A stretch of 64,000 nt of DNA from contig JAUJOD010000006.1 of assembly GCA_030447865.1 (NCBI GenBank), positions 1 to 64,000 of the forward strand. The letters run 5' to 3'. Position numbers and translations under genes: made by a program. Positions within the stretch are counted from its first letter, which is position 1. Each line of letters opens with the position of its first letter. The notes beneath the pieces are model-generated. The model had not been told where the DNA came from, did not search any database, and saw only the letters and a list, made by a program, of their open reading frames with translations. Positions 1 through 64,000 of this stretch are shown piece by piece. The DNA is from Nocardioidaceae bacterium (GTDB lineage: Bacteria; Actinomycetota; Actinomycetes; Propionibacteriales; Nocardioidaceae).

Positions 1-199
1 CCGGGTTGCCCCTGGGCATCGGGGGGGCGGGCCCCTGGGGCCGCGGGTCCCATCACACGCCTTTGCCGGATTTTTTTAGACTAGGGGGATGAGGCGGAAT
101 CAGGGCGGAGAGAGTCACCCGGCGCGGCGCGCATGACAAGTACGTCCTTCGCCGAAGTCCACAAACCGCCGACTGGTTCCGAACGAACGCGCCTTCCTC

Positions 200-228
200 T
201 TGACGGCACGCTGATCGAGCGGTACAAT
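200..228 (+). promoter_or_regulatory. Sigma-70-type promoter of the candidate ncRNA
   Basis: TTGACG at 200-205 and TACAAT at 223-228 are separated by exactly 17 nt, a near-consensus housekeeping promoter and the best one I saw in the window. No convincing ORF follows. The downstream sequence folds into several hairpins and ends in a terminator, so the promoter probably drives a non-coding RNA starting near 235. Confidence 0.7.
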
Positions 229-234
229 CGCGCG

Positions 235-372
235 TAATTAACGCTTTGGCTTGTGGCCACCCTTTCCTCCGGGAAAGATCGCTTCCCCAGCGGAAGCGCC
301 GTGGCCGTGTGTCTGAGCGACCAGACCGCGCCGAATGAGTCGGGGTTCCCGGAGTGGGAACCCCGACTTTCT
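235..372 (+). ncRNA. Candidate structured small RNA (~135 nt), family unknown
   Basis: Between a near-consensus promoter and a strong intrinsic terminator the sequence forms a closed multibranch structure. GGCCAC (255-260) pairs with GTGGCC (301-306) and encloses two hairpins: CTTTCC/GGAAAG (262-267 with 272-277) and CGCTTCC/GGAAGCG (280-286 with 292-298). A single-stranded stretch follows, then the terminator stem. The short overlapping reading frames here are low-complexity and lack ribosome binding sites. It does not show the C-rich loops of actinobacterial 6C RNA. The start point is inferred from the -10 box. Identity and function are unknown. Confidence 0.5.
338..372 (+). terminator. Rho-independent terminator
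   Basis: A perfect 13-bp stem (338-350 with 356-368) and a 5-nt loop are followed by TTTCTTGTTG. This is a textbook intrinsic terminator on the plus strand and gives the 3' end of the candidate ncRNA. Confidence 0.85.
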
Positions 373-687
373 TGTTGTGGGAGGTGCGATGCCGATTCGG
401 GGAACGAACCGCGCGCCCCGCGCGCGTGTGGCCCCCTCACCCCCCGGGGCGGGGGCCCCCCCCGGGGGGGGGGCGCCCGCCCCCGGGGGGGGCCCCCCGC
501 GGGGTGGGGGGGGGCGGCGCCGCGCGACGCCGTATCACCTGGTGGCATAGGCCCTGCCCGGTCGGCCGACGTCTCCCGTGGCGCGAATCATCGGTGGCGG
601 TGGCGACCGATGCCGTTTGGCGGCGCATAAGCCCGAACACATCGCCCACCGGGGTTCTGGCGAGGGTCGAACCCGGCGGGCGGGCAC
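373..687. other. Gene-free stretch with a G/C homopolymer tract
   Basis: No supportable gene. Positions about 426-520 are almost only runs of C and G (runs of up to 10) arranged as imperfect palindromes. The overlapping ORFs translate to Gly/Pro/Arg low-complexity sequence and are not believable. The tract could be real or an assembly artefact near a contig edge. Confidence 0.6.
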
Positions 688-977
688 TCATCGAAGTTCC
701 TCAGCCCATGCGTTGAAGAAGTCCTTGGCGAGCGTGAGGTCGCCTGGGCTCAGTGGGATCTCGTCGTCGGCGAATCGCCCGATCGCGCCCATCATATGCG
801 CAAGTACCTGGGCGTCGAAGCGAACAGGTCGAGGTCCTCGGTGGGGCGCGCGATCAGGCCGGAAGCCAGCAGGCCCGCGCCTCCCGCGACGACGTATCCC
901 TCGGAAGCCTTCAGATCGAAGAAGACACGAGCGACGTCGACGTGAAGCTCGGTGAGGAAGTCTCGTTTGCCCATCAC
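688..977 (-). pseudogene. AbiEii-type nucleotidyltransferase toxin, central deletion and frame change
   Basis: Two pieces of one protein are visible on the minus strand. The N-terminal piece (977 to about 826) carries the nucleotidyltransferase-fold signature VAGGAGLLASGL followed by PTEDLDLF. The C-terminal piece (about 829 to 688) reads VLAHMMGAIGRFADDEIPL and ends AEELR in another frame. In this kind of protein the two parts are normally separated by roughly 100 residues, so the middle of the catalytic domain is missing and the join is out of frame. It lies directly downstream of an XRE regulator, overlapping its end by about 4 nt, which is the usual antitoxin-toxin arrangement. The product should be inactive. 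Family assignment is from motif recognition only. Confidence 0.65.
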
Positions 978-1495
978 GCAACTTGCTCGTCAACCGCACC
1001 AGGGATCACACTTGCCCAAGCGGACCGGATCGCGGGCGGCAACACCAGCTCGACCCACAGGTCGACCAGCAGCGCCCCGTCGACGTAGGTGGGGACGTCG
1101 TCGGGGCCGCCCTCTCGCAGGACTATCTCGTACACCCGTGCCCGCTGCCTGCGGTCACGCAGGTCGTAGCGCCGGCCACGGTCCGACCAGTTCAGGTGGA
1201 GTGGCAGTTCGACCACGGCGAAGGCCTGCTCGAGCGGCAAGCGCGGAAGGTTGCTGGGCACTTGGATCGGTCGACCTCGCTCGACGGCGACCTCCCGGAA
1301 CTCGATCCTGGGTGTGATGGTCAGGTCGAACCCAGCCTTGGCCACGATGCGGGCGGCCGTGTCGAGCGTGGGTGACTTCCGGCCGTGCTCGTACGCCGAC
1401 AAGGTGGGTCGCGAGGTCGCGGCGCGCTCGGCGAGGGCAGCCTGAGACAGGCCCGCTTCCTGACGGGCCTGCTCCAGAATGTTCCGAGCGGACAT
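974..1495 (-). CDS. XRE-family HTH regulator, antitoxin of a decayed AbiEii-like module
   Basis: 173 aa. The N-terminus (residues about 3-55) is a classic XRE helix-turn-helix (LSQAALAERAATSRPTLSAYEHGRKSP). The rest resembles the domain that accompanies XRE antitoxins paired with nucleotidyltransferase toxins. I chose the ATG at 1495 because a -10-like TACGAT sits 6 nt upstream, which suggests a leaderless mRNA, and because the HTH starts right after it. The longer frame upstream runs into an IS3 remnant. A 16-bp palindrome at 1505-1520 is a probable autoregulatory operator. The partner gene downstream is broken, so this is probably an orphan antitoxin/repressor. Confidence 0.75.
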   Translation of the reverse strand: MSARNILEQARQEAGLSQAALAERAATSRPTLSAYEHGRKSPTLDTAARIVAKAGFDLTITPRIEFREVAVERGRPIQVPSNLPRLPLEQAFAVVELPLHLNWSDRGRRYDLRDRRQRARVYEIVLREGGPDDVPTYVDGALLVDLWVELVLPPAIRSAWASVIPGAVDEQVA

Positions 1496-1501
1496 GGGCC
1501 C

Positions 1502-1520
1502 ATCGTATCCGAACGGATAC
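1502..1520 (-). promoter_or_regulatory. Palindromic operator and -10 of the XRE gene
   Basis: GTATCCG-AA-CGGATAC (1505-1520) is a perfect inverted repeat that overlaps a minus-strand TACGAT -10 hexamer (1502-1507) lying 6 nt from the ATG. This is the geometry of an autorepressed leaderless antitoxin promoter. Operator function is inferred. Confidence 0.6.
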
Positions 1521-1529
1521 TTCTGCGTG

Positions 1530-1795
1530 ACGGGTCTCGGGGAACCATGCAAACTACAGGCGGCCGTGAACGCCACCGCGACCGCTCGGTCAATCGCGTC
1601 GCGGCCACGGTCCCGAGAAGTGTGTAACCCGCTCGTCGCTCCCGGCCCCTGGGCACGGCCCAGCCATTTGTAGAACCACGCCAGGCTCAATCCCAGCAGG
1701 GCGCAGACGACAGTGTGTGGCACCCGGTAGTTGGTCCCCTGGTCGGTCGATGAAGCGTGCCACGCTCACTTCGTCGCCTCCTTGACCCATCATCG
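1530..1795 (-). mobile_element. IS3-family transposase (OrfB) remnant
   Basis: The minus strand encodes pieces of an IS3-type OrfB N-terminus: VARFIDRPGDQ (upstream part) and, one frame over, VPHTVVCALLGLSLAWFYKW followed by a stretch like RDAIDRAVAVAF. The WFYKW block is typical of IS3-group transposases. The frame changes near 1725 and everything downstream of about 1530 is replaced by the XRE locus. It is a dead fragment marking an old insertion boundary. Confidence 0.6.
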
Positions 1796-1949
1796 GAAAC
1801 GGATGACCGAGCCCATACGGTTCGTCAGTGAGGTGCCGACTCAAGGGCCTTTCAAGAGTCTTACGCCTCCTACTGGGTCGTTCCGTCCGTGCTCCGTCTG
1901 TCCTAGAGTGCCGAGCAGGCACCTCGTCCGCAGGGAAAGGAACTGTCCG

Positions 1950-2477
1950 ATGGCAACAGCGCTCGGACGGGTCACGGATTCGGCAGATGTCGGCGACTCG
2001 CGAGCGTCACGCGGGCTCCTGGCCATCCTTCGCATCGGCGTCGCCCTCCTCTGGATAGAGAACGCCGGTTGGAAGAAGCCACCCGACTTCGCGTCGCTGC
2101 AGAAGTTCACGACGTACGCCGTGGACTATCCGGTATTCCCCCCGTTCACCTGGCTCATAGAGAATCTCGTGCTTCCCAACTTCACGATCTTCGGCTGGAT
2201 GACGTTGCTGGTGGAGGCATCCCTCGGTGCGTTCCTGCTGATCGGGCTGGCCACCCGTTTGTGGGCGCTGGTCGGGCTCGGGCAGTCGCTTGCCATCACT
2301 TTGTCGGTGATGAACGCCCCCAACGAATGGGAGTGGTCGTTCTACCTGATGATCCTCGCCCATCTTGCGTTGTTCGCCACTGCGGCCGGACGCAGCTTCG
2401 GGCTCGACGGGGTGCTGCGTCCGTTGTGGCAGGCTTCGTCAGGCCGGCTGTCTCCGCTGCTGATGAGGCTGTCGTGA
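1950..2477 (+). CDS. DoxX-family membrane protein
   Basis: 175 aa, integral membrane. After a polar N-terminus (about 22 residues) come hydrophobic segments typical of DoxX/MauE-like proteins: RGLLAILRIGVALLWIENAG, then FTIFGWMTLLVEASLGAFLLIGL, then a third and a fourth helix near FYLMILAHLALFATA. DoxX proteins are four-helix proteins linked to redox or quinone-linked functions. The ATG at 1950 follows GGGAAAGG at 1934-1941; an upstream in-frame start would add a non-conserved extension. First gene of a six-gene operon: its stop overlaps the GTG of the next gene. Role in the operon may be electron transfer at the membrane, which is inference. Confidence 0.8.
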   Translation: MATALGRVTDSADVGDSRASRGLLAILRIGVALLWIENAGWKKPPDFASLQKFTTYAVDYPVFPPFTWLIENLVLPNFTIFGWMTLLVEASLGAFLLIGLATRLWALVGLGQSLAITLSVMNAPNEWEWSFYLMILAHLALFATAAGRSFGLDGVLRPLWQASSGRLSPLLMRLS

Positions 2478-2848
2478 GCATCTCGCGCAATGACCGGCTC
2501 GGCCGGGCCGCACTGGCTCTAGGAGTCGCGGGGGTCATCAGTCCCGTCTTCGCGTTGAGCACGAGCTCCAACAACGACTTCGTCCTGGTGCAGAATGCCG
2601 GGCTTGCCGTGCTCCCGGTGCTGGGCGTTGTAGCGGTGCTTGGTGTCACGTTGGCTCGGGGCCTGCTTGTAATCTTGGCCGGCGCAGGCTTCGCGGGGGC
2701 CGCGTTGTTGCAGTTGGTCCAGTTCGGTCGCGCCACGAACTGGCTGGACGGCAACGGCTCCACGTTCTCCCTCCTGATGGCCCTCGGGATCGGGCTTCTC
2801 ACGGTTGGTCTGACCTCGCTGATCCCGCTATCCGACAAAGCAGCGTGA
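2474..2848 (+). CDS. Small multi-pass membrane protein, unknown function
   Basis: 124 aa, starting at GTG 2474 inside the stop of the DoxX gene (GTGA overlap), so it is translationally coupled. About four hydrophobic segments are visible: AALALGVAGVISPVFAL, GLAVLPVLGVVAVLGVTLA, LLVILAGAGFAGAALLQLV and SLLMALGIGLLTVGLTSLI. The loop between helices three and four (GRATNWLDGNGS) is polar. No family recognised. Its place between DoxX and a flavoprotein suggests a membrane partner of DoxX. Confidence 0.75.
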   Translation: MSISRNDRLGRAALALGVAGVISPVFALSTSSNNDFVLVQNAGLAVLPVLGVVAVLGVTLARGLLVILAGAGFAGAALLQLVQFGRATNWLDGNGSTFSLLMALGIGLLTVGLTSLIPLSDKAA

Positions 2849-2863
2849 CCCGAGAGGAACCTC

Positions 2864-3982
2864 GTGCTGGACCTGACCAGTCGCCTTGACCCGGTGCTTT
2901 CCGTAGCACGCAAATCTGCCCACGAGGTCGACTCTGCAGCCACCTTCCCGGCGGATGCCGTCGCCGCCCTGCGTGAGTCAGGTCTCCTCGGCGTGACGCT
3001 TCCGGAGGAGGTCGGGGGGCTTGGCGGTGGGCCGGCCGAGCTGGTCGAAGTCGTGACCGCCGTGGCTGGCGCTTGTGGCTCGACCGCCATGATCTACCTG
3101 ATGCATGTCAGCGCGGCGATGACGGTCGCAGCGGCGCCGCCATCTGACTTCCCGGATATGCTGGCCGCGCTGGCGTCCGGGCGTAACCTCGCCACGCTGG
3201 CGTTCTCGGAGGCCGGTTCCCGCTCTCACTTCTGGGCGCCGATATCCCAGGCCCAGCACAGCGGTTCGGACGTGCGCGTCGACGCTCGCAAGAGCTTCGT
3301 GACATCGGCTGGGTACGCCGACCTCTACGTGACCTCCACAGGCACCGCCGACGCAGACGGCGTCGACCTCTACGCCTTTCCCTCGGAGACGCCTGGCATC
3401 ACTGTCGTCGGCCAGTGGCACGGACTCGGGTTGCGCGGCAACGCCTCCAGCCCGATGACCTTCGAGGTAGAGGCCGCCTCAACCTACCGGGTCGGTCCGG
3501 CCGGCGGCGGTTTCGACATCCTGCTGGGAACCGTGATGCCGTGGTTCAACCTCGGCAACGCGGCAGTGTCGGTCGGCCTCAGCCAGGCGGCCACGGAAGC
3601 CGCGGTGAGGCATACCAGTGCCGCACAGCTGGAGCATCTCGCCCAACGCCTGTCTGCACTTCCCACGATCCGCGCGCAGCTGGCCAAGATGTCGATCGAA
3701 CTTGCGTCGACCCGGGCGTACGTCGACCAGGCTGCTGGGCGGATCGCCGAGCCCGTCGACGACACCGTGCTGCACGTGCTTGGCGTCAAAGCCGCAGCCA
3801 ACGATGCCGCACTCCGCATCACCGACACAGCGATGCGGGTATGCGGCGGCGCGGCATTCTCCGAGCATCTGCAGATCGACCGGTACTTCCGGGACGCCAG
3901 AGCCGGCCACGTCATGGCACCCACCGCCGACGTCCTCTACGACTTCTACGGCAAGGCCATCACCGGCCAGGCTCTTTTCTGA
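2864..3982 (+). CDS. Acyl-CoA dehydrogenase-family flavoprotein
   Basis: 372 aa, full length for the family. The N-terminal helical domain contains ALRESGLLGVTLPEEVGG (residues about 35-52), the hallmark of the acyl-CoA dehydrogenase N-domain. The middle beta domain has LATLAFSEAGSRSHFW, where many members have TEP. The C-terminal helical domain ends with RVCGGAAFSEHLQIDRYFRD and APTADVLYDFYG, matching the family's cofactor/oligomer region. GTG start 2864 with GAGAGG upstream. Members also include monooxygenases of the DszC/SfnB type, so the substrate need not be an acyl-CoA. The neighbours (substrate-binding-fold protein, radical SAM) argue for a specialised pathway rather than beta-oxidation. 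Confidence 0.85.
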   Translation: MLDLTSRLDPVLSVARKSAHEVDSAATFPADAVAALRESGLLGVTLPEEVGGLGGGPAELVEVVTAVAGACGSTAMIYLMHVSAAMTVAAAPPSDFPDMLAALASGRNLATLAFSEAGSRSHFWAPISQAQHSGSDVRVDARKSFVTSAGYADLYVTSTGTADADGVDLYAFPSETPGITVVGQWHGLGLRGNASSPMTFEVEAASTYRVGPAGGGFDILLGTVMPWFNLGNAAVSVGLSQAATEAAVRHTSAAQLEHLAQRLSALPTIRAQLAKMSIELASTRAYVDQAAGRIAEPVDDTVLHVLGVKAAANDAALRITDTAMRVCGGAAFSEHLQIDRYFRDARAGHVMAPTADVLYDFYGKAITGQALF

Positions 3983-4001
3983 GCACCAGGAGAGGATTCA
4001 C

Positions 4002-4814
4002 GTGAGCGAACCGCTGCTGGTGGGTGCCGTCGCGTACACCCCGAACGTCGTTCCCATCTGGGAAGGGATGCGCGACTACTTCGCAGACACAGACGCGCCG
4101 ATTGACTTCATCTTGTACTCCAACTACGGACGCCAGGTTGATGCCCTCCTCGCCGGCAGCATCGACCTCGCCTGGAACACGAACTTGGCCTGGGTCCGAA
4201 CCGTGGGCCAGACCCAGGGAGCCTGCCGCGCCCTGGCCATGCGTGACACCGACACGGTCTTCCAGACAGTTCTGGTCGCACGCGCCGGAAGCAACCTCGA
4301 CGGCATCGAGAGCCTGCGCGGCAAGCGGTTGGCGCTGGGTTCACGAGACTCCGCACAGGCCGCCATACTGCCGGTGCACTACCTGCAACAAGCTGGCCTG
4401 AACGGCGACTCGGTGGAGCTCATTCGGATCGACAGCGACGTGGGCAAGCACGGCGACACCGGCCGAAGCGAGCTGGACGCCCTCCGGGCCGTCCTCGCAG
4501 AACGCGCCGACGCCGCGGCCATCGGCATCAACACCTGGGAGGCGATGGGTCGCGAGGACCTGATGCCTGGTGCGTTCGAGGCGTTCTGGACATCACCGAC
4601 GTACAGCCACTGCAACTTCACGGCACTCCCCAGTCTCGGCGCGGATCGAGCCGGTCCCTGGGTCGAGGCCCTGTTTGCCATGGACTGGGAGAACCCTCGG
4701 CATCGGGAGATTCTCGAGATGGAAGGACTGCGCAAATGGGTCCCTCCGGAACTGGACGGTTACGCCTCTTTGTTCGAGGCGGTTGAGACCCAAGGGATCT
4801 CCTTTCAATGGTGA
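4002..4814 (+). CDS. PhnD/MqnA-fold (periplasmic-binding-like) protein without signal peptide
   Basis: 270 aa. The fold is that of PhnD/SsuA-type binding proteins: a first strand VGAVAYTPNVVPIWEGM, then ALLAGSIDLAWNTNLAWV, then a hinge with SLRGKRLALGSRDSAQAAILP and ADAAAIGINTWEAM. There is no signal peptide or lipobox: the protein starts VSEPLLVGAV directly. No ABC permease or ATPase gene is nearby. This resembles MqnA/MqnD of the futalosine pathway, cytoplasmic enzymes built on the binding-protein fold that also work with radical SAM partners. GTG start 4002 with GGAGAGG upstream. Overlaps the radical SAM gene by 7 nt. An enzymatic role is inference; a cytoplasmic ligand sensor is the alternative. 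Confidence 0.7.
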   Translation: MSEPLLVGAVAYTPNVVPIWEGMRDYFADTDAPIDFILYSNYGRQVDALLAGSIDLAWNTNLAWVRTVGQTQGACRALAMRDTDTVFQTVLVARAGSNLDGIESLRGKRLALGSRDSAQAAILPVHYLQQAGLNGDSVELIRIDSDVGKHGDTGRSELDALRAVLAERADAAAIGINTWEAMGREDLMPGAFEAFWTSPTYSHCNFTALPSLGADRAGPWVEALFAMDWENPRHREILEMEGLRKWVPPELDGYASLFEAVETQGISFQW

Positions 4815-5842
4815 ACGACGCGAGCGTCCTCCAGGCGAAGGTGAATCCCCGGCTGCTGCTCGACTTGATCGAGCGGGTCGGCGCCGCGGCGCGGTATGGC
4901 GTGGTTCAGGTGCCGCTGGGCGACGCAGACCACGGTCAGCAGGAAGAGGTCGTTGCCGCCTGGTGCGAACGCACCGGCAATGAGCTCGTCGAGGTCAGCG
5001 GCGGCGTCGCCAAGATACGCCGAGGAAGGAGCGCCGACCCGTTCGACGGACTCCTGCCGGACCAGATCCCGGGCACCCGCCTGTGGATGTACACGAACTT
5101 CGACTGCAACCTTGCGTGCGACTACTGCTGCGTGCGGTCTTCCCCCCAGACCGCCAGGGCAGCCCTGGGCATCGACCGGGTACGCCGGCTGGCCGCGGAG
5201 GCGGTCGACGCGGGCGTGTCGGAGCTGATCCTCACCGGCGGGGAACCCTTCCTGCTGCCAGACATCGACGCCCTGGTCGCAGCCTGCACCGCCGTCCTCC
5301 CGACAACGTTGCTGACCAACGGAATGCTGCTTCGGGGGCGGCGGCTTGATGCGCTGCGCCGCATGGACCGCAGCCGACTCACCCTGCAGATCAGCCTCGA
5401 CTCCCCCACCAGTGAGATCCATGACGCACACCGCGGAATTGGGTCCTGGGACCGCGCGATGACCGGTATCAAGATCGCCAGAGAAGAAGGGTTCAGGGTC
5501 AAGGTGGCGGCGACGCTGCCCTACGAGCAGACGCACGCGGTCGAACCGTTCCACCAGTTCCTCGGAGGCTTGGGCATCGACCGCGAGGACCGGGTGATCC
5601 GCGCCCTGGCTCATCGCGGAGTAGCCGAGCAAGGCATCGAGCTCACCCTCGAGACACTGATCCCGGAGGTCACGGTCACAGACACTGGCGTCTACTGGCA
5701 CCCTGTCAGTGCCGAACACGCTGACCAGCTGGTGACCCGCGACATCTTTCCTCTCCACGCCGCCATCACCCAGGTGCGCCACCGGTTCGCCGAACACCGC
5801 GCCCACGCTGTCGCAGCCGCCCAATGGTTCCCCTGCGCCTGA
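4808..5842 (+). CDS. Radical SAM protein with TusA-like N-terminal region
   Basis: 344 aa. The [4Fe-4S] motif is C100-x3-C104-x2-C107 (FDCNLACDYC), followed by GGEP at residues 144-147 that contacts SAM. A later strand TLQISLDS fits the TIM-barrel. There is no Cys-rich SPASM tail, so only one cluster is predicted. Residues about 10-72 precede the barrel and resemble the TusA/SirA sulfur-carrier fold, especially AWCERTGNELVEV and the basic end KIRRGR, but the TusA CPxP motif is absent. The ATG at 4808 overlaps the previous stop (ATGGTGA). Substrate unknown; the pairing with a signal-less binding-fold protein recalls futalosine-type chemistry. Confidence 0.8.
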   Translation: MVNDASVLQAKVNPRLLLDLIERVGAAARYGVVQVPLGDADHGQQEEVVAAWCERTGNELVEVSGGVAKIRRGRSADPFDGLLPDQIPGTRLWMYTNFDCNLACDYCCVRSSPQTARAALGIDRVRRLAAEAVDAGVSELILTGGEPFLLPDIDALVAACTAVLPTTLLTNGMLLRGRRLDALRRMDRSRLTLQISLDSPTSEIHDAHRGIGSWDRAMTGIKIAREEGFRVKVAATLPYEQTHAVEPFHQFLGGLGIDREDRVIRALAHRGVAEQGIELTLETLIPEVTVTDTGVYWHPVSAEHADQLVTRDIFPLHAAITQVRHRFAEHRAHAVAAAQWFPCA

Positions 5843-5871
5843 GTCAACTTCGAGCGACCGATGGAGTTTTG

Positions 5872-6450
5872 ATGCGGACGGTGTTGGAGAGACCTCGCTC
5901 GGTGAGCGCCGCCGCCAGCGCCCGCCGGTACCGTCCGTGGCAAGCCGCCGCCGTGGTCGGAGCGTCCTTCGCGGCAAACGGTCTCGCCGCCCGACGACGC
6001 CCGGCCCCAGCCCTGCCCAACCCACCGGGCACCCCACCTGACTGGGTGTTCCTACTCACCTGGCCCCTGTTAAAGGGCGCCGCCGCCAGCGCCGACCTCC
6101 GCATCGCCAACTCCCCGCCCTCCCGGCAACGCAGCATGCTGGTAGGCCAACGCGCAGTTGAGTGGCTCGCTTTCGCATCCTTCACCGCCGTTGGTCCGGG
6201 CACAGGTAGACCCCTGCTCGTGCTCGCTTCCACCGCTACCCAGACCGCCCTCACCACCGCGAGCGTTCGGCGGGCCTGGGCACAGGACCGACCGACCGCG
6301 CTGCTGCTCACGCCGCAGCTGCTCTGGTTGGGCTACGCCAGCGCCTTGACCGTCTACGGCGTGCTCAACGTCGCCCGATCCACCAAACCGCGGCCCCGCG
6401 CGGGCAAGTGGCGAGTGAGCCGGGACTCGTTCCGCGCCGTGAACGCCTGA
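5872..6450 (+). CDS. TspO/MBR-like membrane protein
   Basis: 192 aa. After an Arg-rich N-terminus and one hydrophobic segment comes NPPGTPPDWVFLLTWPLL, like the Pro/Trp-rich first loop and helix of TspO/MBR proteins. The C-terminal LLLTPQLLWLGYASALTVYGVLNV matches the family's last helices (LLWxxxAxxLN). TspO proteins bind tetrapyrroles and isoprenoid-type ligands. It starts 29 nt after the radical SAM gene and is probably the last gene of the operon. The Shine-Dalgarno is weak (ATGGAG). The match is to a divergent family member and was made by eye. Confidence 0.6.
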   Translation: MRTVLERPRSVSAAASARRYRPWQAAAVVGASFAANGLAARRRPAPALPNPPGTPPDWVFLLTWPLLKGAAASADLRIANSPPSRQRSMLVGQRAVEWLAFASFTAVGPGTGRPLLVLASTATQTALTTASVRRAWAQDRPTALLLTPQLLWLGYASALTVYGVLNVARSTKPRPRAGKWRVSRDSFRAVNA

Positions 6451-6692
6451 GGGGCTGCTGACGACCGACCCGGGCAGCCGCGGGCGACGGACAGCACGGC
6501 ATGGACGGCGGCTCAGCCGAGTCGGGGCGACTCCCTGACCGACACCGGGGTGCCGAGGCCGTCCATCACCCCTTCTTCGACCTCGTCCTGGACAGGTACG
6601 CAAGACCCAGCTCGGTCGGCTCCTCGACCAGTGACCGCAGCTCATGGCCCGCGGCCGTGACGGGCCTGTGCGGTTCGGGCAGACTGGGCCTG

Positions 6693-7679
6693 GTGGTTGA
6701 CCGATCCCTCCTGACGGCTGCGTTCCTGGTGGTGGCGATGGTCGTACTGTCCTCGTGCAGCGACGAGTCCGGTGACCTGGGTGCCGCCGAGCCGGCGGCT
6801 GCGCCCGAGACGAGCCGTGCTCCGGCGGGCAGGGTCGAGGAGGTGGCTCCCCTCGTCCAGGGCATCGCCTTTGACACCGAGACGAACCTACTCGCCGTCG
6901 CCGCTCGTGAGCCGTACCGGCTGCTGCTGCTCGACCCGAACACACTCGACGTACGCCGCTCGGTTGAGCTGCCGGGGAAGGCACGCCACCTCCAGATCGC
7001 GGGGGATCGGGTGCTGGTGCCCACCGAGACCGCCGACACGCTGGTCCAGGTATCGCTGCCTGACGGGGCGGTCCCGTTCTCGACCGAGGTCCCCCGTTAC
7101 CCGCATGACGCCGCCGGTGCCGGCGGCGGTGACGTGGTCGTGGCGAACGAGTTCGCCGGGTCGATCTCGCTGGTGCGTGACGGGACCGTGGTGGCGAGCG
7201 TGGACGATCTCGAGCAGCCGGGCGGCGTGCTCGTCGACGGCGACATCGTCGCGGTGGTCGATGTCGGCGCCTTCACGCTGAGCACGTACGACCTGGATTC
7301 ATTCGAGCGCACCGCTCGGGCCGATGCCGGTCGCGGACCGACGCACGCGGTCCTGCTCGGCGGCGGTCGGGTCGCGGTTGCCGACACCCGGGGTGATCAG
7401 ATCCTGGTCTACACGCTCGACCCGCTAGAGCAAGTCGGACGGCTCCGCCTAGACGGAACTCCCTATGGCGTCGCGAGCGACCCCATTACCAACACCGTTT
7501 GGGTGACGCTGACCGCGCGGAACGAGGTGGTCGGCCTCGACATCAGTGTGGACACGCCCGAGGTGATCGCCCGCTATCCGACGGTACGTCAGCCCGACAC
7601 CGTGGCCGTCGCTCCGGGGAGCAGGACGCTCTGGGTCACCGGGACCGTGGACGGTGTCGTCCAGCGCATCACCCGTTGA
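6693..7679 (+). CDS. Secreted beta-propeller (YVTN/YncE-like) lipoprotein
   Basis: 328 aa from GTG 6693. The N-terminus VDRSLLTAAFLVVAMVVLSSC is a lipoprotein signal peptide with lipobox LSSC. I chose this start because the signal peptide then begins at once; the longer frame from 6501 would bury it. The mature part is a run of about 40-residue repeats with the propeller pattern (VQGIAFDTETNLLAVAAREP, RGPTHAVLLGGGRVAVADTRG, PYGVASDPITNTVWVTLTAR, QPDTVAVAPGSRTLWVTGTVDG), predicting a six- to seven-bladed propeller outside the membrane. Binding partner unknown. It may belong with the preceding operon or stand alone; a 240-bp gap separates them. Confidence 0.75.
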   Translation: MVDRSLLTAAFLVVAMVVLSSCSDESGDLGAAEPAAAPETSRAPAGRVEEVAPLVQGIAFDTETNLLAVAAREPYRLLLLDPNTLDVRRSVELPGKARHLQIAGDRVLVPTETADTLVQVSLPDGAVPFSTEVPRYPHDAAGAGGGDVVVANEFAGSISLVRDGTVVASVDDLEQPGGVLVDGDIVAVVDVGAFTLSTYDLDSFERTARADAGRGPTHAVLLGGGRVAVADTRGDQILVYTLDPLEQVGRLRLDGTPYGVASDPITNTVWVTLTARNEVVGLDISVDTPEVIARYPTVRQPDTVAVAPGSRTLWVTGTVDGVVQRITR

Positions 7680-7695
7680 CTGCGTTTTCAACTTG

Positions 7696-7730
7696 GTAGC
7701 GGGGGCAGGATTTGAACCTGCGACCTCTGG
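7696..7730 (-). repeat. tRNA-Met 3'-end fragment, putative att site copy 1
   Basis: 35 bp identical to 15303-15337 and in the same orientation. Read on the minus strand it is the T-arm and acceptor end of a tRNA (GGTTCAAATCCTGCC followed by CCCGCTAC). The 5' half of the tRNA is missing here. It is the footprint left by an integrase that targets a tRNA 3' end. Confidence 0.75.
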
Positions 7731-7902
7731 ATGCCATCAGGGCCATCACGGCGACTACGGTTTCGGGCCGAAAGCTACCGATTCGCTCGGCGTGGTGAGG
7801 GATTCGCCCTCGCTTCCAGTCGCAGGATACCCGTTAGGTGCGGGCTGGACGGACTCAAAGTGGACCGTAGATGGACACCGCTCGAATCCGTTGCCGGCGA
7901 CG

Positions 7903-8300
7903 TCAGCGTGAGCCGGTGTCGTCGTCCGACTCGGCCTCGAGCGCGGCTTTGGCGGCTCGAAACAGCGCCGCGAGCGAGGCCTTCCATTCAGGTAGGTCGA
8001 CCGAGAGGGTCGCTAGGTGATCGCGCGGTTGATCTCGTCATACTGGTGGATGATGAAGTTCCGGTTTGCGACGGCAAGTGCCCAGTCGACGCCATCAGGA
8101 GCAAGCACGCCGAGTCTGGAGATCCGATTGGCTGCCTCACCGAGCTTCATCATCAGGGAGTCGCCAGCCTCCTGGAGGAGGTCGTCGGCGAGGTAGGCAT
8201 CCCTGCCCCGTTCAACGATGTCGTCGACGCGTTCGAGCCAGCCCCGGATGTGGAGCAGTTCCTTGGCTGCCTTAGGTCCATCACACCGGCAGCGCTTCAC
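7903..8300 (-). pseudogene. hepT: HEPN ribonuclease HepT (DUF86-like), frameshifted C-terminus
   Basis: The frame from GTG 8300 encodes ELLHIRGWLERVDDIVERG and the diagnostic HEPN motif RNFIIHQY (R-x4-H-x-Y) but stops early at 8013. Dropping into the neighbouring frame continues naturally with SVDLPEWKASLAALFRAAKA and a stop at 7903, giving about 130 aa, the normal HepT length. One C is missing near 8013-8018. HepT is the RNase toxin neutralised by the adjacent MntA nucleotidyltransferase, and the two genes overlap by about 20 nt. The RNase motif survives, but the last third of the protein is lost unless the indel is a sequencing error. Confidence 0.75.
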
Positions 8301-8754
8301 GGCGGATGTCGTCATCCAGCCTCGGCTTGAGGCCGCCGTAGTCAATCAAGTCGACGTCGCGGCCGAGGACCTGTTCGATGAGCTGCTTGAAGCGGACGAA
8401 GTCGAACGACGACGTTCCTGCGGGAGCTTCAACGATCAGGTCGATGTCCGAGTCCGGGCGGGCTTGGTGGCGAGCGACGGAACCGAAGACGGCGAGGCGG
8501 GTATAACCACGTTCAGCGGCGAGGGTCCTAAGTATCGGAGCAGCGGCTTCAAGCAGAAGCTCGGGGTGAACGCCGTCGAGCTCTGGCGCGAACTTGAGCT
8601 GCTGGCTAACAGCAGGCTGCGTGATGCCGACAGCGTCAGCGATCTGCCGCTGACTCATCCCGACAGCACTCATGGCGCGCAACGCGAGAACTCGGCGCAG
8701 CCTCGCAAGGCCCTCGTCACGTCGGGCAGCCCGATACTCAGTCGGCAGGGTCAT
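8281..8754 (-). CDS. mntA: HTH-MNT fusion, MntA-type minimal nucleotidyltransferase antitoxin
   Basis: 157 aa. Residues about 28-52 form a helix-turn-helix (MSQRQIADAVGITQPAVSQQ). Residues about 85-157 are a minimal nucleotidyltransferase with FGSVARHQARPDSDIDLIV, the G-S-x10-D-x-D metal and nucleotide site. MNT proteins of this type modify and silence HEPN toxins. The fusion to an HTH allows self-repression: ATAAG/CTTAT arms (8753-8767) straddle the start, and TAAGAT (8761-8766, minus strand) lies 6 nt from the ATG, so the mRNA is probably leaderless. The neighbouring hepT is frameshifted. Confidence 0.85.
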   Translation of the reverse strand: MTLPTEYRAARRDEGLARLRRVLALRAMSAVGMSQRQIADAVGITQPAVSQQLKFAPELDGVHPELLLEAAAPILRTLAAERGYTRLAVFGSVARHQARPDSDIDLIVEAPAGTSSFDFVRFKQLIEQVLGRDVDLIDYGGLKPRLDDDIRREALPV

Positions 8755-8767
8755 AAGCTAATCTTAT
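8753..8767 (-). promoter_or_regulatory. mntA operator and -10 box
   Basis: ATAAG-N5-CTTAT inverted repeat overlapping both a TAAGAT -10 element and the ATG of mntA. The layout matches the two other antitoxin promoters in this window. Function inferred. Confidence 0.5.
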
Positions 8768-8782
8768 CAGGGCATCCTCGCG

Positions 8783-10105
8783 CTACCCCGGTGAAAGCGA
8801 GCCCCCGGGGCCGTGGGCGCCCAGGCCACTCGATACGCCGCAGCACAAACGAGAAGCGAGGGTCCCGGCTCCCACCGGGACCCTCGCCATCGTCCGTCGT
8901 CCTCGCGGTGGCCATACGCGAAGCCGCACCGGACACGCGGTCTTTCTCGTGCTCCGCCGAACGACTCGAACCTCCACCTGAATGGAACGTCCGCCGCTGG
9001 ATGCGGCGTTCGCGACCTGTCGACCAGCGCCAGCGAGGCGTGGGAGACCGCAAGCTGCGGCCAGACCTGCTGCCAGCACGGTGGCAGTTCCTAGACGGCT
9101 CGCCAGAGCGGGCGCAACCAGCGAGCCGACAGTCATCGCCAGCACATGCGGAAGCATCCATAGCGAGGCTTGCATTGGGGCAAGACCGGCGACCAGTTGG
9201 AGGTGCTGGATGAACAAGAACGCGGCTCCGCCGGACGCAGTCGCGCCAAGGGCCAGCACACCGAGGGCGGTGGTCAAGGTCCGGTCAGCGAACAACCGCA
9301 TGTCCAGCAGGGGTTCGCGGAGGCGGCGTTGTCGCTGCACGAACGCCACACCGCAACCCAATGCAACCACGGACGCCAGCAGCGCCACCTGAGTCGGGCC
9401 GTTCGCGGCCACCTCCTTGAGTCCATAAACGGCGGGCAGCATGGTGGCTAACGACAGGGCCACGCTCGGTAGGTCCACCCGGCCCGCTGCGGGGTCGCGG
9501 TGCTCCGGGAGCAGAAACGGCCCAGTGAGCAGCAGCAGCCCCATCACGGGAACGCCGAGCAGGAACACCGACCCCCACCAGTACGCGGTCAGCAGGAATC
9601 CACCCGCGATCGGCCCCGCGGCGACACCGAACATGACGCATGCACCCCATAGTCCGATGGCGGTGGCCCGCTGACCGGGGTGGCGGAACATGGTGCTGAT
9701 AAGTGCCAACGTGGATGGCATCAACGTGGCCCCGGCCACGCCGAGCAACGCGCGGGCGAAGATCAACATCGCCGCTGAGTCAGCGAACGCCGCCATCACC
9801 GACGCCAGGGCGAACCCGGCGGCTCCGATCAGCAGCAGCCGACGGCGGCCTATCCGGTCCCCCACTGGGCCCATGGTCACCAGCAGCCCGGCGACCACGA
9901 ACCCGTAGACGTCGCTGATCCACAGCAGCTGGGTGCTGCTGGCGTGCAGCTCAGCACCCAGAATCGGCAGGGCGAGGAACAACACACCCAAGTCCAGTGA
10001 CACCATCAAGGTGGGCAGGCTCAACACGGCGAGACCCAGCCATTCACGCTTCCCGGCGCGCAGCCCGTCACCACGTTGAACGTCGACGTGGGTTACCCCG
10101 GTCAT
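8783..10105 (-). CDS. MFS drug-efflux transporter (DHA2-like), C-terminus lost
   Basis: Residues 1 to about 350 are a good MFS transporter: TLMVSLDLGVLFLALPILG (helix 1), GDRIGRRRLLLIGAA (the conserved loop 2-3 motif), RALLGVAGATLMPSTLALI and GLWGACVMFGVAAGPIAGGFLL (antiporter motif). About ten transmembrane segments are visible. After RLGTATVLAAGLAAACG (about position 9050) the sequence turns into Arg-rich non-membrane residues, so the last helices are missing through a frameshift or rearrangement. The ATG overlaps the stop of the upstream hydrolase (ATGA), so the two form one operon under the divergent AraC-type regulator. Probably non-functional as a transporter. Confidence 0.75.
   Translation of the reverse strand: MTGVTHVDVQRGDGLRAGKREWLGLAVLSLPTLMVSLDLGVLFLALPILGAELHASSTQLLWISDVYGFVVAGLLVTMGPVGDRIGRRRLLLIGAAGFALASVMAAFADSAAMLIFARALLGVAGATLMPSTLALISTMFRHPGQRATAIGLWGACVMFGVAAGPIAGGFLLTAYWWGSVFLLGVPVMGLLLLTGPFLLPEHRDPAAGRVDLPSVALSLATMLPAVYGLKEVAANGPTQVALLASVVALGCGVAFVQRQRRLREPLLDMRLFADRTLTTALGVLALGATASGGAAFLFIQHLQLVAGLAPMQASLWMLPHVLAMTVGSLVAPALASRLGTATVLAAGLAAACGLPRLAGAGRQVANAASSGGRSIQVEVRVVRRSTRKTACPVRLRVWPPRGRRTMARVPVGAGTLASRLCCGVSSGLGAHGPGGSLSPG
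8857..8886 (-). terminator. Probable intrinsic terminator
   Basis: A perfect 12-bp stem (8857-8868 with 8875-8886) and 6-nt loop lie inside the degenerate 3' end of the MFS frame. Read on the minus strand it is followed by CTTCTCGTTTG. It probably ends the hydrolase-MFS transcript. Confidence 0.5.
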
Positions 10106-10845
10106 GAGGGCACGACCAGGGAGTCCAGCACTTCGACCAGTTCGGTGGGGATCGACACCATCGGCCAGTGGCCCGCCCGCAAACTCAGCACGGTCCAGGA
10201 CGATCCCTGACTGGCAGCTGTCACCGGCGCCGAAAGGGTGACGTCGTTGTTCTCACCGACGCAGGCGATGTAGGTCGCCGACAGTTCCTCGGCGCCTCGG
10301 GTCATGATAGCGGGCTCGGTGACGGTGCGTCCGGGCTGACCCACGAAGCGTTCGGCAAGCCACTGCTGTTGGGCGGCCGTCAGATCCGGCTCCGCGGCGA
10401 GGCCCTCCGCGGGCGGCGCCGGCCACCGGCCACCGTTTTCGGTGATCGCGTCGATCTCACCCTGGCGGGCTTTCGCGTCGTCGGACCAGTCATCGATCAG
10501 GCTTCGGCCGTCACTGGGAACGAACGCCTGGATGAACACGGTGTGCGCGACGCGGTCCGGGGTCCGGTCAGCTACCTGGCCGACCACAATGCCCGAGTAG
10601 GAGTGGCCGACCAGGATCACGTCGCGCAGGTCCCGGTCGTTGAGCAGTGAGATCACCTCACCGACATGAGTCTGGAGCCCAATATTGGCTACGTCGTCGT
10701 CGGGGCTCATGCCGGACAAGGTGAGGGTGTGGACGCGGTGACCGCGGGAGCGCAGCCCGTCGGCAACCCCGTCCCAGACCCAGGCGCCCATCCAGGCGCC
10801 AGGAACCAGTACGTAGGTGCGCTGCCGGTCAGCGTGCATGGTCAT
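10102..10845 (-). CDS. Alpha/beta hydrolase (esterase-like)
   Basis: 247 aa. The oxyanion region is VLVPGAWMGAWVWDGVADGL (residues about 11-30). The nucleophile elbow is GHSYSG, and a C-terminal RAGHWPM supplies the catalytic His. The sequence resembles small ester hydrolases often annotated as salicylate-esterase-like proteins. ATG 10845 follows CGAAAGG. Its stop overlaps the MFS start, so hydrolysis and export of the same compound is a reasonable inference. The divergent AraC/GlxA-type gene 119 bp away is the likely regulator. Confidence 0.8.
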   Translation of the reverse strand: MTMHADRQRTYVLVPGAWMGAWVWDGVADGLRSRGHRVHTLTLSGMSPDDDVANIGLQTHVGEVISLLNDRDLRDVILVGHSYSGIVVGQVADRTPDRVAHTVFIQAFVPSDGRSLIDDWSDDAKARQGEIDAITENGGRWPAPPAEGLAAEPDLTAAQQQWLAERFVGQPGRTVTEPAIMTRGAEELSATYIACVGENNDVTLSAPVTAASQGSSWTVLSLRAGHWPMVSIPTELVEVLDSLVVPS

Positions 10846-10964
10846 GATGGATGCCTTTCGTGTCGGTGGATGATCACGGCTTGCTCTGCATGGGGCTACA
10901 AATCTGACTCTCGCCGTCGACAACCGCCATTGTCCCGAGAGCCGACTTACGAAAGAATCGAGCC

Positions 10965-11993
10965 ATGCACCTCGTCGCCGTCCTCGCTCTCGACGGCGTG
11001 ATGCCATTCGAGTGCTCTATCCCCCAGCGAATCCTCGGCTCCGCCCGCGGGCACGACGGCCGCGCCCTCTATCGAGTCGCCACCTGCTCGCTCGACGGCC
11101 AGCCCGTTCGCTCCATCGCCGACTTCACGATCAACGTGCGCCACGGGCCCGAACTTCTGTCGGAATCCGACACGATCATCATCCCGCCGTTCGGCAGCCC
11201 CGACGAACCGCTTTCACCGACACTCTGCAGGCGAGTCGCTCAAGTCCTCGACGACGCGCCTGCACCCGTCAGACTCGTGTCATTGTGCGGCGCGGCCTAC
11301 CTACTCGCGGCCATCGGACGACTTGATGACAAGCGAGCCACCACGCACTGGAGTCTCACAGAGATGTTCCGTCGCGACTTCCCCAACGTCGCGCTTGACC
11401 CGAACGTGCTCTTCGTGGACCACGGGACCCTCCTCACCGCCGCGGGCGCAGCAGCAGGGATCGACTGCTGCCTTCACATCATCCGGACGGACCACGGAGC
11501 CGCGATAGCCAACGACGTCGCCCGGTTCTGCGTCGTAGCGCCGCACCGAGACGGCGGGCAGCAGCAGTTCATCGAACGGCCGGTACCTGCAGCACTCGAC
11601 AACTCGACGCAGCAAGTCCGAGCATGGGCGCTCGACCACCTCGACCAACGGCTAACTCTGCGCGACCTTGCCGACCGCTCAAACACGAGCGTCCGCACTC
11701 TGACGCGGTGGTTCCGCGCCGATACCGGCGTAAGTCCAACGCAATGGCTACTCGATCAGCGTGTCAGCTTGGCCCGACGTCTTCTCGAAAGGACCAACCT
11801 GTCCATCGAGCGAATCGCTCACCAGTCCGGATTCAACTCCGCCGTCAGCCTGCGTACGCACTTCGCCCGAATCGTCGGCGTATCACCATCCACCTACCGA
11901 CACAACTTCCATGAAACGGACACCGGCATCTCAGCCACCGATGACGAGCCGCCGCCTCCTTCAGCCAACCGCTACACAAGCCGGAGCGCTTAG
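10965..11993 (+). CDS. GlxA-type AraC-family transcriptional regulator
   Basis: 342 aa. Residues about 1-185 are a DJ-1/PfpI-like domain (MHLVAVLALDGVMPFE at the start, LVSLCGAAYLLAAIG at the elbow, then HWSLTEMFRRDFP). Residues about 215-310 are a double AraC HTH (TLRDLADRSNTSVRTLTRWF, then SIERIAHQSGFNSAVSLRTH). This is the architecture of GlxA/FtrA-like regulators. Divergent from the hydrolase/MFS operon with a 119-bp shared promoter region, so it is the probable controller of that operon. Intact. Confidence 0.85.
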   Translation: MHLVAVLALDGVMPFECSIPQRILGSARGHDGRALYRVATCSLDGQPVRSIADFTINVRHGPELLSESDTIIIPPFGSPDEPLSPTLCRRVAQVLDDAPAPVRLVSLCGAAYLLAAIGRLDDKRATTHWSLTEMFRRDFPNVALDPNVLFVDHGTLLTAAGAAAGIDCCLHIIRTDHGAAIANDVARFCVVAPHRDGGQQQFIERPVPAALDNSTQQVRAWALDHLDQRLTLRDLADRSNTSVRTLTRWFRADTGVSPTQWLLDQRVSLARRLLERTNLSIERIAHQSGFNSAVSLRTHFARIVGVSPSTYRHNFHETDTGISATDDEPPPPSANRYTSRSA

Positions 11994-12211
11994 GCGATGG
12001 AGTCGCTAGAGGCATGCTCTGCCCGTCGCGTACCGCTGGCTCAAGCAGAGTGACACCGGCCTCACGATGAACCGTCTAGTGGTTCGCGTACCCGCCGCCG
12101 CACATCGATCACCGACAACCCACATACTTGTGCGCCAGCAAACGTTCAGGAGATCCGCAAGCTCCTCACCGCGACGCCGGGTGCGGCGTCGCAGTCGCTG
12201 TCGCGGCGGCG

Positions 12212-12646
12212 CTAGCGGGGGCCGATGGGCAGTTCTTGAAGGGGTTGACCGCCATCAATGAAGAGTCGCGCATGCGGGTAAGTAGCAGCCGCAATGCGTT
12301 CAAGGCTTGCTCTGTGGGCTTTGGGGTGTCTGCCGTCGAGCGCACCGACTCGGACCGCGAAGACGAGGTCGAAGGGCTCGTCACCCTCGGCCAAGGTGAA
12401 GTCCTCAATGGCCACCTGGCGTGCGCTCAAGCGACCTGAGGTGATCTGCTCGTGCGAGCGGGCTTTGAGCTGGTTGATCGCTGCCGACGACCTGTCGATC
12501 GCGAGGATATGTCCCGTGGTCAGCTGGTCGGCGACTGCGCGTGCCGCAGCACCGGGACCGCAGCCGATCTCCAGCACTCGTATATGCGGCTGTATCGGTA
12601 GCGCCGCGACGATAGCGGCGAGTCGTGGCGAGAGGTGGGTTGTCAC
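12212..12646 (-). CDS. Class I SAM-dependent methyltransferase (short)
   Basis: 144 aa. Motif I VLEIGCGPGAAARAVA (residues about 24-39) and the acidic strand-2 end ILAIDRS are clear, then DEPFDLVFAVRVGAL as motif IV. It is short but ends with a plausible FIDGGQPLQELP, so it looks complete. It starts at GTG 12646, 3 nt after the YCII gene's stop. The DHFR-like/YCII/methyltransferase order suggests a small detoxification or modification operon. Substrate unknown. Confidence 0.7.
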   Translation of the reverse strand: MTTHLSPRLAAIVAALPIQPHIRVLEIGCGPGAAARAVADQLTTGHILAIDRSSAAINQLKARSHEQITSGRLSARQVAIEDFTLAEGDEPFDLVFAVRVGALDGRHPKAHRASLERIAAATYPHARLFIDGGQPLQELPIGPR

Positions 12647-12649
12647 GGC

Positions 12650-13036
12650 TCAACCGTCCGCCGATTGCCGGCGGCCAGCGGCTACCGCGGGCAGGTCCAG
12701 TAATGGGTGCACCTTAACCTTACTGGTTGCGGCGTCTGGGATTCGGGCCGCGGCCTCGATCGCCGCGTCGATGTTGGGGCACTCGACTATGTAGTAGCCA
12801 GCGGGAACATCCTCCATGGCGACCGCTCGGTCCAGGGCAGCCAGCGTTGCGCCGTCGCGCACTCGTACGGTGGTTGCCTGTTCGGGCGGTGCAAGTGGCG
12901 AGCAGTCCAACAGGCAACCGCGAGAGTCGAGCTCCTCGATCAGCGCCACGTGTTCGGCCATCTCGTTATCGGTGCCGGCGGCGGGTAGCTCGTCCCAGCG
13001 GGATCGAGGGGAATGAACGAGCAGCAGAAACTTCAC
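12650..13036 (-). CDS. YCII-related (DGPF-type) protein
   Basis: 128 aa. Begins VKFLLLVHSPRSRW and has the YCII core DVPAGYYIVECPNIDAAIEAAARIPDA in two pieces, ending KVKVHPLLDLP. YCII-fold proteins are small ferredoxin-like dimers with a His-Asp pair, often next to ECF sigma factors. Here the neighbours are a DHFR-like reductase and a methyltransferase instead. GTG 13036 overlaps the corrected stop of the upstream gene (GTGA). Confidence 0.7.
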   Translation of the reverse strand: MKFLLLVHSPRSRWDELPAAGTDNEMAEHVALIEELDSRGCLLDCSPLAPPEQATTVRVRDGATLAALDRAVAMEDVPAGYYIVECPNIDAAIEAAARIPDAATSKVKVHPLLDLPAVAAGRRQSADG

Positions 13037-13579
13037 AAGATGGGTTTCCTCACGTCATAGGTTGCGCAGACGAACGCACGATTCTGCGCTAGTTCCTCCA
13101 GTTCCAGCTCGAACCGGCGGGGAAAGAGGGACGGCCGGCCCTAGTGTCACCGGCGCGATCGACACGATCAGCTGATCAAGCAGCCTTCCATCGGCGAACT
13201 GTCCGGCCAGGTCGCCTCCGCCCACCACCCAGACGTCCTTGCTGCCCCGCGGCCGCAGAAATCCCCGCGTGGATCGGCGCGCGACCGCGCCCTCAGCGAA
13301 TCGGATGTCAGCACCGTCGATACCGGGAAGGCTTGCGCGTGTGAAGACCCAGCTCGGCAGCGCGAAGGGCCACTTGTCGTGAGCCCCTTGAAGGTGTTCG
13401 CGAACCCACTCGTCAGTCGTCCGCCCCATCACGATCGCTCCGACCCCGCCCATGAACTCCTCGTGGCTGTTCGGGCCAGCCGCGTCGATGTCGTGGACGA
13501 ACAACCACTCGAGGGAGTCCCGCTCGTCGGCGATGTATCCGTCCAGCGTCGTGGCGGTGAAGTAGATGGTCCTGGTCAC
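13033..13579 (-). pseudogene. DHFR/RibD-C-family reductase, frameshifted near the C-terminus
   Basis: From GTG 13579 the protein reads TRTIYFTATTLDGYIADERD, GGVGAIVMGRTTDEWV and KDVWVVGGGDLAGQF, the diagnostic blocks of the dihydrofolate-reductase/RibD C-terminal family found in many actinobacteria. At about 13140 one G is missing from a G run. The correct tail (LFPRRFELELEELAQNRAF then VCATYDV) is present in the next frame and stops at 13033, overlapping the YCII start. As written the protein ends with about 20 wrong residues at 13055. Family members reduce riboflavin precursors or unknown substrates. Confidence 0.75.
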
Positions 13580-13821
13580 CCGATGCTCCCAGAGAGCCGT
13601 CCCCCAAACGAAGGGATCGCCGTTGTCGATGCTCACTCCCGCTTCGCGCAGCATCAGCCGGACCAGCTGACGCCGACGCACGGAGAACGTGTGCGCACAT
13701 AGCGTATCTGCCGCGCCGGGTGCCAGTGGTGGCAAACCTGCACGGACGCGCGCCGTACCTACGTCCACTGCCTTCGGCATCGAGGTTGTCTCCCACCGAA
13801 ATGGTCGCGCACGACTGGCGC
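13580..13821. other. Upstream region of the DHFR-like gene, no assignable gene
   Basis: An open frame on the minus strand continues upstream of the chosen GTG (residues such as TFSVRRRQLVRLMLREAG) and might be the tail of a decayed gene, but I recognise no family. Confidence 0.4.
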
Positions 13822-14550
13822 TCACAGCTTGTTGTGGTCGCCTGCTCCGAGCCTGAAGGCGGCTGCCGCAAGGTCTGCGTTGGAGCGAGCGGTCGACCCG
13901 TCGGGCATAAACAGAGTGTCCTCAAGGCCGACTCGGGTCGCTATGCGCCGAGCGATGGCGTCCTCGATCAACACCCAAGTAGCCTCACCGTCGCCGTGCT
14001 GTAATCGCGGCGCCCTTACGTTGGCCCGGTCCAAGACCTCGTGAATCTCGGCGACCAGGCTCACTGCATCGTCCCGAGGGACCTCAACAGGCTCGATGCA
14101 GGCTCGCAGTATGTGGTCGCTCAACCCGCCTGCGCCAAGCAGCTGGGCGTCTGCCACCGTCCATATGCCTGCTTCCACTCCAACCTTGGCGCGCAGGAGT
14201 GCGCGCATGACGTCTAGCGACCCCTCCTCACAGAGATTTACGGTGGCATAGTCGGGCTCACGCCACTGAGACACCAGAGCAACACGCCGGGCGACGTTGG
14301 GTTGGATCCAGGCACCTGTGGTCACGCCGACCGGCTTGCCGTGCCGTTGCCGCACCGCGGCAACGACCTTGTCGACGGTGTCCCCGGCGAGTTGCTCCGC
14401 ACCAGCGGCGTCACGTGGATGAAGATGAAAGGCGCCGGCGCCCGCTGCGACGCACGCGACTGCATCCTCCGCGAGTTCCTCAAGTGTCACAGGTACGGCC
14501 GGGTGATCGGCCTTGGACAGGGGTCCATTCAACGTTGCCTGCAAGAGCAT
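13822..14550 (-). CDS. BKACE-family beta-keto acid cleavage enzyme (DUF849)
   Basis: 242 aa. Starts MLLQATLNGPLSKADHPAVP, the typical first strand of BKACE proteins, and has AGAGAFHLHPRDAAG with the HxH zinc ligands, then RQRHGKPVGVTTGAWI. These TIM-barrel enzymes condense beta-keto acids with acetyl-CoA; the family includes Kce, the 3-keto-5-aminohexanoate cleavage enzyme of lysine fermentation. I chose ATG 14550 because the family begins at that strand. The true substrate is unknown. Not obviously in an operon with its neighbours. Confidence 0.75.
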   Translation of the reverse strand: MLLQATLNGPLSKADHPAVPVTLEELAEDAVACVAAGAGAFHLHPRDAAGAEQLAGDTVDKVVAAVRQRHGKPVGVTTGAWIQPNVARRVALVSQWREPDYATVNLCEEGSLDVMRALLRAKVGVEAGIWTVADAQLLGAGGLSDHILRACIEPVEVPRDDAVSLVAEIHEVLDRANVRAPRLQHGDGEATWVLIEDAIARRIATRVGLEDTLFMPDGSTARSNADLAAAAFRLGAGDHNKL

Positions 14551-14664
14551 CCCAACACAGTACGGCCAGCTCTTGACGCCGGCTCGATGCTGTCGGCGGC
14601 TGCGTCGGGCCCAGCCGACGAATGACTCCATCCGCGCGATGGAGGCAAAGTCGTGCCTGGGAGG

Positions 14665-14884
14665 TCAGCGCACCCGCTGGGCTTTACGTGGGCGAGTCGT
14701 GATCAGCCATGAGTGTCCGGGCATCGCCAGCGGCCGCTGCTCTGGTGCGATCTCTACCCACGGGTCGAGAATGTGAGCCGATACCCATGCCGCGGGGAGC
14801 GGGGCGCGCGCGGACCCGAGCGCCCGTGATCTTGACGTAGGTGATGTCCCCGAAGGTGCCGATCGGCGTGCGTGGCCTACCCAC
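14665..14884 (-). pseudogene. Integrase N-terminal stump joined to an unknown C-terminal remnant
   Basis: The first about 30 residues (GRPRTPIGTFGDITYVKITG) match the arm-binding N-terminus of actinobacterial tyrosine integrases (typically RPRTPIGTFG then a beta strand). After about 14790 the match ends. In another frame down to a stop at 14665 the sequence becomes AHILDPWVEIAPEQRPLAMP and ITTRPRKAQRVR, which looks coding but is not integrase. This is a deletion scar. It follows the excisionase gene by 6 nt, as an int gene would. Confidence 0.6.
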
Positions 14885-14890
14885 GACGCT

Positions 14891-15121
14891 TCACCGCCCC
14901 TCGGGCGCCTGCCCCGGCTCGGCCGCGCGGTTCTGCCGCAGCCACTCGTGGACGTCGGTGACGAAGTAGCGGATCTGTCGTCCGATGTGAACCGCGCACG
15001 GTCCTTTGCCGGCCAAACGCCAGGCGTACAGCGTCCTGACAGGCACGTTGAGGTACTCGGAGAGTTGCTCGATGCTCATCAGCGGCTCCGGGCCGCTCAA
15101 GGTCGGTGTGCTGCTGTCCAT
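14891..15121 (-). CDS. xis: Excisionase-like HTH_17 (MerR-type) DNA-binding protein
   Basis: 76 aa. MSIEQLSEYLNVPVRTLYAW, then GRQIRYFVTDVHEWLRQ: the standard winged-HTH excisionase of actinobacterial integrative elements. Such proteins direct the adjacent integrase toward excision. The ATG is at 15121. The integrase that follows on the same strand is only a stump, so this copy has lost its partner. A complete integrase lies 400 bp away on the other strand. Confidence 0.85.
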   Translation of the reverse strand: MDSSTPTLSGPEPLMSIEQLSEYLNVPVRTLYAWRLAGKGPCAVHIGRQIRYFVTDVHEWLRQNRAAEPGQAPEGR

Positions 15122-15263
15122 GCCGAGTAGGTGTGCGGAAGTCTCCGCACCACTCCGTGCTGGACGGGACGACTCCGCACCCGACTTGGGCTACGGGCCA
15201 GCAGCCGGTTCCTGGACCGGGTTTCTGGACACTAAGTGGACACTCGCTCAAGTCTCAAATCGC

Positions 15264-15299
15264 TTTCAGGCTCGGAATCCGTAGATTCCGAGCCTGAAA
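15264..15299. terminator. Strong hairpin, possible bidirectional terminator
   Basis: A perfect 16-bp stem (15264-15279 with 15284-15299) with a 4-nt loop and TTT/AAA at its base. It sits immediately before the tRNA fragment at 15303. It may be the natural terminator of the original tRNA or of the element. Confidence 0.65.
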
Positions 15300-15302
15300 T
15301 TC

Positions 15303-15347
15303 GTAGCGGGGGCAGGATTTGAACCTGCGACCTCTGGGTTATGAGCC
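15303..15347 (-). repeat. tRNA-Met 3'-half fragment, putative att site copy 2
   Basis: The first 35 bp (15303-15337) repeat 7696-7730. This copy runs on through CTCATAA (minus strand), the anticodon loop with CAT, so the target was a tRNA-Met. Beyond it the expected 5' half is absent: the flanking bases cannot close the anticodon stem. A 369-aa integrase starts 170 bp further on. Confidence 0.75.
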
Positions 15348-15515
15348 TGTTCCGACGCTCACCACTTCACTTATCACCGGGTCGCAGTTTGCGCTCAGCG
15401 CAGGTAGACTACCAGGCCAGAGGCAATATCTGGATTCCATAGTCGTCCACCCTCATCCGCCGATGTCTAGCGGTGGCGGCCGACAATCTGCTGACAACAC
15501 CATTCGGAGGCCATT

Positions 15516-16625
15516 GTGGCGTGGGTTGTGAAACGCGAAGGCACCCGAGGCACCACCTACAAGGGTGTCTACCGCGACCCCGACGGCATCCAGCGCTCGG
15601 TTGGCACCTTCCCTACCCGCCGGGCCGCCGAACGCGCCGCGAACCGCGAAGAGATCAAGGTCCGCGACGGCCAATGGCACGACGCGTCTTTGGGCCAGAT
15701 CACCTTCAAGACCTATGTCGACACCGTCTGGATGCCGTCCCGCCACATCGAAGCATCCACCAAAGCCGGCTACCAGTCCTACCTGAACAAGCAGTTCTTC
15801 CCGATCTTCGGCTCCAAGCAGATGGCCAAGATCCTGCCCTCCGACATCCAAGCCTGGGTCACTGGCGCCGCCGCCGACGGTCTCTCTGGGTCGAGTATCC
15901 GCAAGTACCACATGATGCTGCACTCAGTGTTTCGTCGGGCCGTCCGCGACCGCATCATCGTCTTCAACCCGTGCGAAGAGACCGAGCTCCCCAAGGTCAT
16001 CGCCAAACGCGCCCGCACCCTCACCCCTGATGAGTATCGGCGCCTCATCGACGCCATCCCCCCGGCGCACCGGCTGATCATCCAGACCGCCATCGAAACC
16101 GGCCTACGGTGGGGTGAGCTGATCGCCCTGCGCCCGAGGCATCTCGACTTCGGTGCCGGCACCCTCACCGTCTCCGAAACCATCGTCGAGGTCCCGCTCC
16201 GCGCCGCGCCGAACGGGCAACGGATGATCGTCAAGCCCTACCCCAAGGACAACGAAGCACGCACAATGGGGCTTCGGCCCGCGTTCCTCGACGCGCTCAC
16301 GGCGCACATCCGCGACCACCAGCTCGGCCGCGACGACCTGTTGTTCGCGACCCGCGACAAAACCCCAATCTCGCGCAACACATTCCGCACCCGGGTCTGG
16401 TTCCCCGCCATCAAAACCGCAGGCATCGACTTCAACGTCCGCATCCACGACCTGCGCCACGCCCACGCATCCTGGCTGCTGGCCGGCGGTGCCGACCTCA
16501 AATCAGTCATGGACCGGATGGGCCACACCCAAATCCAAACCACCCAGAAATACCTACACGCACTACCCGACGCCGACAGGCGCAACCTCGACGCCTTCAC
16601 CCGCATCGCCGACCCGCCGAGTTGA
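15516..16625 (+). CDS. int: Tyrosine site-specific recombinase (phage-type integrase)
   Basis: 369 aa, complete. The N-terminal arm domain (YKGVYRDPDGIQRSVGTFPT) is followed by a core-binding domain (about 61-155) and the catalytic domain with R198 (ETGLRWGEL), H311-x-x-R314 (HDLRHAHA), H337 (MGHTQIQ) and the nucleophile Y346 (TTQKYLHAL). GTG 15516 with CGGAGG 5 nt upstream. It starts next to the tRNA-Met fragment at 15303, as expected for an element that integrates at a tRNA 3' end. I find no matching att copy to its right in the window, so the right end is lost or outside. Confidence 0.92.
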   Translation: MAWVVKREGTRGTTYKGVYRDPDGIQRSVGTFPTRRAAERAANREEIKVRDGQWHDASLGQITFKTYVDTVWMPSRHIEASTKAGYQSYLNKQFFPIFGSKQMAKILPSDIQAWVTGAAADGLSGSSIRKYHMMLHSVFRRAVRDRIIVFNPCEETELPKVIAKRARTLTPDEYRRLIDAIPPAHRLIIQTAIETGLRWGELIALRPRHLDFGAGTLTVSETIVEVPLRAAPNGQRMIVKPYPKDNEARTMGLRPAFLDALTAHIRDHQLGRDDLLFATRDKTPISRNTFRTRVWFPAIKTAGIDFNVRIHDLRHAHASWLLAGGADLKSVMDRMGHTQIQTTQKYLHALPDADRRNLDAFTRIADPPS

Positions 16626-16834
16626 CGGCCTTGCACCACGGCACCAAGACTGAAACCGGTCTCGCGCCGTCAGAGACGACTTCCACCGCCAACGCGAAAA
16701 CGCCGCAACCAGCCGCTCAGCCGACAACTCCTCGCGCTCCCACAAGCACCCGTACGCAGTCCGACGACGCCACAGCTGAGGGGCCCGCGCTGACCCCCAC
16801 CAGCGTCATTGCGCCCACTAAGACCCAACAACAG

Positions 16835-17581
16835 CTACGGTGCAGTGTCGCCAAAGGCGCCCACCCGAGGTTCGATCGTGGACACGTAGTCGAGAACAGT
16901 GGGCAGTACGCCCCGGCTTCCACCTCGGGTCAGCCGGAGCGCGGCCTTGCGCTCAATCAGTTGATGAGTAACCCAACGTGTGTCGATACAACGGCTGAGC
17001 AGTTGCGCGTGCAGGAGCCAGTCCATCAACTGATCAACGAGCATGAGTCGGAGTCCGTACAAGTGGTAAGAGCTGCCTGAGTTGACGAGGAGACCCCCGC
17101 CAAGCCTCTTAGCAACAGTCCTGGCTACATCATCATTCTCCGGAGTGGCCGCCAACTTGAAGTCTAGAAGCGGAAGATGACGCGGGCCACGCAAAGTGCT
17201 GACCTCGCTGGTCATCACGAGCATTTCCCCTGCAGGAGTCTCCGCGGCCAACACCTCAAGCCGCCTCACGGTCACGTCTCTCAGTTCGATAACAAACCGC
17301 GCGGGCGCGTCGGAGAAGCGTTGATGGTAGTCCACCACCCGCAAAGCTTGTCCAAGATCGCCATGACCTTGTGCCGCCTCAAGAAACGCCTCAGTGAACG
17401 AATCACCAGACTGTCGTCCCGTTCTAGCTTCGTCGGCGTACGAACGGAGCGCCGGAGTGGCGCCCGGCCGATGTTCAACGGACGGCGGCACTCGGAGCCT
17501 GAGCAACTCGACCGCTAGCACGTCGGGGATCCCATGGACCAACCCGACGAGCGCTGCAGCGGCGCTAGTCGCGGGCGACAT
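16835..17581 (-). CDS. Primase-polymerase-like (AEP-type) small protein, partner of the patatin gene
   Basis: 248 aa. The C-terminal part resembles the catalytic core of archaeo-eukaryotic primases: LLDFK (D140, K142) as a variant of the hDhD motif, SGSSYHLYG with H173 as the sxH motif, then WVTHQLIERKAALRLTRG. Residues 1-110 are not recognised. The second metal acidic residue is a Lys, so polymerase activity is doubtful. The ATG at 17581 overlaps the patatin stop by 17 nt, so the two are co-translated. Assignment is from motifs by eye; the family may be a primase-derived nucleic-acid sensor. Confidence 0.5.
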   Translation of the reverse strand: MSPATSAAAALVGLVHGIPDVLAVELLRLRVPPSVEHRPGATPALRSYADEARTGRQSGDSFTEAFLEAAQGHGDLGQALRVVDYHQRFSDAPARFVIELRDVTVRRLEVLAAETPAGEMLVMTSEVSTLRGPRHLPLLDFKLAATPENDDVARTVAKRLGGGLLVNSGSSYHLYGLRLMLVDQLMDWLLHAQLLSRCIDTRWVTHQLIERKAALRLTRGGSRGVLPTVLDYVSTIEPRVGAFGDTAP

Positions 17582-19487
17582 CGCGGTCTCGGCCCCAATC
17601 GACGGGCCGAAGTGTGTGAGCATCCGCTTCAACCTTCCGGACATTTTGGTAGACGAAGCCTGGGTAGCGGTGCTTGGCGTCCCCTCTCACGCCAACCCTC
17701 ACACCAAGGTCCGACAGTCTTGCCACGCCCTTCGCTGGGGCAGGGTCAGTGACGTTCGAGACCACGGCGCACAAGACGCGATCCCTGCCCTCACGTTTGA
17801 GGATCAGCAAGCGGCTGAGTCCGTTGACGACCGTGCACCTGCCGTCTGGCCGCTCCTCGAGCACGATTGGTAGCGCAAAACTTTGCGCTCGTTCGCCGTA
17901 ACGGACGAAGTAGGGTGCGAATTCTTCCAAGCCGTGGGCGCGGAGCGTCCGAAGCATGGCTCGCTGCTGCGTCTGCTTGTAGACGTGGGCATACCTCGCC
18001 CAAGCATCGATCCTGTCGAGTTCCACGCTTCGAACCTCGATTGTCTGCCCAGTTGAATATTGTTTTACTGTTTGAAGCGACCTCGCTACCTCCTCGGCCG
18101 GCGCTTGCACGAGGGCGATGTCCGTGGGGCTTACAGCATCAGGTCTCCTCGTCAGCAGCTCACTAGTTATCAAGTTGATGGCGTCTTCGTCGCCATCAGC
18201 GCTCGTCAGTAGTCGCGCGTGTATTTCGAGGTCTGGCTTTGACGTGACCACCGCAACGGCGTCATACCGCGTGGGATCACAAATGAAAGCTTGAATCGGC
18301 GGCATCTCGCCAGGTGGCAGGTATGTGACAACGCACCCGAGGGCCTTCAGCGTTTCGCGTTGCTGCACCACCGCGCGAGAGGTTGACCTGTCTTCAGGCA
18401 AGACCACGGTAACGGGCACGGAACGCAATCGAGCGAGAAGGATGGCAGTATAAAGCTCGAACACCCAACGTGTATCTCGCGCGGAGATCACAATGTGCGA
18501 TTGAGCTCCGATGATGTGATTCGCGACGGTCGCTAGGGTTTGAGCCAGGTGGGTCGAAACCTGAGATGGTCGAACTGGTGTTGCCGAAACCACGCCTGCG
18601 TCGAAGAACTCGTCCACGGCACGCCGGCCTGCCTCAACGAGTTGCGAGACAACGCCAGGTGTCATGCGATGAAAATCTGTAGCCCTTACATCGCCACTCC
18701 GAATCGTGATGACATCAATGTCGTGCCGCAGGCCTAACTGAACGGCTGCGCCCCCGTGTGTGACAGTTCCAGCGAGTGCCAAGGCTGTTGACATGACATC
18801 TTTCGGGCGGTCCACCTGCTCCGTGTCCAGCAATGTGAATGCTAGGACTCGTCTGCGATCCGATTCGTCACTCTCGACAAGGTGTAGGGGTAGGTTGCTA
18901 ACCACACCGCCGTCGACGAATGGTCCGTGAGGTTGGAAGAAGAACGGAATTGAACAACTCGACCTGACCGCTTCGGACACCGAAAAGTGAGGGGTCCGTG
19001 AAGTACTCCAGACCGCTGCTTCCTGTAACTCCAGATTCGCCGAGATTACTCCTGCAGGTTTTGGTAGATCCCCGAACGTAATCTTCTTGCTCTTGACGTT
19101 GGGCAGTAGTTCGCGGAGCCGATCTTCAACCCAGGACTCGATCAGCTTCGCGTCATACATCCCGTTGAATCGCACGAGGTTCCAAGCCTGCGAGGCTCGG
19201 TTATCTGCTTTCAGTGAGAGACGTCGGCCTTTCGGCCTGGAAAGGAGGCTTGCGAAGTCAAGGTTCTTGAGCGTGCGCTCCAACCAATCCGGCGTTGCTC
19301 CTGCCGCAATAAGGACGGCAGCGATGGAGCCTGCTGATGCACCAGCAACCTCGTCAAAGTTAACGCCGCGGGCGACCGCCGCCGAGTAAGCGCCGGCGTA
19401 GGCGGCTGCCCGGCAGCCGCCGCCTTGGAAGATCCCGATGCAGTCTTCAAATTCGGGTGGGAGAGCCGCTGGTGGATGCATAATCAA
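17565..19487 (-). CDS. Patatin-like phospholipase with large C-terminal extension (ParB-like region)
   Basis: 640 aa. Residues about 15-210 are a patatin: oxyanion loop QGGGCRAAAY (21-30), nucleophile Ser51 in GASAGS and catalytic Asp192 in VDGGV. The middle (about 330-400) contains SHIVISARDTRWVFELYTAI and a Rossmann-like PVTVVLPED. The last 170 residues include FALPIVLEERPDGRCTVVNG then LSRLLILKREGRDRV, similar in pattern to ParB/sulfiredoxin-type domains. Patatins serve as membrane-degrading effectors in several anti-phage systems (for example CapV). It starts at ATG 19487. No cyclase or other CBASS gene is nearby, so activation would come from the C-terminal region or the primase-like partner (inference). 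Confidence 0.75.
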   Translation of the reverse strand: MIMHPPAALPPEFEDCIGIFQGGGCRAAAYAGAYSAAVARGVNFDEVAGASAGSIAAVLIAAGATPDWLERTLKNLDFASLLSRPKGRRLSLKADNRASQAWNLVRFNGMYDAKLIESWVEDRLRELLPNVKSKKITFGDLPKPAGVISANLELQEAAVWSTSRTPHFSVSEAVRSSCSIPFFFQPHGPFVDGGVVSNLPLHLVESDESDRRRVLAFTLLDTEQVDRPKDVMSTALALAGTVTHGGAAVQLGLRHDIDVITIRSGDVRATDFHRMTPGVVSQLVEAGRRAVDEFFDAGVVSATPVRPSQVSTHLAQTLATVANHIIGAQSHIVISARDTRWVFELYTAILLARLRSVPVTVVLPEDRSTSRAVVQQRETLKALGCVVTYLPPGEMPPIQAFICDPTRYDAVAVVTSKPDLEIHARLLTSADGDEDAINLITSELLTRRPDAVSPTDIALVQAPAEEVARSLQTVKQYSTGQTIEVRSVELDRIDAWARYAHVYKQTQQRAMLRTLRAHGLEEFAPYFVRYGERAQSFALPIVLEERPDGRCTVVNGLSRLLILKREGRDRVLCAVVSNVTDPAPAKGVARLSDLGVRVGVRGDAKHRYPGFVYQNVRKVEADAHTLRPVDWGRDRDVARD

Positions 19488-19783
19488 ACCGCCAATCTCA
19501 TAACCGCAAGCCTAGAGGGCGGTGTCTTCAATCTGTCGAAAGAGGTCGCATCCCGGCGAACCGGAGGGAGTACCGGCCCGCTCGTTGGTTGGCGCCCGTC
19601 TGATCCTAGCCGCTCCCGCGGCAGCCGGAGCCGCGGCCAACGCGATCCGCGACCATCAAGAGACCTGCGTCCTTCCACCGCGATCGGGCGTGGGGGCGTC
19701 TAGGGCGACGCGGATGGCGGCCGAGTCCCGCTGCCCGGGCTGCGTCGACAACGGGGCGTCAAGTGGCGGCTAGGGTCCTACAG

Positions 19784-20608
19784 ATGAAGGTGGCGATGGC
19801 TACCAGCCCTGGTCACGTGGGCCACCCCAATGAGGACTTCGTCGGCGCCGCGCCGGGCATCGCGGTGCTGCTCGACGGCGCCGGAATTGTTGGGACCGAA
19901 GACATTTGTCGTCACGGAGTCGCGTGGTATTCGCACACTCTCGGCGCGACCCTTCTGGCGAGGTTGGGGCGCGCACGCGGGATAGATCTGGTCGTCGCTC
20001 TTGCCGACTCGATCGACCAGGTAGCCGGACTACACCGACACACCTGCGACATCACTGACCCGAGCAGTCCTCAATCAACCGTGGCGATGATCCGACTGGA
20101 GGCGGATCGCGCCGACTATCTCGTGCTCGCGGACGCGTTCGTCGTGCTGGATCCGTCGAACGCTTGGCCAAAGGTCATCACCGACCCACGCGAGGTCAGC
20201 GTGCGCCGCGAATGCATGACGCCGTTGCACGGCCTGACCGCAGGCACGCCCGAATACAACCGGGCACGGCTGTCGGTTATCGACGCGCTACGAGCTCGGC
20301 GCAATCAGCCCCGCGGATACTGGATCGCAAAGGACGATCCCTACGCAGCGGCGGAAGCCGTCACCGGCAGCGTGCCAATCCGGAGCCTGAACGGCGCCGC
20401 GCTCCTCAGCAACGGAACCAGTCGGATCGTAGATCCCTACCGCCTGGCGGAGTGGCCAGCCGTCCTGGAACTGCTGCGCACGAGCCTCCCCGAGGAGATC
20501 CTCCGACTCGTCCGCGAAGCAGAGACAGAAGCCGGGGCCGCTGGCTCACTTCCAGGCTTTGGGTCTCCAGACGACGCGACCGTGGCCTACTGCGACCTCA
20601 CCCAATGA
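19784..20608 (+). CDS. PP2C-like protein phosphatase domain protein
   Basis: 274 aa. ATSPGHVGHPNEDFVGA then GIAVLLDGAGI corresponds to the first metal-binding strand of PP2C phosphatases (NED and the DG pair). ADYLVLADAFVVL and a C-terminal SPDDATVAYCDL supply the later Asp positions. The protein is a divergent PP2C of a kind common in actinobacteria. I took ATG 19784; GTG 19763 and ATG 19796 are possible. Divergent from the patatin gene with about 300 bp between. A 7-bp hairpin at 20659-20680 is a likely terminator. Confidence 0.7.
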   Translation: MKVAMATSPGHVGHPNEDFVGAAPGIAVLLDGAGIVGTEDICRHGVAWYSHTLGATLLARLGRARGIDLVVALADSIDQVAGLHRHTCDITDPSSPQSTVAMIRLEADRADYLVLADAFVVLDPSNAWPKVITDPREVSVRRECMTPLHGLTAGTPEYNRARLSVIDALRARRNQPRGYWIAKDDPYAAAEAVTGSVPIRSLNGAALLSNGTSRIVDPYRLAEWPAVLELLRTSLPEEILRLVREAETEAGAAGSLPGFGSPDDATVAYCDLTQ

Positions 20609-20658
20609 CGCCCGCGCCGGAATCTGAGATCCCGGCGCTGCACTGGAGCGTCAACGTA

Positions 20659-20680
20659 GTGCGGACAGAGGAATCCGCAC
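20659..20680 (+). terminator. Weak hairpin after the PP2C gene
   Basis: GTGCGGA (20659-20665) pairs with TCCGCAC (20674-20680) across an 8-nt loop. There is no T-run, so it is only a candidate terminator. Confidence 0.3.
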
Positions 20681-20859
20681 CTGCACGCGGGCGCACACCC
20701 AGAGCAACCACTGGGACATTCCACCGGCAGTGCGCTTGTTGCGTGCAATCACCGCTGTGTTAAACACACCGGGGCTCTGACGGCAGCCGTCGCGAGGCGG
20801 AGAGCGGCTTGAGCAGCCAATGACCGTGCCAGGGCGATCGGCGTGGAAGAGTGTCGCGG

Positions 20860-21736
20860 ATGACGGACCCGTCTGACCTGCTCACCGGGTATTGGGGCAT
20901 CGGTCCTGTTGAGGTCACGCCGCTCGGAGGCGGGATGAACTCCGAGACCTGGGTGGTCCAGCATCAGGGAGCGACGTACGTTGCCAAGCGCGTGCCTCAG
21001 AACGAGATCGATGGTCTGGCTGCTGGCTGCGAGGTCGCCTCGGCGCTCGCCGCCCGGGGCTTCGTCACGGGACGTCCGGTCCCCACCACGGACGGAAGGC
21101 TCGTCGTGACCGAGCATGCTTTGGCGTTGCTCGAGCATGTGCCTGGCCGCGGACTGGACGGCGAGACTGACGAGGAGCAGCGCTGGATCGCCGCCACGCT
21201 GGCTGGGGTCCACGCGGCTGGTAGCCCGGCCATTGGCCCCAGCACCGCCACCTTCGCCGCGGATTGGCTGTCTCCGCAGCTGCCAGGCGTCGACGCTCAT
21301 CGTTGGCTCGCTCCTGCTATCAAAGCGGTGCACGCCGAGACGGACCCCTTGACCGTCACTTGGTCCATGCTGCACACCGACCCGTCACCGGAGGCGTTCA
21401 TTCACAACGACAGCACCGCAGTGACCGGCCTCATCGATTGGGCCGGGGCAAAGCGGGGCCCGGTCCTATACGACGTGGCGTCTGCGGTGATGTACCTGGG
21501 TGGTCCAGACCACGCAACCGCGTTCCTGACCACCTACCGGACCCACGGTCCCCTCGGGACCGACGAGGCAATTGCTCGATGCCTTCCGCCGGTTCCGGTG
21601 GGTCGTGCAGGCCGCGTACTTCGCGTCGCGGTTGGCTGTCCGCGACCTCACCGGCTTGGCGGAGCAGGCAGGCAACGAGAAGGGGCTCAACGATGCCCGG
21701 CGGGGCCTAGCGGGCCTCGGCGTTGACACCGGCTAG
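20860..21736 (+). pseudogene. Aminoglycoside phosphotransferase-like kinase, frameshifted
   Basis: From ATG 20860 (GGAAGA 9 nt upstream) the kinase-like fold is clear: GGGMNSETWVV, YVAKRV (ATP Lys), then FIHNDSTAVTGLIDWAGAK, where H-N-D and I-D-W-A are the Brenner loop and metal Asp. Near 21570 the frame shifts. The native tail (LDAFRRFRWVVQAAYFASRL ... GLAEQAGNEKGLNDARRGLA) continues in the next frame to a stop at 21736. The printed frame instead ends in Arg/Pro-rich nonsense at 21726. Members phosphorylate small molecules such as homoserine or aminoglycosides; substrate unknown. Confidence 0.75.
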
Positions 21737-22280
21737 GTGATACCGCGGTTGATTTGCGCTCCCAGAATATCGGGACAGGCCGCGTTCCCGGTGTGGCACG
21801 CGCGTCATACCGCCGCGTATGACAGTCAAGCGATGGCTTGGAGTGAGGGTGAAGTCCAGCGGGATTCCGCTGGCCCTTACCGTCGAGGCCAACAGCGGTG
21901 ATGTGCACTCCGCGCGTCACCGACAGGGCCGTTTGGGGTAGGTCTCGCCCGCCAACATGCAATAGGGAGGTGGTTGGTAGAGCCCCGTGGCTGTGCTCAA
22001 TGCCACCGAGCGATGAAGAAGCGTCGCGGTCATTCGGAGCGGGTGCGCAGGCGCCGAGGCTGGCACACGACCCCGTCTGACCGGGCGACGCCCGACCCTA
22101 GACAAGCGGTCCGCTCCTGCCGAACACCCCGTCCTGCGGGAACCAACCCGCGCATGTCGGTCTGACCGCGCGTCGCCAACGACACGCTCACCACCGACCC
22201 AGCCGACGAAGTCAGAGTCGCCCGCCCTACTCCTTGGGGACGGGCGCCTCACCCTGCCCTTGACAAGCAGCCACTATATA
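21737..22280. other. Gene-free stretch with repeat copy A
   Basis: No believable gene. It holds a perfect 7-bp hairpin CCAGCGG-GATT-CCGCTGG (21856-21873) and the degenerate repeat at 21901-21969 that is related to 25477-25548. The rest shows no coding signal I trust. Confidence 0.5.
21901..21969 (+). repeat. Degenerate direct repeat, copy A (IS110 left-end-like)
   Basis: About 70 bp beginning ATGTGCACTCC and ending CAACATGCAATAGGGAG. Copy B at 25477-25548 begins ATGTGCACTCC and ends CAACATTCAATAGGGAG in the same orientation. Both share the pattern of ATAGG-AG after a CCGGCC-like block with the noncoding left end of the complete IS110 element at 36.9-38.1 kb. Confidence 0.5.
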
Positions 22281-24992
22281 TCAGTTGGCGAGGTTCTCCA
22301 GACTGACGACCTGTCGCGTCTCGTGCTGCCTGAAGATTTCGATCGCATCCGTGGTCACGGTTCGCCAGGACGTTTGGGTGGTTGCGAAGACAACTTGATG
22401 GGCCGAGAGCAATGATGCAGCTGCAGCAGTCTTGCGGATCTCCTCGTCGGCGGCTCGACGTGTCGGTCGTCCCCCAAGGTAGTCACACGTCTTCGCCTCG
22501 CCCACGATGAGCTGGCCGTCGCGAAGGATGACGAAGTCGACCTCCTTATCCTTTCCCTCATCGTCTTCATCATGGTCGGCCCCCGGGATCACCTGGGGTT
22601 CCTGCTGGTCCTCGGCTTCAGCGCCAAGTGACTTGGGATTCGGGCCTACTTCGTCCGGGAAGTCCACACCGGCGGTGTCGTTACGTGGGTTCAGTACGAC
22701 GGCCCACGAGTAGCGGGTGCTGGCTGTGCCGGCGCCCAGCCGATCCAGGGCGAGGGCGGGGCCTTCGATGCTGGCTTTCAGCGCTTGGGCCACCAAGCCA
22801 TCCAAGCGGTAATACCAACCAGGTCCAGTGTCGACGGCGGGATCGACCCGGGGCTTCCACACCCGGGACACCGGAACCTGATCAGCCGAACACCGCTGAC
22901 AAGTGAAGGTCGACCCCACCGATCCGAGGGGGTAGAAGGCGGTGTGGCGACACCGTGGGCAGTTGAACACCAAGCCTTGGGTGAGGATGCTGCGTTCGAC
23001 GAGGCTGTCGACCACATTAAGGAGCTCTCGCCGTGTAGCAATGTGAGCCGTCGTCGGGCTGTCGCCGTCACGGCCACCATCAGCGTCCAACAGGTCATGC
23101 ATGTCCTTGAGACCAAGCAGCTTGCCGGTCGACCATTCGAAGCCTCGGCCGTCCTCGCTGACGAACGAGTGCAGGACGGGACGCGCAAGCGGGTGCGTCA
23201 GCAGATCTATGAGCGCGCCGAATCCACCGCAGAGCGCTTCGAAGCCTTGGTAGTACAGGCCGGCGCTGGAAAGCTTCCACCCCCAACCCGGGTCGACCAT
23301 CGAGTCGAGGATCGATGGCAGGTTCGGCGCTCGGGGGATGAACTCGTTGAGCACGTGCTCGACGTTCAGGCCGCGAGGCACCGAGGCGGAGTTCACGGCG
23401 ATCCAGGATGTGCCGGTCCGGCTCGTGCGCAGCTCCCCTGCGCCCGCGAGGTTGGTGCCGGCTTCGGCGGCCGCTGCCACGTGGGTGTCCGCCGGCAGAC
23501 GGCAGCCCGCGACGACCGCGTCGGCAACCCAGTTGCCCCTGAGGGGCGTGGTGGATGGCCCCGATTCGGAGGCCATGAACTTCGGCACTGGCGACTGGAT
23601 CCTCGTCTGGCCAATCCCGTCGCGGAACGTCGTGGGCCGCGTGCTGGCGAACGTCTCGGCAGGCACCGTGAACATCTCGGGTACGTCGTCGGGCTGAACG
23701 CCGTTGGGAGCGACAACGCGATAGTTCCGGATCACGTGGCGGTACTCGCGGTCATACCCGTGTCGGCTCATGCCTTTCCGGAACGCCTCAAGCTGTCGCG
23801 CGTCGAGGGAGAAGGAGGTGACCCAGCCGTGAAGGTCAGGGACTCGCGGCAGGTCGTAGATCATCTCCACGATGGCCTCCACGGCGGCGTCCTCCTCGCC
23901 GGCGCCGACATCGAGCGCCGTTTCGGGGGGAACCCATGCGGCCGTTCCGCGGCCGTAAATGCGGATCCAAGTCATGTACAGCGCAGCGTCGGCGACGGTG
24001 TCGCCCGCGACGATCAGAACGCTGCGGCTCAAATGCTTCGTGTACGCCAGCTCTTCGAGCGCGTACGACGCGCGGCGCATTGGAGTCGACGCGAGGAAAC
24101 TGCTGTGCGCCCAGGACGTGCCGGAAGGATCCTCGTTCGCGCCAGCGCCGTCGGTCGGCAGGCGCCAGTCAATCTCGAGATCGCGGAAGACCCGGTTCAC
24201 CACCTGCATGCGGGTGCTGAGGTTGGTCGGGTCGAGTGTCCTATAGGTCGCCGTCTCGGCAAAGGGTCGCGGCTCGGGTGCGGACTGGCTGGCGCCGGTC
24301 ACCCCGTACTTGATCTTGAGCAAGGTCGCGAGCCACGGATCGGCGGCGGTGAGGTCGAGGTCGGAGACCGGACCGGCCAGAGGATGCAGGGCACGTGGCC
24401 TCCAGTAGTTCTCCCGTTCGCCGGCGAGGCCCGAAGGCACCAACTTTGCATGAGGCGTCAAGGGACGCGGCAGGTCCTCCTGCAGGTAACGGGCAGTGGG
24501 ATACGGCCTCGGCGGGCGAAAAGGACTGAGCTCGCGCTTCAAGCGCTCAACCTCGTCGTCGAAGGCCCCCTCCGACTCGCGAGTCCCGTCTACGACCTTG
24601 CCGCTCGCTCGGCGCGCCACGATCGAGGTGACCTCCTCCATCGCGGGGTATGCCTCAGCGGCACGCCCGGCCAGCAGTGCACCCTCAGCGGGGTCACGGA
24701 GTTCGATCTCCCCCCACGCCACTTCCCAAGGGAGCACCAGATCGGGGTCGTAGAGCCTCGCGAGCCGGATGAAGATGTCCGGGATGACGCCGTCAACGAC
24801 TGGGACGGCGATCATCTGGTGCCCGCCCCATACGCGGCCCATCCATTCGAGGACCCGGTGGAAGGTGGACCCCAGGCTGTTGGGCGACAGACCCGGGCCG
24901 ACCGCGTCCCGGAAGACGACAGCAGCACGCGGGCACCGCGGCGTGACCTGGGTGACCTCGGTCCAAACGCCCTGCAAGTCAGCGGTCACCAA
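22281..24992 (-). CDS. Large protein with zinc ribbon and C-terminal PD-(D/E)XK nuclease-like domain
   Basis: 903 aa, intact, GTG/ATG start at 24992. No family recognised for residues 1-660. A four-Cys zinc ribbon follows: C678, C681, C698, C701 (FNCPRCRHTAFYPLG and FTCQRC). An acidic linker (about 805-815) leads to EVDFVILRDGQLIVGEAK (817-834), the D-x(n)-E-x-K core of a PD-(D/E)XK nuclease (D819, E832, K834). The end (ASLLSAHQVVFATTQTSW) fits the following helix and strand. Large proteins with a ribbon and an end nuclease are common in defence islands. Divergent from the hydrolase-caspase gene. Nuclease activity is inferred. Confidence 0.65.
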   Translation of the reverse strand: MVTADLQGVWTEVTQVTPRCPRAAVVFRDAVGPGLSPNSLGSTFHRVLEWMGRVWGGHQMIAVPVVDGVIPDIFIRLARLYDPDLVLPWEVAWGEIELRDPAEGALLAGRAAEAYPAMEEVTSIVARRASGKVVDGTRESEGAFDDEVERLKRELSPFRPPRPYPTARYLQEDLPRPLTPHAKLVPSGLAGERENYWRPRALHPLAGPVSDLDLTAADPWLATLLKIKYGVTGASQSAPEPRPFAETATYRTLDPTNLSTRMQVVNRVFRDLEIDWRLPTDGAGANEDPSGTSWAHSSFLASTPMRRASYALEELAYTKHLSRSVLIVAGDTVADAALYMTWIRIYGRGTAAWVPPETALDVGAGEEDAAVEAIVEMIYDLPRVPDLHGWVTSFSLDARQLEAFRKGMSRHGYDREYRHVIRNYRVVAPNGVQPDDVPEMFTVPAETFASTRPTTFRDGIGQTRIQSPVPKFMASESGPSTTPLRGNWVADAVVAGCRLPADTHVAAAAEAGTNLAGAGELRTSRTGTSWIAVNSASVPRGLNVEHVLNEFIPRAPNLPSILDSMVDPGWGWKLSSAGLYYQGFEALCGGFGALIDLLTHPLARPVLHSFVSEDGRGFEWSTGKLLGLKDMHDLLDADGGRDGDSPTTAHIATRRELLNVVDSLVERSILTQGLVFNCPRCRHTAFYPLGSVGSTFTCQRCSADQVPVSRVWKPRVDPAVDTGPGWYYRLDGLVAQALKASIEGPALALDRLGAGTASTRYSWAVVLNPRNDTAGVDFPDEVGPNPKSLGAEAEDQQEPQVIPGADHDEDDEGKDKEVDFVILRDGQLIVGEAKTCDYLGGRPTRRAADEEIRKTAAAASLLSAHQVVFATTQTSWRTVTTDAIEIFRQHETRQVVSLENLAN

Positions 24993-25681
24993 CCCTCCTT
25001 CATCTCACGTGAACCCTAGGCCGCGGCCCCGACACGCTTACCTGAACAGCGGTCGACGCAGCGGCCCGCCACGTTCTACCTGTCCAACGCTTCGTCGCGC
25101 AGCGCGGCGACGGCCGCAGCGACAGACGGCAACGCGGGAGCCGACAGCGGTACGTCGTCCAGATCGAAATCGTGCGGCTCCTTCCTGACTCGCTGGCCGG
25201 TCGGAGTGAGACTGCTCGTGACCACCGGGGTACGCCTCGCGACCAGGCGGAGTCTCACCGGGGCTGGCCACCATGAGGCCGAGCCGGCCAAGCACCAGGT
25301 GGGTGTTCCAGGCATCCCGCAGCTCCCGAACTTCCGAACCCGAGCGGCCATGCGGGGCCCAACGCCTGGGCAGCGCGTCGAACTACCTGCGTCAGACCAC
25401 CGCCTATGACTGCCAGCGGAGGGCATTTGGCGGATCCGTCCTGGGCGAACGACACACCCCGGAACCAACAGGGGCAATGTGCACTCCCCCGCTCAGGTGC
25501 GACCAGACCGTGAGGGGTAAGCGTCACCGGCCAACATTCAATAGGGAGCGTGCAAGGGAGGCGGCCGACCGTGTGGGCCGACACGTCCACAGGTCAGTCC
25601 CTGGGCCGGCCTGGCCTCCTCACCTGTGGTCACTCGAAGAAGCGCGGTACTGTCGGCGCAGGTGGCACCGGGGAGGCATCC
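24993..25681. other. Divergent intergenic region with decayed ORF and repeat copy B
   Basis: The minus strand between about 25390 and 25078 carries fragments that look coding in two frames (RELRDAWNTHLVLGRLGLMV, then LTPTGQRVRKEPHDFDLDDV to a stop at 25078), probably the corpse of a small regulatory gene. Repeat copy B follows at 25477-25548. Promoters of both flanking defence-type genes must lie here. Confidence 0.45.
25477..25548 (+). repeat. Degenerate direct repeat, copy B (IS110 left-end-like)
   Basis: Similar to 21901-21969 and in the same orientation. CACCGGCC at 25525-25532 and ATAGGGAGCGTGC resemble ACCGGCC...ATAGGAGCGTGG in the noncoding region upstream of the IS110 transposase (near 36975-37010). 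Confidence 0.5.
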
Positions 25682-27799
25682 GTGAGAGACGAACTTTCTG
25701 ACATCGAGGTCGGGATTCGCGCCCTCCCGCCGGCCGACCTTGCAAGACTCCGGCCCTACGTCGTGAACCTGAGTCAGGGGTCGTTCTCGAGCGACGGTCA
25801 ATACGCCTCCAGCGCAGCGGATGTCGACGCCATCTTCGACCTACACCTGCCTCGGTTTGTGGAGGCTGCGCAGCGCCCGGTCCCGCTCCTGATCTGGGCT
25901 CATGGTGGTCTGGTGAACGAGGAGTCCGGCCTGCGCATTGCGCAGGGACAGGTGGATTGGTGGTTGCGGAACGGCGTCTATCCCCTGCACTTCGTCTGGG
26001 AGAGCGGACTTATGGACGCCCTCGGTCAGGCACGAGGACCGCTCGCTGCGGGTCGGCGCGATCTGTGGGACCACACGACCGACCCCCTCCTTGAGGAGGC
26101 GATCCGGCCGCTGGGGCGACGAGCGTGGGCGTCTATGAAGTACAGCGCTCAGCGAGCCAGTGATCACGGTGGGGGCGCTCGATACCTCGCTCGACGGCTC
26201 AGCGAATTCTGTGCAGCTGACCCCCATGCGGTTGCGCTGCACGCTGTGGGACACAGCGCCGGTTCGATATTCCACGCGCACTTCCTCACCGCAGCACGTT
26301 CCGAAGGTGTCCCGAGCTTCGAGACACTGCAGTATCTAGCACCGGCCATCCGGGCCGACGAATTCAAGCGCTTGGTGGCGCCAGCAGTTGGGGAGTACGT
26401 TCAGGCGCTGACGATGTACACGATGCGACGGGAGCTGGAACGGGCGGACTCCTGCATGCAGGCATATCGCAAGTCGCTGCTCTACCTGATCAAGCACGCA
26501 CTGGAACCCGAGAGAGACACTCCGATCCTCGGGCTTGAGGACACGATCGTGGGGGATCCGGAGCTCAGTTCCTTCTTCGGTCTCCGCGGCGGCGGGGGAC
26601 GCCGGAGTGAAGCGGTCTGGTCGAGGACACATGCTGACGCGGCTCCGGGAAGTCGCAGCCAGGCAACGAGCCACGGCGGCTTCGACAACGACGCCTCCAC
26701 GATGGACAGCGTTGCGACGCGGGTCCTCCGTGGACGCAAGGCGACGCCCTTCCCGAGGGGCGCTGTCGATCAGGCGCGGCACCTCTACGAGGGCGTCGGC
26801 GGAAGTGGCGCAGCGGCGTCCCCCTCCCGGCCGTCAGCCGTCACCCCTCTTCCGGGTGGAGCCGGAACGCGTCGGGCGCTGTGCGTCGGCATCGACGACT
26901 ACCCCGCACCCCATGCACTTGCTGGTTGCAAGGCGGATGCCAGGGCGTGGTCGGCGATGCTGGGATCGCTGGGTTTCTCCGTCACTGAGTTGCTCGACGC
27001 AGACGCCACGCGGCAGGGAATCCTCGACGCGTTGGGAACTCTGGTGGCGGGGGCTTGTGCAGGCGATGTTGTCGTCCTCCAGTACTCGGGTCACGGCATG
27101 GAGGTCCCCGATTTCGTGGGTGATGAAGCGGGGGGCTCCAACGGTGACCGGGACGAGGCGATGTGTCCCGTCGACTTCGCTGATGGACAGTTGCTCATCG
27201 ACGATGATCTGCGGCAGGTCGCAGCGCAGCTGCCGGAGGAGTCCCTGCTGACGGTCTTCGCGGACTGCTGCCACTCCGGGACCCTTATGCGGGCGTTCGT
27301 TGACCTCCCGCGCTCGCCCAGCGTGCGAACCCTGGTGGATCTGCATGCCGACGTGCGTCCTCGGTACATGCGCCTGACTTCGGACTTAGCCGACGCCTTC
27401 CGCAAGGCGCGGAGTTCCCGAGGACGCGATGCTGCCAACGATGTCCCTCGTGCGCGTCCCGCAGTCCTGTTCTCTGCATGCCGCGACTACGAGGTGGCGT
27501 ACGAGCGTGATGGGCAGGGCGACTTCACCCGCCACTGCATGAGCGTTCTGTCCAAGGGCGTCTCCGGCCTGACCAACGCTGCATTCATGGACAGGGTGTT
27601 AAGAGAGTTCGGCGAAGGGAGCCAACAGAACCCAGAGCTAGATCTGGCAGATCTTTTCGGTCCCCAGCCCTTTCTCCAGACGGCGCAGGCGATCGCGGGC
27701 CGGGGCGCGGCCAATGGGATGGCTGGCGCCGAGGCGATCGCGCCGGGGGCGGGTCGCAGAGGCTCAGGTGCGGCGCAACTGTTGGGGGGACTCGGCTGA
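25682..27799 (+). CDS. Alpha/beta hydrolase-caspase (peptidase C14) fusion protein
   Basis: 705 aa from GTG 25682, preceded by GGGGAGG. The N-terminal half is an alpha/beta hydrolase: LLIWAHGGLVNEESGL (67-82), nucleophile Ser192 in AVGHSAGS, and SHGGFDNDASTMDSV (about 330-344), whose His is the likely catalytic base. A Ser/Pro/Gly linker (about 370-395) precedes a caspase-like domain: RRALCVGIDDYP (397-408), His471 in YSGHG and Cys530 in DCCHSG, both catalytic residues present. The tail lists ARPAVLFSACRDYEVAYE and FTRHCMSVL. Caspase-like proteases act as effectors in several bacterial defence systems. Cytoplasmic; no signal peptide. The fusion may couple lipid or ester hydrolysis with proteolysis (inference). 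Confidence 0.8.
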   Translation: MRDELSDIEVGIRALPPADLARLRPYVVNLSQGSFSSDGQYASSAADVDAIFDLHLPRFVEAAQRPVPLLIWAHGGLVNEESGLRIAQGQVDWWLRNGVYPLHFVWESGLMDALGQARGPLAAGRRDLWDHTTDPLLEEAIRPLGRRAWASMKYSAQRASDHGGGARYLARRLSEFCAADPHAVALHAVGHSAGSIFHAHFLTAARSEGVPSFETLQYLAPAIRADEFKRLVAPAVGEYVQALTMYTMRRELERADSCMQAYRKSLLYLIKHALEPERDTPILGLEDTIVGDPELSSFFGLRGGGGRRSEAVWSRTHADAAPGSRSQATSHGGFDNDASTMDSVATRVLRGRKATPFPRGAVDQARHLYEGVGGSGAAASPSRPSAVTPLPGGAGTRRALCVGIDDYPAPHALAGCKADARAWSAMLGSLGFSVTELLDADATRQGILDALGTLVAGACAGDVVVLQYSGHGMEVPDFVGDEAGGSNGDRDEAMCPVDFADGQLLIDDDLRQVAAQLPEESLLTVFADCCHSGTLMRAFVDLPRSPSVRTLVDLHADVRPRYMRLTSDLADAFRKARSSRGRDAANDVPRARPAVLFSACRDYEVAYERDGQGDFTRHCMSVLSKGVSGLTNAAFMDRVLREFGEGSQQNPELDLADLFGPQPFLQTAQAIAGRGAANGMAGAEAIAPGAGRRGSGAAQLLGGLG

Positions 27800-28350
27800 A
27801 TTGATGCCGTTGGATAGGGCAAGCGATGGCAGACCTTCCGCCACAATGAACCACTGCAAGGCAGCACAAAGCGCGGTACGGCTGTATCGGGGCCGGATAT
27901 GCCACCACACATGGCTGAGGCGCTCAGTGCGGCGGTTGCCCAAACGCTCGCTTGAGAAGCGGGGGTGCTCACCGGTACGCCTGTTCCGGTGAGGTGTGCG
28001 ACGCACGCCTTACTGCATCTGCGCTGCGTCACTGTCTACGTGATCAGCTCGCGCGTGCGCGTCGGTGAGGGCGTCTTCGATCGTCATGCCGCGTCCGAGT
28101 TGGTATTCGCTGTCCCCCCTGTCCTAGAAAGCGGCTACCGAGGATTGCGCAGATGCGCCGAGGAGCGACCGCGCCGGGGCCGACGGCCGCCATCCCAAAC
28201 TGAGTTGTTGGAAGTGACCGTATGGCGTCCCGTGGTGACGATATTCAACGGACGGGTCATACGGAGCGTCCGCACCCACGGGTGCGCTTTGGCTTGCTAC
28301 CTTGCCGCAGAGCTCCCCTTCCTTTGCGCAGCATCCGCTTGGCGCAGTGG
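27800..28350. other. Gene-free stretch left of IS21
   Basis: No convincing gene. A palindrome CTCACCGG-N10-CCGGTGAG lies at 27968-27993. A short minus-strand frame ending near 28014 (MTIEDALTDAHARADHV) may be a remnant of a truncated gene. Confidence 0.4.
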
Positions 28351-28409
28351 TGTCAACGGCGGCCGAAATCTGACCCCCTTTCGTCGGTTGAAAATTGACC
28401 CCCTTGGTT

Positions 28410-29222
28410 CTAGTTCTCTTCGGTGACGGCTGCGGGGACGCGGCCGAGTTCGCGGTTCTTCAGCCGGTAGGAATCGCCCTTGAGAGGGATGACCTCGGCG
28501 TGGTGGACGAGCCGGTCGATCATCGCGGCGGCAACGGTGTCGTCGCCGAACACCTCACCCCAGCGGGCGAAGTTCTTGTTGGAGGTGACGATCAGGGTGG
28601 CGCGCTCGTAGCGGGAGGAGACCAGCTGGAAGAACAGGTTCGCTGCCTCGGGTTCGAACGGGATGTAGCCGACCTCGTCGATGACCAGGACGGGGTAGCG
28701 CACTAGTCGGCGCAGTTCGTCTTGGAGCCTGCCAGTGTGGTGGGCTTCGGCCAGCCGGTCGACCCACTGGGATGCGGTGGCGAACAGCACCCGGTGTCCT
28801 GCTTGGCAGGCGCGGATGGCCAGCCCAGTGGCCAGATGGGTCTTGCCGGTGCCGGGTGGGCCGAGCAGGACGACGTTGTCCTTGGCGACGACGAAGTCCA
28901 GGGTGGCCAGGTGGGCGACGGTTTGGCGCTTGAGCCCACGGGCGTGGTCGTAGTCGAAGTCCTCCAGGCTCTTGCGGGCCGGGAACCGTGCGGCGCGGAT
29001 GCGCCCTTCGCCGCCGTGGGCCTCACGAGCGGCGACCTCGCGTTGCAGACAGGCGGCGAGGAACTCCTCGTGCGTCCAGGACTCCTCGCGGGCTCGTTCG
29101 GCGAGCCGGTCGATGGACTCCCGCAGCGTGGGTGCCTTCAACGCCCGGGTCAGGTACTCCAGTTCCGAACTCACATCGCGACCGGTCCTGGCCCTGGTGT
29201 CGGCATTGGTCCTGGTCGCCAT
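28410..29222 (-). CDS. istB: IS21 helper ATPase IstB
   Basis: 270 aa. DnaC/DnaA-like AAA+ ATPase: Walker A LLGPPGTGKTHLATGL, Walker B VLVIDEVGYIPF, sensor LIVTSNKNFARWGEVFGD, ending GDSYRLKNRELGRVP. IstB assembles on target DNA and licenses IstA. The ATG at 29222 overlaps the istA stop (ATGA), so the two are coupled. The longer upstream frame is antisense-like Arg-rich and was rejected. Intact. Confidence 0.95.
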   Translation of the reverse strand: MATRTNADTRARTGRDVSSELEYLTRALKAPTLRESIDRLAERAREESWTHEEFLAACLQREVAAREAHGGEGRIRAARFPARKSLEDFDYDHARGLKRQTVAHLATLDFVVAKDNVVLLGPPGTGKTHLATGLAIRACQAGHRVLFATASQWVDRLAEAHHTGRLQDELRRLVRYPVLVIDEVGYIPFEPEAANLFFQLVSSRYERATLIVTSNKNFARWGEVFGDDTVAAAMIDRLVHHAEVIPLKGDSYRLKNRELGRVPAAVTEEN

Positions 29223-30496
29223 CACCTGACTTCGCCGTTCACGGCGCCGCTCACCTCGGGGACCAGGCCGAGCGCGGTGTCGTAGGACCCGAGCGAGCGG
29301 ATCTCGACCTCCTCTCCGGTGACGGCATCCGGCACCGGTCGGAGCAGATCCGCTCGGCCGCGGCGCAGCACCTTGCCGGCCACGACGTGCTCGAAGTCGG
29401 TGATGGTCTGATGCTGGGCCCACACCCTGGCGTGGTCGGCGACCAGCGCGTTTTCGCAGGCCACCCACACCCGGTCCAGGTCGGCCTGGACCTCGATCCG
29501 GCGTCCGACCACGCCTGGGTGCACGGAGTAGTCGTTGGAATCGACGCGGACGTAGTGGTCCCGCGGCAATCGGGTCGAGCACCGCCAGCCGACCTGCGGC
29601 GCGACGGGCGGCAGCGGCAGCATCGCCGCCCGGTCCGCGGCGGCCCGGTCGCCGGGGGTGCAGCCCAGGACCCGCATCCGACGGGCGTTGGCCTTGACCA
29701 GGAACCCGCCCAGCTGGGTGTTGAAGTTCTCCGGGCCGGTGAAGGTACGACCGGGAAGGAAGGAGCGCTCGAGGTAGTCGTGGAACCGTTCGAGCATGCC
29801 CTTGGCTTCGGGATCGGCGGGCTTACAGATGACCACCTTCGCGCCCAGCACTCCGCGGAACGCCTGACAGGCCGTACTCAGCTCGGGCTGCCGGGCACGC
29901 CACCGGCCAACCGCGGATTCGCCGTCCCACACCAACACCTTCGGAACGCCAAGTAGCTGCTCCGACAGCAGCCGCCACCAGCCGGCATACAGGTCCTGCG
30001 CATCGCGTGAGGGGATCAGCAGGCCGCCGGCCCACCGCGAGTAGCCCGACACCGTGGTCATCACCGGCAGTCGCTTCGCGGACCGGATCTGCCCGAAGCC
30101 GACCGGGATCTCGATCGGTGGGAACCAGAAGTCGAACTGCGCCAGCTCGCCGGCCTCATACGTGGTCCGCGACGCCGGGTCCGGCGGCAGATAGGCCGGA
30201 CGCAGCTCGCGGACCCGTTCCTTAAACACCGTCATCCCGCGAGACCAACCAACCCGTTCAGCGATCACCGTCGCCGGCATCGTCGGCACCGCCCGCAGCT
30301 GCTCCCGGATCCGCGTTTCGAACTCATCGACCGTCGACCCAGACGGCGGCCGGGCATACCTCGGCGGCCCGTCAGACGCCAGCGCGGCTCGCACGGTGTT
30401 CCGCGAGACCCCCAACGTCCTGGCGATCATCTTGATCGGCAACCCCTCAGCCCGGTGCAACCTACGGATCTCCGCCCAGTCCTCCACTGACAACAC
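29222..30496 (-). CDS. istA: IS21 transposase IstA
   Basis: 424 aa. The N-terminal HTH (IRRLHRAEGLPIKMIARTLG, then SRNTVRAAL) is followed by an RNase H-fold DDE domain: AQFDFWFPP (first Asp), KVLVWDGESAVG (second Asp), then DPEAKGMLERFHDYLE (Glu). The C-terminal part binds the element ends. Overlaps istB by the usual 4 nt. All catalytic residues are present, so the element may be active. Confidence 0.95.
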   Translation of the reverse strand: MLSVEDWAEIRRLHRAEGLPIKMIARTLGVSRNTVRAALASDGPPRYARPPSGSTVDEFETRIREQLRAVPTMPATVIAERVGWSRGMTVFKERVRELRPAYLPPDPASRTTYEAGELAQFDFWFPPIEIPVGFGQIRSAKRLPVMTTVSGYSRWAGGLLIPSRDAQDLYAGWWRLLSEQLLGVPKVLVWDGESAVGRWRARQPELSTACQAFRGVLGAKVVICKPADPEAKGMLERFHDYLERSFLPGRTFTGPENFNTQLGGFLVKANARRMRVLGCTPGDRAAADRAAMLPLPPVAPQVGWRCSTRLPRDHYVRVDSNDYSVHPGVVGRRIEVQADLDRVWVACENALVADHARVWAQHQTITDFEHVVAGKVLRRGRADLLRPVPDAVTGEEVEIRSLGSYDTALGLVPEVSGAVNGEVR

Positions 30497-30679
30497 CCAC
30501 TTCCTCCTGACCTCGACATGAGGCCAGGCTCTCGGAAGGGGTCAGTTTTCGACCGTCGATACAGGGTCAGTTTTCAGGCGCCGCCGACAGGCGCTTCTGC
30601 GACGCATCCCAAACTGTCGGTGTCGTGAGGGACCCTGGTGCAGACCGAAAGCTGAGACACGCAGAACGGGGAGGACCCG

Positions 30680-30930
30680 ATGACGACAAACACGCACCGA
30701 GCGAGAGTGAGGCTTCTGGACTGTAGATGCGGGGCGGGACACACCTCTGTGTCCAGATTTCGCGTGGAGTTCCGCCGGAGCTGCGCTGCCCACCCGACCA
30801 ACCGCAGGGTTGGAGCCAGGGAGGCGGTGGATGCCCGGTTCGACCCGACCTTGCCGATCGGGTAGAGCGGGTGCTGCGCGACTCGCTCCAGGAGTGCAAG
30901 CGCCTTCGTTACGTGCCCGTCCATGCCTGA
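30680..30930 (+). pseudogene. Small Cys-containing protein upstream of the HEPN gene, apparent frameshift
   Basis: ATG 30680 has an excellent Shine-Dalgarno (GGGGAGGA) and begins MTTNTHRARVRLLDCRCG, but the frame goes out at an ACAC repeat near 30740. The next frame continues with a well-formed LCVQISRGVPPELRC, DLADRVERVLRDSLQECKR and ends YVPVHA at 30930, 8 nt past the HEPN start. I read this as one about 82-aa gene with a 2-nt expansion. If the indel is real, only the 67-aa frame from 30727 is left. Cysteines suggest metal binding. Function unknown. Confidence 0.5.
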
Positions 30931-31444
30931 GGTACCTGAGCCTGAGTTCCGTCTGCCAGCCGACTCGCGCATGGCGCAGATGATCGCCGGTTTCGACGCT
31001 GGTGGGCATCCCGTTCCCATGACCCCTACCTGCCTCGAGCAGCTAGCGGCGAGTTGGCCGACATCAAGTGGGACGCCTACGGAGATCGCTGAGCTACTGC
31101 GTATCAGCCGACGGTTGTTCGCTCACAGCTTCTTCGTGTATGAGTTCATGGCCGTCGCGGCGCTGTGGTCATTTCTGGCACTGGAGGCGGCGCTCCGCGC
31201 TTGCCTTCAGAGTCACGCACCCTTCGCCAAGTTGATCGACCAAGCTTGTGAGCAAGGGCGGGTAGGACCGGGCGTCGGCGAGCTCCTCCACGCTGCACGC
31301 GAGTTGCGGAACGGATTCGCACATCCGTCGACGCAGGCTGCCTGGACCGTTGGCATGGCCGCCCCGACTGTTGAGGCGTCTCACCGCGTCATCGCGGATC
31401 TGTTCCCCGAGAAGGAAGGGACGACTGAGCACGACGGGGCGTGA
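30923..31444 (+). CDS. HEPN-domain protein (RNase-like), unknown family
   Basis: 173 aa, mostly helical. RELRNGFAHPS contains the R-x4-H motif (RNGFAH) of HEPN ribonucleases, in the usual position after two long helices (FFVYEFMAVAALWSFLALEA and VGELLHAAREL). HEPN proteins are RNA-cleaving effectors of toxin-antitoxin, abortive infection and CRISPR systems. The ATG overlaps the end of the upstream small gene by 8 nt. No MNT or other antitoxin of a known type is next to it, so the upstream small Cys protein could be the partner (inference). Confidence 0.6.
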   Translation: MPEVPEPEFRLPADSRMAQMIAGFDAGGHPVPMTPTCLEQLAASWPTSSGTPTEIAELLRISRRLFAHSFFVYEFMAVAALWSFLALEAALRACLQSHAPFAKLIDQACEQGRVGPGVGELLHAARELRNGFAHPSTQAAWTVGMAAPTVEASHRVIADLFPEKEGTTEHDGA

Positions 31445-31496
31445 GACTGGTGAATGACACAGTGACCTTCGGGGATGTGTTGGACGATGCTGCTTC

Positions 31497-31817
31497 CTAG
31501 CCGCGAGACACCTCTTGTAGGTGCTTCCGCCACGCGCGGTTCGTGTTGAATCGACTCTTCATCCACCCGCATGAGCAGCCCACCTGCGTCGACCCGATGA
31601 CAGTAACCACGTCGGGAAGTCTTTGGTGTTGCACCTGCGAGGGGCTTGCCGGATTTGGTCCGGGGTGGGCGGGCGGAGCGTAGAACGGTCGAGCACCTTG
31701 ACCGGTCAGGATCGCATGTAGCAATCGGTTCGTCTCTTGCTGTGCCGCTAGCTGCGCCCCTGCGATCTCGGCCAGTTGCCGTAGCCGCAGCTCCTGTGGG
31801 TTCTCGGGAGCGGTCAT
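31497..31817 (-). CDS. Small protein with C-terminal CxC motif, third gene of the TIR operon
   Basis: 106 aa from ATG 31817, which overlaps the stop of the membrane protein gene (ATGA). N-terminal helix RLRQLAEIAGAQLAAQQETN, a Pro-rich linker, then VGCSCGWMKSRFNTNRAWRKH, a short CxC...H region that could bind zinc. The same helix-linker-CxC design occurs in small actinobacterial proteins of unknown role. Because all three genes overlap, it is likely part of one complex with the TIR protein. Confidence 0.65.
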   Translation of the reverse strand: MTAPENPQELRLRQLAEIAGAQLAAQQETNRLLHAILTGQGARPFYAPPAHPGPNPASPSQVQHQRLPDVVTVIGSTQVGCSCGWMKSRFNTNRAWRKHLQEVSRG

Positions 31818-32620
31818 GTCGGTCCCTCCGGTAACAATTGCTGTTCCAGTTCGTGCTGCTTGCGCTCCCACTCGGCGTTCTCACGTTCTAAACGCCTCCG
31901 GTGCGCCTTCCTCCTCTCAACGATCACCGACAGAGGCTGGGTAAGTGCACTGGCCTGGGTCTTGAGCGACTTCTCGATCTCTCGCAACGACTTTCCGATG
32001 TGATGGAGCCCGTACGTCTCGGTGAACAGAACGCCGGACATCAGATCAAGGTCGAGAGTGCTCTCTTCCTCCCAGTGGTGATCGTGACCATCGTGGTACT
32101 TCACCTTGACTCGGTGACGTGAGGGCAACTTGGGGTCCGCGTGGCGCTCGATGGCGGAGTCGAAGAACATCCGCTGTCGGAAACCAGGGGGAAGCATCTC
32201 GATCGGCTCGGTGAACACCCGGGCCTTGTGGAGGGGATACTGCACATCGTCCCGGGCGCGCTTTAGGGGCGGATCAACGGTGATCGTCACATCGCGAGCG
32301 GGTCCGGCACCGATGTTGGAGAGCACGATGTCGAGCAGGTGGGAGGAGGTCTCGCCGCGCTCGGCGGTCAAGAGCACATACGGCCTGGCGCGGTCGAGGC
32401 GGGCATCTTCCGACTGCTTCGCGTGGGCGACGCGCGTCCGTTCGGCTTCCTTGGCTTGTTCTCGCCGAAGCGTCTCACCCTGCGCGTACTGACGAGCGGC
32501 GATCATCGCCGCGACCCCAGCGATGATAAGCGCACCGGCCGTGGACAGCACCCCCACTACGTTCCACTGAAGTTCGGTTAGCCCCCAAACCTGCTGCTCC
32601 GCTGGCGCAGCGGCAATCAT
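31814..32620 (-). CDS. Membrane-anchored coiled-coil protein, second gene of the TIR operon
   Basis: 268 aa. One N-terminal transmembrane helix (residues about 19-42, NVVGVLSTAGALIIAGVAAM), then a charged coiled coil (GETLRREQAKEAERTR), a beta-rich middle (RPYVLLTAERGETSSHLLDI, VLSNIGAGPARDVTITVDPP) and a C-terminal coiled coil (RRKAHRRRLERENAEWERKQ). It is predicted to face the cytoplasm and could hold the TIR protein at the membrane. ATG 32620 overlaps the TIR stop and its own stop overlaps the next ATG. No family recognised beyond this layout. Confidence 0.7.
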   Translation of the reverse strand: MIAAAPAEQQVWGLTELQWNVVGVLSTAGALIIAGVAAMIAARQYAQGETLRREQAKEAERTRVAHAKQSEDARLDRARPYVLLTAERGETSSHLLDIVLSNIGAGPARDVTITVDPPLKRARDDVQYPLHKARVFTEPIEMLPPGFRQRMFFDSAIERHADPKLPSRHRVKVKYHDGHDHHWEEESTLDLDLMSGVLFTETYGLHHIGKSLREIEKSLKTQASALTQPLSVIVERRKAHRRRLERENAEWERKQHELEQQLLPEGPT

Positions 32621-33408
32621 GATGCATCCTCGTCGCCGCCGTGGACCACACCGGCGATCTCCTCCGCGATCTCAACCACGGTGTGTGTCGCGGTACTCCG
32701 AGCGAGTTTGTCGGCGAGACTCGGACTGTGGGCGGTGATCTGATCCTTCGTGACGTTGTGCCAGATCGGAAGCAGGTTCTGTTCGCCCGCAACCGTCTTG
32801 GTCACGATCCCGTCAAGCTCGTACTGGGTCCATCCCTTGGCCAAGAAGTCCGCCGAGAAGATGACCGCCGCGAATCTGCTTCCCCTGATGCCTTGGTCGA
32901 TCTTCCGGCGGAGACTGTCCCCGATCTTCATTTCAATATCATCCAGCCACACGGACACGTCTCGCTCCTCAAGTGCCGCTGCGAGAGGCTGGGCGACAGA
33001 CTCAAGGTCCTCACTGGCGTGCGAGATGAACACGTCCCACGTACGTCCACCTAGAACGTCGGGTGCGGGTGGGTCGTCCGGTACGTCGTGGAGGATGGAC
33101 GACAAGGCGCCTGGGTTGCGCATCGGAGGCAACGACCCGCGTGGCGGAGGCTCCACTCCGACACTGGCGTTGATCCTCCCCGGGTAGCCCCCGAGGTCGA
33201 TGGCAACAAACCAATGACCATCCCTCGGTACGGTAAGCCGTGCCGGCGACCGCCTGGCCTCGCCTCCCAGGTATTGGCACCGCTCCCGGCGTGCGTACCT
33301 CCGATAGTTCGAGGCGTCCATCAGAAGCACGTTCGCCCTGTTGCGAAGGGTCACCACCACGACCGATCCGCGCTTGAGGTTACCCAAGTCCCACTTCACG
33401 TGCTCCAC
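32617..33408 (-). CDS. DUF1883-TIR domain protein
   Basis: 263 aa. Residues about 2-85 match DUF1883 (VKWDLGNLKRGSVVVVTLRN to DLGGYPGRINASVGV). Residues about 124-240 are a TIR domain: TWDVFISHASED, VSVWLDDIEMKIGDSL, AAVIFSADFLAKGW, with Glu197 in QYELDG as the predicted NADase catalytic Glu. I chose GTG 33408 because GGAGG lies 6 nt upstream and DUF1883 begins there; GTG 33474 and ATG 33450 lack a ribosome site. TIR NADases kill or stall infected cells in several anti-phage systems. First gene of a three-gene operon with two 4-nt overlaps. Confidence 0.85.
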   Translation of the reverse strand: MEHVKWDLGNLKRGSVVVVTLRNRANVLLMDASNYRRYARRERCQYLGGEARRSPARLTVPRDGHWFVAIDLGGYPGRINASVGVEPPPRGSLPPMRNPGALSSILHDVPDDPPAPDVLGGRTWDVFISHASEDLESVAQPLAAALEERDVSVWLDDIEMKIGDSLRRKIDQGIRGSRFAAVIFSADFLAKGWTQYELDGIVTKTVAGEQNLLPIWHNVTKDQITAHSPSLADKLARSTATHTVVEIAEEIAGVVHGGDEDAS

Positions 33409-33570
33409 TTGCCGCCTCCGAGGTTCCCTTTTTCGTTGGCCACTGGACATGACAGTAGTGACGGCGACCGACACATCTGCCGAAGTGATCGAGATGCCGT
33501 CGATGTCGGAGGTCCGAGCGACAATGCAGGCAGGCCAAGCCCAGGGTGGTGGTGGATGAGGGCGTCACCA

Positions 33571-34895
33571 CGTGATTCGGTGGCAGCACTTTAGGCGGTG
33601 AGTGCTGGGGGTGTCATCGCCTCGGTTTCGTGGTCGGTGGTGGTGGCGTCGAGGAGGGTCATGCGGGAGCGGGCGAGGACGTCGAGGCTCAGGTAGCGGC
33701 GGCCTTCAATCCATTCGTCGTGTTGTTCGGCCAGGACGGCTCCAACGAGGCGGACCAGGGCGGTGCGGTCGGGGAAGATGCCGACGACGTCGGTTCGTCT
33801 GCGGATCTCTCGGTTGAGACGCTCGGCGGGGTTGTTGGACCAGATCTGCCGCCAGAGCTCTTTCGGGAACGCGGTGAACGCGAGGATGTCGGTCCGGGCT
33901 TGCTCGAGATGCTCAGCAACGGCGGGGAGCTTGGCGGTGAGCCCGTCGACGACCCGGTCGAACTGGGCGTGCACGGCGGCGGCGTCTGGCTGGTCATAGA
34001 TCGAGTGCAGCATCGCCTTGACCCAGCCCCAGCTGGACTTGGGTGTCACGGCCATCAGGTTGGCGGCGTAGTGGGTGCGGCAGCGCTGCCAGGACGCGCC
34101 GGGCAGGGTGGCGCCGATGGCGCCGACCAGGCCGCTGTGGGCGTCGGCGGTCACTAGCGCCACTCCGGACAACCCACGGTGGGTCAGGCCGCGGAAGAAC
34201 GCCAACCAGCCGGCGCCGTCTTCGGCGCTGGTGACGTCCAGGCCGAGGATCTCCCGGTGCCCGTCGACGTTGACGCCGGTCGCGACCAGGGCGTGCACAT
34301 TCACCACCCGGCCGCCTTCGCGGACCTTCATCGTCAACGCATCAGCGGCGACGAAGGTGTAGGGGCCGGCGTCGAGTGGCCGGGTGCGGAACGACTCCAC
34401 CTGCTCATCGAGCTCCTTGGCCATCACCGACACCTGCGACTTCGACAACCGGGTGATGCCGAGGGTCTCCACCAGCTTCTCCATCCGCCGGGTCGACACC
34501 CCCAGCAGGTAGCAGGTGGCCACCACCGTAGTCAGCGCCCGCTCCGCCCGGCGGCGGCGTTCCAACAACCAGTCCGGGAAGTACGACCCTGCCCGTAGCT
34601 TCGGGATCGCAACCTCAACCGTGCCGGCCCCGGGTGTCCCACTCCCGACCCCGGTAACCATTGCGAGAGTTGACCCGCTCCTGGCTACGAAGCCCATAAG
34701 GGGCGCCACAGATCGCATCGGCCTCCGCGCCCATCAACGCCTCGGCGAATGTCTTCAGCATCGAGCGCAAAAGATCCGGCTCGGCGCGCTCAAGGTGCTC
34801 ACAGATGAAGGTGGACAGGTCAATACTGTTGGGGTTGGCGGTCATCGTGACGATCTCCTTCAGTTCGACTTTCAGCGGTCTTCTGAAGAATCACG
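33571..34895 (-). mobile_element. IS256-family insertion sequence, frameshifted transposase
   Basis: About 1.3 kb. The ends share CGTGATTC (33571-33578 and, inverted, 34888-34895) with further partial matches, consistent with terminal inverted repeats. The boundaries are approximate and I found no target duplication. Confidence 0.65.
33591..34845 (-). pseudogene. IS256-family transposase (Mutator-like), single-base frameshift
   Basis: The N-terminal frame (34845-34615) reads LRSMLKTFAEALMGAEADAI then RVNSRNGYRGREWDTR and stops. The rest (about 34640-33591) continues VEVAIPKLRAGSYFPDWLLE, FVAADALTMKVREGG, VTADAHSGL and AERLNREIRRRTDVVGIFP, covering the DDE residues. One extra G in the run at 34628-34634 breaks the frame. 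Restoring it gives a typical transposase of about 415 aa. As written the element cannot move itself. Confidence 0.85.
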
Positions 34896-34974
34896 CGATG
34901 GCCGTCCTCATGTCACGACGCCACGCTCACAGCGGGCCAGTCGTACACCACGTCCCTGGACTCATCTTGCAGGC

Positions 34975-35172
34975 ATGGACAAGATCGAGATGCAGTGCCC
35001 CGAGTGTGGCTCGAAGGTTCGCTTCCAACTCTCCGACGTCGCAGCTCAGCGAACCGTTCGCTGTGGACGCGGCCACGCCATGAAGCTCGAAGACAAGGGC
35101 GGCGGAGCAAGAAAGGCCGACAAGGCCATGAAGGACCTCGAGAAGTCGATCAAGCGGCTAGGCCGCCGGTAA
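34975..35172 (+). CDS. Small zinc-ribbon protein
   Basis: 65 aa. MDKIEMQCPECGSKVRF then TVRCGRGHAMKL: a C-x2-C pair plus C/H residues as in small zinc ribbons that recognise nucleic acid or peptides. The C-terminal half is Lys-rich (KADKAMKDLEKSIKRLGRR). Flanked by an IS256 element and a decayed resistance gene. Function unknown; the clean ribbon argues that it is real. Confidence 0.6.
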   Translation: MDKIEMQCPECGSKVRFQLSDVAAQRTVRCGRGHAMKLEDKGGGARKADKAMKDLEKSIKRLGRR

Positions 35173-35274
35173 GCCTCCTCGCCCGTCCGCGACCCGCCTC
35201 CCTCCCTCATCGCATTCATACCTTCGAACCGGCTAGAGGGCTGTCTCTGTCGAGATGAACGTAGGAGCGAGGCG

Positions 35275-35299
35275 CTCTCTATCGCCCTCCGATAGAGAG
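35275..35299 (+). terminator. Hairpin, possible terminator
   Basis: CTCTCTATCG pairs perfectly with CGATAGAGAG across a 5-nt loop. No T-run on either side, so terminator function is uncertain. Confidence 0.35.
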
Positions 35300-35324
35300 A
35301 CGCGGCCGCGCCGGTACGACGGTG

Positions 35325-35621
35325 TGCGCGCCGGGTCAGCGAGTTCGAGGCAGAGTTCCCGGCGACGGCGATCAGCCAGGTGCTGAAAAGCTGCACGCCG
35401 CTGGCGCAATCCCCCGCCCACCCGAGCTGCGAGCCGAGCGCTGCCGCATCACCGGCGCCATTCCGACCGACCAGGTGCACACCTTCGAGCAACGACTTCC
35501 CGATCTCACCCAGGGCGAGGGGTTCTTCTTCTCCCGGCCTGCGGGTTATGAGCCCGTCCATGACCCGCCGCCAGCCCGGGCCATCAGCGGCGCCGGCCGG
35601 GCGGCGCGGCGGCCAACCTGA
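35325..35621 (+). pseudogene. C-terminal remnant of a TetM/Otr(A)-like ribosomal protection GTPase
   Basis: The plus strand encodes VSEFEAEFPATAISQVLK and, one frame on from about 35388, LHAAGAIPRPPELRAERCRI and TGAIPTDQVHTFEQRLPDLT then QGEGFFFSRPAGYEPV. This is the pattern of the last domain of tetracycline ribosomal protection proteins (IPxxxVxxxxxxLPxLTxGEG, then a YxPV end). The GTPase and middle domains are absent. A dead fragment of about 95 codons at the edge of the accessory region. Confidence 0.6.
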
Positions 35622-35642
35622 GGCACGCTTGGGACCTATTTG

Positions 35643-35681
35643 TGGAGTCCCTCCGGCACCACACGCCGGGAGTACTCCACG
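35643..35681 (-). terminator. Imperfect hairpin downstream of ddl
   Basis: GTGGAGTCCCTCCGGC and GCCGGGAGTACTCCAC form an imperfect 16-bp stem just after the ddl stop. Read on the minus strand it is followed by AAATAGG, so it is a weak terminator candidate. Confidence 0.4.
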
Positions 35682-35687
35682 AACGCC

Positions 35688-36803
35688 TCACCGCAGGCCC
35701 ATTGGGCGGTTCATCGCGAGGGCGAGCAGCCGGTCGATGAGCTCCGGATAGCTGACGCCGGACTCCGCCCACATCCGCGGGTACATCGACGACGGCGTGA
35801 AGCCCGGCATCGTGTTGATCTCGTTGACCGTGACGGTGCCGTCCGCCCCCAGGAAGAAGTCGGCGCGCGCGAGCCCTTCGCAGTCCAGCGCCGTGAAGGC
35901 CGCGATCGCCAGTGACTGGATCTGCTCGACCACCTCCGGACGCAGATTCGCCGGCACGTCGAGGCGGACGCCTTCTTCGCCGAGGTACTTGGCGGCATAG
36001 TCGTAGAACTCGTGCTCGCCGTACCCCGCGATCTCCGCGAGAGCGCTGGCGTCGACGCCTCCGTCGAGCCGCTGCAGTAGGCCGCACTCGATCTCGCGCG
36101 ACCGCTCTGCAGCGGCTTCCACCACCACCTTGGGGTCGAACGTGCGAGCATGCCCGACCGCATCGTCAAGCTCGTCTCGCCCGTGCACCTTGGTGATGCC
36201 AAGGCTGGACCCACCCCGCGCGGGTTTGACGAACACGGGGTAGCCGAGCGCCTCCACCGCCTCGCGGCTCGCCGCGGGGTCGCCGTCCCATTCGCGCGGC
36301 TTGATCACGACGTACGGCGCGACAGGGAGCCCGTTGGCCCTCAGCACCACCTTCATGTACTCCTTGTCCATCCCAACCGCCGAGGCGAGCACGCCTGACC
36401 CGACGTACCGGACGCCGGCGATCTCGAACAGCCCCTGAACAGTGCCGTCCTCTCCCCACGGGCCGTGCAACAGCGGGAACACCACGTCAACGGCACCCAG
36501 CGCCCGCGGCCCCTCACTCGAGTCCACTGCGACGATCTGCCGCCGGTTCGGGTCGGTGCTGAGCGCAACAGCGGTTGCGGTGTCGTCGACATACGGCGTC
36601 TGTTGCGCCGTCAGCAGGAGTTGGTCGGTGGGGGCCGACTCGAGCACCCACTTGCCGTTGACCGATATGCCGATCGGCACGACGTCGTACTTGTCCTTGT
36701 CGATCGCCGCCAAGACGCTGGCCGCCGTCGAACAGGAGACGGCGTGCTCGGCTGAGCGGCCGCCGAAGACCACGGCGACCCGTGGTTTGGAGGATGCGTT
36801 CAT
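35688..36803 (-). CDS. ddl: D-alanine-D-alanine ligase
   Basis: 371 aa. ATP-grasp ligase making the D-Ala-D-Ala dipeptide of peptidoglycan in the cytoplasm. Signature VAVVFGGRSAEHAVS (N-terminus), FPLLHGPWGEDGTVQGLFE, FVKPARGGSSLGITKV (phosphate grip) and ADFFLGADGTVTVNEINTMPG in two pieces (Mg ligands). ATG 36803 is the family start; the longer frame adds junk. In many actinobacteria ddl follows gpsA and is followed by thiL. Here the order is cut by IS110 upstream and by an accessory region downstream. Intact. Confidence 0.97.
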   Translation of the reverse strand: MNASSKPRVAVVFGGRSAEHAVSCSTAASVLAAIDKDKYDVVPIGISVNGKWVLESAPTDQLLLTAQQTPYVDDTATAVALSTDPNRRQIVAVDSSEGPRALGAVDVVFPLLHGPWGEDGTVQGLFEIAGVRYVGSGVLASAVGMDKEYMKVVLRANGLPVAPYVVIKPREWDGDPAASREAVEALGYPVFVKPARGGSSLGITKVHGRDELDDAVGHARTFDPKVVVEAAAERSREIECGLLQRLDGGVDASALAEIAGYGEHEFYDYAAKYLGEEGVRLDVPANLRPEVVEQIQSLAIAAFTALDCEGLARADFFLGADGTVTVNEINTMPGFTPSSMYPRMWAESGVSYPELIDRLLALAMNRPMGLR

Positions 36804-37082
36804 CGCCCGGAGCCTATCTGCACTACACCGGTTGTCTGCACCACAATGGGGGTCAGTGTCAGGGTGATGCTGCCGCTGTTGCGGTGGTTGGATCCTGATC
36901 ACCCGGCGTCTGGCTCACACAATGGGTGTCGCCTTTGGGCTGACGAGCATGCGTTTTGCCGGCGTCGGGTGTGAAGGACCGGCCGGCGTGACTTGATAGG
37001 AGCGTGGCTTCGCCCCCACTGAGATGTGTCCGCCGACCGGCCCAACCGTCCAGTCACTCAGGAAGTGAAGGAGGCAACTCCC
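36804..37082. other. ddl upstream region and IS110 left noncoding end
   Basis: The ddl promoter must lie in the part nearest 36804. From about 36905 to 37082 the sequence belongs to the IS110 left end, the place where this family encodes its bridge RNA. It contains ACCGGCCGGCGTGACTTG followed by ATAGGAGCGTGG (about 36978-37007), with relatives at 21.9 and 25.5 kb. Confidence 0.5.
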
Positions 37083-38149
37083 ATGGTTGTTGTTGGGGCC
37101 GATGTGCACAAGCGGAGCCATACGTTCGTCGCGGTCGACGAGGTCGGCAAGAAGCTGGGTCAACTCACGGTCCCGGCTGATGGCAAGGGCCACGACCAGG
37201 CGATCTGCTGGGCGCAACGCGAGTTCGGTGAGGACCTGCGGTGGGGCATCGAGGACTGTCGCCATCTGTCGGCTCGGTTGGAGATCGACCTGCTCGATGC
37301 GGGGCAGGCGGTGGTTCGGGTGCCACCGAAGCTGATGGCCCAGACCCGCACGTCGGCGCGGACCCGGGGCAAGTCTGACCCGATCGATGCGCTCGCGGTC
37401 GCGCGGGCGGTGCTGCGTGAGCCGGATCTGCCGGTGGCCACCCATGACGAGGCCTCGCGGGAGCTGAAACTGCTGGTGGACAGGCGCGATGACCTGGTCA
37501 AACAGCGCACCGGGGACGTGAACCGGTTCCGCTGGCACCTGCACCGGATCGACCCCACCATCGACCCGGCACCCAAGTCACTGAACCGGGCCAAGACCCG
37601 CGCCCGGCTTGCTGATCTGCTCAAGGCCATGACTGGGATCGATGCTCGGCTGGCCCGGGAGCTGCTGGGCGACATCGAAGCTGTCACGATGCGGATCAAT
37701 GCCTTGGAGAAGGAAATCACTGCCCTGGTCACCCTCCAGGCACCGGCCCTGCTCGAGTTGCCTGGCTGCGGCGCCCTGACCGCGGCCAAGATCGCCGGGG
37801 AGACCGCGGGGATCAGCCGGTTCGCCCACGAAGCGAAGTACGCCATGCACGCCGGTGTCGCGCCCATCCCGGTCTGGTCGGGCCGCACCGAGGGACGGGT
37901 CCGGATGAACAAGTCCGGAAACAGGCAGCTCAACACCGCGCTGCACCGCATCGCGGTCACCCAGATCCGCCTCGATGGCCTGGGAGCCGCGTACTACCGC
38001 AAACGGCTCGAGCGCGGCGACTCCACAACCGAAGCGCTGCGTGCGCTCAAACGACGCCCGGCCCGCACTGTGTTCAACACCCTGAAGAACAACCCATCAA
38101 CCGCGGCAGAGCCTTATCTCCCAGCCGCGGCTTGACATAGGAGAAACGC
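36905..38149 (+). mobile_element. Complete IS110-family element
   Basis: The transposase gene plus about 180 bp of 5' noncoding DNA, inserted between ddl and the divergent PLP-enzyme gene. The right end is close to TTGACATAGGAG, immediately before the PLP gene's ATG (38150). IS110 elements lack classic inverted repeats and target duplications, so the limits are approximate. Confidence 0.75.
37083..38135 (+). CDS. IS110-family DEDD recombinase/transposase
   Basis: 350 aa. N-terminal RuvC-like DEDD domain: VVVGADVHKRSHTF (first Asp), WGIEDCRHLSARLEI (Glu), GKSDPIDALAVARA (Asp). C-terminal Tnp domain with ALLELPGCGALTAAKIAGET and RMNKSGNRQLNTALHRIA, where the catalytic Ser lies. These enzymes use a bridge RNA from the element's noncoding end to choose target and donor. 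ATG 37083 has GGAGG upstream. Intact. Confidence 0.95.
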   Translation: MVVVGADVHKRSHTFVAVDEVGKKLGQLTVPADGKGHDQAICWAQREFGEDLRWGIEDCRHLSARLEIDLLDAGQAVVRVPPKLMAQTRTSARTRGKSDPIDALAVARAVLREPDLPVATHDEASRELKLLVDRRDDLVKQRTGDVNRFRWHLHRIDPTIDPAPKSLNRAKTRARLADLLKAMTGIDARLARELLGDIEAVTMRINALEKEITALVTLQAPALLELPGCGALTAAKIAGETAGISRFAHEAKYAMHAGVAPIPVWSGRTEGRVRMNKSGNRQLNTALHRIAVTQIRLDGLGAAYYRKRLERGDSTTEALRALKRRPARTVFNTLKNNPSTAAEPYLPAAA

Positions 38150-39235
38150 ATGACGACATCCGATGCCCATGCCGAACTGCGCCTCCCCACCGTGGCGGTC
38201 AAGGCCGGCCGGCCCGAGGTGCAGCCCGACCAGCCGCTCAACGAGCCACTGGTGATGGCCTCCACCTACGTCGCGGGCGGTGCCGTCGAGTACGGCCGGT
38301 ACGGCAACCCGACCTGGGCGGCGTTCGAGACAGCTCTGGGCGCGCTCGAGGGCGGCCGGGCCGTGTCATTCGCCTCCGGCATGGCCGCAATCTCGACGAT
38401 CCTCGACCTGGTGGCGCCCGGCGAGACAGTGGTTGCAGCCCGGCACTGCTACCAGGGCGCGCTGGTGCAACTGGCTTCGCTGGAGCAGCGGGGCCTGATC
38501 AAGGTCGTCCTTGTCGACATCGACGACACCGACCAGGTGCTTGCCGCCCTCAACGACGACGTGGCGCTGCTGTGGATCGAGTCGCCGACAAACCCCGCTC
38601 TCGAGGTCGCCGATCTGCCGGTGCTGTGCGCGGCGGCGCGGGAGGCAGGAGTCACCAGCGTCGTCGACAACACGTTTGCCACCCCCGTTGTGCAACGTCC
38701 GCTCGACCTCGGCGCCGATGTCGTCGTGCACTCGGCGACCAAGTATCTCGCCGGACACTCCGACGCGGTCATCGGTGCGGTGGTGACGAGACGCGACGAC
38801 ATCTGGCGGGCGGTCGACGAGAAGCGGCGCACGATGGGAGCCTTGCCGGGCACGCTGGAGGCGTGGCTGGCCCTGCGCGGGCTGCGGACCTTGCATCTTC
38901 GGGTCGAGCGCGCGCAGTCGAACGCCCAAGAGCTCGTACGTCGGGTGGCGCAGCACCGCGCCGTCGACCGGGTCCGCTACCCCGGGTTCGGCGGCATCGT
39001 CGCCCTCGAGATCGCCGGCGGCGCCGGAGCCGCCGACCTGGTCAGCGCCTCCACCCGGCTATGGGTGCACGCAACCAGCCTTGGCGGCGTCGAGTCCTCT
39101 CTCGAGCGTCGCCGCCGCTGGACCAGCGAGCCGCTCACCATCCCCGAGGGCCTGGTCCGCCTCAGCGTCGGCATCGAGGATGTCGACGACCTGTGGTCTG
39201 ATCTCCAGCAGGCGCTGGACGCCGTACCCGGCTAG
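38150..39235 (+). CDS. PLP-dependent Cys/Met metabolism enzyme (cystathionine gamma-synthase/lyase type)
   Basis: 361 aa. EYGRYGNPTWAAFETALGAL, VSFASGMAAI, SVVDNTFATPVVQRPL and VVVHSATKYLAGHSDAVIG (PLP Lys in SATK) are the family blocks. The family covers cystathionine synthase, cystathionine lyase and methionine lyase, which I cannot separate here. It is commonly placed next to gpsA in actinobacteria. Its ribosome site TAGGAG coincides with the right end of IS110, so the insertion may have changed its promoter and supplied the translation start region. Confidence 0.9.
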   Translation: MTTSDAHAELRLPTVAVKAGRPEVQPDQPLNEPLVMASTYVAGGAVEYGRYGNPTWAAFETALGALEGGRAVSFASGMAAISTILDLVAPGETVVAARHCYQGALVQLASLEQRGLIKVVLVDIDDTDQVLAALNDDVALLWIESPTNPALEVADLPVLCAAAREAGVTSVVDNTFATPVVQRPLDLGADVVVHSATKYLAGHSDAVIGAVVTRRDDIWRAVDEKRRTMGALPGTLEAWLALRGLRTLHLRVERAQSNAQELVRRVAQHRAVDRVRYPGFGGIVALEIAGGAGAADLVSASTRLWVHATSLGGVESSLERRRRWTSEPLTIPEGLVRLSVGIEDVDDLWSDLQQALDAVPG

Positions 39236-39278
39236 CCGCCGTCAGCGCGCGACGCCGTACCCGGCTGACCAGTGGAGG

Positions 39279-40280
39279 CTAGGTGCGCTCAGACTTGGCG
39301 GCGCGCGAGATCAGGCTGATCAACATCTCGTGAGGGCTCAGCTCGCCCCGGATCAGCGCCGCCACGTGCTCGACGATCGGCATCTCAACGCCGTGTCGCA
39401 GCGCAAGGTCACGGATCGACTCACACGACGCGACCCCCTCGGCGACTTGTCGGGTCGAGGCGGCGATCTCCTCGACGCTCATCCCGCCACCGAGCTTCTC
39501 GCCGAAGGATCGGTTCCGCGAGAGCGGTGACGAGCACGTCGCGACCAGGTCGCCCAGACCAGCCAGCCCGGAGAACGTGTAGGTATCCGCGCCCATCGCC
39601 ACCCCCAGTCGCGCCGTCTCGGCCAGGCCACGGGTGATGACGGTCGCCGTCGCGTTGTCACCGAAGCCCAGGCCGATCGCCATACCAACGGCGAGTGCGA
39701 TGACGTTCTTCGTGGCTCCGCCCAGCTCGCAGCCGACCACGTCGGTGTTCGTGTAGGGGCGGAACACCGGACTGTGGCAACGCGCCTGTAGTCGCGCAGC
39801 CGTCGACTCGTCGGTGCAGGCGATCACCGACGCAGCCGGCTGCCGGGCCGCGATCTCCGCCGACAGGTTGGGACCGGAAAGCACCGCCACTCGCCCCCCG
39901 CCGATGCCCGTGACCTCGTCGATCACCTCGCTCATCCGTTTCGCCGTGCCGAGCTCGACACCCTTCATCAGGCTCATCAGCACGGCGTCCGGTGCGACGT
40001 GGTGGGCCCACTGCTGGAGGTTCGAGCGCAGCGACTGCGACGGTACGGCGAGTACGACGATCGACGCGGCCGCGAGCGCCTCCTCGGGATCGTGGGTTGC
40101 GCTGACCGTCTCTGGCAGTACCACGCCGGGAAGGTAATCGGCGTTCTCGTGGGACTCGTTGATCTGAGCGCTGACCTCCTCGCGACGGGCCCACATCATC
40201 ACATCGTTGCCCGCGTCTGCCAGCACCAGCGAGAACGCCGTACCCCACGACCCCGACCCGAAGACGGCGACCTTACTCAT
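39279..40280 (-). CDS. gpsA: Glycerol-3-phosphate dehydrogenase [NAD(P)+]
   Basis: 333 aa. [20 protein letters not shown] (dinucleotide fold), [59 protein letters not shown] (catalytic Lys) and [20 protein letters not shown] are all conserved. Makes sn-glycerol 3-phosphate for phospholipids. ATG 40280 is the family start. It lies 7 nt downstream of plsC, which uses its product, so the two form a lipid operon. Intact. Confidence 0.97.
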
Positions 40281-40287
40281 GCCGAAC

Positions 40288-41085
40288 TCATGTCGACTCA
40301 CCCGGGCGCGCTTCGTGGGCCGGGGACGACGCGGCTGGCCGCGCCTCGCGGGTCTGATGTGGGTTCCCGGTGTCGGGTACGCCCGCCGTCTTCGGGTCGT
40401 ACCGGTGCTCTGGGGCTTGCTCACCGCGGATCTGCTCGAGCAGGGCGGTGATGGCGGCCATGATGCGGTCGGTCGCCTCCCGAAGCACCGCAGGACTCAG
40501 CGGCTGGCCCTGTAGGTCCGACAGGTCCAGCGGCTCACCCGCTGCCACGTGCATTGTCTTCCGTGGGAACAGCAACGGTTTACGGGCGTACGGCGGCAGC
40601 AGATGGTTGGGTCCCCACTGCGCGCACGGGACGACGGGGCACCCGGTGGCAAGGGCGATCCGAGCCGCTCCAGTCTTGCCGACCATCGGCCACAGGTCGG
40701 GGTCTCGGGAGATGGTGCCCTCCGGGTAGACGATCACGCATCTCCCGCTGTTGACAGCCGCTATCGCGGCGGTGAACGCCTTCGCGGCGTCGGTCGACTT
40801 GCGGTAGACCGGGATCTGCCCTGCGCTGGTAATGATTCGACCAACCACCGGTACGGCGAAGACCTCCGCCTTGCCGAGGAAACGCGGCACTCGGCCGTTG
40901 TCGACGACGAAGTGGCCAAACGGCACCGGGTCGAACTCCGACACGTGGTTGGTGACGAGCACGCAGCCCCCCTCGCGCGGGAGATGCTCGCCCCCGCGCC
41001 AGTCTCGCTTGGTGAGCAGCGTCAAGGGCCACCGCAGCAGCGCGATGACCAGCGTCATCGCCCAACCGCGTTGGTCCGTCACCAC
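40288..41085 (-). CDS. plsC: 1-acyl-sn-glycerol-3-phosphate acyltransferase
   Basis: 265 aa. The acyltransferase motif NHVSEFD (NHx4D), [20 protein letters not shown] and YPEGTISRD (block III) are present, with an N-terminal membrane helix ([15 protein letters not shown]). Acylates lysophosphatidate at the membrane. GTG 41085 with GGAGG just upstream. Upstream of gpsA on the same strand. The C-terminal 40 residues are polar and variable. Confidence 0.92.
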
Positions 41086-41172
41086 CTGACCTCCTTCGTC
41101 GGCTGCCCAAGCAGGCGAACAGTGTCGTCTACCGAACCTGGCGGTGTCGAGCAGGTGGCAAGATCGACGCTG

Positions 41173-41811
41173 ATGTCAGCGCAGGCCACCTGGACGCTGC
41201 TCGTCCCGGTCAAACAGACAGCGATCGCCAAGTCCCGGCTCAGCGACTTCCCCCCTCCGATCCGCCAGCGGCTCGCGCTGGCGTTCGCCCAAGACACGGT
41301 CTCGGCAGCGGTCGGCTGCCCTGAGGTGCGCCGGGTTGTCGTGGTGACCAACGACCCCGAGGGGCGCCGGCTGGCCGACTTGGGAGCTCTGGTGGTGCCC
41401 GACCTTCCAGACGCCGGGCTCAACCCGGCCCTTCACCACGCCGCCGAACTCGTCCGCCGGCGCGACCCGACCGCCGCGGTGGCCGCCATGTCGGCCGACC
41501 TTCCTGCCGTGCGCGCGGTCGACCTGTCAGCGGCGTTCGCGCTGGGGTCCACACCGCGCTGGTTCGTCCCCGACCGGGCTGGTGGAGGTACGACGGTGCT
41601 GGCTGCCCGAGCGCCGGCCGACCTGTCGCCGGCGTTCGGTGCGAGGTCGCGGACCGCCCATCAGGCGTCCGGCGCTGCCGAACTCACAGACGCACGCCTG
41701 GAGCGGCTTCGGCTCGACGTGGACACATCCGGCGACCTACTGCTGGCCGTCAAACTCGGGGTCGGCCGGCACACCGCCGCAGTCCTCTCGACGAAAGACC
41801 CGTCAGGTTGA
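41173..41811 (+). CDS. cofC: 2-phospho-L-lactate/phosphoenolpyruvate guanylyltransferase
   Basis: 212 aa. TLLVPVKQTAIAKSRLSDF is the nucleotidyltransferase P-loop-like start (VPxKxxxxAKSRL) and VVTNDPEGRRLADLGALVVP the second conserved block. CofC/FbiD activates 2-phospholactate or PEP with GTP in coenzyme F420 synthesis, so the organism probably makes F420. Start ATG 41173; divergent from plsC with about 90 bp between. Its last 9 nt overlap the end of the convergent HU gene. Confidence 0.92.
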   Translation: MSAQATWTLLVPVKQTAIAKSRLSDFPPPIRQRLALAFAQDTVSAAVGCPEVRRVVVVTNDPEGRRLADLGALVVPDLPDAGLNPALHHAAELVRRRDPTAAVAAMSADLPAVRAVDLSAAFALGSTPRWFVPDRAGGGTTVLAARAPADLSPAFGARSRTAHQASGAAELTDARLERLRLDVDTSGDLLLAVKLGVGRHTAAVLSTKDPSG

Positions 41812-42474
41812 CGTGTCGCTGTCGGCGCTGCTGGCCTTGGTGGTCGATGAGCTCTTCCGGGTCGTGCTCTTGGCCCCTGAGCCGGTCGAACTCTTGGTGG
41901 CGGAGCCGGTCGAGCTCTTGGTGGCGGAGCCGGTCGAGCTCTTGCTCGAGCTGGTCTTCTCAGCGGCGCTCTTCTTGGCGGTAGTGCTCGGCTTCGTGGC
42001 TCTGCTCTGCTTGGCTGGGCTCCTCTTCGCCGCTTGCTGCCTCGCCGCCGAGCTCGACGTGGACGGTGTTGAGGCGGCTGGTCCCGACCCGGTTGACTCC
42101 TTCACGGGGTCATCACCAGTCGCCGAGTTCTCCGCAGCAGTCTTGTCGACCGTGGATGTCTTCGCCCCCGAGTCCTCGGCACTCTTAGGAGGCTCCTTCT
42201 CCCCGGAGACGACTGCGCGCAGTTCCGACCCCGCACGGAACCTCGGCACCGCCGTCTCCGTTGACGTGCTCTGCTCGCCAGTGCGCGGGTTACGCACGGC
42301 CCGGGCCGGGCGGATGACCTTCTCGAAGGCGCCGAACCCAGTGAGCGCCACCTTCTCGCCTCTGGCCACCTCCCTCGTGATCGTGTCAAGCACCGACTCG
42401 AGAGCATGCTGAGCTGTCTTCTTGTTTCCCTCGAAGTGGTTCGACAACGCGTCGATCAGTTGGCTCTTGTTCAC
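41803..42474 (-). CDS. hup: HU-family nucleoid protein with long Ser/Thr/Lys/Ala tail
   Basis: 223 aa. Residues 1-90 are HU: MNKSQLIDALSNHFEGNKKT, EKVALTGFGAFEKVIRPAR, then RNPRTGEQ and VPRFRAGSELRAVV. The remaining 130 residues are a low-complexity histone H1-like tail with repeats of SSTGSATK, as in mycobacterial HupB and streptomycete HupS. HU bends and packages DNA; the tail binds DNA or is modified. The next feature describes a 24-bp DNA repeat in the tail. The tail differs from HupB in being Ser/Thr-rich rather than Lys/Ala-rich. Confidence 0.93.
   Translation of the reverse strand: MNKSQLIDALSNHFEGNKKTAQHALESVLDTITREVARGEKVALTGFGAFEKVIRPARAVRNPRTGEQSTSTETAVPRFRAGSELRAVVSGEKEPPKSAEDSGAKTSTVDKTAAENSATGDDPVKESTGSGPAASTPSTSSSAARQQAAKRSPAKQSRATKPSTTAKKSAAEKTSSSKSSTGSATKSSTGSATKSSTGSGAKSTTRKSSSTTKASSADSDTST
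41879..41946 (-). repeat. 24-bp tandem repeat in the HU tail
   Basis: About 2.8 copies of a 24-nt unit (41879-41902, 41903-41926, 41927-41946), encoding repeated 8-residue SSTGSATK units. Copies one and two differ by one base, so copy number may vary between strains. Confidence 0.85.
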
Positions 42475-42507
42475 AGGCCTTACCTTCCGCGAACTGCTGT
42501 CGGGCCG

Positions 42508-43080
42508 TCAAGTTCTCCCGGTCGCCCCGCCGATCGCGGTTCGCGGGCTCGCCTCGTCGGCCGCCGGCTCCCCCAGTGGCGGGGAGAACAGGCTTCCCGG
42601 CGCTCCCGACGCCTCCAGACCGAGCAGGAACCGCTTGCGGTCCAGACCGCCGGCATAACCGGTCAACCTGCCGGTGGATCCGATCACGCGGTGGCAGGGT
42701 ACGACGATCGCCACCGGATTCGAACCATTGGCCAGCCCTACCGCCCGTGACGCCCCCGGAGCCATCCCAAGCCGCCCGGCGATCTCGCCGTACGACGCAG
42801 TGGTGCCGTACGGGATCTGCCTCAGCTCGTCCCAGACGCGCTGCTGGAACGGCGTCCCGCGGCCACCCAATGGCAAGTCGAACGTCTCCAACTCTCCCGC
42901 GAAGTAGGCAAGCAACTGCCGCCGCGCCTCGACGAGGACACGCGGGGGCTCATCGCTGGCTGCTACCTCGACGGGCTCAGCCACGAACGAGACGGCCGTC
43001 AACGAGTCGCCCTCAGCGGTCAGTACCAGCGGTCCAACCGGGGACTGCATGGCCAGTTGTCGGGTGCTTGGGGTCTGCAT
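42508..43080 (-). CDS. ogt: Methylated-DNA-[protein]-cysteine S-methyltransferase
   Basis: 190 aa. [20 protein letters not shown], then [19 protein letters not shown] with the alkyl-acceptor Cys in PCHR and the following [13 protein letters not shown]. Removes O6-alkyl groups from guanine. The ATG at 43080 overlaps the stop of the upstream Ada/AlkA gene (ATGA), giving a two-gene alkylation-repair operon. The about 25-residue C-terminal tail is longer than in E. coli Ogt. Confidence 0.95.
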
Positions 43081-44615
43081 CACTTCTCGCTCTCCTTGGT
43101 TCCGGCACTCCACACGTGCAGCAAGGCGTAGGACCGCCACGGCCGCCACCGTTCGGCAACCCGGTCGTCGACAGCCAGCCCAAGCCGGCTCATCCCCTGC
43201 CTGACGCCGAGGTCGGTCGGCAGGAAGACGTCCGGGTCACCGAGCCCGCGCAGCGCGATGTAGTCGGCCGTCCACGGGCCGATCCCCGGCAGCCGCAGCA
43301 GCGCAGCGCGTACGTCGGCCCGGTCCGCGCTGCGATCGAGCACGACCTCGCCCGTCGCTACAGCTGCGGCCACTCCGACGACTGCGCCGGCCCGAGATCT
43401 CGGCATCGGCAGCGCGGCGGGATCGGCTGCAGCGAGCGCGTGCGGAGTCGGGAACAGCCGGGTTATTGCGCCGGTGCCGGGTAACGGTTCGCCCAAGGGG
43501 ACACCGGCGGGCGGTGGTTGAGCACCGGGCAACGGTTCGCCGTACTCCCTGACAAGTCGGCTGGTGATGGTCCGGGCTCCAGCTACCGATATCTGCTGGC
43601 CAACGATCGCTCGGATGGCGACCTCGAAGCCGTCGACGTGTCCCGGAACCCGCACGCCGGGGCGCCTGGCGACGTGCGGCGCCAGGACGGGGTCGTGACT
43701 CAGCTGGCCGTCGATGGCGATCGGGTCGGCGTCGAGGTCGAGCAGCCGGCGGCAGCGCTCAACCGCGGCCGCAAGGTCGCGCAGGTCGGCGAGCCGCAGC
43801 GTGCACTCGACCCGGTCGGCGTGCGGCGTCAGCCAGGCGGTGCCAGGACCGGTCGGCAGTCGCAGGCTCCGGGCGTACGTCGACCCGTCGCAGACCTCGA
43901 TCCCGCTGACCGCGCGCCGGCCGAGGAAGTCCAGGAGCCCGTCGGCGTCAAAGGGTTGCCGCACTGGCAGCGAGACGGTGATGAGGCCTGGCGAGAGGGT
44001 CCTCTGGTTCGGACGGCGCGTGTGCCGCAGCTGGGACGGGGTGGCGCCGTACACCTCGAGGACCGTGGCGTTGAACTGTCGGACGCTGGAGAACCCGGCG
44101 GCAAACGCGACGTCCGCAAGGCCCATGTCGGTGGTCTCGATCAGGATGCGGGCGGTGTGCGAGCGCTGCGCGCGCGCCAGTGACAGCGGCCCCGCCCCGA
44201 GCTGGTCGATGAGCAAGCGATTGAGGTGGCGCGGCGTGTAACCGGCGCGCGCCGCCAGGCCGGTCACGCCCTCCCGTTCGACGACTCCGTCAGCGATCAT
44301 CCGCATTGCTCGTCCGGCGACGTCGGCCCTGACATCCCACTGGGGAGAGCCTGGGGTCAGGTCGGGTCGACAGCGCCGACATGCCCGGAAGCCAGCCCGT
44401 TGGGCTGCCGCGGCGGTGACGTAGAAGCTGACGTTCTTGCGCAGTGGCGTCACGGCCGAACACGACGGTCGGCAGTAGATGCCGGTCGTCTTCACGCCGG
44501 TGTAGAAGACGCCATCGAACCTGCGGTCGCGACTCTGCACCGCGCGGTAGCAGTGCTCGGCGTTGGGAATGGGGTCGGCCTCGGCGTCAGCGACGGCGGC
44601 GTACGTCAAGGGCAT
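43080..44615 (-). CDS. alkA: Ada-AlkA fusion: methylation-responsive regulator plus 3-methyladenine DNA glycosylase
   Basis: 511 aa. N-terminal Ada zinc domain with four Cys ([13 protein letters not shown] and FRACRRC), then an AraC-type HTH ([20 protein letters not shown] and [20 protein letters not shown]), then AlkA N-domain and HhH-GPD glycosylase ([34 protein letters not shown] with the catalytic Asp in FLPTD following). It senses methyl damage, activates repair genes and excises alkylated bases. ATG 44615 is the family start. Cotranscribed with ogt. In many actinobacteria the leuCD genes stand near HU; here this repair pair occupies the space. Confidence 0.93.
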
Positions 44616-44693
44616 GGCACCCAATCTAGGGCTATGCCGACGCCCAGACTCGCGAGAATCGGACATGAGGGTCCTGGGCTGCTTGCGGCAGGC

Positions 44694-45599
44694 TCACCGG
44701 GACAGGACGGCGTCCACGACCGGCCGGACGCGTTCGACGTGGTCCACGAGGCTTCCCATCAGGCGGTTGCGGGATGCGAAGAAACCGGTTGTCCCGAGGC
44801 GATAGAGGAGAGCGCGAACCAGCAACTGGCTCCAGTCGTCGCCCGTGGCCCACTCATCGAGCAGTCCCAGCGGTGCACCCTGGAAGGTCACTGCGTCGGT
44901 GCTGGCAATGGCATTGGCCATCCCGACGGGTCGGAAGTACGGCGGCCAATCGATGACTGCTGGCGGGAGCCCGTCTGCCACCAGCACGTTGGGCAAGATG
45001 TCCCCGTGTATCACCTGTGCTGGGGTGGAGACTGGGGCAAGATGACCGCGCAGCCGTCCGATCAAGGCGAGCGTCTCGTCATCGCCTTCAGGTTCGGCTC
45101 CCTCCCACGCCAGGCGGTCGCCGAACGCCCACGGGTCGTCACGAGAGTCTATGAACTCGGGCCGGGGCAGGCCCTTGACGCTGTGATGAAAGACGTCGCT
45201 GGCGTGCCTGACTGTCGCCAACTCCCTGCGCAGGTCGACGTCACGACCCCGCAGGAAGACATGGGCGCCCCAACCATCAGTGGACCAGCAGCCTGCCTCT
45301 CGGAGCTGGGGGCGAACCGGCTCTGGCACTCGAACTCCCTCGCCGTCCCAGGCGGCGTACACGTCACACACCCAGTCGTGCTCCGGGACGCAACCCACTG
45401 GTTTCACGACGAGCCGTCCGTCGGTCCAGGCGTGGCCCATGCCACCGGGAAGGCGACGCAGCGCGTCTTCGCGGACACCAAACGCACGAATGGCGCTGGG
45501 GGTAGGAGCGCGCTGACGCCATTCCCAGTCGGTGTCGTCGAGTAGGCGGACTCCTTCGGGCGACGTCGCTGTGGTGCTGCCGCGTTGCCGCTTCTCCAC
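44694..45599 (-). CDS. Aminoglycoside phosphotransferase-like protein
   Basis: About 301 aa. RRLPGGMGHAWTDGRLVVKP matches the family of small actinobacterial kinase-like proteins (glycine loop and ATP Lys), and QVIHGDILPNVLVADGLPPA then VIDWPPYFRPVG gives the catalytic HGD...N and metal Asp. GTG 45599 was picked; the region before it is Arg-rich. The start is uncertain and the true one could be further in. Substrate unknown. A convergent/divergent single gene, not in an operon. Confidence 0.65.
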   Translation of the reverse strand: MEKRQRGSTTATSPEGVRLLDDTDWEWRQRAPTPSAIRAFGVREDALRRLPGGMGHAWTDGRLVVKPVGCVPEHDWVCDVYAAWDGEGVRVPEPVRPQLREAGCWSTDGWGAHVFLRGRDVDLRRELATVRHASDVFHHSVKGLPRPEFIDSRDDPWAFGDRLAWEGAEPEGDDETLALIGRLRGHLAPVSTPAQVIHGDILPNVLVADGLPPAVIDWPPYFRPVGMANAIASTDAVTFQGAPLGLLDEWATGDDWSQLLVRALLYRLGTTGFFASRNRLMGSLVDHVERVRPVVDAVLSR

Positions 45600-45694
45600 G
45601 CCCAGGACACTACAGTTACGCGCCGACCACTGAGACGCTGCGACATGTGCAATATCCGGTCGCATCAGGTGGCTGGTCTTGATGGGATCGTCAG

Positions 45695-46636
45695 GTGACC
45701 ACCCCGCTGCACGACGACGAGATTCCGATAGATCTTCCTCTGGTTCGGGCTCTCCTCGACCGCGCCTTCCCGGCGTATGCGGCGCTTCTGCTGAGTCGGC
45801 TCAGCTCCTCGGGGTCGAGCAACGCTCTCTTCCTGCTCGGTGATGACTTCCTGGTCAGGCTTCCCCGCCAACCCGGAGGATCCGCGACCATCGAGAAGGA
45901 AGCTCGTTGGCTAACGCCGATCAGGCCCCTGCTGCCCGTGTCGGTGCCAAACATCGTCGCCGTCGGCGAACCTGCTCTGGGTTACCCCGAGCGATGGTCC
46001 GTCGTGCGCTGGATCCAAGGAGACGTCCCGCCCGCAGTCGGCCCGGAGACGTCCGTTGACCCCACCCGCCGCTGCTTGGCGGCCGACCTCGCCGGCGTCA
46101 TCACGGCGCTGCGCCGGATCGACGTACCTGCGGACGCGCTTCGTGATCCGGCTCTTCGCTGGTATCGGGGTGAGCCACTCGCGACACGAGACGCAGACAC
46201 CCGCCGTGACATCGAAGCGTGCCGCGCGGTCCCCGGCCTCGATCTCGACCTCGACGCCGCGCGGAGGTTCTGGGACGAGGCAATGACCTTGCCGGGAATC
46301 GACGGAAGAGTGCCGCCGCAGTGGTACCACGGTGACCTTCTGGCGGAGAACTTGCTGGTTCGCGACGGACGCCTCGCTGCGGTCCTCGACTTCGGAGGCC
46401 TCTCGATTGGCGACCCCACCGTCGATCTCATCGTCGGATGGGAGGTCCTCGACGCTCCAGCCCGCGAGGTCCTCCGCACGTCGCTCGACGTCGATGACGC
46501 GTCCTGGCTGCGCGGAAGAGCCTGGGCACTCTCGCTGGCCATCGGTGCCTTCCCGTACTACTGGCGCACGATGCCGGCACGGTGCGCCAGCCGCCTCGCC
46601 GTGGCGAGATCTGTGCTGGCCGACGCCGCAGACTGA
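45695..46636 (+). CDS. Aminoglycoside phosphotransferase (APH) family protein
   Basis: 313 aa, complete. SSSGSSNALFLLGDDFLVRL (nucleotide loop and Lys region replaced by Arg), WYHGDLLAENLLVRDG (catalytic Asp and Asn) and LDFGGLSIGDPTVDLIVGWE (metal Asp) are the family signatures. Such enzymes phosphorylate aminoglycosides, macrolides or metabolites. GTG 45695 directly after TCAG. Stands alone between another APH-like gene and an antitoxin-like gene. Resistance function cannot be assumed. Confidence 0.85.
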   Translation: MTTPLHDDEIPIDLPLVRALLDRAFPAYAALLLSRLSSSGSSNALFLLGDDFLVRLPRQPGGSATIEKEARWLTPIRPLLPVSVPNIVAVGEPALGYPERWSVVRWIQGDVPPAVGPETSVDPTRRCLAADLAGVITALRRIDVPADALRDPALRWYRGEPLATRDADTRRDIEACRAVPGLDLDLDAARRFWDEAMTLPGIDGRVPPQWYHGDLLAENLLVRDGRLAAVLDFGGLSIGDPTVDLIVGWEVLDAPAREVLRTSLDVDDASWLRGRAWALSLAIGAFPYYWRTMPARCASRLAVARSVLADAAD

Positions 46637-46727
46637 GGCGGTTCCCGGAGCAGCCGAGAGTGCTCCACGCAAGGTCAGAAGCCCTCTCGCCAACCTGGCG
46701 AAGGACCTCGGTGCCTCCGCGTCTCAT

Positions 46728-46745
46728 AGTAATACTTGCTATAGT
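46728..46745 (+). promoter_or_regulatory. Promoter/operator of the second XRE antitoxin gene
   Basis: AGTA-A-TACT (46728-46736) is a short perfect palindrome next to TATAGT (46740-46745), which lies 7 nt from the ATG at 46753, so the mRNA is probably leaderless. Same geometry as at 1.5 and 8.75 kb. Confidence 0.5.
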
Positions 46746-46752
46746 CGTGTCC

Positions 46753-47271
46753 ATGACCCACAGACGCGAGGTGCTGCGTGAGGTGATGCTGGAGACTGGC
46801 ACCACCCAGTCGGAGCTGTCTCGGCTCTGCGGTGTGAGGCAGCCCAGCATCAGTCAGTTCTTGTCGGGTCGCGTGGAGATGAGTGACGACATGCTCGACC
46901 GGCTGTTGTCGTGCATGGGTTTTCGCTTGGAGGTGGTCCGACGTCCGATCAGGCGCGATCTCAACCGTTCGACGGAGCGTTCGTGGCAGCTCCATCGCCG
47001 GCTTTCGACGCATCTGACCCTGGAGACCCTGGAGGAGTGGCGGCCGACGATCTTGCGCAACCTCGAGCGGCTGCGCGGCAGCGTGCAAGGCCAGCCTCAC
47101 GTCAGGAACCTGGACCGCTGGTGGCGACTCGTCCGCGACCGGGACTTGCCTGGGCTGCGCCGCGTGATGACAAGCCTCGACACCGACTCGGTGGAGATGC
47201 GAGAGGTCTCCCCGCTGGGCGGCCTGCTGCCCCAGGATGCGCGTTCCAAGGTCTTGGGCTTGGCGGACTGA
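46753..47271 (+). CDS. XRE-family HTH antitoxin-like regulator
   Basis: 172 aa. TTQSELSRLCGVRQPSISQFLSG (split here by family position 20-42) is an XRE HTH. The remainder (ERSWQLHRRLSTHLTLETLE, RWWRLVRDRDLPGLRRVMTS) is the helical domain seen in XRE proteins paired with DUF6036-like nucleotidyltransferases. The stop TGA overlaps the ATG of the next gene (TGATG). It has its own leaderless-type promoter. Partner gene is internally deleted, so it is an orphan regulator now. Confidence 0.8.
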   Translation: MTHRREVLREVMLETGTTQSELSRLCGVRQPSISQFLSGRVEMSDDMLDRLLSCMGFRLEVVRRPIRRDLNRSTERSWQLHRRLSTHLTLETLEEWRPTILRNLERLRGSVQGQPHVRNLDRWWRLVRDRDLPGLRRVMTSLDTDSVEMREVSPLGGLLPQDARSKVLGLAD

Positions 47272-47660
47272 TGCGCCGCGACCAGCTCGAACACGCAAAC
47301 CGCACGGCGTACCAGATTATCCAGCAGCCGGAAGTCATCGTCGTGGGCTCGCAGGCGATCCTCGACACCGCTGTCCTGCCGGAGGGATGGCGTGACCGCC
47401 TGGTGAAGGTGCAGAACGCCAACACTGCCGCGCCCGCAGGCGAGCCGCGGTTCACGGGCTGGTGTCTCGACAAGGAAGACCTCTGCGTCGCCAAGCTCTG
47501 CGCCTTCCGCGAGAAGGGCCGCAACTTCGTCGCAGCACTTCTTAATCCTGGGCTGGTCGACGGCGAAATCATCTCGACCCGGCTCGGCGCGGTCCCCGAC
47601 GTGCACCTGACGGCAACCGGCCGGGCACTCTCATGGCTGGCGTCCAAGGCGTCGAGCTGA
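47271..47660 (+). pseudogene. DUF6036-like nucleotidyltransferase toxin with internal deletion
   Basis: 129 aa in frame. The start RRDQLEHANRTAYQIIQQPE then VIVVGSQAILDT and the end LPEGWRDRLVKVQNANTAAP, GWCLDKEDLCVAKLCAFREK belong to a protein that is normally about 190 aa. Between ILDT and VLPEGW some 60 residues are missing, including the segment that carries the acidic metal-binding residues (usually REVDxLP-like). The reading frame is preserved but the active site is gone. Encoded right behind the XRE gene, overlapping its stop. I recall the family pattern from memory; a database comparison would confirm it. Confidence 0.65.
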
Positions 47661-47792
47661 GGCCAAATCGTCGTCCATGCTCGGAACGCGATCGCAAGGC
47701 TTTCTGTGCCAGGTTGTCGTATCGGCGGGATGCCGTTCGTGGTGGGGGTAGCAGGCGGTCATCGGGACCGCCCAGAATTAAGGAGAAGTGAG

Positions 47793-48158
47793 ATGACGCA
47801 CTACTTGTTGAGCGTGCATGGCCCCGCCGAGAGGGACGAGTTCGGCAACTACGGCTCCAAGGAGGAGATGGAGGAGGCGTTCGCCGCGACCGGCGCCTTC
47901 AATGACAAGCTTCACGCCGATGGCTACTGGGTCTTCGCCGGTGGGCTTCAGTCGGCATCGACCGCGACCGTCGTCGACGGCCGGGGTGAGACGCCGGTGA
48001 TGACCGACGGCCCCTATCTTGAGACCAAGGAGGTCATCGGGGGTTTCTGGGTCATCGACGCGCCCGACCTCGACGTGGCGCTCAAGCTCGCGGCCGAGGG
48101 GTCCAAGGCGTGCCGGGGCAAGGTCGAGGTCCGTCCGTTCGACGGCCTCGCAACCTGA
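47793..48158 (+). CDS. YCII/DGPF-domain protein
   Basis: 121 aa. MTHYLLSVHGPAE, GGLQSASTATVVDGRGETPV and MTDGPYLETKEVIGGFWVID (the DGPF-type motif) then ALKLAAEGSKACRGKVEVRPF. Proteins of this type stand next to ECF sigma factors in actinobacteria and proteobacteria, as here. AAGGAG at 47780-47785 sets ATG 47793. The sigma factor that follows is broken, so the pair's regulatory link is lost. Confidence 0.9.
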   Translation: MTHYLLSVHGPAERDEFGNYGSKEEMEEAFAATGAFNDKLHADGYWVFAGGLQSASTATVVDGRGETPVMTDGPYLETKEVIGGFWVIDAPDLDVALKLAAEGSKACRGKVEVRPFDGLAT

Positions 48159-48182
48159 GCCGGCCCGAACCACGACTGATCG

Positions 48183-48735
48183 ATGCAGGGCGGAACGGCG
48201 GCCGTCGAGCGGGTCTTCCGCGAGGAGTACGGCCGCCTGATCGCTTCGCTCGTCCGCCGCTTCGGTGACATCGACATCGCAGAGGAGGCACTCGTGGCCG
48301 CGTTGGAGAAGCGGCCGGAGTCCGGCGTACCACCCAACCCCGGCGGCTGGCTCACCACCGCCACGGGCAACCGCGCGATCGACCGGATCCGCCGCGAGAA
48401 GCAGCGCGCCACGAAGCACCAGGCCGCCTTCATGTACCACGACGACACGCCCCACGAGCCCACCGGACCGGTCGAGGACGACCGATTGCGGCTGCTGTTC
48501 ACCTGCTGCCACCCGGCGCTCGCACCCGAGGCGCGGATCGCGCTGACGCTCCGCCTCCTCGGTGGTTGACTGTGGGTGAGATCGCGCAGGCGTTCCTCGT
48601 GCCGGAGACCACGATGGCGCAGCGGATCACCCGAGCGAAGAAGCAGATCGCGGCGGCGAAGGTGCCCCTATCGGGTGCCCGAGGCCGCCGACCTCATCGA
48701 GCGGCTCGGCGGCCATCTCCGACCCGCTCATTGGC
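48183..48735 (+). pseudogene. ECF-type RNA polymerase sigma factor (YCII-linked), two frameshifts and truncated
   Basis: ATG 48183 opens AAVERVFREEYGRLIASLVR and IDIAEEALVAALEKRPESGV (region 2), then DDRLRLLFTCCHPALAPEAR and ALTLRLLGG. A missing base near 48567 stops this frame. The next frame has VGEIAQAFLVPETTMAQRIT then RAKKQIAAAKVP (region 4), and an extra C near 48666 moves on to YRVPEAADLIERLGG. The protein then ends near 48735, while relatives run to about 400 aa. A clear corpse of the sigma factor that normally pairs with the YCII gene. Confidence 0.85.
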
Positions 48736-48786
48736 ATGAGCGACCGCACCGCGCCGTGAGCGGACGGGTCATGCGAGGGTTGCCCG

Positions 48787-49572
48787 GTGGCGAACACACT
48801 GGAAGGCGAAAGGCCCGCGGACTACCTCACGCGGTTGGCGGCATCCGACCTCGGTCGCAGCTACAAGTCGCTCATCGTTGAGGAGTTGGGCATCCGGCCA
48901 GGTGCCACGGTTCTCGACCTTGGTTGTGGCCCAGGTGCAGACTTAGCAGCGCTCGCGGAAGCCGTCGGCTCGACCGGCCGAGTGCTGGGCATCGACAACG
49001 ATGCCTCCGCGGTTGCGGAGGCGGTTCAGGCCGTCTCGGGCCTTCCTCAAGTCGAGGTCGAGGAGGGCGACGTTCATCACCTCGAACTGTCCGAGCGTTC
49101 TGTGGATCGGGTCCACACCGACCGAGTACTCCAGCATGTCGCGGACCCGAACGCTGTTGTGGCCGAGGCCGCCCGGGTCCTGCGCCCTAGAGGCATCGGT
49201 GGTTTCGCTGAGCCTGACTGGGACACTCTTGTGGTCGACTATCCCGACCCTGCGATCCCGATCGCGTACCGCCAATTCATCACCGACCGGGTCGTCCGCA
49301 ACTCCCGCATCGGCCGACAGGTTCCGGCGCTGTGTGAAGGCAACGGCCTTGTCCCAAACCGAGTCATCCCAATCACGGCGGTCTTCCGAGACGTAACGGA
49401 GGCAGACAGGATTTTCGGCTTCCAGCGAGTGACCCATCGGGCTGTTGCCGCCGAATACCTGACGGTAAAGCAGGGCGAATCATGGATCCACCACCTGCGC
49501 ACCGCGCGACTGTTCGCCTCGGTAACGCTCTTCGTCACCTTTGCTGAACGCAAGCCCGGAGACCCGGCGTGA
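48787..49572 (+). CDS. Class I SAM-dependent methyltransferase
   Basis: 261 aa. ATVLDLGCGPGADLAALAEA (motif I), RVLGIDNDASAVAEA, VEVEEGDVHHLELSERSVDR, then RVLQHVADPNAVVAEAARVL and RPRGIGGFAEPDW: the UbiE/COQ5-like small-molecule methyltransferase pattern. GTG 48787 has GAGGGTTGC upstream. A 7-bp hairpin follows. Substrate unknown. Intact, between broken genes. Confidence 0.88.
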   Translation: MANTLEGERPADYLTRLAASDLGRSYKSLIVEELGIRPGATVLDLGCGPGADLAALAEAVGSTGRVLGIDNDASAVAEAVQAVSGLPQVEVEEGDVHHLELSERSVDRVHTDRVLQHVADPNAVVAEAARVLRPRGIGGFAEPDWDTLVVDYPDPAIPIAYRQFITDRVVRNSRIGRQVPALCEGNGLVPNRVIPITAVFRDVTEADRIFGFQRVTHRAVAAEYLTVKQGESWIHHLRTARLFASVTLFVTFAERKPGDPA

Positions 49573-49575
49573 CCT

Positions 49576-49597
49576 CCCGCTCATCGGCACGAGCGGG
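49576..49597 (+). terminator. Hairpin after the methyltransferase gene
   Basis: CCCGCTC and GAGCGGG form a 7-bp stem with an 8-nt loop 4 nt after the stop, followed by CGTTTACG. Probable intrinsic terminator. Confidence 0.55.
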
Positions 49598-50085
49598 CGT
49601 TTACGTGATCGTCCTTGCGGCGACCCAGTGTCGCCTGCCGCTGTGCGCAGCAGGCACGGGAGCTCCTTGCCATTTCGTCTGCATGCACCTAGCGATCGAC
49701 TGAGGAGGAGCTGCCCGACGTGGCCAAGGCCGCGCACGCGGTGGTCACTCGCGGCGCTAAGAGGCAGCTCTGACGGCGCGAGAAGACCACCGGATGTGGT
49801 CCCATTTCCGGGATGAACGGGCCGGGGATGTGGTGCACGGCCGGCGTCCCGTAGAGGGTCCCGTTGTGGAACTTGGACTCGGACGGCTGTTGCGGGACGC
49901 TCAAGCACGGATAGGGGTTTGGCCAGCCTCCTTGCCGTTTGTGGTTGCTTACGGGAATCACGGCAAACATCCGGACAACGTCCGCTGCAGTCGCTGCGCT
50001 GAGCGCTAGCCCCATATGCCCTGGCAGTGCCCGCTGGATTGAGTCAAAGTCAACCCGTGCTGAGGTCGAGCGGTAGCGTGCGCGT
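49598..50085. other. Gene-free stretch
   Basis: No gene I can support on either strand. One minus-strand frame around 49770-49960 has a fairly protein-like composition (PNPYPCLSVPQQPSESKFHN) but no start, family or ribosome site. Confidence 0.4.
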
Positions 50086-50751
50086 GTGGTTCTCGCAGAA
50101 CGACTCGAGGGCGCCTGGCCGATCTTTGGACTCAGGCTCACGCTAGGCGACGTCGTCTTGCGCCATGTTCGCGAAGTGGATCTGCCGCACCTAGCGGTCA
50201 TCCAGCCCAAGGACTACGAGCATGATCCCCGAGCCGAGCCATTCCCTGGGCACGACCTCTGCCGGCATCGTCAGCGTCTGGTCTGCCAGGGCTAGTGGCG
50301 TTCGGTCGGCAACTGGTCGCCGGCGTCGTGGTGCCTCGACTTCATTGTTGAGTACCGCGGTGAGGTGGTGGGCGTGCAGTCGCTGGAGGCGGTCCAGTTC
50401 CTCGACCTCCGAACGGTCGACTCCGGCTCCTGGCTGATTGCGGCGGCTCGTGGTCGCGGCATCGGTGTCGCCATGCGACAAGCCGTGCTGGTTCTCGCTT
50501 TCGACCATCTTGGGGCACGGGCAGCCGTCTCCTCGGCCCGGGCGGACAACGAGGCGTCGCTGGCCGTATCACGACGGCTTGGCTATCGGGACAATGGCGT
50601 CAGTCTGAACGCCGGAGACCGCGGCATCGTCGAACTCCGGCACATGAGGCTGACTATGGAGGAATGGAAAGCGTCCGGCCGCTCGCGACAGGTCGAGGTG
50701 CCTGGACTTGAGCCTTGCCTCTCCTGGTTCGGTCTCGACCATCCCGCGTGA
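50086..50751 (+). pseudogene. GNAT-family N-acetyltransferase with an in-frame amber codon
   Basis: GTG 50086 starts VVLAERLEGAWPIFGLRLTL. At 50293-50295 a TAG interrupts the frame, and the same frame goes on with WRSVGNWSPASWCLDFIVEY, GVQSLEAVQFLDLRTVDSGS, AAARGRGIGVAMRQAVLVLA (acetyl-CoA loop RGRGIG) and ARADNEASLAVSRRLGYRDN. In this acetyltransferase type the interrupted spot reads YWRSVG, so TAC or TAT became TAG. Single point mutation, otherwise complete at about 221 codons. Confidence 0.85.
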
Positions 50752-50789
50752 CGATCGCTCAGAAGCGGGGTCTGGTGGACTGACAGACC

Positions 50790-51142
50790 GCAGCGTCGAC
50801 CCGGAAGTTAGCCGTCGAGCGTCTGGTACCGAACAGTGCAAACAGGTACGACGCCTTGCCGAGCGACGGCTGACCGGCGGCATGCGCCGTGGGGTCGTCA
50901 CCGTCGGTGGGGCGGCGGAGGCGGCACGGAAACGCCGTAACCAGGTCATCCACCAGGACTGGCTGCTGCGAGGACCCGACGCCATGCGCCCGGTCGCTGA
51001 CCTCAACGATGTCGCGCCGCAGGGCCTGCCTGCGCACCTTGAGGCGTGGGAACGTGAGTCCAAGCGTCCCAAGACTGGGAGCAGGTACCAGCCCACACCC
51101 TTGACGTCCTTCCTGCGCAGACCCTCGAGGACCTTCGGCTAG
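50790..51142 (+). pseudogene. Remnant of a small helical (HEPN-like?) protein
   Basis: EAARKRRNQVIHQDWLLRGP and MRPVADLNDVAPQGLPAHLE in one frame, then after about 51062 SQDWEQVPAHTLDVLPAQTL and EDLRLG to a stop in the next frame. RNQVIH fits R-x4-H. There is no start of gene upstream. Fragment of an unidentified gene with a frameshift. Confidence 0.45.
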
Positions 51143-51227
51143 GGTCGGGCCAAGAGCGGCGATTTTCGCCGACGACCGGAGGAGGTGAGTCCCATTTTCC
51201 CTTTCCGAACGACTGGAAGGCAGTTCC

Positions 51228-52087
51228 ATGGCGCTCACTCCGACGACCACCTTCGCCACCGCCGATGACGGTGCACGTCTCGCCGCCCACCTGATCGGCG
51301 CAGGGTCGCCACTCCTGTGCTTGCCCGGGGGCCTTCTGCTCGATGCCGCCTATCTTGGCGACCTCGGCGGCCTCTCGTCGCATCGCCGTCTCGTGCTCCT
51401 CGATCCTCGGGGGAGCGGAGCCTCCGACCACAGCGACAATCCGACCGCGTACCGCTGCGACCGCATGGTCGCCGACGTGGAGGCGCTGCGCCGCCACCTG
51501 GGCCTTGACGCGATCGATCTGCTCGCCCACTCGGCCGGCGCCAACCTCGCCTACCGATACGCCGAACGCCATCCTGACCGGGTCGGCCGACTCGTGCTGG
51601 TGACGCCAAGTGTGTTCGCACTGGGCATCGCCGTCCCCGACTCAGCCCGGCGCGAGATCGCTCTGCTGCGCAAGGACGAGTCTTGGTATGTCGAGGCGGC
51701 AGCGGCGTTGACGTCGATCCAGAACGGTGCCGCGACGGAGGAAGACTGGGCGGCCATTACGCCATTCACCTACGGCCGGTGGGATGACACTGCACGGGCC
51801 ACCATGCCTTGATGGAGGCGCAGCGCAACCCCGACGCCGCGGCCGCGTTCGTCGCCGAAGGCGCCTTCGACCCGCCGGCCACTCGCGCCGCGCTGGCCGC
51901 CTTGGACGCACCTGTCCTGGTACTGGCGGGCGGCTGGGATGTGGGCAACCCCCCGCGAGTCATGGCCCAGGTGGCTGAACTCTTCCCTCGGGCGCAGCTC
52001 GTCGTCCAGCCCGAAGCCGGTCACTTTCCCTGGGTGGATCACGCTGCCCGGTTCCGCCAGCTGATTACATCCTTCCTGCCCGAGTGA
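51228..52087 (+). pseudogene. Alpha/beta hydrolase, frameshifted
   Basis: ATG 51228 begins ALTPTTTFATADDGARLAAH and contains LLCLPGGLLLDAAYLGDLGG, VLLDPRGSGASD and the nucleophile elbow LLAHSAGANLAYRYAERHP. The frame stops at 51812. The next frame resumes HHALMEAQRNPDAAAAFVAE, VLVLAGGWDVGNPP and QPEAGHFPWVD (catalytic Asp region and His), ending at 52087. One C is missing from GGGCC near 51798. Restored length is about 286 aa. Confidence 0.85.
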
Positions 52088-52279
52088 CTCAGCTTCGCCG
52101 CCAACGAAGAGCATCGAGGGCGGCACGCCATCGGTTGACGGGCATTGGCGGCGGACAGACGCACCTCTGGGCGGCATGAGTGGTCGGGCGTAGGCAACCA
52201 GACTCAGAACCCGAAGGTTCCAGACAGGCTCTCGTCGGTGGCGAATAGCCTGGGGATCCTTCGAGTCAAGGGTGACAAC

Positions 52280-53089
52280 GTGGACAAGCAGTGGATCCCG
52301 GCGCGGTTGCGAGAATCCCTTACCGCCCTTGTCGCCGCTTGTAAGGACGACCCTGGGGTCTTGGCTGCGTGGGTAGGAGGCTCCCTTGCGCGGGACACGG
52401 CAGACGATTGGAGTGACATTGACCTGCATCTCCTCGTAGCTCACCCCGAGGAGTTCGGCAGCGGCATCACCGACTGGTTCGCTCGAACGATGCCTGCGGT
52501 GTTGGCCGACGAGATCCCGGGCGTACCGGGTGGCTTCATGTTCGTGACGCCCGATTGGATCCACGTCGACGTCATCGTTCACGGCAGCCAGACGTTCTCT
52601 CAAGATGAGTTCCCCGCCCGGGTGCTGCTCGACCCCCACGGCCTCGTGCGAGACATCCCCGCGTCCGCTGAGCAGATGGTGGGCGAACCCTACCTCCCGC
52701 ACGATCAGATCCAGCTGTACCTCTACTTTATGGGCGTCACGGTCACCGTGATCCATCGGCGCGAGTGGCTTGCTCTCGCCCAAGGCGCTGCCGGCTTCAG
52801 GGATTCGCTCCTCATCCCGCTGATGCTCGCCGAGAACGGCGTTCGAAAGACCGATGGAGCCAAACGACTAAATCGCTACCTCACTGCCGAACAGATCGCA
52901 GCACTACAGGCGATCCCACCCATCGGCTCGAACCCCGAGCAGCTGATCAACGCCCATACAGCCATCGCCCGGGAATACCTCACACGAGGGCGTCGTCTCG
53001 CCGCAGCGCTCAATCAAACATGGCCCACAGCGCTCGAACAAGCCTCCCTCGCCCTCTGGCGACGCGAGCTCGGCATCAACCTTGAGTAG
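52280..53089 (+). CDS. Aminoglycoside adenylyltransferase-like nucleotidyltransferase
   Basis: 269 aa. AAWVGGSLARDTADDWSDID is the GS...D-x-D nucleotidyltransferase site, with a third Asp in IHVDVIVHG. The C-terminal half is helical (IQLYLYFMGVTVTVIHRREW, ALAQGAAGFRDSLLIPLMLA). Related to AadK/streptomycin adenylyltransferase-type proteins. GTG 52280 preceded by AAGGG. Intact and not next to a HEPN or XRE gene, so it is not a toxin-antitoxin partner. Confidence 0.75.
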   Translation: MDKQWIPARLRESLTALVAACKDDPGVLAAWVGGSLARDTADDWSDIDLHLLVAHPEEFGSGITDWFARTMPAVLADEIPGVPGGFMFVTPDWIHVDVIVHGSQTFSQDEFPARVLLDPHGLVRDIPASAEQMVGEPYLPHDQIQLYLYFMGVTVTVIHRREWLALAQGAAGFRDSLLIPLMLAENGVRKTDGAKRLNRYLTAEQIAALQAIPPIGSNPEQLINAHTAIAREYLTRGRRLAAALNQTWPTALEQASLALWRRELGINLE

Positions 53090-53239
53090 GCGGGGTATGA
53101 CACTGGCCCCGTCGCGGCGAGATGACGCACATTGCGACGTGACAGGTCACGTGCTCGGATCGCGGCGTAGAAACACGTTCTGCTGCGGGAACTGACTGCC
53201 TGGCTGGGGGGTTGACGTGCGTCGTGATTGAGTGGCCGC

Positions 53240-53916
53240 GTGTTCACGACGATCTTGCTGGACCTGGACGGCGTGCTCAAGGTGCCTGATCACGGCTGGA
53301 TCTTGGCCACGATGGACGACCTGGGCTTCTCAGTCAGCCTGGAACAGGCCGAGTCGTGCCATTACCTCGGGATCAGGCGGTTCGACGAATCTGCACGCCA
53401 GCCGCTTCGGCAGGACTACGAACGGTGCTATCCCGAAGGGGTACGTGCGCGTTTCGACCAAGAGATCTCAACGCATAGCGGACGATCTCAGGATCTGGCT
53501 TGGACAGACCGACGACCGAGGACTCGACCACCAACGCCAGCGGCCCACCGGCTACCTGGGTCAGTTCGTGGTGTGTGAGCCAGTCGACAGCACCTGGTCG
53601 TTGGTTCTGCGTGATCGCAGCCAGTTGGAGACCCGCAGCCGCCCACGCGCGCAGCGCGTTCGCCGAGCCAGGGGTCACCATGGAGCGTCGGAAGGCTGCA
53701 CCGAAGAGCAGGTGCTGCCTGACTTGTGGCCATTGCGGTGTCGGCACTCCAAGCGCCTGAGATGAAGCGGTGTACGTCGGCGACGGCCTTCGCTTGGATG
53801 CACCGGCAGCCTGTGGAGCAGGAGTCTCCTTCATCCACCTGACGCCTCTCGGAGACTGCTCCTGTGCCCATCCTCATCTGCGCGGAGTTGGCAGTGACGA
53901 CCTGCCCGTTGATTGA
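53240..53916 (+). pseudogene. HAD-family hydrolase with its middle segment inverted
   Basis: The plus strand encodes the N-terminus (FTTILLDLDGVLKVPDHGWI, then LRQDYERCYPEGVRARFDQ) up to about 53460 and the C-terminus (DEAVYVGDGLRLDAPAACGA, GVSFIHLTPLGDC) from 53761 to 53916. The central part is present but on the minus strand between about 53755 and 53465: RQHLLFGAAFRRSMVTPGSA, LQLAAITQNQ, VVGLSKPDPEIVRYALRSLG. Together the three parts make one ordinary HAD phosphatase of about 210 aa with DxD, Ser/Thr, Lys and GD motifs. GAGATCTC (left junction) and GAGAT (right junction, near 53758) may have been the crossover points. Confidence 0.75.
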
Positions 53917-54097
53917 TAACCCAGCAGCTACGCCAGGCCGCAGCTTCCTGGCGCGCTCGTTGCGGCAGACGAGTACGTCTGTTGAGTCGCGAGAGGAACG
54001 CCGCAGTGCGACGGCTCTTGCCCATTGCCTCAGAGCCCGAGACGGCGAAGGCCTCCTGACTCGCGTTTCCGCAGTTCAGGAAGCCTTTGCACGGTTG

Positions 54098-54170
54098 TAG
54101 CCCCGACGGGATTCGAACCCGCGCTACCGCCTTGAGAGGGCGGCGTGCTAGGCCGCTACACAACGGGGCC
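54098..54170 (-). tRNA. tRNA-Glu (CTC)
   Basis: 73 nt. Acceptor GGCCCCG pairs with CGGGGCT (one G-U). The anticodon loop contains CTC and the T-arm reads GGTTCGAATCCC. No encoded CCA. Next to tRNA-Gln and in the neighbourhood of gltX, as in other actinobacteria. Confidence 0.95.
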
Positions 54171-54216
54171 ATCGAGCGGACGAGACTGTATCGGACCGCG
54201 GCCCGTTGTCTCATCG

Positions 54217-54288
54217 CTGGGGTACTAGGACTCGAACCTAGACTAACTGGACCAGAACCAGTCGGGCTGCCAATTACCCCATACCCCA
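54217..54288 (-). tRNA. tRNA-Gln (CTG)
   Basis: 72 nt. Acceptor TGGGGTA pairs with TACCCCA, discriminator G. D-arm has the usual GGTAATTGGCAG, the anticodon loop TTCTGGT with CTG, T-arm GGTTCGAGTCC. Transcribed toward tRNA-Glu, 46 bp apart. Confidence 0.96.
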
Positions 54289-54460
54289 TGGGTAGTCGGC
54301 GCCCGCTCGGACGCCGACGCCCGACGATACCGGAGGCGACTGACGGGTTCCAAAGCGCCGCCGAGGGCTAACTCGAGGCGGTCTTGGCTGCTGGGTAAAC
54401 AACGGGCTTGAGTCCGGTCTAGGCGAGTTGCTTCCCCGCGCTATGGCTGGCTGGCGAGGG

Positions 54461-55627
54461 TCACCGCTGGTAGCGGATCAGTTGGCCGGCTTGCTTTGCC
54501 GCGAGATTCAGCGCAGGGCCGAGCTCAGCGTCCACCGCGGCTTGCATCTCAGCATCCATCACGACCGCGGCTGACTCGGCCGGCCTGCTCGCGAGCAGCC
54601 GGATGCGCAACGGCGTCGCCGGATGAGAGTCGTCGATGCGGCTTGCCTGCATGGGCGGCGCCGACCGGCGACGGAGAACGTCCTCCTGCGAGAGAGCGGC
54701 CATGTCCGCCGACACCATCGCCCACATGTCCGGGCGGTCCGGGCTCACAGCCGCTCTGGTCATAGCCGTTTCCACCCTCGGTTCGCTGAGAAGCACATCG
54801 AGCAGGGCCAACGCGCCGTCGCTCCCGCCCGCTCTCGCGGCGTCCAGATCGGCCAGGTACTCCTGGCGCTGGCGAGCTGGTGCATTGATCCAGGCGATCA
54901 CGATGAGGTAGGCCATGATCAGTGCGCGAAGCGGTGCCATCAGATACGTCTGGACGAAGTCGACTCCCCCGTACACGACGTTCCGCATCCCGCCGGCGAT
55001 ATCAAGCCAGTGGAAGAGGGTCTCCTCAGCGCTGCCAACCCACCGACTATGGGTGAGATCACCGTGCGCGAAATGCCCTAACTCGTGACCGATGAGCGCC
55101 ACCCGCGCCTGCGGCGAGGCAGCAACCCAGAGCGGCGCCCCGAGACCGAGGATGCGACGCCGCCGCCACCCAGCGTGGAAGGCGAATGCGTTGAACGAGT
55201 CGACGATCAGGACCTCGTGCGGCATTGGCGCGCCGTTGGTTCCGGCTACCGCCCGCAGCAACCCAAACAGTTCCGGTGAGTCGGCGCTGGTCAGCAGTAC
55301 GACGTGCGGTGGCCGTCTCGGCGCCTGCGGCCGGATGCCGATGGCGACTAGCAGGAGCGCGACACCGAGTCCGCGGACCATCCAGTTGTCTCCGCGCACG
55401 AGCAACACCAGGCCGCCGAGCGCCGCGGCGATGGTCAGGGCATGGACGGGCAGGACTACAAGGAAGGCCAGCAGTTGCCACCAGAACGTCACGCCACGAC
55501 TGCCTGGTCGAGCTCCACCGAGCCGAGCCAAGTGCCGCTCGGCCATCCGGTCCACCAGGTCGCGCTCCACGCGTTGCAGCCAGTTCGGCCGGGCGTCGAG
55601 GTCGGTGGCCACTCCCCGATTCTGCAC
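54461..55627 (-). CDS. M48-family (HtpX-like) membrane metalloprotease
   Basis: 388 aa. Two N-terminal membrane helices (FWWQLLAFLVVLPVHALTIA and WMVRGLGVALLLVAIGI), the zinc motif HELGH (in VALIGHELGHFAHGD) and the downstream Glu in RQEYLADLDAA. M48 proteases clear damaged membrane proteins. A further amphipathic segment (RALIMAYLIVIAWINAPAR) precedes the third ligand. ATG 55627 was taken. Intact, single gene downstream of the tRNAs. Confidence 0.88.
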   Translation of the reverse strand: MQNRGVATDLDARPNWLQRVERDLVDRMAERHLARLGGARPGSRGVTFWWQLLAFLVVLPVHALTIAAALGGLVLLVRGDNWMVRGLGVALLLVAIGIRPQAPRRPPHVVLLTSADSPELFGLLRAVAGTNGAPMPHEVLIVDSFNAFAFHAGWRRRRILGLGAPLWVAASPQARVALIGHELGHFAHGDLTHSRWVGSAEETLFHWLDIAGGMRNVVYGGVDFVQTYLMAPLRALIMAYLIVIAWINAPARQRQEYLADLDAARAGGSDGALALLDVLLSEPRVETAMTRAAVSPDRPDMWAMVSADMAALSQEDVLRRRSAPPMQASRIDDSHPATPLRIRLLASRPAESAAVVMDAEMQAAVDAELGPALNLAAKQAGQLIRYQR

Positions 55628-55820
55628 ACAATGCCCAACCGTGCGGCCGTGGGTCAGAGGCGCGCGACGTACTGATGGACTGACGTAGAGGCGCGAAGCC
55701 CCTCCCCCGACCGATCCGCGCGACAGGTAAACGAAATGTCATCTGGTGGCACTTTATTCACCCGCGGCGTCGCGGCCGGACACTCGCCGATAAGCGGGGA
55801 GCTTCTCGGTGGTCGACGAG

Positions 55821-56735
55821 TCAGCCGGCTGCCCAATAGTCGGCAGAGTCAAGGTTCTGGATCTCCACTCCCTGGGGAACGTACTTGGCCATCGCACAGT
55901 TCCTGCGGATGAGTTCCGCCTCCGCGCGGTCGCCGGTGGTCTCGTCGGCGACCGACCGCCATATCTCGTTGGCCCGGAAGTAGTTCCCGTCGAGCCGGTA
56001 GAAGCGCTCGTTGGCGCCGTACACGTGGTATCTCGGCTGCGGTCGGTCGGCCCGCAGCTCACCCTCGAGGTAGCGCTCCCCAACTTTGACGCGCAGCTGG
56101 AACGTCGTTTCGGTGTCGTTGCGGATTTGCAGGTCGACGTAGTTGTAGACGATGCTGCAGCCGGTGCCCCAGGGCAGCACGCGGTCGTTGTCGGGGAACG
56201 GGTCATAGGAGTGCTCGGAGCGGTCGGTCACGGTCAGGTCGCTGTGCAGCACCATCCAGTGCAGCAGGTTGGCCAGCTGGCAGATGCCGCCACCGACGCC
56301 GGGCACCACATCGCCGTTCGAGAGCCGCATTCCGTCGAGGTAGCCACGACGGCGAGTGCAGTTTCCCACCACCTTGTTGAACGAGAACGTCTCTCCCGGC
56401 TTGATCAGCAAGCCGTCGACGCGTCCGGCCGCCAGCATCAGGTTGGTGACCTTGTTGTGCTGCAGGTACATCTCAGACTCCCCGAGCTGCCGCAGCAACA
56501 GGGACTGGTGCGCTATCACGAGCACCGGCAGGTCGTCGTACGACGTGTCGCTCGCCCAGCGGGCATCGGAGCGGACCCAGGCGAGCCGGCGACGGGCTCG
56601 GTTGACCGCCACCGCCACCGGGTAGAGCCACGGATGCCGCTGGGAGAGCCGCTGTTTGCGCGCGGCCAACTGGCGCATCCGCGCCAGGTCAGGGCGCGGT
56701 GGCTCGACCTGGCTCTGTGTTCGCTCGCTGGTCAA
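55821..56735 (-). CDS. VanW-family protein
   Basis: 304 aa. LIKPGETFSFNKVVGNCTRR, DVVPGVGGGICQLANLLHWM and TVTDRSEHSYDPFPD are the VanW signature blocks (PGExFSxN, GGGxCQL). VanW-type proteins occur in vancomycin-resistance clusters and in many actinobacteria without resistance; the biochemical role is unknown. The start codon seems to be TTG 56735; no ribosome site is obvious. No van genes nearby, so no resistance call. Confidence 0.88.
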   Translation of the reverse strand: MTSERTQSQVEPPRPDLARMRQLAARKQRLSQRHPWLYPVAVAVNRARRRLAWVRSDARWASDTSYDDLPVLVIAHQSLLLRQLGESEMYLQHNKVTNLMLAAGRVDGLLIKPGETFSFNKVVGNCTRRRGYLDGMRLSNGDVVPGVGGGICQLANLLHWMVLHSDLTVTDRSEHSYDPFPDNDRVLPWGTGCSIVYNYVDLQIRNDTETTFQLRVKVGERYLEGELRADRPQPRYHVYGANERFYRLDGNYFRANEIWRSVADETTGDRAEAELIRRNCAMAKYVPQGVEIQNLDSADYWAAG

Positions 56736-56805
56736 CCCGCGTCACCTCTACCTGCAGACTGGCCCATACCGGTCAGACGCACAAGAGCGCCCGTTCAGTT
56801 GCCCG

Positions 56806-57726
56806 TCAGTTGTACGCCGCTCGGCGCCGTGCGACGGCGAGCAGCCACGGTACGACGATGGCAAGCAGCACCGCGTCGACGATCAGCGGCAGCCAGGAGA
56901 CCGCCTCGGGGTCAAGGGCCTCGTCCACGGTGCCCAGCAGACCCGTCGGCACGAGGACGGCGATGTTCTTGACCGCGTGGACGGCGATGCTCGCCTCGAG
57001 CCCACCGGTCTTGACGGCCAGGAACGCCAACGCGACGCCCAGCAGCAGCCGGTCGGCGAACAGCTGCGGGTCGAACTGGAGGTGGGCGACCGCGAAGAGC
57101 AGCCCGCTCAGCCCGCAGCACACGCTCACCGGCAACCGGGTAGAGCCGAGCCCCTGCAGCAGCAGCCCCCGGAACACGTACTCCTCCCCCGCTGCCTGCA
57201 GCGGCGTCGTGAGCACAACGACGACCAGGAACGCCCAAACAGAGAGGTCGAGCGGCCCCTTCCGGGTCGCGATGGCGCCGGCAGTGCCCGCGAGGAGCAG
57301 CAGCGACCACACAGCGAGCGCGATTGCGGTGCACGTGAGCAGCCACCGCCAGCGCAGACCCGGCTTGATGGACGACAGCCAGCGGGGGCGGACGCCGTAC
57401 AACACTCGGGCGAGAACGGCGGCGAGCCCGATGAGCGCGGCCAAGCCAAGGTTGAGGCCGAGCATCTCACCGGCGTTGACGCCGTTGGAGATGTCGAAGT
57501 CGAAGTCGCGGAAACCGAGCAGGTGGGCGCCAGCGAACACTCCCGCGAAGGCAAGCAGCGGCAGGACGAGCAGGCCGGCGACGCTGCCGAACACGGCGAC
57601 CACCAACCGCCACAGTCCGCCGCCAGTGGGAGTCAAGACCCGCAGGTACGGCGTGCCTGGGAGCGGTGTGCGCGGTGCTGCCGTCACTGCACTGTTGTCT
57701 GCGCTGTCACAGGGCGGCGGCGCCAA
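56806..57726 (-). CDS. CPBP-family intramembrane glutamic protease
   Basis: 306 aa with about eight membrane helices. AAGEEYVFRGLLLQGLG is the EExxxR motif and VAVDHLQF-like GLLFAVAHLQFDPQLF gives the second motif His; a later FLAVKTGGLEASIAVHAVKN carries the third. Members (Rce1/ABI family) cleave prenylated or other membrane peptides or protect from bacteriocins. The ATG at 57726 overlaps the gltX stop by 20 nt; an internal start would avoid this. Downstream of gltX in the same direction. Confidence 0.88.
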   Translation of the reverse strand: MAPPPCDSADNSAVTAAPRTPLPGTPYLRVLTPTGGGLWRLVVAVFGSVAGLLVLPLLAFAGVFAGAHLLGFRDFDFDISNGVNAGEMLGLNLGLAALIGLAAVLARVLYGVRPRWLSSIKPGLRWRWLLTCTAIALAVWSLLLLAGTAGAIATRKGPLDLSVWAFLVVVVLTTPLQAAGEEYVFRGLLLQGLGSTRLPVSVCCGLSGLLFAVAHLQFDPQLFADRLLLGVALAFLAVKTGGLEASIAVHAVKNIAVLVPTGLLGTVDEALDPEAVSWLPLIVDAVLLAIVVPWLLAVARRRAAYN

Positions 57727-59215
57727 GCCGTTTCAGCGACCGCTCGCGCCCGAGCAACTCCAGTGACTCGAACAGGGGCGGAGAGATGCGACGCCCGGTC
57801 ACCGCAACGCGGACCGGCCCGAACGCGTTGCGCGGTTTGAGCCCCATGCCGTCGACCAGTACGGCGCGCAACGCCGCCTCGATCGAGGCGGTGTCCCATC
57901 CGTCGACCTGGCTCAGCGCGTCGTAGGACGCTTGGGCGACGGTCTTGCCGTCGCCGGTCAGCATCTTGGACGCGGCGTCCGGGTCGAGCCTGAACTTCTC
58001 CTCGGGCACGAAGAGGAAGCCGAGCATGTCGACGGCCTCGCCCAAGGTGGTGCTGCGTTCCTGCACCAGCGGAGTCGCCGCGATAAGCATCGCTTCATCT
58101 TCCGCATCGACCGGGTCGGCCAAGAGTCCCGCCCGCTGCAGGTAGGGCACCAGGCGGGCGGCGAGATCGGCCGCGGGAAGCGCTCGCAGGTGTGCGGCGT
58201 TGATCGCCTCGCACTTCTTCAGGTCGAATCGTGCGGGGTTGGGGTTGACCCGTCGGATGTCGAAGGCGGCGACCATCTCATCCATCGTGAAGACGTCGCG
58301 GTCCTCGGCGATGCCCCACCCGAGCAGGGCCAGGTAGTTGAGCAGGCCTTCGGGCAGGAATCCGCGGTCGATGTACTCGGCCAGCCCCGAGCCTTTGTCG
58401 CGTTTGGAGAGTTTCCTGGTGCCCTCGCCCACGACTACCGGCAGATGCCCGAACCGTGGCGAGCCTGAGCCAATGCCCAGCCGCGACAGCGCGCCGTACA
58501 GGGCGATCTGGCGAGGAGTCGAGGACAGCAGGTCCTCACCGCGCAGCACGTGGGTGATCTGCATGAGCGCGTCGTCGACGGGGTTGACCAGCGTGTAGAG
58601 CGGGTGGCCGGTGGCGCGCACCAGCACATAGTCGGGGACGTGCTCGGCCTGGAACGTGATGTCACCGCGGACCAGGTCGCTGAACGTGATGGGGTCGTCG
58701 GGCATCCGAAACCGCAGCACCGGCTTGCGGCCCTCGGCCTGGTAACCGGCCACCTGCTCGTCGGTCAGCGAGCGGCAGTGGCCGTCGTACCCCGACGTTC
58801 GGCCCGCGGCGAGCGCGGCGTCACGCCGCTCGTCGAGCTCAGCCCGGGAGCAGTAGCAGCCGTACGCCGCGCCAGCGTCATGCAGGCGGGCGGCGATGTC
58901 GGCGTAGATGTCGAGCCGCTGCGACTGCACGTACGGCGCGAACGGCCCGCCCACCTCGGGCCCCTCGTCCCAGTCGATGCCCAGCCAGTGCAGCGAGTCC
59001 AGCACGGACGCCACACCTGTCTCGGTGTTGCGCGCCTCGTCGGTGTCTTCGATGCGCAGCACCAAGGTGCCGCCGAAGTGACGCGCGAACGCCCAGTTGA
59101 AGAGCCCGCTGCGCACGCTCCCCACGTGCAGCGAACCGGTCGGCGATGGCGGAAACCGCACCCTCACCTGGTCTGGAGGGATGGCGCCCAAGACGTCCGT
59201 GGGAGCCTCAGTCAC
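57707..59215 (-). CDS. gltX: Glutamyl-tRNA synthetase
   Basis: 502 aa. Class I synthetase: FPPSPTGSLHVGSVRSGLFN (HIGH motif as HVGS), LVLRIEDTDEARN, LLSSTPRQIALYGALSRLGI and RKLSKRDKGSGLAEYID (KMSKS motif as KLSKR). Charges tRNA-Glu and, in most actinobacteria, also tRNA-Gln for later amidation; both tRNAs are encoded close by. GTG 59215 overlaps the stop of the FAH-family gene by 8 nt. Intact. Confidence 0.97.
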   Translation of the reverse strand: MTEAPTDVLGAIPPDQVRVRFPPSPTGSLHVGSVRSGLFNWAFARHFGGTLVLRIEDTDEARNTETGVASVLDSLHWLGIDWDEGPEVGGPFAPYVQSQRLDIYADIAARLHDAGAAYGCYCSRAELDERRDAALAAGRTSGYDGHCRSLTDEQVAGYQAEGRKPVLRFRMPDDPITFSDLVRGDITFQAEHVPDYVLVRATGHPLYTLVNPVDDALMQITHVLRGEDLLSSTPRQIALYGALSRLGIGSGSPRFGHLPVVVGEGTRKLSKRDKGSGLAEYIDRGFLPEGLLNYLALLGWGIAEDRDVFTMDEMVAAFDIRRVNPNPARFDLKKCEAINAAHLRALPAADLAARLVPYLQRAGLLADPVDAEDEAMLIAATPLVQERSTTLGEAVDMLGFLFVPEEKFRLDPDAASKMLTGDGKTVAQASYDALSQVDGWDTASIEAALRAVLVDGMGLKPRNAFGPVRVAVTGRRISPPLFESLELLGRERSLKRLGAAAL

Positions 59216-59987
59216 GGGCGACCACCTGGTTGGTCAAGGTGCCGATGCCGTCGACGGTGACCGAGACGTCGTCGCCAGGCTGCATCGGGCCAACGCCCTC
59301 CGGCGTACCGGTCAGCACCACGTCACCCGGAAGCAGGGTCATGAACGACGTCACGTGGGCCAGGATCGCCGCAACGTCGTGCAGCATCAAGCTCGTGCTT
59401 GCCGACTGCTTACGTACACCGTTCAGGTCGGTCGTCACGGTCACGTCGGAGGGGTCTAGGTCGGTCTCGATCCACGGGCCGAGCGGGCAGAACGAGTCAA
59501 AGCCCTTTGCGCGCGCCCACTGGCCGTCGGTCCGCTGCAGATCGCGGGCGGTGACGTCGTTGCCGACGGTGTAGCCGTAGATGACCTCGCCGGCGCGCTC
59601 CAGTGGCAGGTCGCGGCAGATGCGGCCGATGACCACGGCGAGCTCACCCTCAAAATGCACGTCGGAGCTTTGCGCCGGGTAGACGATCGGGTCGAACGGT
59701 CCGATCACCGAGGTGTTGGGTTTGAGGAACACCAGCGGCTCGGTGGGCGCCTCGTTCCCCAGCTCGGCGGCGTGGGCGGCGTAGTTGCGCCCGATGCCGA
59801 CCACCTTGCTGCGCGGGATGACCGGGGCGAGCAGGCGTACGTCGTCAAGCGGGAACTGCTCACCGGTCAGCTCGACGCCGCTGTAGAGCGGGTCACCGAC
59901 GACCGAGGCGACGATCTGGTCGCCGTCGCTGCCGCCGACAACGCCGTACGTCGGCTCGTCGCCGACCGTGAACCGAGCGATTCTCAC
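59208..59987 (-). CDS. Fumarylacetoacetate hydrolase-family protein
   Basis: 259 aa. VVGIGRNYAAHAAELGNEAP, VHFEGELAVVIGR (metal Glu residues), VIYGYTVGNDVTARDLQRTD, and LLPGDVVLTGTPEGVGPMQP: the FAH/HpcE signature. Such enzymes cleave or decarboxylate beta-diketo acids. GTG 59987 fits the family start; the longer frame is antisense to the next gene. Conserved next to gltX in actinobacteria, so probably a housekeeping oxaloacetate decarboxylase or acylpyruvase-like enzyme. Confidence 0.93.
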   Translation of the reverse strand: MRIARFTVGDEPTYGVVGGSDGDQIVASVVGDPLYSGVELTGEQFPLDDVRLLAPVIPRSKVVGIGRNYAAHAAELGNEAPTEPLVFLKPNTSVIGPFDPIVYPAQSSDVHFEGELAVVIGRICRDLPLERAGEVIYGYTVGNDVTARDLQRTDGQWARAKGFDSFCPLGPWIETDLDPSDVTVTTDLNGVRKQSASTSLMLHDVAAILAHVTSFMTLLPGDVVLTGTPEGVGPMQPGDDVSVTVDGIGTLTNQVVARD

Positions 59988-60035
59988 AGCCGCCCACCCT
60001 ACCGGCGGGGCGCGCCGCTCTACGCTGTGACCGTG

Positions 60036-60887
60036 ATGGACGCCGACACCTGGCACGCCAGGAAGAGCCGCCACGAGGAGCGGGTGGACGCCTGGATCGG
60101 ACCGCACCTGGACCGTCGCGGCCGCGGACTTTCGCATCCGGTCGAGGACTTCCTGTTCACCTACTACTCCTACCGTCCAGCGGCACTGCGCCGCTGGCAT
60201 CCGGGTCTCGGGGTGAGCTTGAGCGGTATCGGCGTCGAGGCGTTCCGGGTGGTCAAGGGGTACGTCGTTGAGGGCGGCCGCGCGTACGTCGACCCGCGCC
60301 AAGTGGCTGAGCGCCGGCTCCAGGTGGAGCGGATCAGGGATTTGCTCAAGGCCACGCAGAGCCGACCGCTGGCGCTGCGGTGCTTCGGCATGCACGAGTG
60401 GGCGATGGTCCACCAGCAGTCGGCTGACGAGGTGCGGCACAGCGCCTTTCCGCTGCGCCTCGGCGTGGAGAGAACCGCCGAGGTTGTCCGATCGCACCGC
60501 ATCAGCTGCACGCACTACGACGCGTTTCGCTTCTTCACCGCGGCAGCGCGCCCGCTGAACGCCGTACAACCAAGTCGGGAGACCCGAGTGCGCAACGAGC
60601 AGCCGGGCTGCCTGCACGTGTCGATGGACTGCTACAAGTGGGCGTACAAGCTCGCCCCGTTCACCTCCGCCGAGCTGGTCGCCGACTGCTTTGAGCTGGC
60701 TCGGGAGGTCCGGGTCACCGACATGCGCGCGGCGCCGTACGACCTGACCGAGCTCGGCGTCGAGCCGCTGCTGATCGAGACGGCGGCCGGCAAGGCAGAG
60801 TACGTCGCCCGGCAGCGCGAGTTCGCCGCTCGAGCCGGCCGGTTACGCACCCGCCTGCTCAGCGTGTGCGACGACGCCTTGGCCTAG
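60036..60887 (+). CDS. Actinobacterial '3-methyladenine DNA glycosylase'-type protein, real role uncertain
   Basis: 283 aa. SHPVEDFLFTYYSYRPAALR, RPLALRCFGMHEWAMVHQ, RISCTHYDAFRFFTAAARPL and CYKWAYKLAPFTSAELVADC belong to a conserved actinobacterial protein usually annotated as 3-methyladenine DNA glycosylase, though it lacks the HhH-GPD motif of AlkA. Many conserved His, Tyr and Trp residues suggest an enzyme. ATG 60036; the GTG directly before it is an alternative. Its end overlaps the ilvE stop by 4 nt (convergent). Confidence 0.7.
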   Translation: MDADTWHARKSRHEERVDAWIGPHLDRRGRGLSHPVEDFLFTYYSYRPAALRRWHPGLGVSLSGIGVEAFRVVKGYVVEGGRAYVDPRQVAERRLQVERIRDLLKATQSRPLALRCFGMHEWAMVHQQSADEVRHSAFPLRLGVERTAEVVRSHRISCTHYDAFRFFTAAARPLNAVQPSRETRVRNEQPGCLHVSMDCYKWAYKLAPFTSAELVADCFELAREVRVTDMRAAPYDLTELGVEPLLIETAAGKAEYVARQREFAARAGRLRTRLLSVCDDALA

Positions 60888-61969
60888 CGCAGGCGGTGCA
60901 TCCAGCCGTGGGTGTCAGGCGTCCGTCCGTACTGGATGTCGATGAGGTGTCGGCGCAGCGTTGTTGCCACGGGGCCTGCTTCGGCCCCAGCCGACACCGA
61001 GCCGCCGCGCCACTTCAAGGTGTCGATGGGGGTGACAAGTGCGGCGGTGCCGCAGGCGAAGACCTCGGCGACGGCACCGTCGACGAGCCCGTCGCGCCAC
61101 TCATCGATGGTGACCCGCCGCTCCTCGACCCGATGGCCAAGCTCACGCGCCAGCTCGATCACGGAGGCCCGGGTCACGCCCTCAAGGATCGACCCCGTGA
61201 GCTCTGGTGTGACGAGGGTGCCATCGGCGTACACGAGAAACAGGTTCATGCCGCCAAGCTCCTCGACGACCGCCCGCTCGACCGCGTCGAGGAACACCAC
61301 CTGGTCGCAACCAGCGGCGATGGCTTCCTGCTGCGGTAACAGGCTGGCTGCGTAGTTGCCGCCGCACTTGGCGGCGCCGGTGCCACCTGGCGCAGCCCGA
61401 CTGTGCTCCTCGCTGAGCCAGATCGTCACCGGCTTGAATCCGCCGCGGAAGTAGGGTCCGGCCGGAGATGCGATCACGGCGAACGTCACGTGCATTGCCG
61501 GACGTACGCCGAGAAACACCTCCGAGGCGAACATGAACGGCCGCAGGTAGAGCGACCGCTCCTCCCCCGACGGAACCCAGTCCGCGTCGGTAGACACCAG
61601 CGCCTCGATCGCCGCGATGAAGTCAGTCTTCGGCAGCAGCGGCAGGGCCATCCGCTCGGCTGAGCGCTGGAACCGCGCCGCGTTCACCTCCGGACGGAAC
61701 GCCCAGATCGACCCGTCGGCATGCCGGTACGCCTTCAGCCCCTCGAAGACTTGTTGGGCGTAATGCAGAACCGAACACGCCGGATCGACAGTGAACGGAC
61801 CGTACGGCCGGACGGCTGAGTCGTGCCAACCCTGGTCCGGTGTCCACGTCGAGGTGAACATGTGGTCGCTGAAGTGCACTCCGAACCCGGGGTCCTGCAG
61901 AATCTGCGCTCGGCGGGCCGGATCGGTCCCCCTGGCTGGCTCCAGGGAGATCTGAGATGACATCGTCAT
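60884..61969 (-). CDS. ilvE: Branched-chain amino acid aminotransferase
   Basis: 361 aa. Fold-type IV PLP enzyme: YAQQVFEGLKAYRHADGSIW, RSLYLRPFMFASEVFLGVRP, GAAKCGGNYAASLLPQQEAI (PLP Lys) and VEELGGMNLFLVYADGTLVT, then LTGSILEGVTRASVIELA. Transaminates Leu, Ile and Val. In many actinobacteria serA, leuB and ilvE are adjacent; leuB is not present here. Intact. Confidence 0.97.
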   Translation of the reverse strand: MTMSSQISLEPARGTDPARRAQILQDPGFGVHFSDHMFTSTWTPDQGWHDSAVRPYGPFTVDPACSVLHYAQQVFEGLKAYRHADGSIWAFRPEVNAARFQRSAERMALPLLPKTDFIAAIEALVSTDADWVPSGEERSLYLRPFMFASEVFLGVRPAMHVTFAVIASPAGPYFRGGFKPVTIWLSEEHSRAAPGGTGAAKCGGNYAASLLPQQEAIAAGCDQVVFLDAVERAVVEELGGMNLFLVYADGTLVTPELTGSILEGVTRASVIELARELGHRVEERRVTIDEWRDGLVDGAVAEVFACGTAALVTPIDTLKWRGGSVSAGAEAGPVATTLRRHLIDIQYGRTPDTHGWMHRLR

Positions 61970-62016
61970 GGCGTCACGCTAGCCGACGCCCAGCCCGGCG
62001 TCGGCAGCCTCCGACT

Positions 62017-62120
62017 TGTCAGACCCCAGTCGACCTATAGCCCGACTACGTTCTGACAGGTTCCGGCCCGAGGAAAGTTGTCAGACTCCATTCGACCTAT
62101 GGACCGACTACGCTCTGACA
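62017..62120. repeat. Two tandem REP-like palindromic units between ilvE and serA
   Basis: Two 42-nt units (62017-62058 and 62079-62120), about 80% identical. Each begins TGTCAGA and ends TCTGACA, and holds an inner inverted pair such as AGTCG...CGACT around ACCTATAG, so each can fold as a long hairpin. They are not coding. Possibly REP/MITE elements or tandem attenuator-like structures. Confidence 0.75.
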
Positions 62121-62143
62121 ACTGTTCGGCGGGCGGGCGACAG

Positions 62144-63727
62144 CTACATGTCGACGGCGCGAGCCAGTTGTGCCTGCATCACCGTGGTGATCTCCTCGAG
62201 CACCGGGCCCGGGATGGCGCTGTCGACAGTCAGGGCGACGAGCGCGCTGCCCCCGGCTCGGTCCCGGGCGACCTGCATGCCGCCGATGTTGATCTGCGCG
62301 TCGCCGAGGATGCGGCCGATCGCGCCGACCATGCCCGGCCGGTCCTCGTAGGTGAAGAAGGCGAGGTGGTCCGCCGGCTCGAGGTCGACGTCGTACCCGT
62401 TGATCTCCACCAACCGCTCTCGCTGATGGATGCCGATCAAGGTGCCCCCCACCGACACCTGACAGCCGTCGGCCAGCGTGCCCCGCAGCGTGACGAGGTT
62501 GCGGTGGTCGGGGCTCTCCCGGTCAGTGACCAGCCGTACGGCGAGCCCACGCTCGGCCGCGAGCAGCGGCGCGTTCACGTAGGAGACGGTTTCCTCGACG
62601 ACGTCGAGGAACACGCCCTTGAGCGCGGCCAGCTCGAGCACCGTGACGTCGTACTCAGCGATCTCGCCACGCACCTCGACGTCGAGCTGCTGGGCCACCT
62701 CACCAGCGAGCCCGGTGAAGATGCGACCGAGCTTCTCGGTCAACGGGATGCCTGGGCGGACGTCCTCGGCGATGATGCCGCCTTGGACGTTGACGGCGTC
62801 CGGAACGAGCTCACCACCCAGCGCGAGCCGCACCGAGCGAGCCACCGACACGCCGGCCTTCTCCTGCGCTTCGTCGGTCGCTGCACCGAGGTGAGGGGTG
62901 ACGACGACGTTGTCGAACTCGAACAGCGGGGAGTCAGTGCACGGCTCGGTGCTGAACACGTCGAGCCCAGCGCCGCCGAGGCGCCCCTCCTTGAGCGCGA
63001 CGTACAGCGCGTGCTCGTCGACGATGCCGCCACGGGCGGCGTTGACGAGGATCGCCGTCGGCTTGCACCGCGCCAGCTGCTCCGCACCGATCAGGCCGAC
63101 CGTCTCAGCAGTCTTGGGCAGGTGCACGGAGACGAAGTCGGAGTCGGCGATCAACTCCTCAAGCGTCACCAGCCGTACGCCGAGCTGCGCCGCCCGGCCA
63201 GCTTGCACGTACGGGTCGTACGCGATCACCCGCATACCGAAGGCGCTCAGCCGCTGAGCGACAAGCACACCGATCTTGCCCAGCCCGACGATGCCCACCG
63301 TCTTCTCGTAGAGCTCGACACCGGTGTACTTGCTGCGCTCCCACTCACCGTTCTTCAGCGCCGTGTTCCCGGAGGCGATATTGCGGGCAGCCGCAATGAG
63401 CAGGCCGACGGCGAGCTCGGCAGCGCTGATGATGTTGGAGGTCGGTGCGTTCACGACCATGACACCGGATTGGCTCGCCTGCTTGACGTCGACGTTGTCG
63501 AGGCCCACACCGGCCCGCGCTATGACTTTCAAGCGCCTGGCTGCGGCCAGCGCCTCCGGGTCCATCTTGGTGGCACTGCGGATGAGGATGGCGTCAGCGT
63601 CCGGCAGCGCGCGCAACAGGTCAGCGCGATCAGCTCCATTGCAGTGCCGGATGTCGAAGTCGGTGCCGAGAGCCTCGAGGGTGGCGGGGCTCAGTTCCTC
63701 GGCGATCAGGACGACAGGCTTGCTCAC
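62144..63727 (-). CDS. serA: D-3-phosphoglycerate dehydrogenase
   Basis: 527 aa, the long (type 1) form. KVIARAGVGLDNVDVKQASQ, GIVGLGKIGVLVAQRLSAFG (NAD fold), NAARGGIVDEHALYVAL (Arg), LDVFSTEPC and VVTPHLGAATDEAQEKAG (His), then an intervening domain and a C-terminal ACT domain (LAFFTYEDRPGMVGAIGRIL). First step of serine synthesis; the ACT domain gives serine feedback. GTG 63727 chosen because the family starts SKPVVLIAEE. Intact. Confidence 0.97.
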   Translation of the reverse strand: MSKPVVLIAEELSPATLEALGTDFDIRHCNGADRADLLRALPDADAILIRSATKMDPEALAAARRLKVIARAGVGLDNVDVKQASQSGVMVVNAPTSNIISAAELAVGLLIAAARNIASGNTALKNGEWERSKYTGVELYEKTVGIVGLGKIGVLVAQRLSAFGMRVIAYDPYVQAGRAAQLGVRLVTLEELIADSDFVSVHLPKTAETVGLIGAEQLARCKPTAILVNAARGGIVDEHALYVALKEGRLGGAGLDVFSTEPCTDSPLFEFDNVVVTPHLGAATDEAQEKAGVSVARSVRLALGGELVPDAVNVQGGIIAEDVRPGIPLTEKLGRIFTGLAGEVAQQLDVEVRGEIAEYDVTVLELAALKGVFLDVVEETVSYVNAPLLAAERGLAVRLVTDRESPDHRNLVTLRGTLADGCQVSVGGTLIGIHQRERLVEINGYDVDLEPADHLAFFTYEDRPGMVGAIGRILGDAQINIGGMQVARDRAGGSALVALTVDSAIPGPVLEEITTVMQAQLARAVDM

Positions 63728-63855
63728 AGATGCTGTCCTTCGGTCCGATCGCGCGTCAATTCGGGTGACCAACTGGCCGTCCGCAGGCGCATCACCACGC
63801 CGATGCACTGCCTGAGTCTAGCCATCGGCTGTTGTCGGTCCCGTGGGCTGCGTCG

Positions 63856-64000
63856 TCAAGCGTCGCGGCGCCATTGTCCTTCCGCCGAGCCAGCCCCGGG
63901 CGGGCGCATGAGCACGTGAGTGTCGATGAGCTCCTGCAGACCGTCCGGGTAGAGCGGCACGTCCAGTCCGGCCCCGTCCAGAGGTCGCCACTCGACCCAG
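63856..64000 (-). CDS. Partial C-terminus of a NUDIX-like protein
   Basis: Only the last 47 codons lie in the window: WVEWRPLDGAGLDVPLYPDG, then LQELIDTH and a variable end to TGA at 63856-63858. The pattern fits the last strand and helix of actinobacterial NUDIX hydrolases, but the NUDIX box itself is outside, so the family is a guess. Confidence 0.45.
   Translation of the reverse strand, partial: WVEWRPLDGAGLDVPLYPDGLQELIDTHVLMRPPGAGSAEGQWRRDA

Follow-up and report, generated by a model that had tools for sequence, protein, structure and literature searches.

We consider it probable that the first of three overlapping genes in a 64,000-nucleotide stretch of Nocardioidaceae DNA (hereafter the window) is a stand-alone NADase defence gene of the DUF1883-TIR type, that the two genes behind it are downstream cargo, and that the three do not constitute a conserved system. 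An earlier note on this DNA had put the trio forward as a three-gene system, which is improbable because genes 2 and 3 are not partners of DUF1883-TIR in any other genome examined. The outcome is that a candidate three-gene system is removed and its core gene is placed in a widespread TIR family.

Organization of the three genes

An ORF check confirms the three minus-strand genes listed in Table 1 as the earlier note had placed them, together with the 4-nt ATGA overlap at each of their two junctions. Each gene is preceded by a good Shine-Dalgarno-like site (GGAGG for genes 1 and 3, GAGGA for gene 2), and the tight coupling that had been claimed is therefore upheld. The trio is single-copy in its host genome. 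Consecutive overlaps between genes with ribosome sites represent tight coupling and are often a sign of functional partners, and this arrangement has to be counted against a stand-alone reading of gene 1. The GTG at position 33408 is taken as the right start of gene 1, as it lines up with Met1 of homologues in the alignment and has GGAGG six bases upstream; a second GTG in the same frame, at 33474, is the less probable start. Genes 1 and 2 are real genes because both have homologues, distant ones in the case of gene 2. The case for gene 3 consists of its reading frame, its ribosome site and its overlap, and its GC content by codon position (0.68/0.51/0.69) is only weakly coding-like.

Insertion sequences flank the trio on both sides. 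The last 58 bp of the IS256 element (33533-33590) are found at three further places in the genome, and this end lies about 125 bp upstream of the start of the TIR gene. The transposase of this element is read from two minus-strand frames (34615-34845 and 33591-34718) that are split by a frameshift near position 34631, and this copy is therefore probably inactive. A weak promoter-like match (33617-33588) is located inside the IS256 element just upstream of gene 1.

Table 1. Positions of the three genes, the domains of gene 1 and the flanking features in the window.
Feature	Position	Strand	Description
Gene 1 (DUF1883-TIR)	32617..33408	-	263 aa, GTG start; DUF1883 residues 1-88, TIR residues 123-255, Trp193/Glu197 WxxxE
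DUF1883 beta-sandwich domain of gene 1	33145..33405	-	Relative of solved Atu1913 (2b1y)
TIR domain of gene 1	32644..33042	-	Residues 123-255; nearest solved: AbTir, BtTir, BtpA/TcpB, PdTIR
Gene 2	31814..32620	-	268 aa, predicted single-pass membrane protein; ATGA overlap with the TIR gene
Gene 3	31497..31817	-	106 aa, orphan, Cys81-x-Cys83; ATGA overlap with gene 2
DUF4145-like gene	30923..31444	+	Weak match below the Pfam cut-off; convergent, outside the operon
IS21-family element	28357..30583	-	istA, istB, terminal repeats; flanks the trio downstream
IS256/Mutator-family element	33533..34845	-	Flanks the trio upstream

Gene 1 encodes a DUF1883-TIR protein with a conserved active site

The two domains of gene 1 are recognized by Pfam as DUF1883 (PF08980, E=4.9e-26) and TIR_2 (E=8e-20), a combination that is a recognized prokaryotic TIR architecture (PMC9153377 Fig. 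1). A sequence search also matches the DUF1883 domain to the solved structure 2b1y (E=2.4e-21). By both sequence and model comparison the entire TIR domain is 43-48% identical to AbTir, BtTir, BtpA/TcpB and PdTIR, although the aligned solved chains of these proteins, unlike gene 1, have no DUF1883 domain. The same solved TIR domains were retrieved with an AlphaFold model that drew on 49 sequences (mean pLDDT 78.6, pTM 0.54). The active-site Trp and Glu of the solved proteins are aligned with Trp193 and Glu197, which lie in a WxxxE motif that lines up with that of AbTir and are invariant across 49 relatives of gene 1, so that the TIR Glu pointed out in the earlier note is indeed present. Within its own family (PHROG 9211) gene 1 shares both domains, full length, 50-64% identity and an identical WxxxE motif. 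Of the 77 alignment columns with strong conservation, just 4 are changed in the protein, which is within the range of its relatives and leaves the active site intact. In a tree of 58 rows, no end branch is longer than that of the window's TIR protein (0.52 versus a median of 0.12), and this also counts against a stand-alone reading since it could reflect a changed partner.

AbTir and AaTir are known to produce 2'cADPR and 3'cADPR (PMC11364022, PMC13232231). On the basis of these products, and of the 43-48% identity of its TIR domain to TIRs that consume NAD+, cleavage of NAD+ by the gene 1 product is likely, and cyclization to a cyclic ADPR isomer is possible.

DUF1883-TIR genes at other loci examined are not accompanied by genes 2 and 3

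Relatives of the DUF1883-TIR protein occur in many phyla, with the best reaching 64% identity over full length. A pattern scan of GTDB genomes gave 478 loci encoding such relatives, the best 80 of which were kept, while plasmids gave 378 records that match gene 1 at E values up to 1e-5, many possibly via the TIR domain alone; in 113 records the match extends across 80% or more of the query. Per genome the Pfam DUF1883 domain is uncommon (5 of 397 in a phylum sample), and in an order sample the TIR profile matched 25 of 397 genomes, about eight of them over full length.

Gene 2 was sought near these loci with a profile made from ten relatives and run on six-frame translations, which recovered every known relative. 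With flanks of up to 6 kb, gene 2 is adjacent to DUF1883-TIR in none of the best 80 of the 478 GTDB loci, the sole nearby match, in a Nocardioides sp. (L061), being on the opposite strand at a distance of 3.2 kb. Neither gene 2 nor gene 3 adjoins the other full-length DUF1883-TIR loci from the 397 same-order genomes, which provided seven further loci with flanks of about 5-6 kb, three of them coinciding with GTDB loci already counted. Inspected plasmids of Gordonia, Rhodococcus, Arthrobacter and E. coli likewise carry DUF1883-TIR without genes 2 and 3 nearby. In all of about 90 other loci (the best 80 from GTDB plus about ten from plasmids or the order level) the TIR gene lacks both of these neighbours, which is the observation that the earlier note had named as refuting its three-gene system. 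The reverse search gave a similar picture, as none of about 40 loci with gene-2 relatives in genomes of the class has DUF1883-TIR beside them (flank mostly 1.5 kb). Gene-2 relatives are common without the TIR gene, gene 3 has no credible relative, and among everything examined the trio is unique to its host genome.

The neighbours of DUF1883-TIR vary and include integrases, restriction enzymes and MADS, PARIS-like and ThsB genes. The E. coli plasmid pKPC-b33e (L016) carries two TIR genes, DUF1883-TIR and a divergent one, next to a Tn3-family transposase and blaKPC-2.

A recurrent DUF2188 neighbour

Unlike the trio, the combination of a DUF2188 gene with DUF1883-TIR is a recurrent, conserved pair. 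The DUF2188 gene (PF09954, E=4e-24) ends 7 bp before the DUF1883-TIR start in at least seven actinomycete genomes, namely those of Klenkia, Blastococcus, two Gordonia and three Nocardioidaceae, two of which are Nocardioides by name (L013, L047, L056, L060, L061, L102 and L227), and the TIR proteins of these pairs cluster in the tree. DUF2188 is a better partner candidate for DUF1883-TIR than genes 2 and 3, and its product could act on the TIR protein as a regulator or an antitoxin. No DUF2188 remnant was seen by eye upstream of the window's TIR gene. In L060 and L102 the reading frame of the TIR gene appears to be disrupted. Two additional loci (L208 and L207) are arranged in a related way and contain another TIR together with a partial DUF1883.

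Properties of genes 2 and 3

The gene 2 product has a single hydrophobic helix near its N-terminus (approximately residues 21-42), so the membrane anchoring ascribed to it earlier is a fair prediction. Basic residues follow this helix, which suggests that the bulk of the protein is probably cytosolic. A low-confidence model continues with a long helix, a beta-sandwich at approximately residues 82-190 and C-terminal helices. The sandwich in this model resembles peptide-binding adaptin ears, a likeness that is a hint at most because the model is poor (mean pLDDT 57.5, built on two sequences). Solved structures gave coiled-coil and other chance-level matches only, and Pfam gave no match and hence no macro or SLOG domain. 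Within the class, members of the gene-2 family are known from 19 genera (46 of 395 genomes). Many species of one genus (g38) have about one copy per genome, with sporadic copies elsewhere, and two relatives are near MobF-like relaxases (L011 and L030). Searches of viral contigs and phages did not find gene 2, although it does have PHROG matches (phrog_9607, 4e-9). The gene 2 product could tether or tune the TIR protein, an idea for which support is confined to this locus.

Gene 3 has no match in Pfam, NCBIfam or PHROGs, a chance-level match in PADLOC and no homologues by tblastn of plasmids and phages. Apparent matches in 199 related genomes were rejected as low-complexity or wrong-frame chance matches. 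Matches directly upstream of Streptomyces TIR genes were also rejected, since they look like translated tRNA sequence. The CxC motif noticed earlier is present, while the zinc binding suggested for it is weak, given that Cys81 and Cys83 are the only cysteines and are accompanied by scattered His residues.

Probable function of gene 1 and alternative readings

The reading that we favour is that gene 1 is most likely an abortive-infection defence gene on mobile DNA that would act by cleaving NAD+. The DUF1883 beta-sandwich at its N-terminus would detect a cue of infection, upon which, by analogy to close relatives, the TIR domains would associate head to tail, the Trp193/Glu197 site would cleave NAD+ to ADPR or possibly to a cyclic ADPR isomer, and the cell would stop growing. 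Genes 2 and 3 would be co-transcribed cargo gained downstream in the host lineage between the two IS elements, with the gene 2 product presumably sitting in the membrane and its beta-sandwich in the cytosol. The model with the best support is single-gene TIR defence of the kind demonstrated for SpbK, where an N-terminal domain recognizes a phage structure, TIRs cluster and NAD+ is depleted (PMC12847820). Like SpbK, gene 1 combines a putative N-terminal sensor with a C-terminal TIR in one gene on a mobile element, but the SpbK sensor is a four-helix bundle that binds the phage portal YonE (PMC12847820) rather than a DUF1883 domain.

It is unlikely that the trio is instead a lineage-specific system in which gene 2 binds the TIR protein or holds it inactive at the membrane, gene 3 is a small regulator and infection frees the TIR protein to cluster and to cleave NAD+. 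The two ATGA overlaps with their ribosome sites, the membrane helix and tentatively modelled adaptin-ear-like sandwich of gene 2 and the long TIR branch all argue for such a system; against it, no second example is present in about 90 DUF1883-TIR loci, the gene-2 family occurs elsewhere without DUF1883-TIR and gene 3 is an orphan. We regard as decidedly unlikely the specific case that DUF1883-TIR in the host lineage has gained gene 2 as a dedicated membrane partner and gene 3 as a small regulator, yielding a membrane-anchored TIR NADase under a beta-sandwich adaptor. If true, TIR would here be controlled in a way that the literature consulted does not describe.

There is also a slim chance that the trio is mobile-element cargo that has decayed and now serves no function, as might be suggested by the IS21 and broken IS256 elements on its flanks, the orphan status of gene 3 and the long TIR branch. 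However, all three frames are intact and gene 1 retains its active site, with a number of changes in conserved columns that is ordinary for its relatives.

As the earlier note had supposed, the trio matches no named defence system in PADLOC or NCBIfam. The TIR domain of gene 1 does match ThsB models of Thoeris (ThsB + ThsA), but the PADLOC ThsB1 model PDLC00417 covers only the TIR part (123-254) and not the full length, and the NCBIfam Thoeris type III model scores far below its cut-off. No ThsA (SIR2-SLOG or TM-macro) is beside the TIR gene, as genes 2 and 3 and the DUF4145-like gene have no such domain according to Pfam and PADLOC. The TIR part also matches the PADLOC candidate PDC-S66 (6.6e-60), a match limited to the TIR part of that model (148-280 of 282), the N-terminal part of which does not match DUF1883. 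A Thoeris-like pair, in which gene 2 would be the membrane effector for a cyclic ADPR signal made by the TIR, in the manner of TIR and TM-macro Thoeris, is highly improbable: the kinship of gene 1 to 2'/3'cADPR makers, the ThsB1 match and the predicted membrane location of gene 2 are in its favour, but gene 2 has no macro, SLOG or any other Pfam match, its family is usually not next to TIR, and the TM effector that is known uses a macro domain for ligand binding (PMC11204291).

The DUF1883-TIR family appears to be unstudied as such. A test of DUF1883-TIR defence was not found in the literature naming DUF1883 that was consulted, and the literature searched yielded no enzymatic assay and no phage assay of such a protein. 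Because members of the family occur across many phyla and on enteric resistance plasmids, one assay of the lone gene would inform hundreds of genomes.

Wider genomic surroundings

Beyond the IS21 element is a gene for a 749-aa protein (25550-27799, plus strand) in which residues 441-699 are a C14 caspase domain and the N-terminal part, for which Pfam gives no match, reads as alpha/beta hydrolase-like; an oddly long (96 nt) tRNA-Val prediction (25318-25413) lies just before it. This gene was set aside as a Thoeris-like partner of gene 1, since it is convergent, is separated by the IS21 element and has the caspase as its sole identified domain. Further away, positions 15516-19487 contain a tyrosine integrase, an AEP-like primase gene (16835-17644) and a patatin gene (17565-19487) that has an iHKD match and matches PADLOC phospholipase effectors, and this segment is possibly a separate conflict module. 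The wider region is consistent with mobile DNA that carries a number of possible conflict genes.

Follow-up and report, generated by a model that had tools for sequence, protein, structure and literature searches.

The HAD hydrolase locus at 53228-53916 of the 64-kb window (the whole 64,000-nucleotide stretch of DNA analysed here) is, in the assembled sequence and far beyond chance, one HAD hydrolase gene with a reversed middle, and an irreversible, illegitimate micro-inversion of about 311 bp probably made a young pseudogene of it. No single open frame encodes the HAD protein in this interval; there are instead three open pieces, within which we delimit three parts of the gene:

53228-53575, plus strand: first open piece, beginning VFTTILLDLDGVL from the GTG at 53240
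53376-53873, minus strand: second open piece, containing SKPDPEIVRYALRSLG
53761-53913, plus strand: third open piece, DEAVYVGDGLRLD
53240..53448, plus strand: N-terminal piece of the HAD hydrolase (homologue-only HMM and joint scan)
53449..53759, minus strand: inverted middle piece (PF00702 match, HMM, and joint scan)
53760..53916, plus strand: C-terminal piece (homologue-only HMM)

The N-terminal piece starts with the GTG at 53240 (the TTG at 53228 is a possible alternative) and spans motif I 'TTILLDLDGVL' to about 'CYPEGVR'; the middle piece reads 'QALGVPTPQW ... AAITQN ... SKPDPEIVRYALRSLG(RNA)' on the minus strand, in a frame that is free of stops and coding-like in GC by codon position (0.73/0.52/0.69); and the C-terminal piece reads '(A)DEAVYVGDGLRLDAPAACGAGVSFIHLTPLGDCSCAHPHLRGVGSDDLPVD*', where 'DEAVYVGDGLRLD' is motif IV.

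A family HMM built from ten intact relatives, with the query itself omitted, was run on all six-frame open stretches of at least 20 residues in the window. The three pieces are its three best matches there, the fourth-best having an E value of 1: i) the minus-strand piece 53376-53873 matches profile positions 64-171 (E 2.4e-12); ii) the plus-strand piece 53761-53913 matches positions 172-217 (E 2.5e-9); and iii) the plus-strand piece 53228-53575 matches positions 2-67 (E 5e-5). The pieces thus tile the family profile, sharing positions 64-67 at one joint and abutting at 171/172 at the other. The middle piece alone, read on the minus strand, matches PF00702 at 30.9 bits (profile 95-171, above the gathering score), Pfam searches of the N-terminal piece alone and the C-terminal piece alone give no match, and the composite with the middle flipped scores 57-60 bits, also above the gathering score, from position 2 or 3 to 191 of the 191-position profile; flipping the middle therefore roughly doubles the PF00702 score. 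Taken together, the three HMM pieces and the full-length PF00702 match of the flipped composite identify the gene as a single HAD hydrolase whose middle is reversed. The plus, minus, plus arrangement at 53240-53916 proposed in the initial annotation is borne out by both the HMM tiling and the rise in PF00702 score, and, as expected of an inversion pseudogene, the segment is reversed relative to intact homologues with both joints inside the gene.

Intact single-frame relatives are present in other Actinobacteria (L006, L008, L079, L080, L081, and L082), and match the flipped composite from about residue 4 to residue 226 at 30-36% identity. These relatives were collected using the flipped composite as the query, which introduces a mild circularity, although every one of them is a single uninterrupted frame in a genome other than this one. 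We were unable to find a close intact orthologue, the best relative being about 36% identical in amino acid sequence; a second copy of the gene, intact or otherwise, in the same genome; a useful DNA-level match in 58 related genomes; or any match in a plasmid search. Among 342 genomes of the family searched with the protein at 1e-9, one other gave a match, and that partial and distant; NCBIfam gave weak superfamily matches only, far under the cut-offs for an enzyme assignment.

Like HAD superfamily hydrolases (PF00702; HAD-IA-like), the flipped composite has the DxDGV motif I, the AITQN T/S motif, the K of SKPDP, and GDxxxxD. As encoded, however, the four catalytic motifs are spread over plus, minus, and plus pieces, and no one protein carries them all, so that a normal enzyme would not be expected from this sequence and the locus is best regarded as a pseudogene of the HAD family rather than a working member. 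The earlier suggestion that an internal inversion had inactivated the gene is well supported.

The right joint is well fixed at 53758-53760, and the left joint lies somewhere about 53448-53460. On the minus strand the middle piece starts CAGGCGCTTGG, its last plus-strand base being 53759, and the C-terminal piece runs from 53760/53761. Because the closest intact orthologue is only about 36% identical, the ancestral joints had to be inferred from family spacing, and we scored breakpoint choices in a joint scan that permitted missing bases. The optimum (114 bits) places the left edge at 53448-53451 with one base missing, and with that one base missing the right joint reads ALRSLG-RNA-DEAVYVGD at the family's own spacing; the runner-up (113 bits) places the left edge at 53455-53457 with 7 bases missing; and a left edge to the right of the GAGATCTC palindrome scores clearly lower. 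The alternative accounts are thus a 311-bp inversion with 1 base missing and a 302-bp inversion with about 7-10 missing. On these scores we prefer, by a small margin, a 311-bp inversion at 53449-53759; an account with a loss of about 10 bases at the right joint gave way to this better-scoring segment with its one missing base. The inversion had been placed at about 53465-53755 in the initial annotation, which recognised it correctly but set edges that we refine to near 53449 and 53759. Two short sequences near the joints need to be located relative to these edges:

53462..53469, no strand assigned: GAGATCTC palindrome, inside the inverted piece; the family alignment runs through it
53758..53763, plus strand: TGAGAT, a 6-bp inverted match to ATCTCA at 53465-53470

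The palindrome lies within the inverted segment, about 10-13 bp from its edge, and encodes the 'RS' of ALRSLG; since the minus-strand alignment through AGA TCT CTT GG(T) as R S L G fits the family, GAGATCTC belongs to the inverted piece.

These positions bear directly on whether the segment is a reversible intragenic inverton, flipping via short inverted sites and now caught in the OFF state, a class of element that has already been described (Chanin et al. 2024, cited in PMC11868660). The HAD gene resembles such invertons in having reversed DNA inside a coding gene, but differs in lacking inverted repeats at the joints, restoration of the frame by a flip, and a recognised adjacent invertase. 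Specifically, i) no inverted match exceeds 4 bp when 15 bp around the best joints are considered (P about 0.95), the ATCTCA/TGAGAT pair, although 6 bp long, is at chance level (about 20% of random pairs of positions would have such a match nearby), between 20 and 95% of random position pairs in the window show inverted matches of 4-6 bp, according to how wide a flank is taken, and a search of 52800-54400 for longer inverted repeats returned chance-level pairs only, none bracketing the segment; ii) the N- and C-terminal pieces differ in phase by 2, and therefore no length-neutral flip, whatever its breakpoints, can restore the frame (0 of 6,000 breakpoint pairs gave an open frame), so that at least one base must have been lost or changed; and iii) no gene flanking the locus was recognised as an invertase, and the serine-recombinase-family matches in the genome, three above cut-off and one weaker, are all on other contigs, the three nonetheless being proteins that might in principle serve such a switch. 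The argument from phase, though strong, is not absolute, as a length-neutral inversion could in principle be masked by a sequencing error of one base; the absence of repeats at the joints is evidence independent of it. Nor is there support for GAGATCTC and GAGAT as the crossover sites at the junctions, as had been proposed: GAGATCTC sits within the segment rather than at a junction, the 6-bp pair is no better than chance, and crossover there would put the joints out of frame. An in-silico flip of the middle, as recommended along with that proposal, does yield a full-length HAD match, but a flip at the proposed sites (53465-53763) has neither joint in frame, and its middle ends in 'ALR*'. We consider a reversible on/off switch very improbable, and least probable of all the readings a phase-variable enzyme gene whose middle is turned by an unrecognised recombinase able to work with very short inverted repeats or none at all; on that reading the one-base phase mismatch would be a sequencing error, like that suspected in the neighbouring gene. 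As a separate observation, a PF00239 serine-recombinase-family match elsewhere in the genome, at G000:C3:614097-614447 (L117), has two internal stop codons and appears to be a decayed recombinase.

The main rival to a fixed inversion is misassembly, in which the gene is an ordinary HAD gene in the cell and its reversed middle is the product of an assembler or of chimeric amplification; we regard this as unlikely, if less so than a switch. An artefact would need two clean joints 311 bp apart in unique, repeat-free sequence, where assemblers have little cause to flip a segment, and amplification chimeras usually have one inverted joint, not two. It is favoured by the genome being a 9-contig draft, by a one-base frameshift in a neighbouring gene that could signal sequence error, and by the many false short-read inversion calls in an E. 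coli study, which concerned variant calling rather than assembly (PMC10292909). One might also suppose that there was no inversion, and that pieces of two different HAD genes lie side by side on opposite strands, given that the joints are inexact and that the pieces share no more than about 30-36% identity with known relatives. Against this, the pieces cover a single profile almost without overlap or gap, the right joint is readable at the family's own spacing, and the genome is without a second HAD copy of this kind; a two-gene origin is accordingly a shade less probable even than a switch.

The gene is accessory cargo in a variable stretch of about 47.3-54.0 kb. Its surroundings, in order, are:

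51228-52087, upstream of the HAD gene: alpha/beta hydrolase, its halves in different frames (Abhydrolase_6 2-141 and 148-216)
52205-53086, upstream of the HAD gene: nucleotidyltransferase-domain protein
downstream of the HAD gene: tRNA-Glu, tRNA-Gln, M48 peptidase, and VanW-domain protein

In a genome of the same genus (G001, L125) the VanW gene directly follows tRNA-Glu and tRNA-Gln, and the HAD, nucleotidyltransferase, alpha/beta hydrolase, and M48 genes are all absent from this tRNA locus, which makes the HAD gene accessory. DNA similarity between that genome and the window starts at about 54022 and is interrupted at 54490-55717; variable stretches, about 47300-54022 and 54490-55717, thus flank the conserved tRNA-Glu/tRNA-Gln pair, which is kept in other family members too. 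The alpha/beta hydrolase has an apparent one-base frameshift near 51795-51812, and is another young pseudogene unless the sequence there is in error.

Returning to the fixed micro-inversion that we favour, the HAD hydrolase gene would have been acquired by horizontal transfer beside the tRNA-Glu/tRNA-Gln pair and then disrupted when a single small stretch of about 311 bp was inverted. Neither a site-specific recombinase nor homologous recombination is likely to have been the agent, because both need inverted sites and none are seen. Illegitimate repair, whether of two breaks with the fragment end-joined backwards or in a microhomology/template-switch event, would fit better, because homology at the joints is short or absent and one or more bases are missing on balance; at least one base would have been lost or changed at a joint. 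Thus the route may have been end joining, template switching, or microhomology-mediated repair. Ku is encoded in the genome, and a search of the genome for LigD_N found none, which weakens the classical Ku/LigD route. A literature search on end-joining inversions in bacteria found nothing. For micro-inversions in primates, the proposed causes are template switching and break repair (PMC8755829); the human/chimpanzee examples are likewise small reversed segments, but are 17-33 bp long and all have flanking inverted repeats, whereas the HAD inversion is about 311 bp long and has none. All three pieces retain an open frame of their own, which suggests that the inversion was recent, and we infer that the outcome is a stable young pseudogene, irreversible in the population and without its original function.

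The inversion has no wider functional consequence; it is an ordinary though uncommon route to gene loss. It is of interest as a clean bacterial case in which a small inversion inside a gene, with no long repeats involved, has inactivated it. Ordinary annotation would miss such an event, reporting short unrelated ORFs on both strands, and the case shows that searches for pseudogenes should permit pieces on opposite strands.
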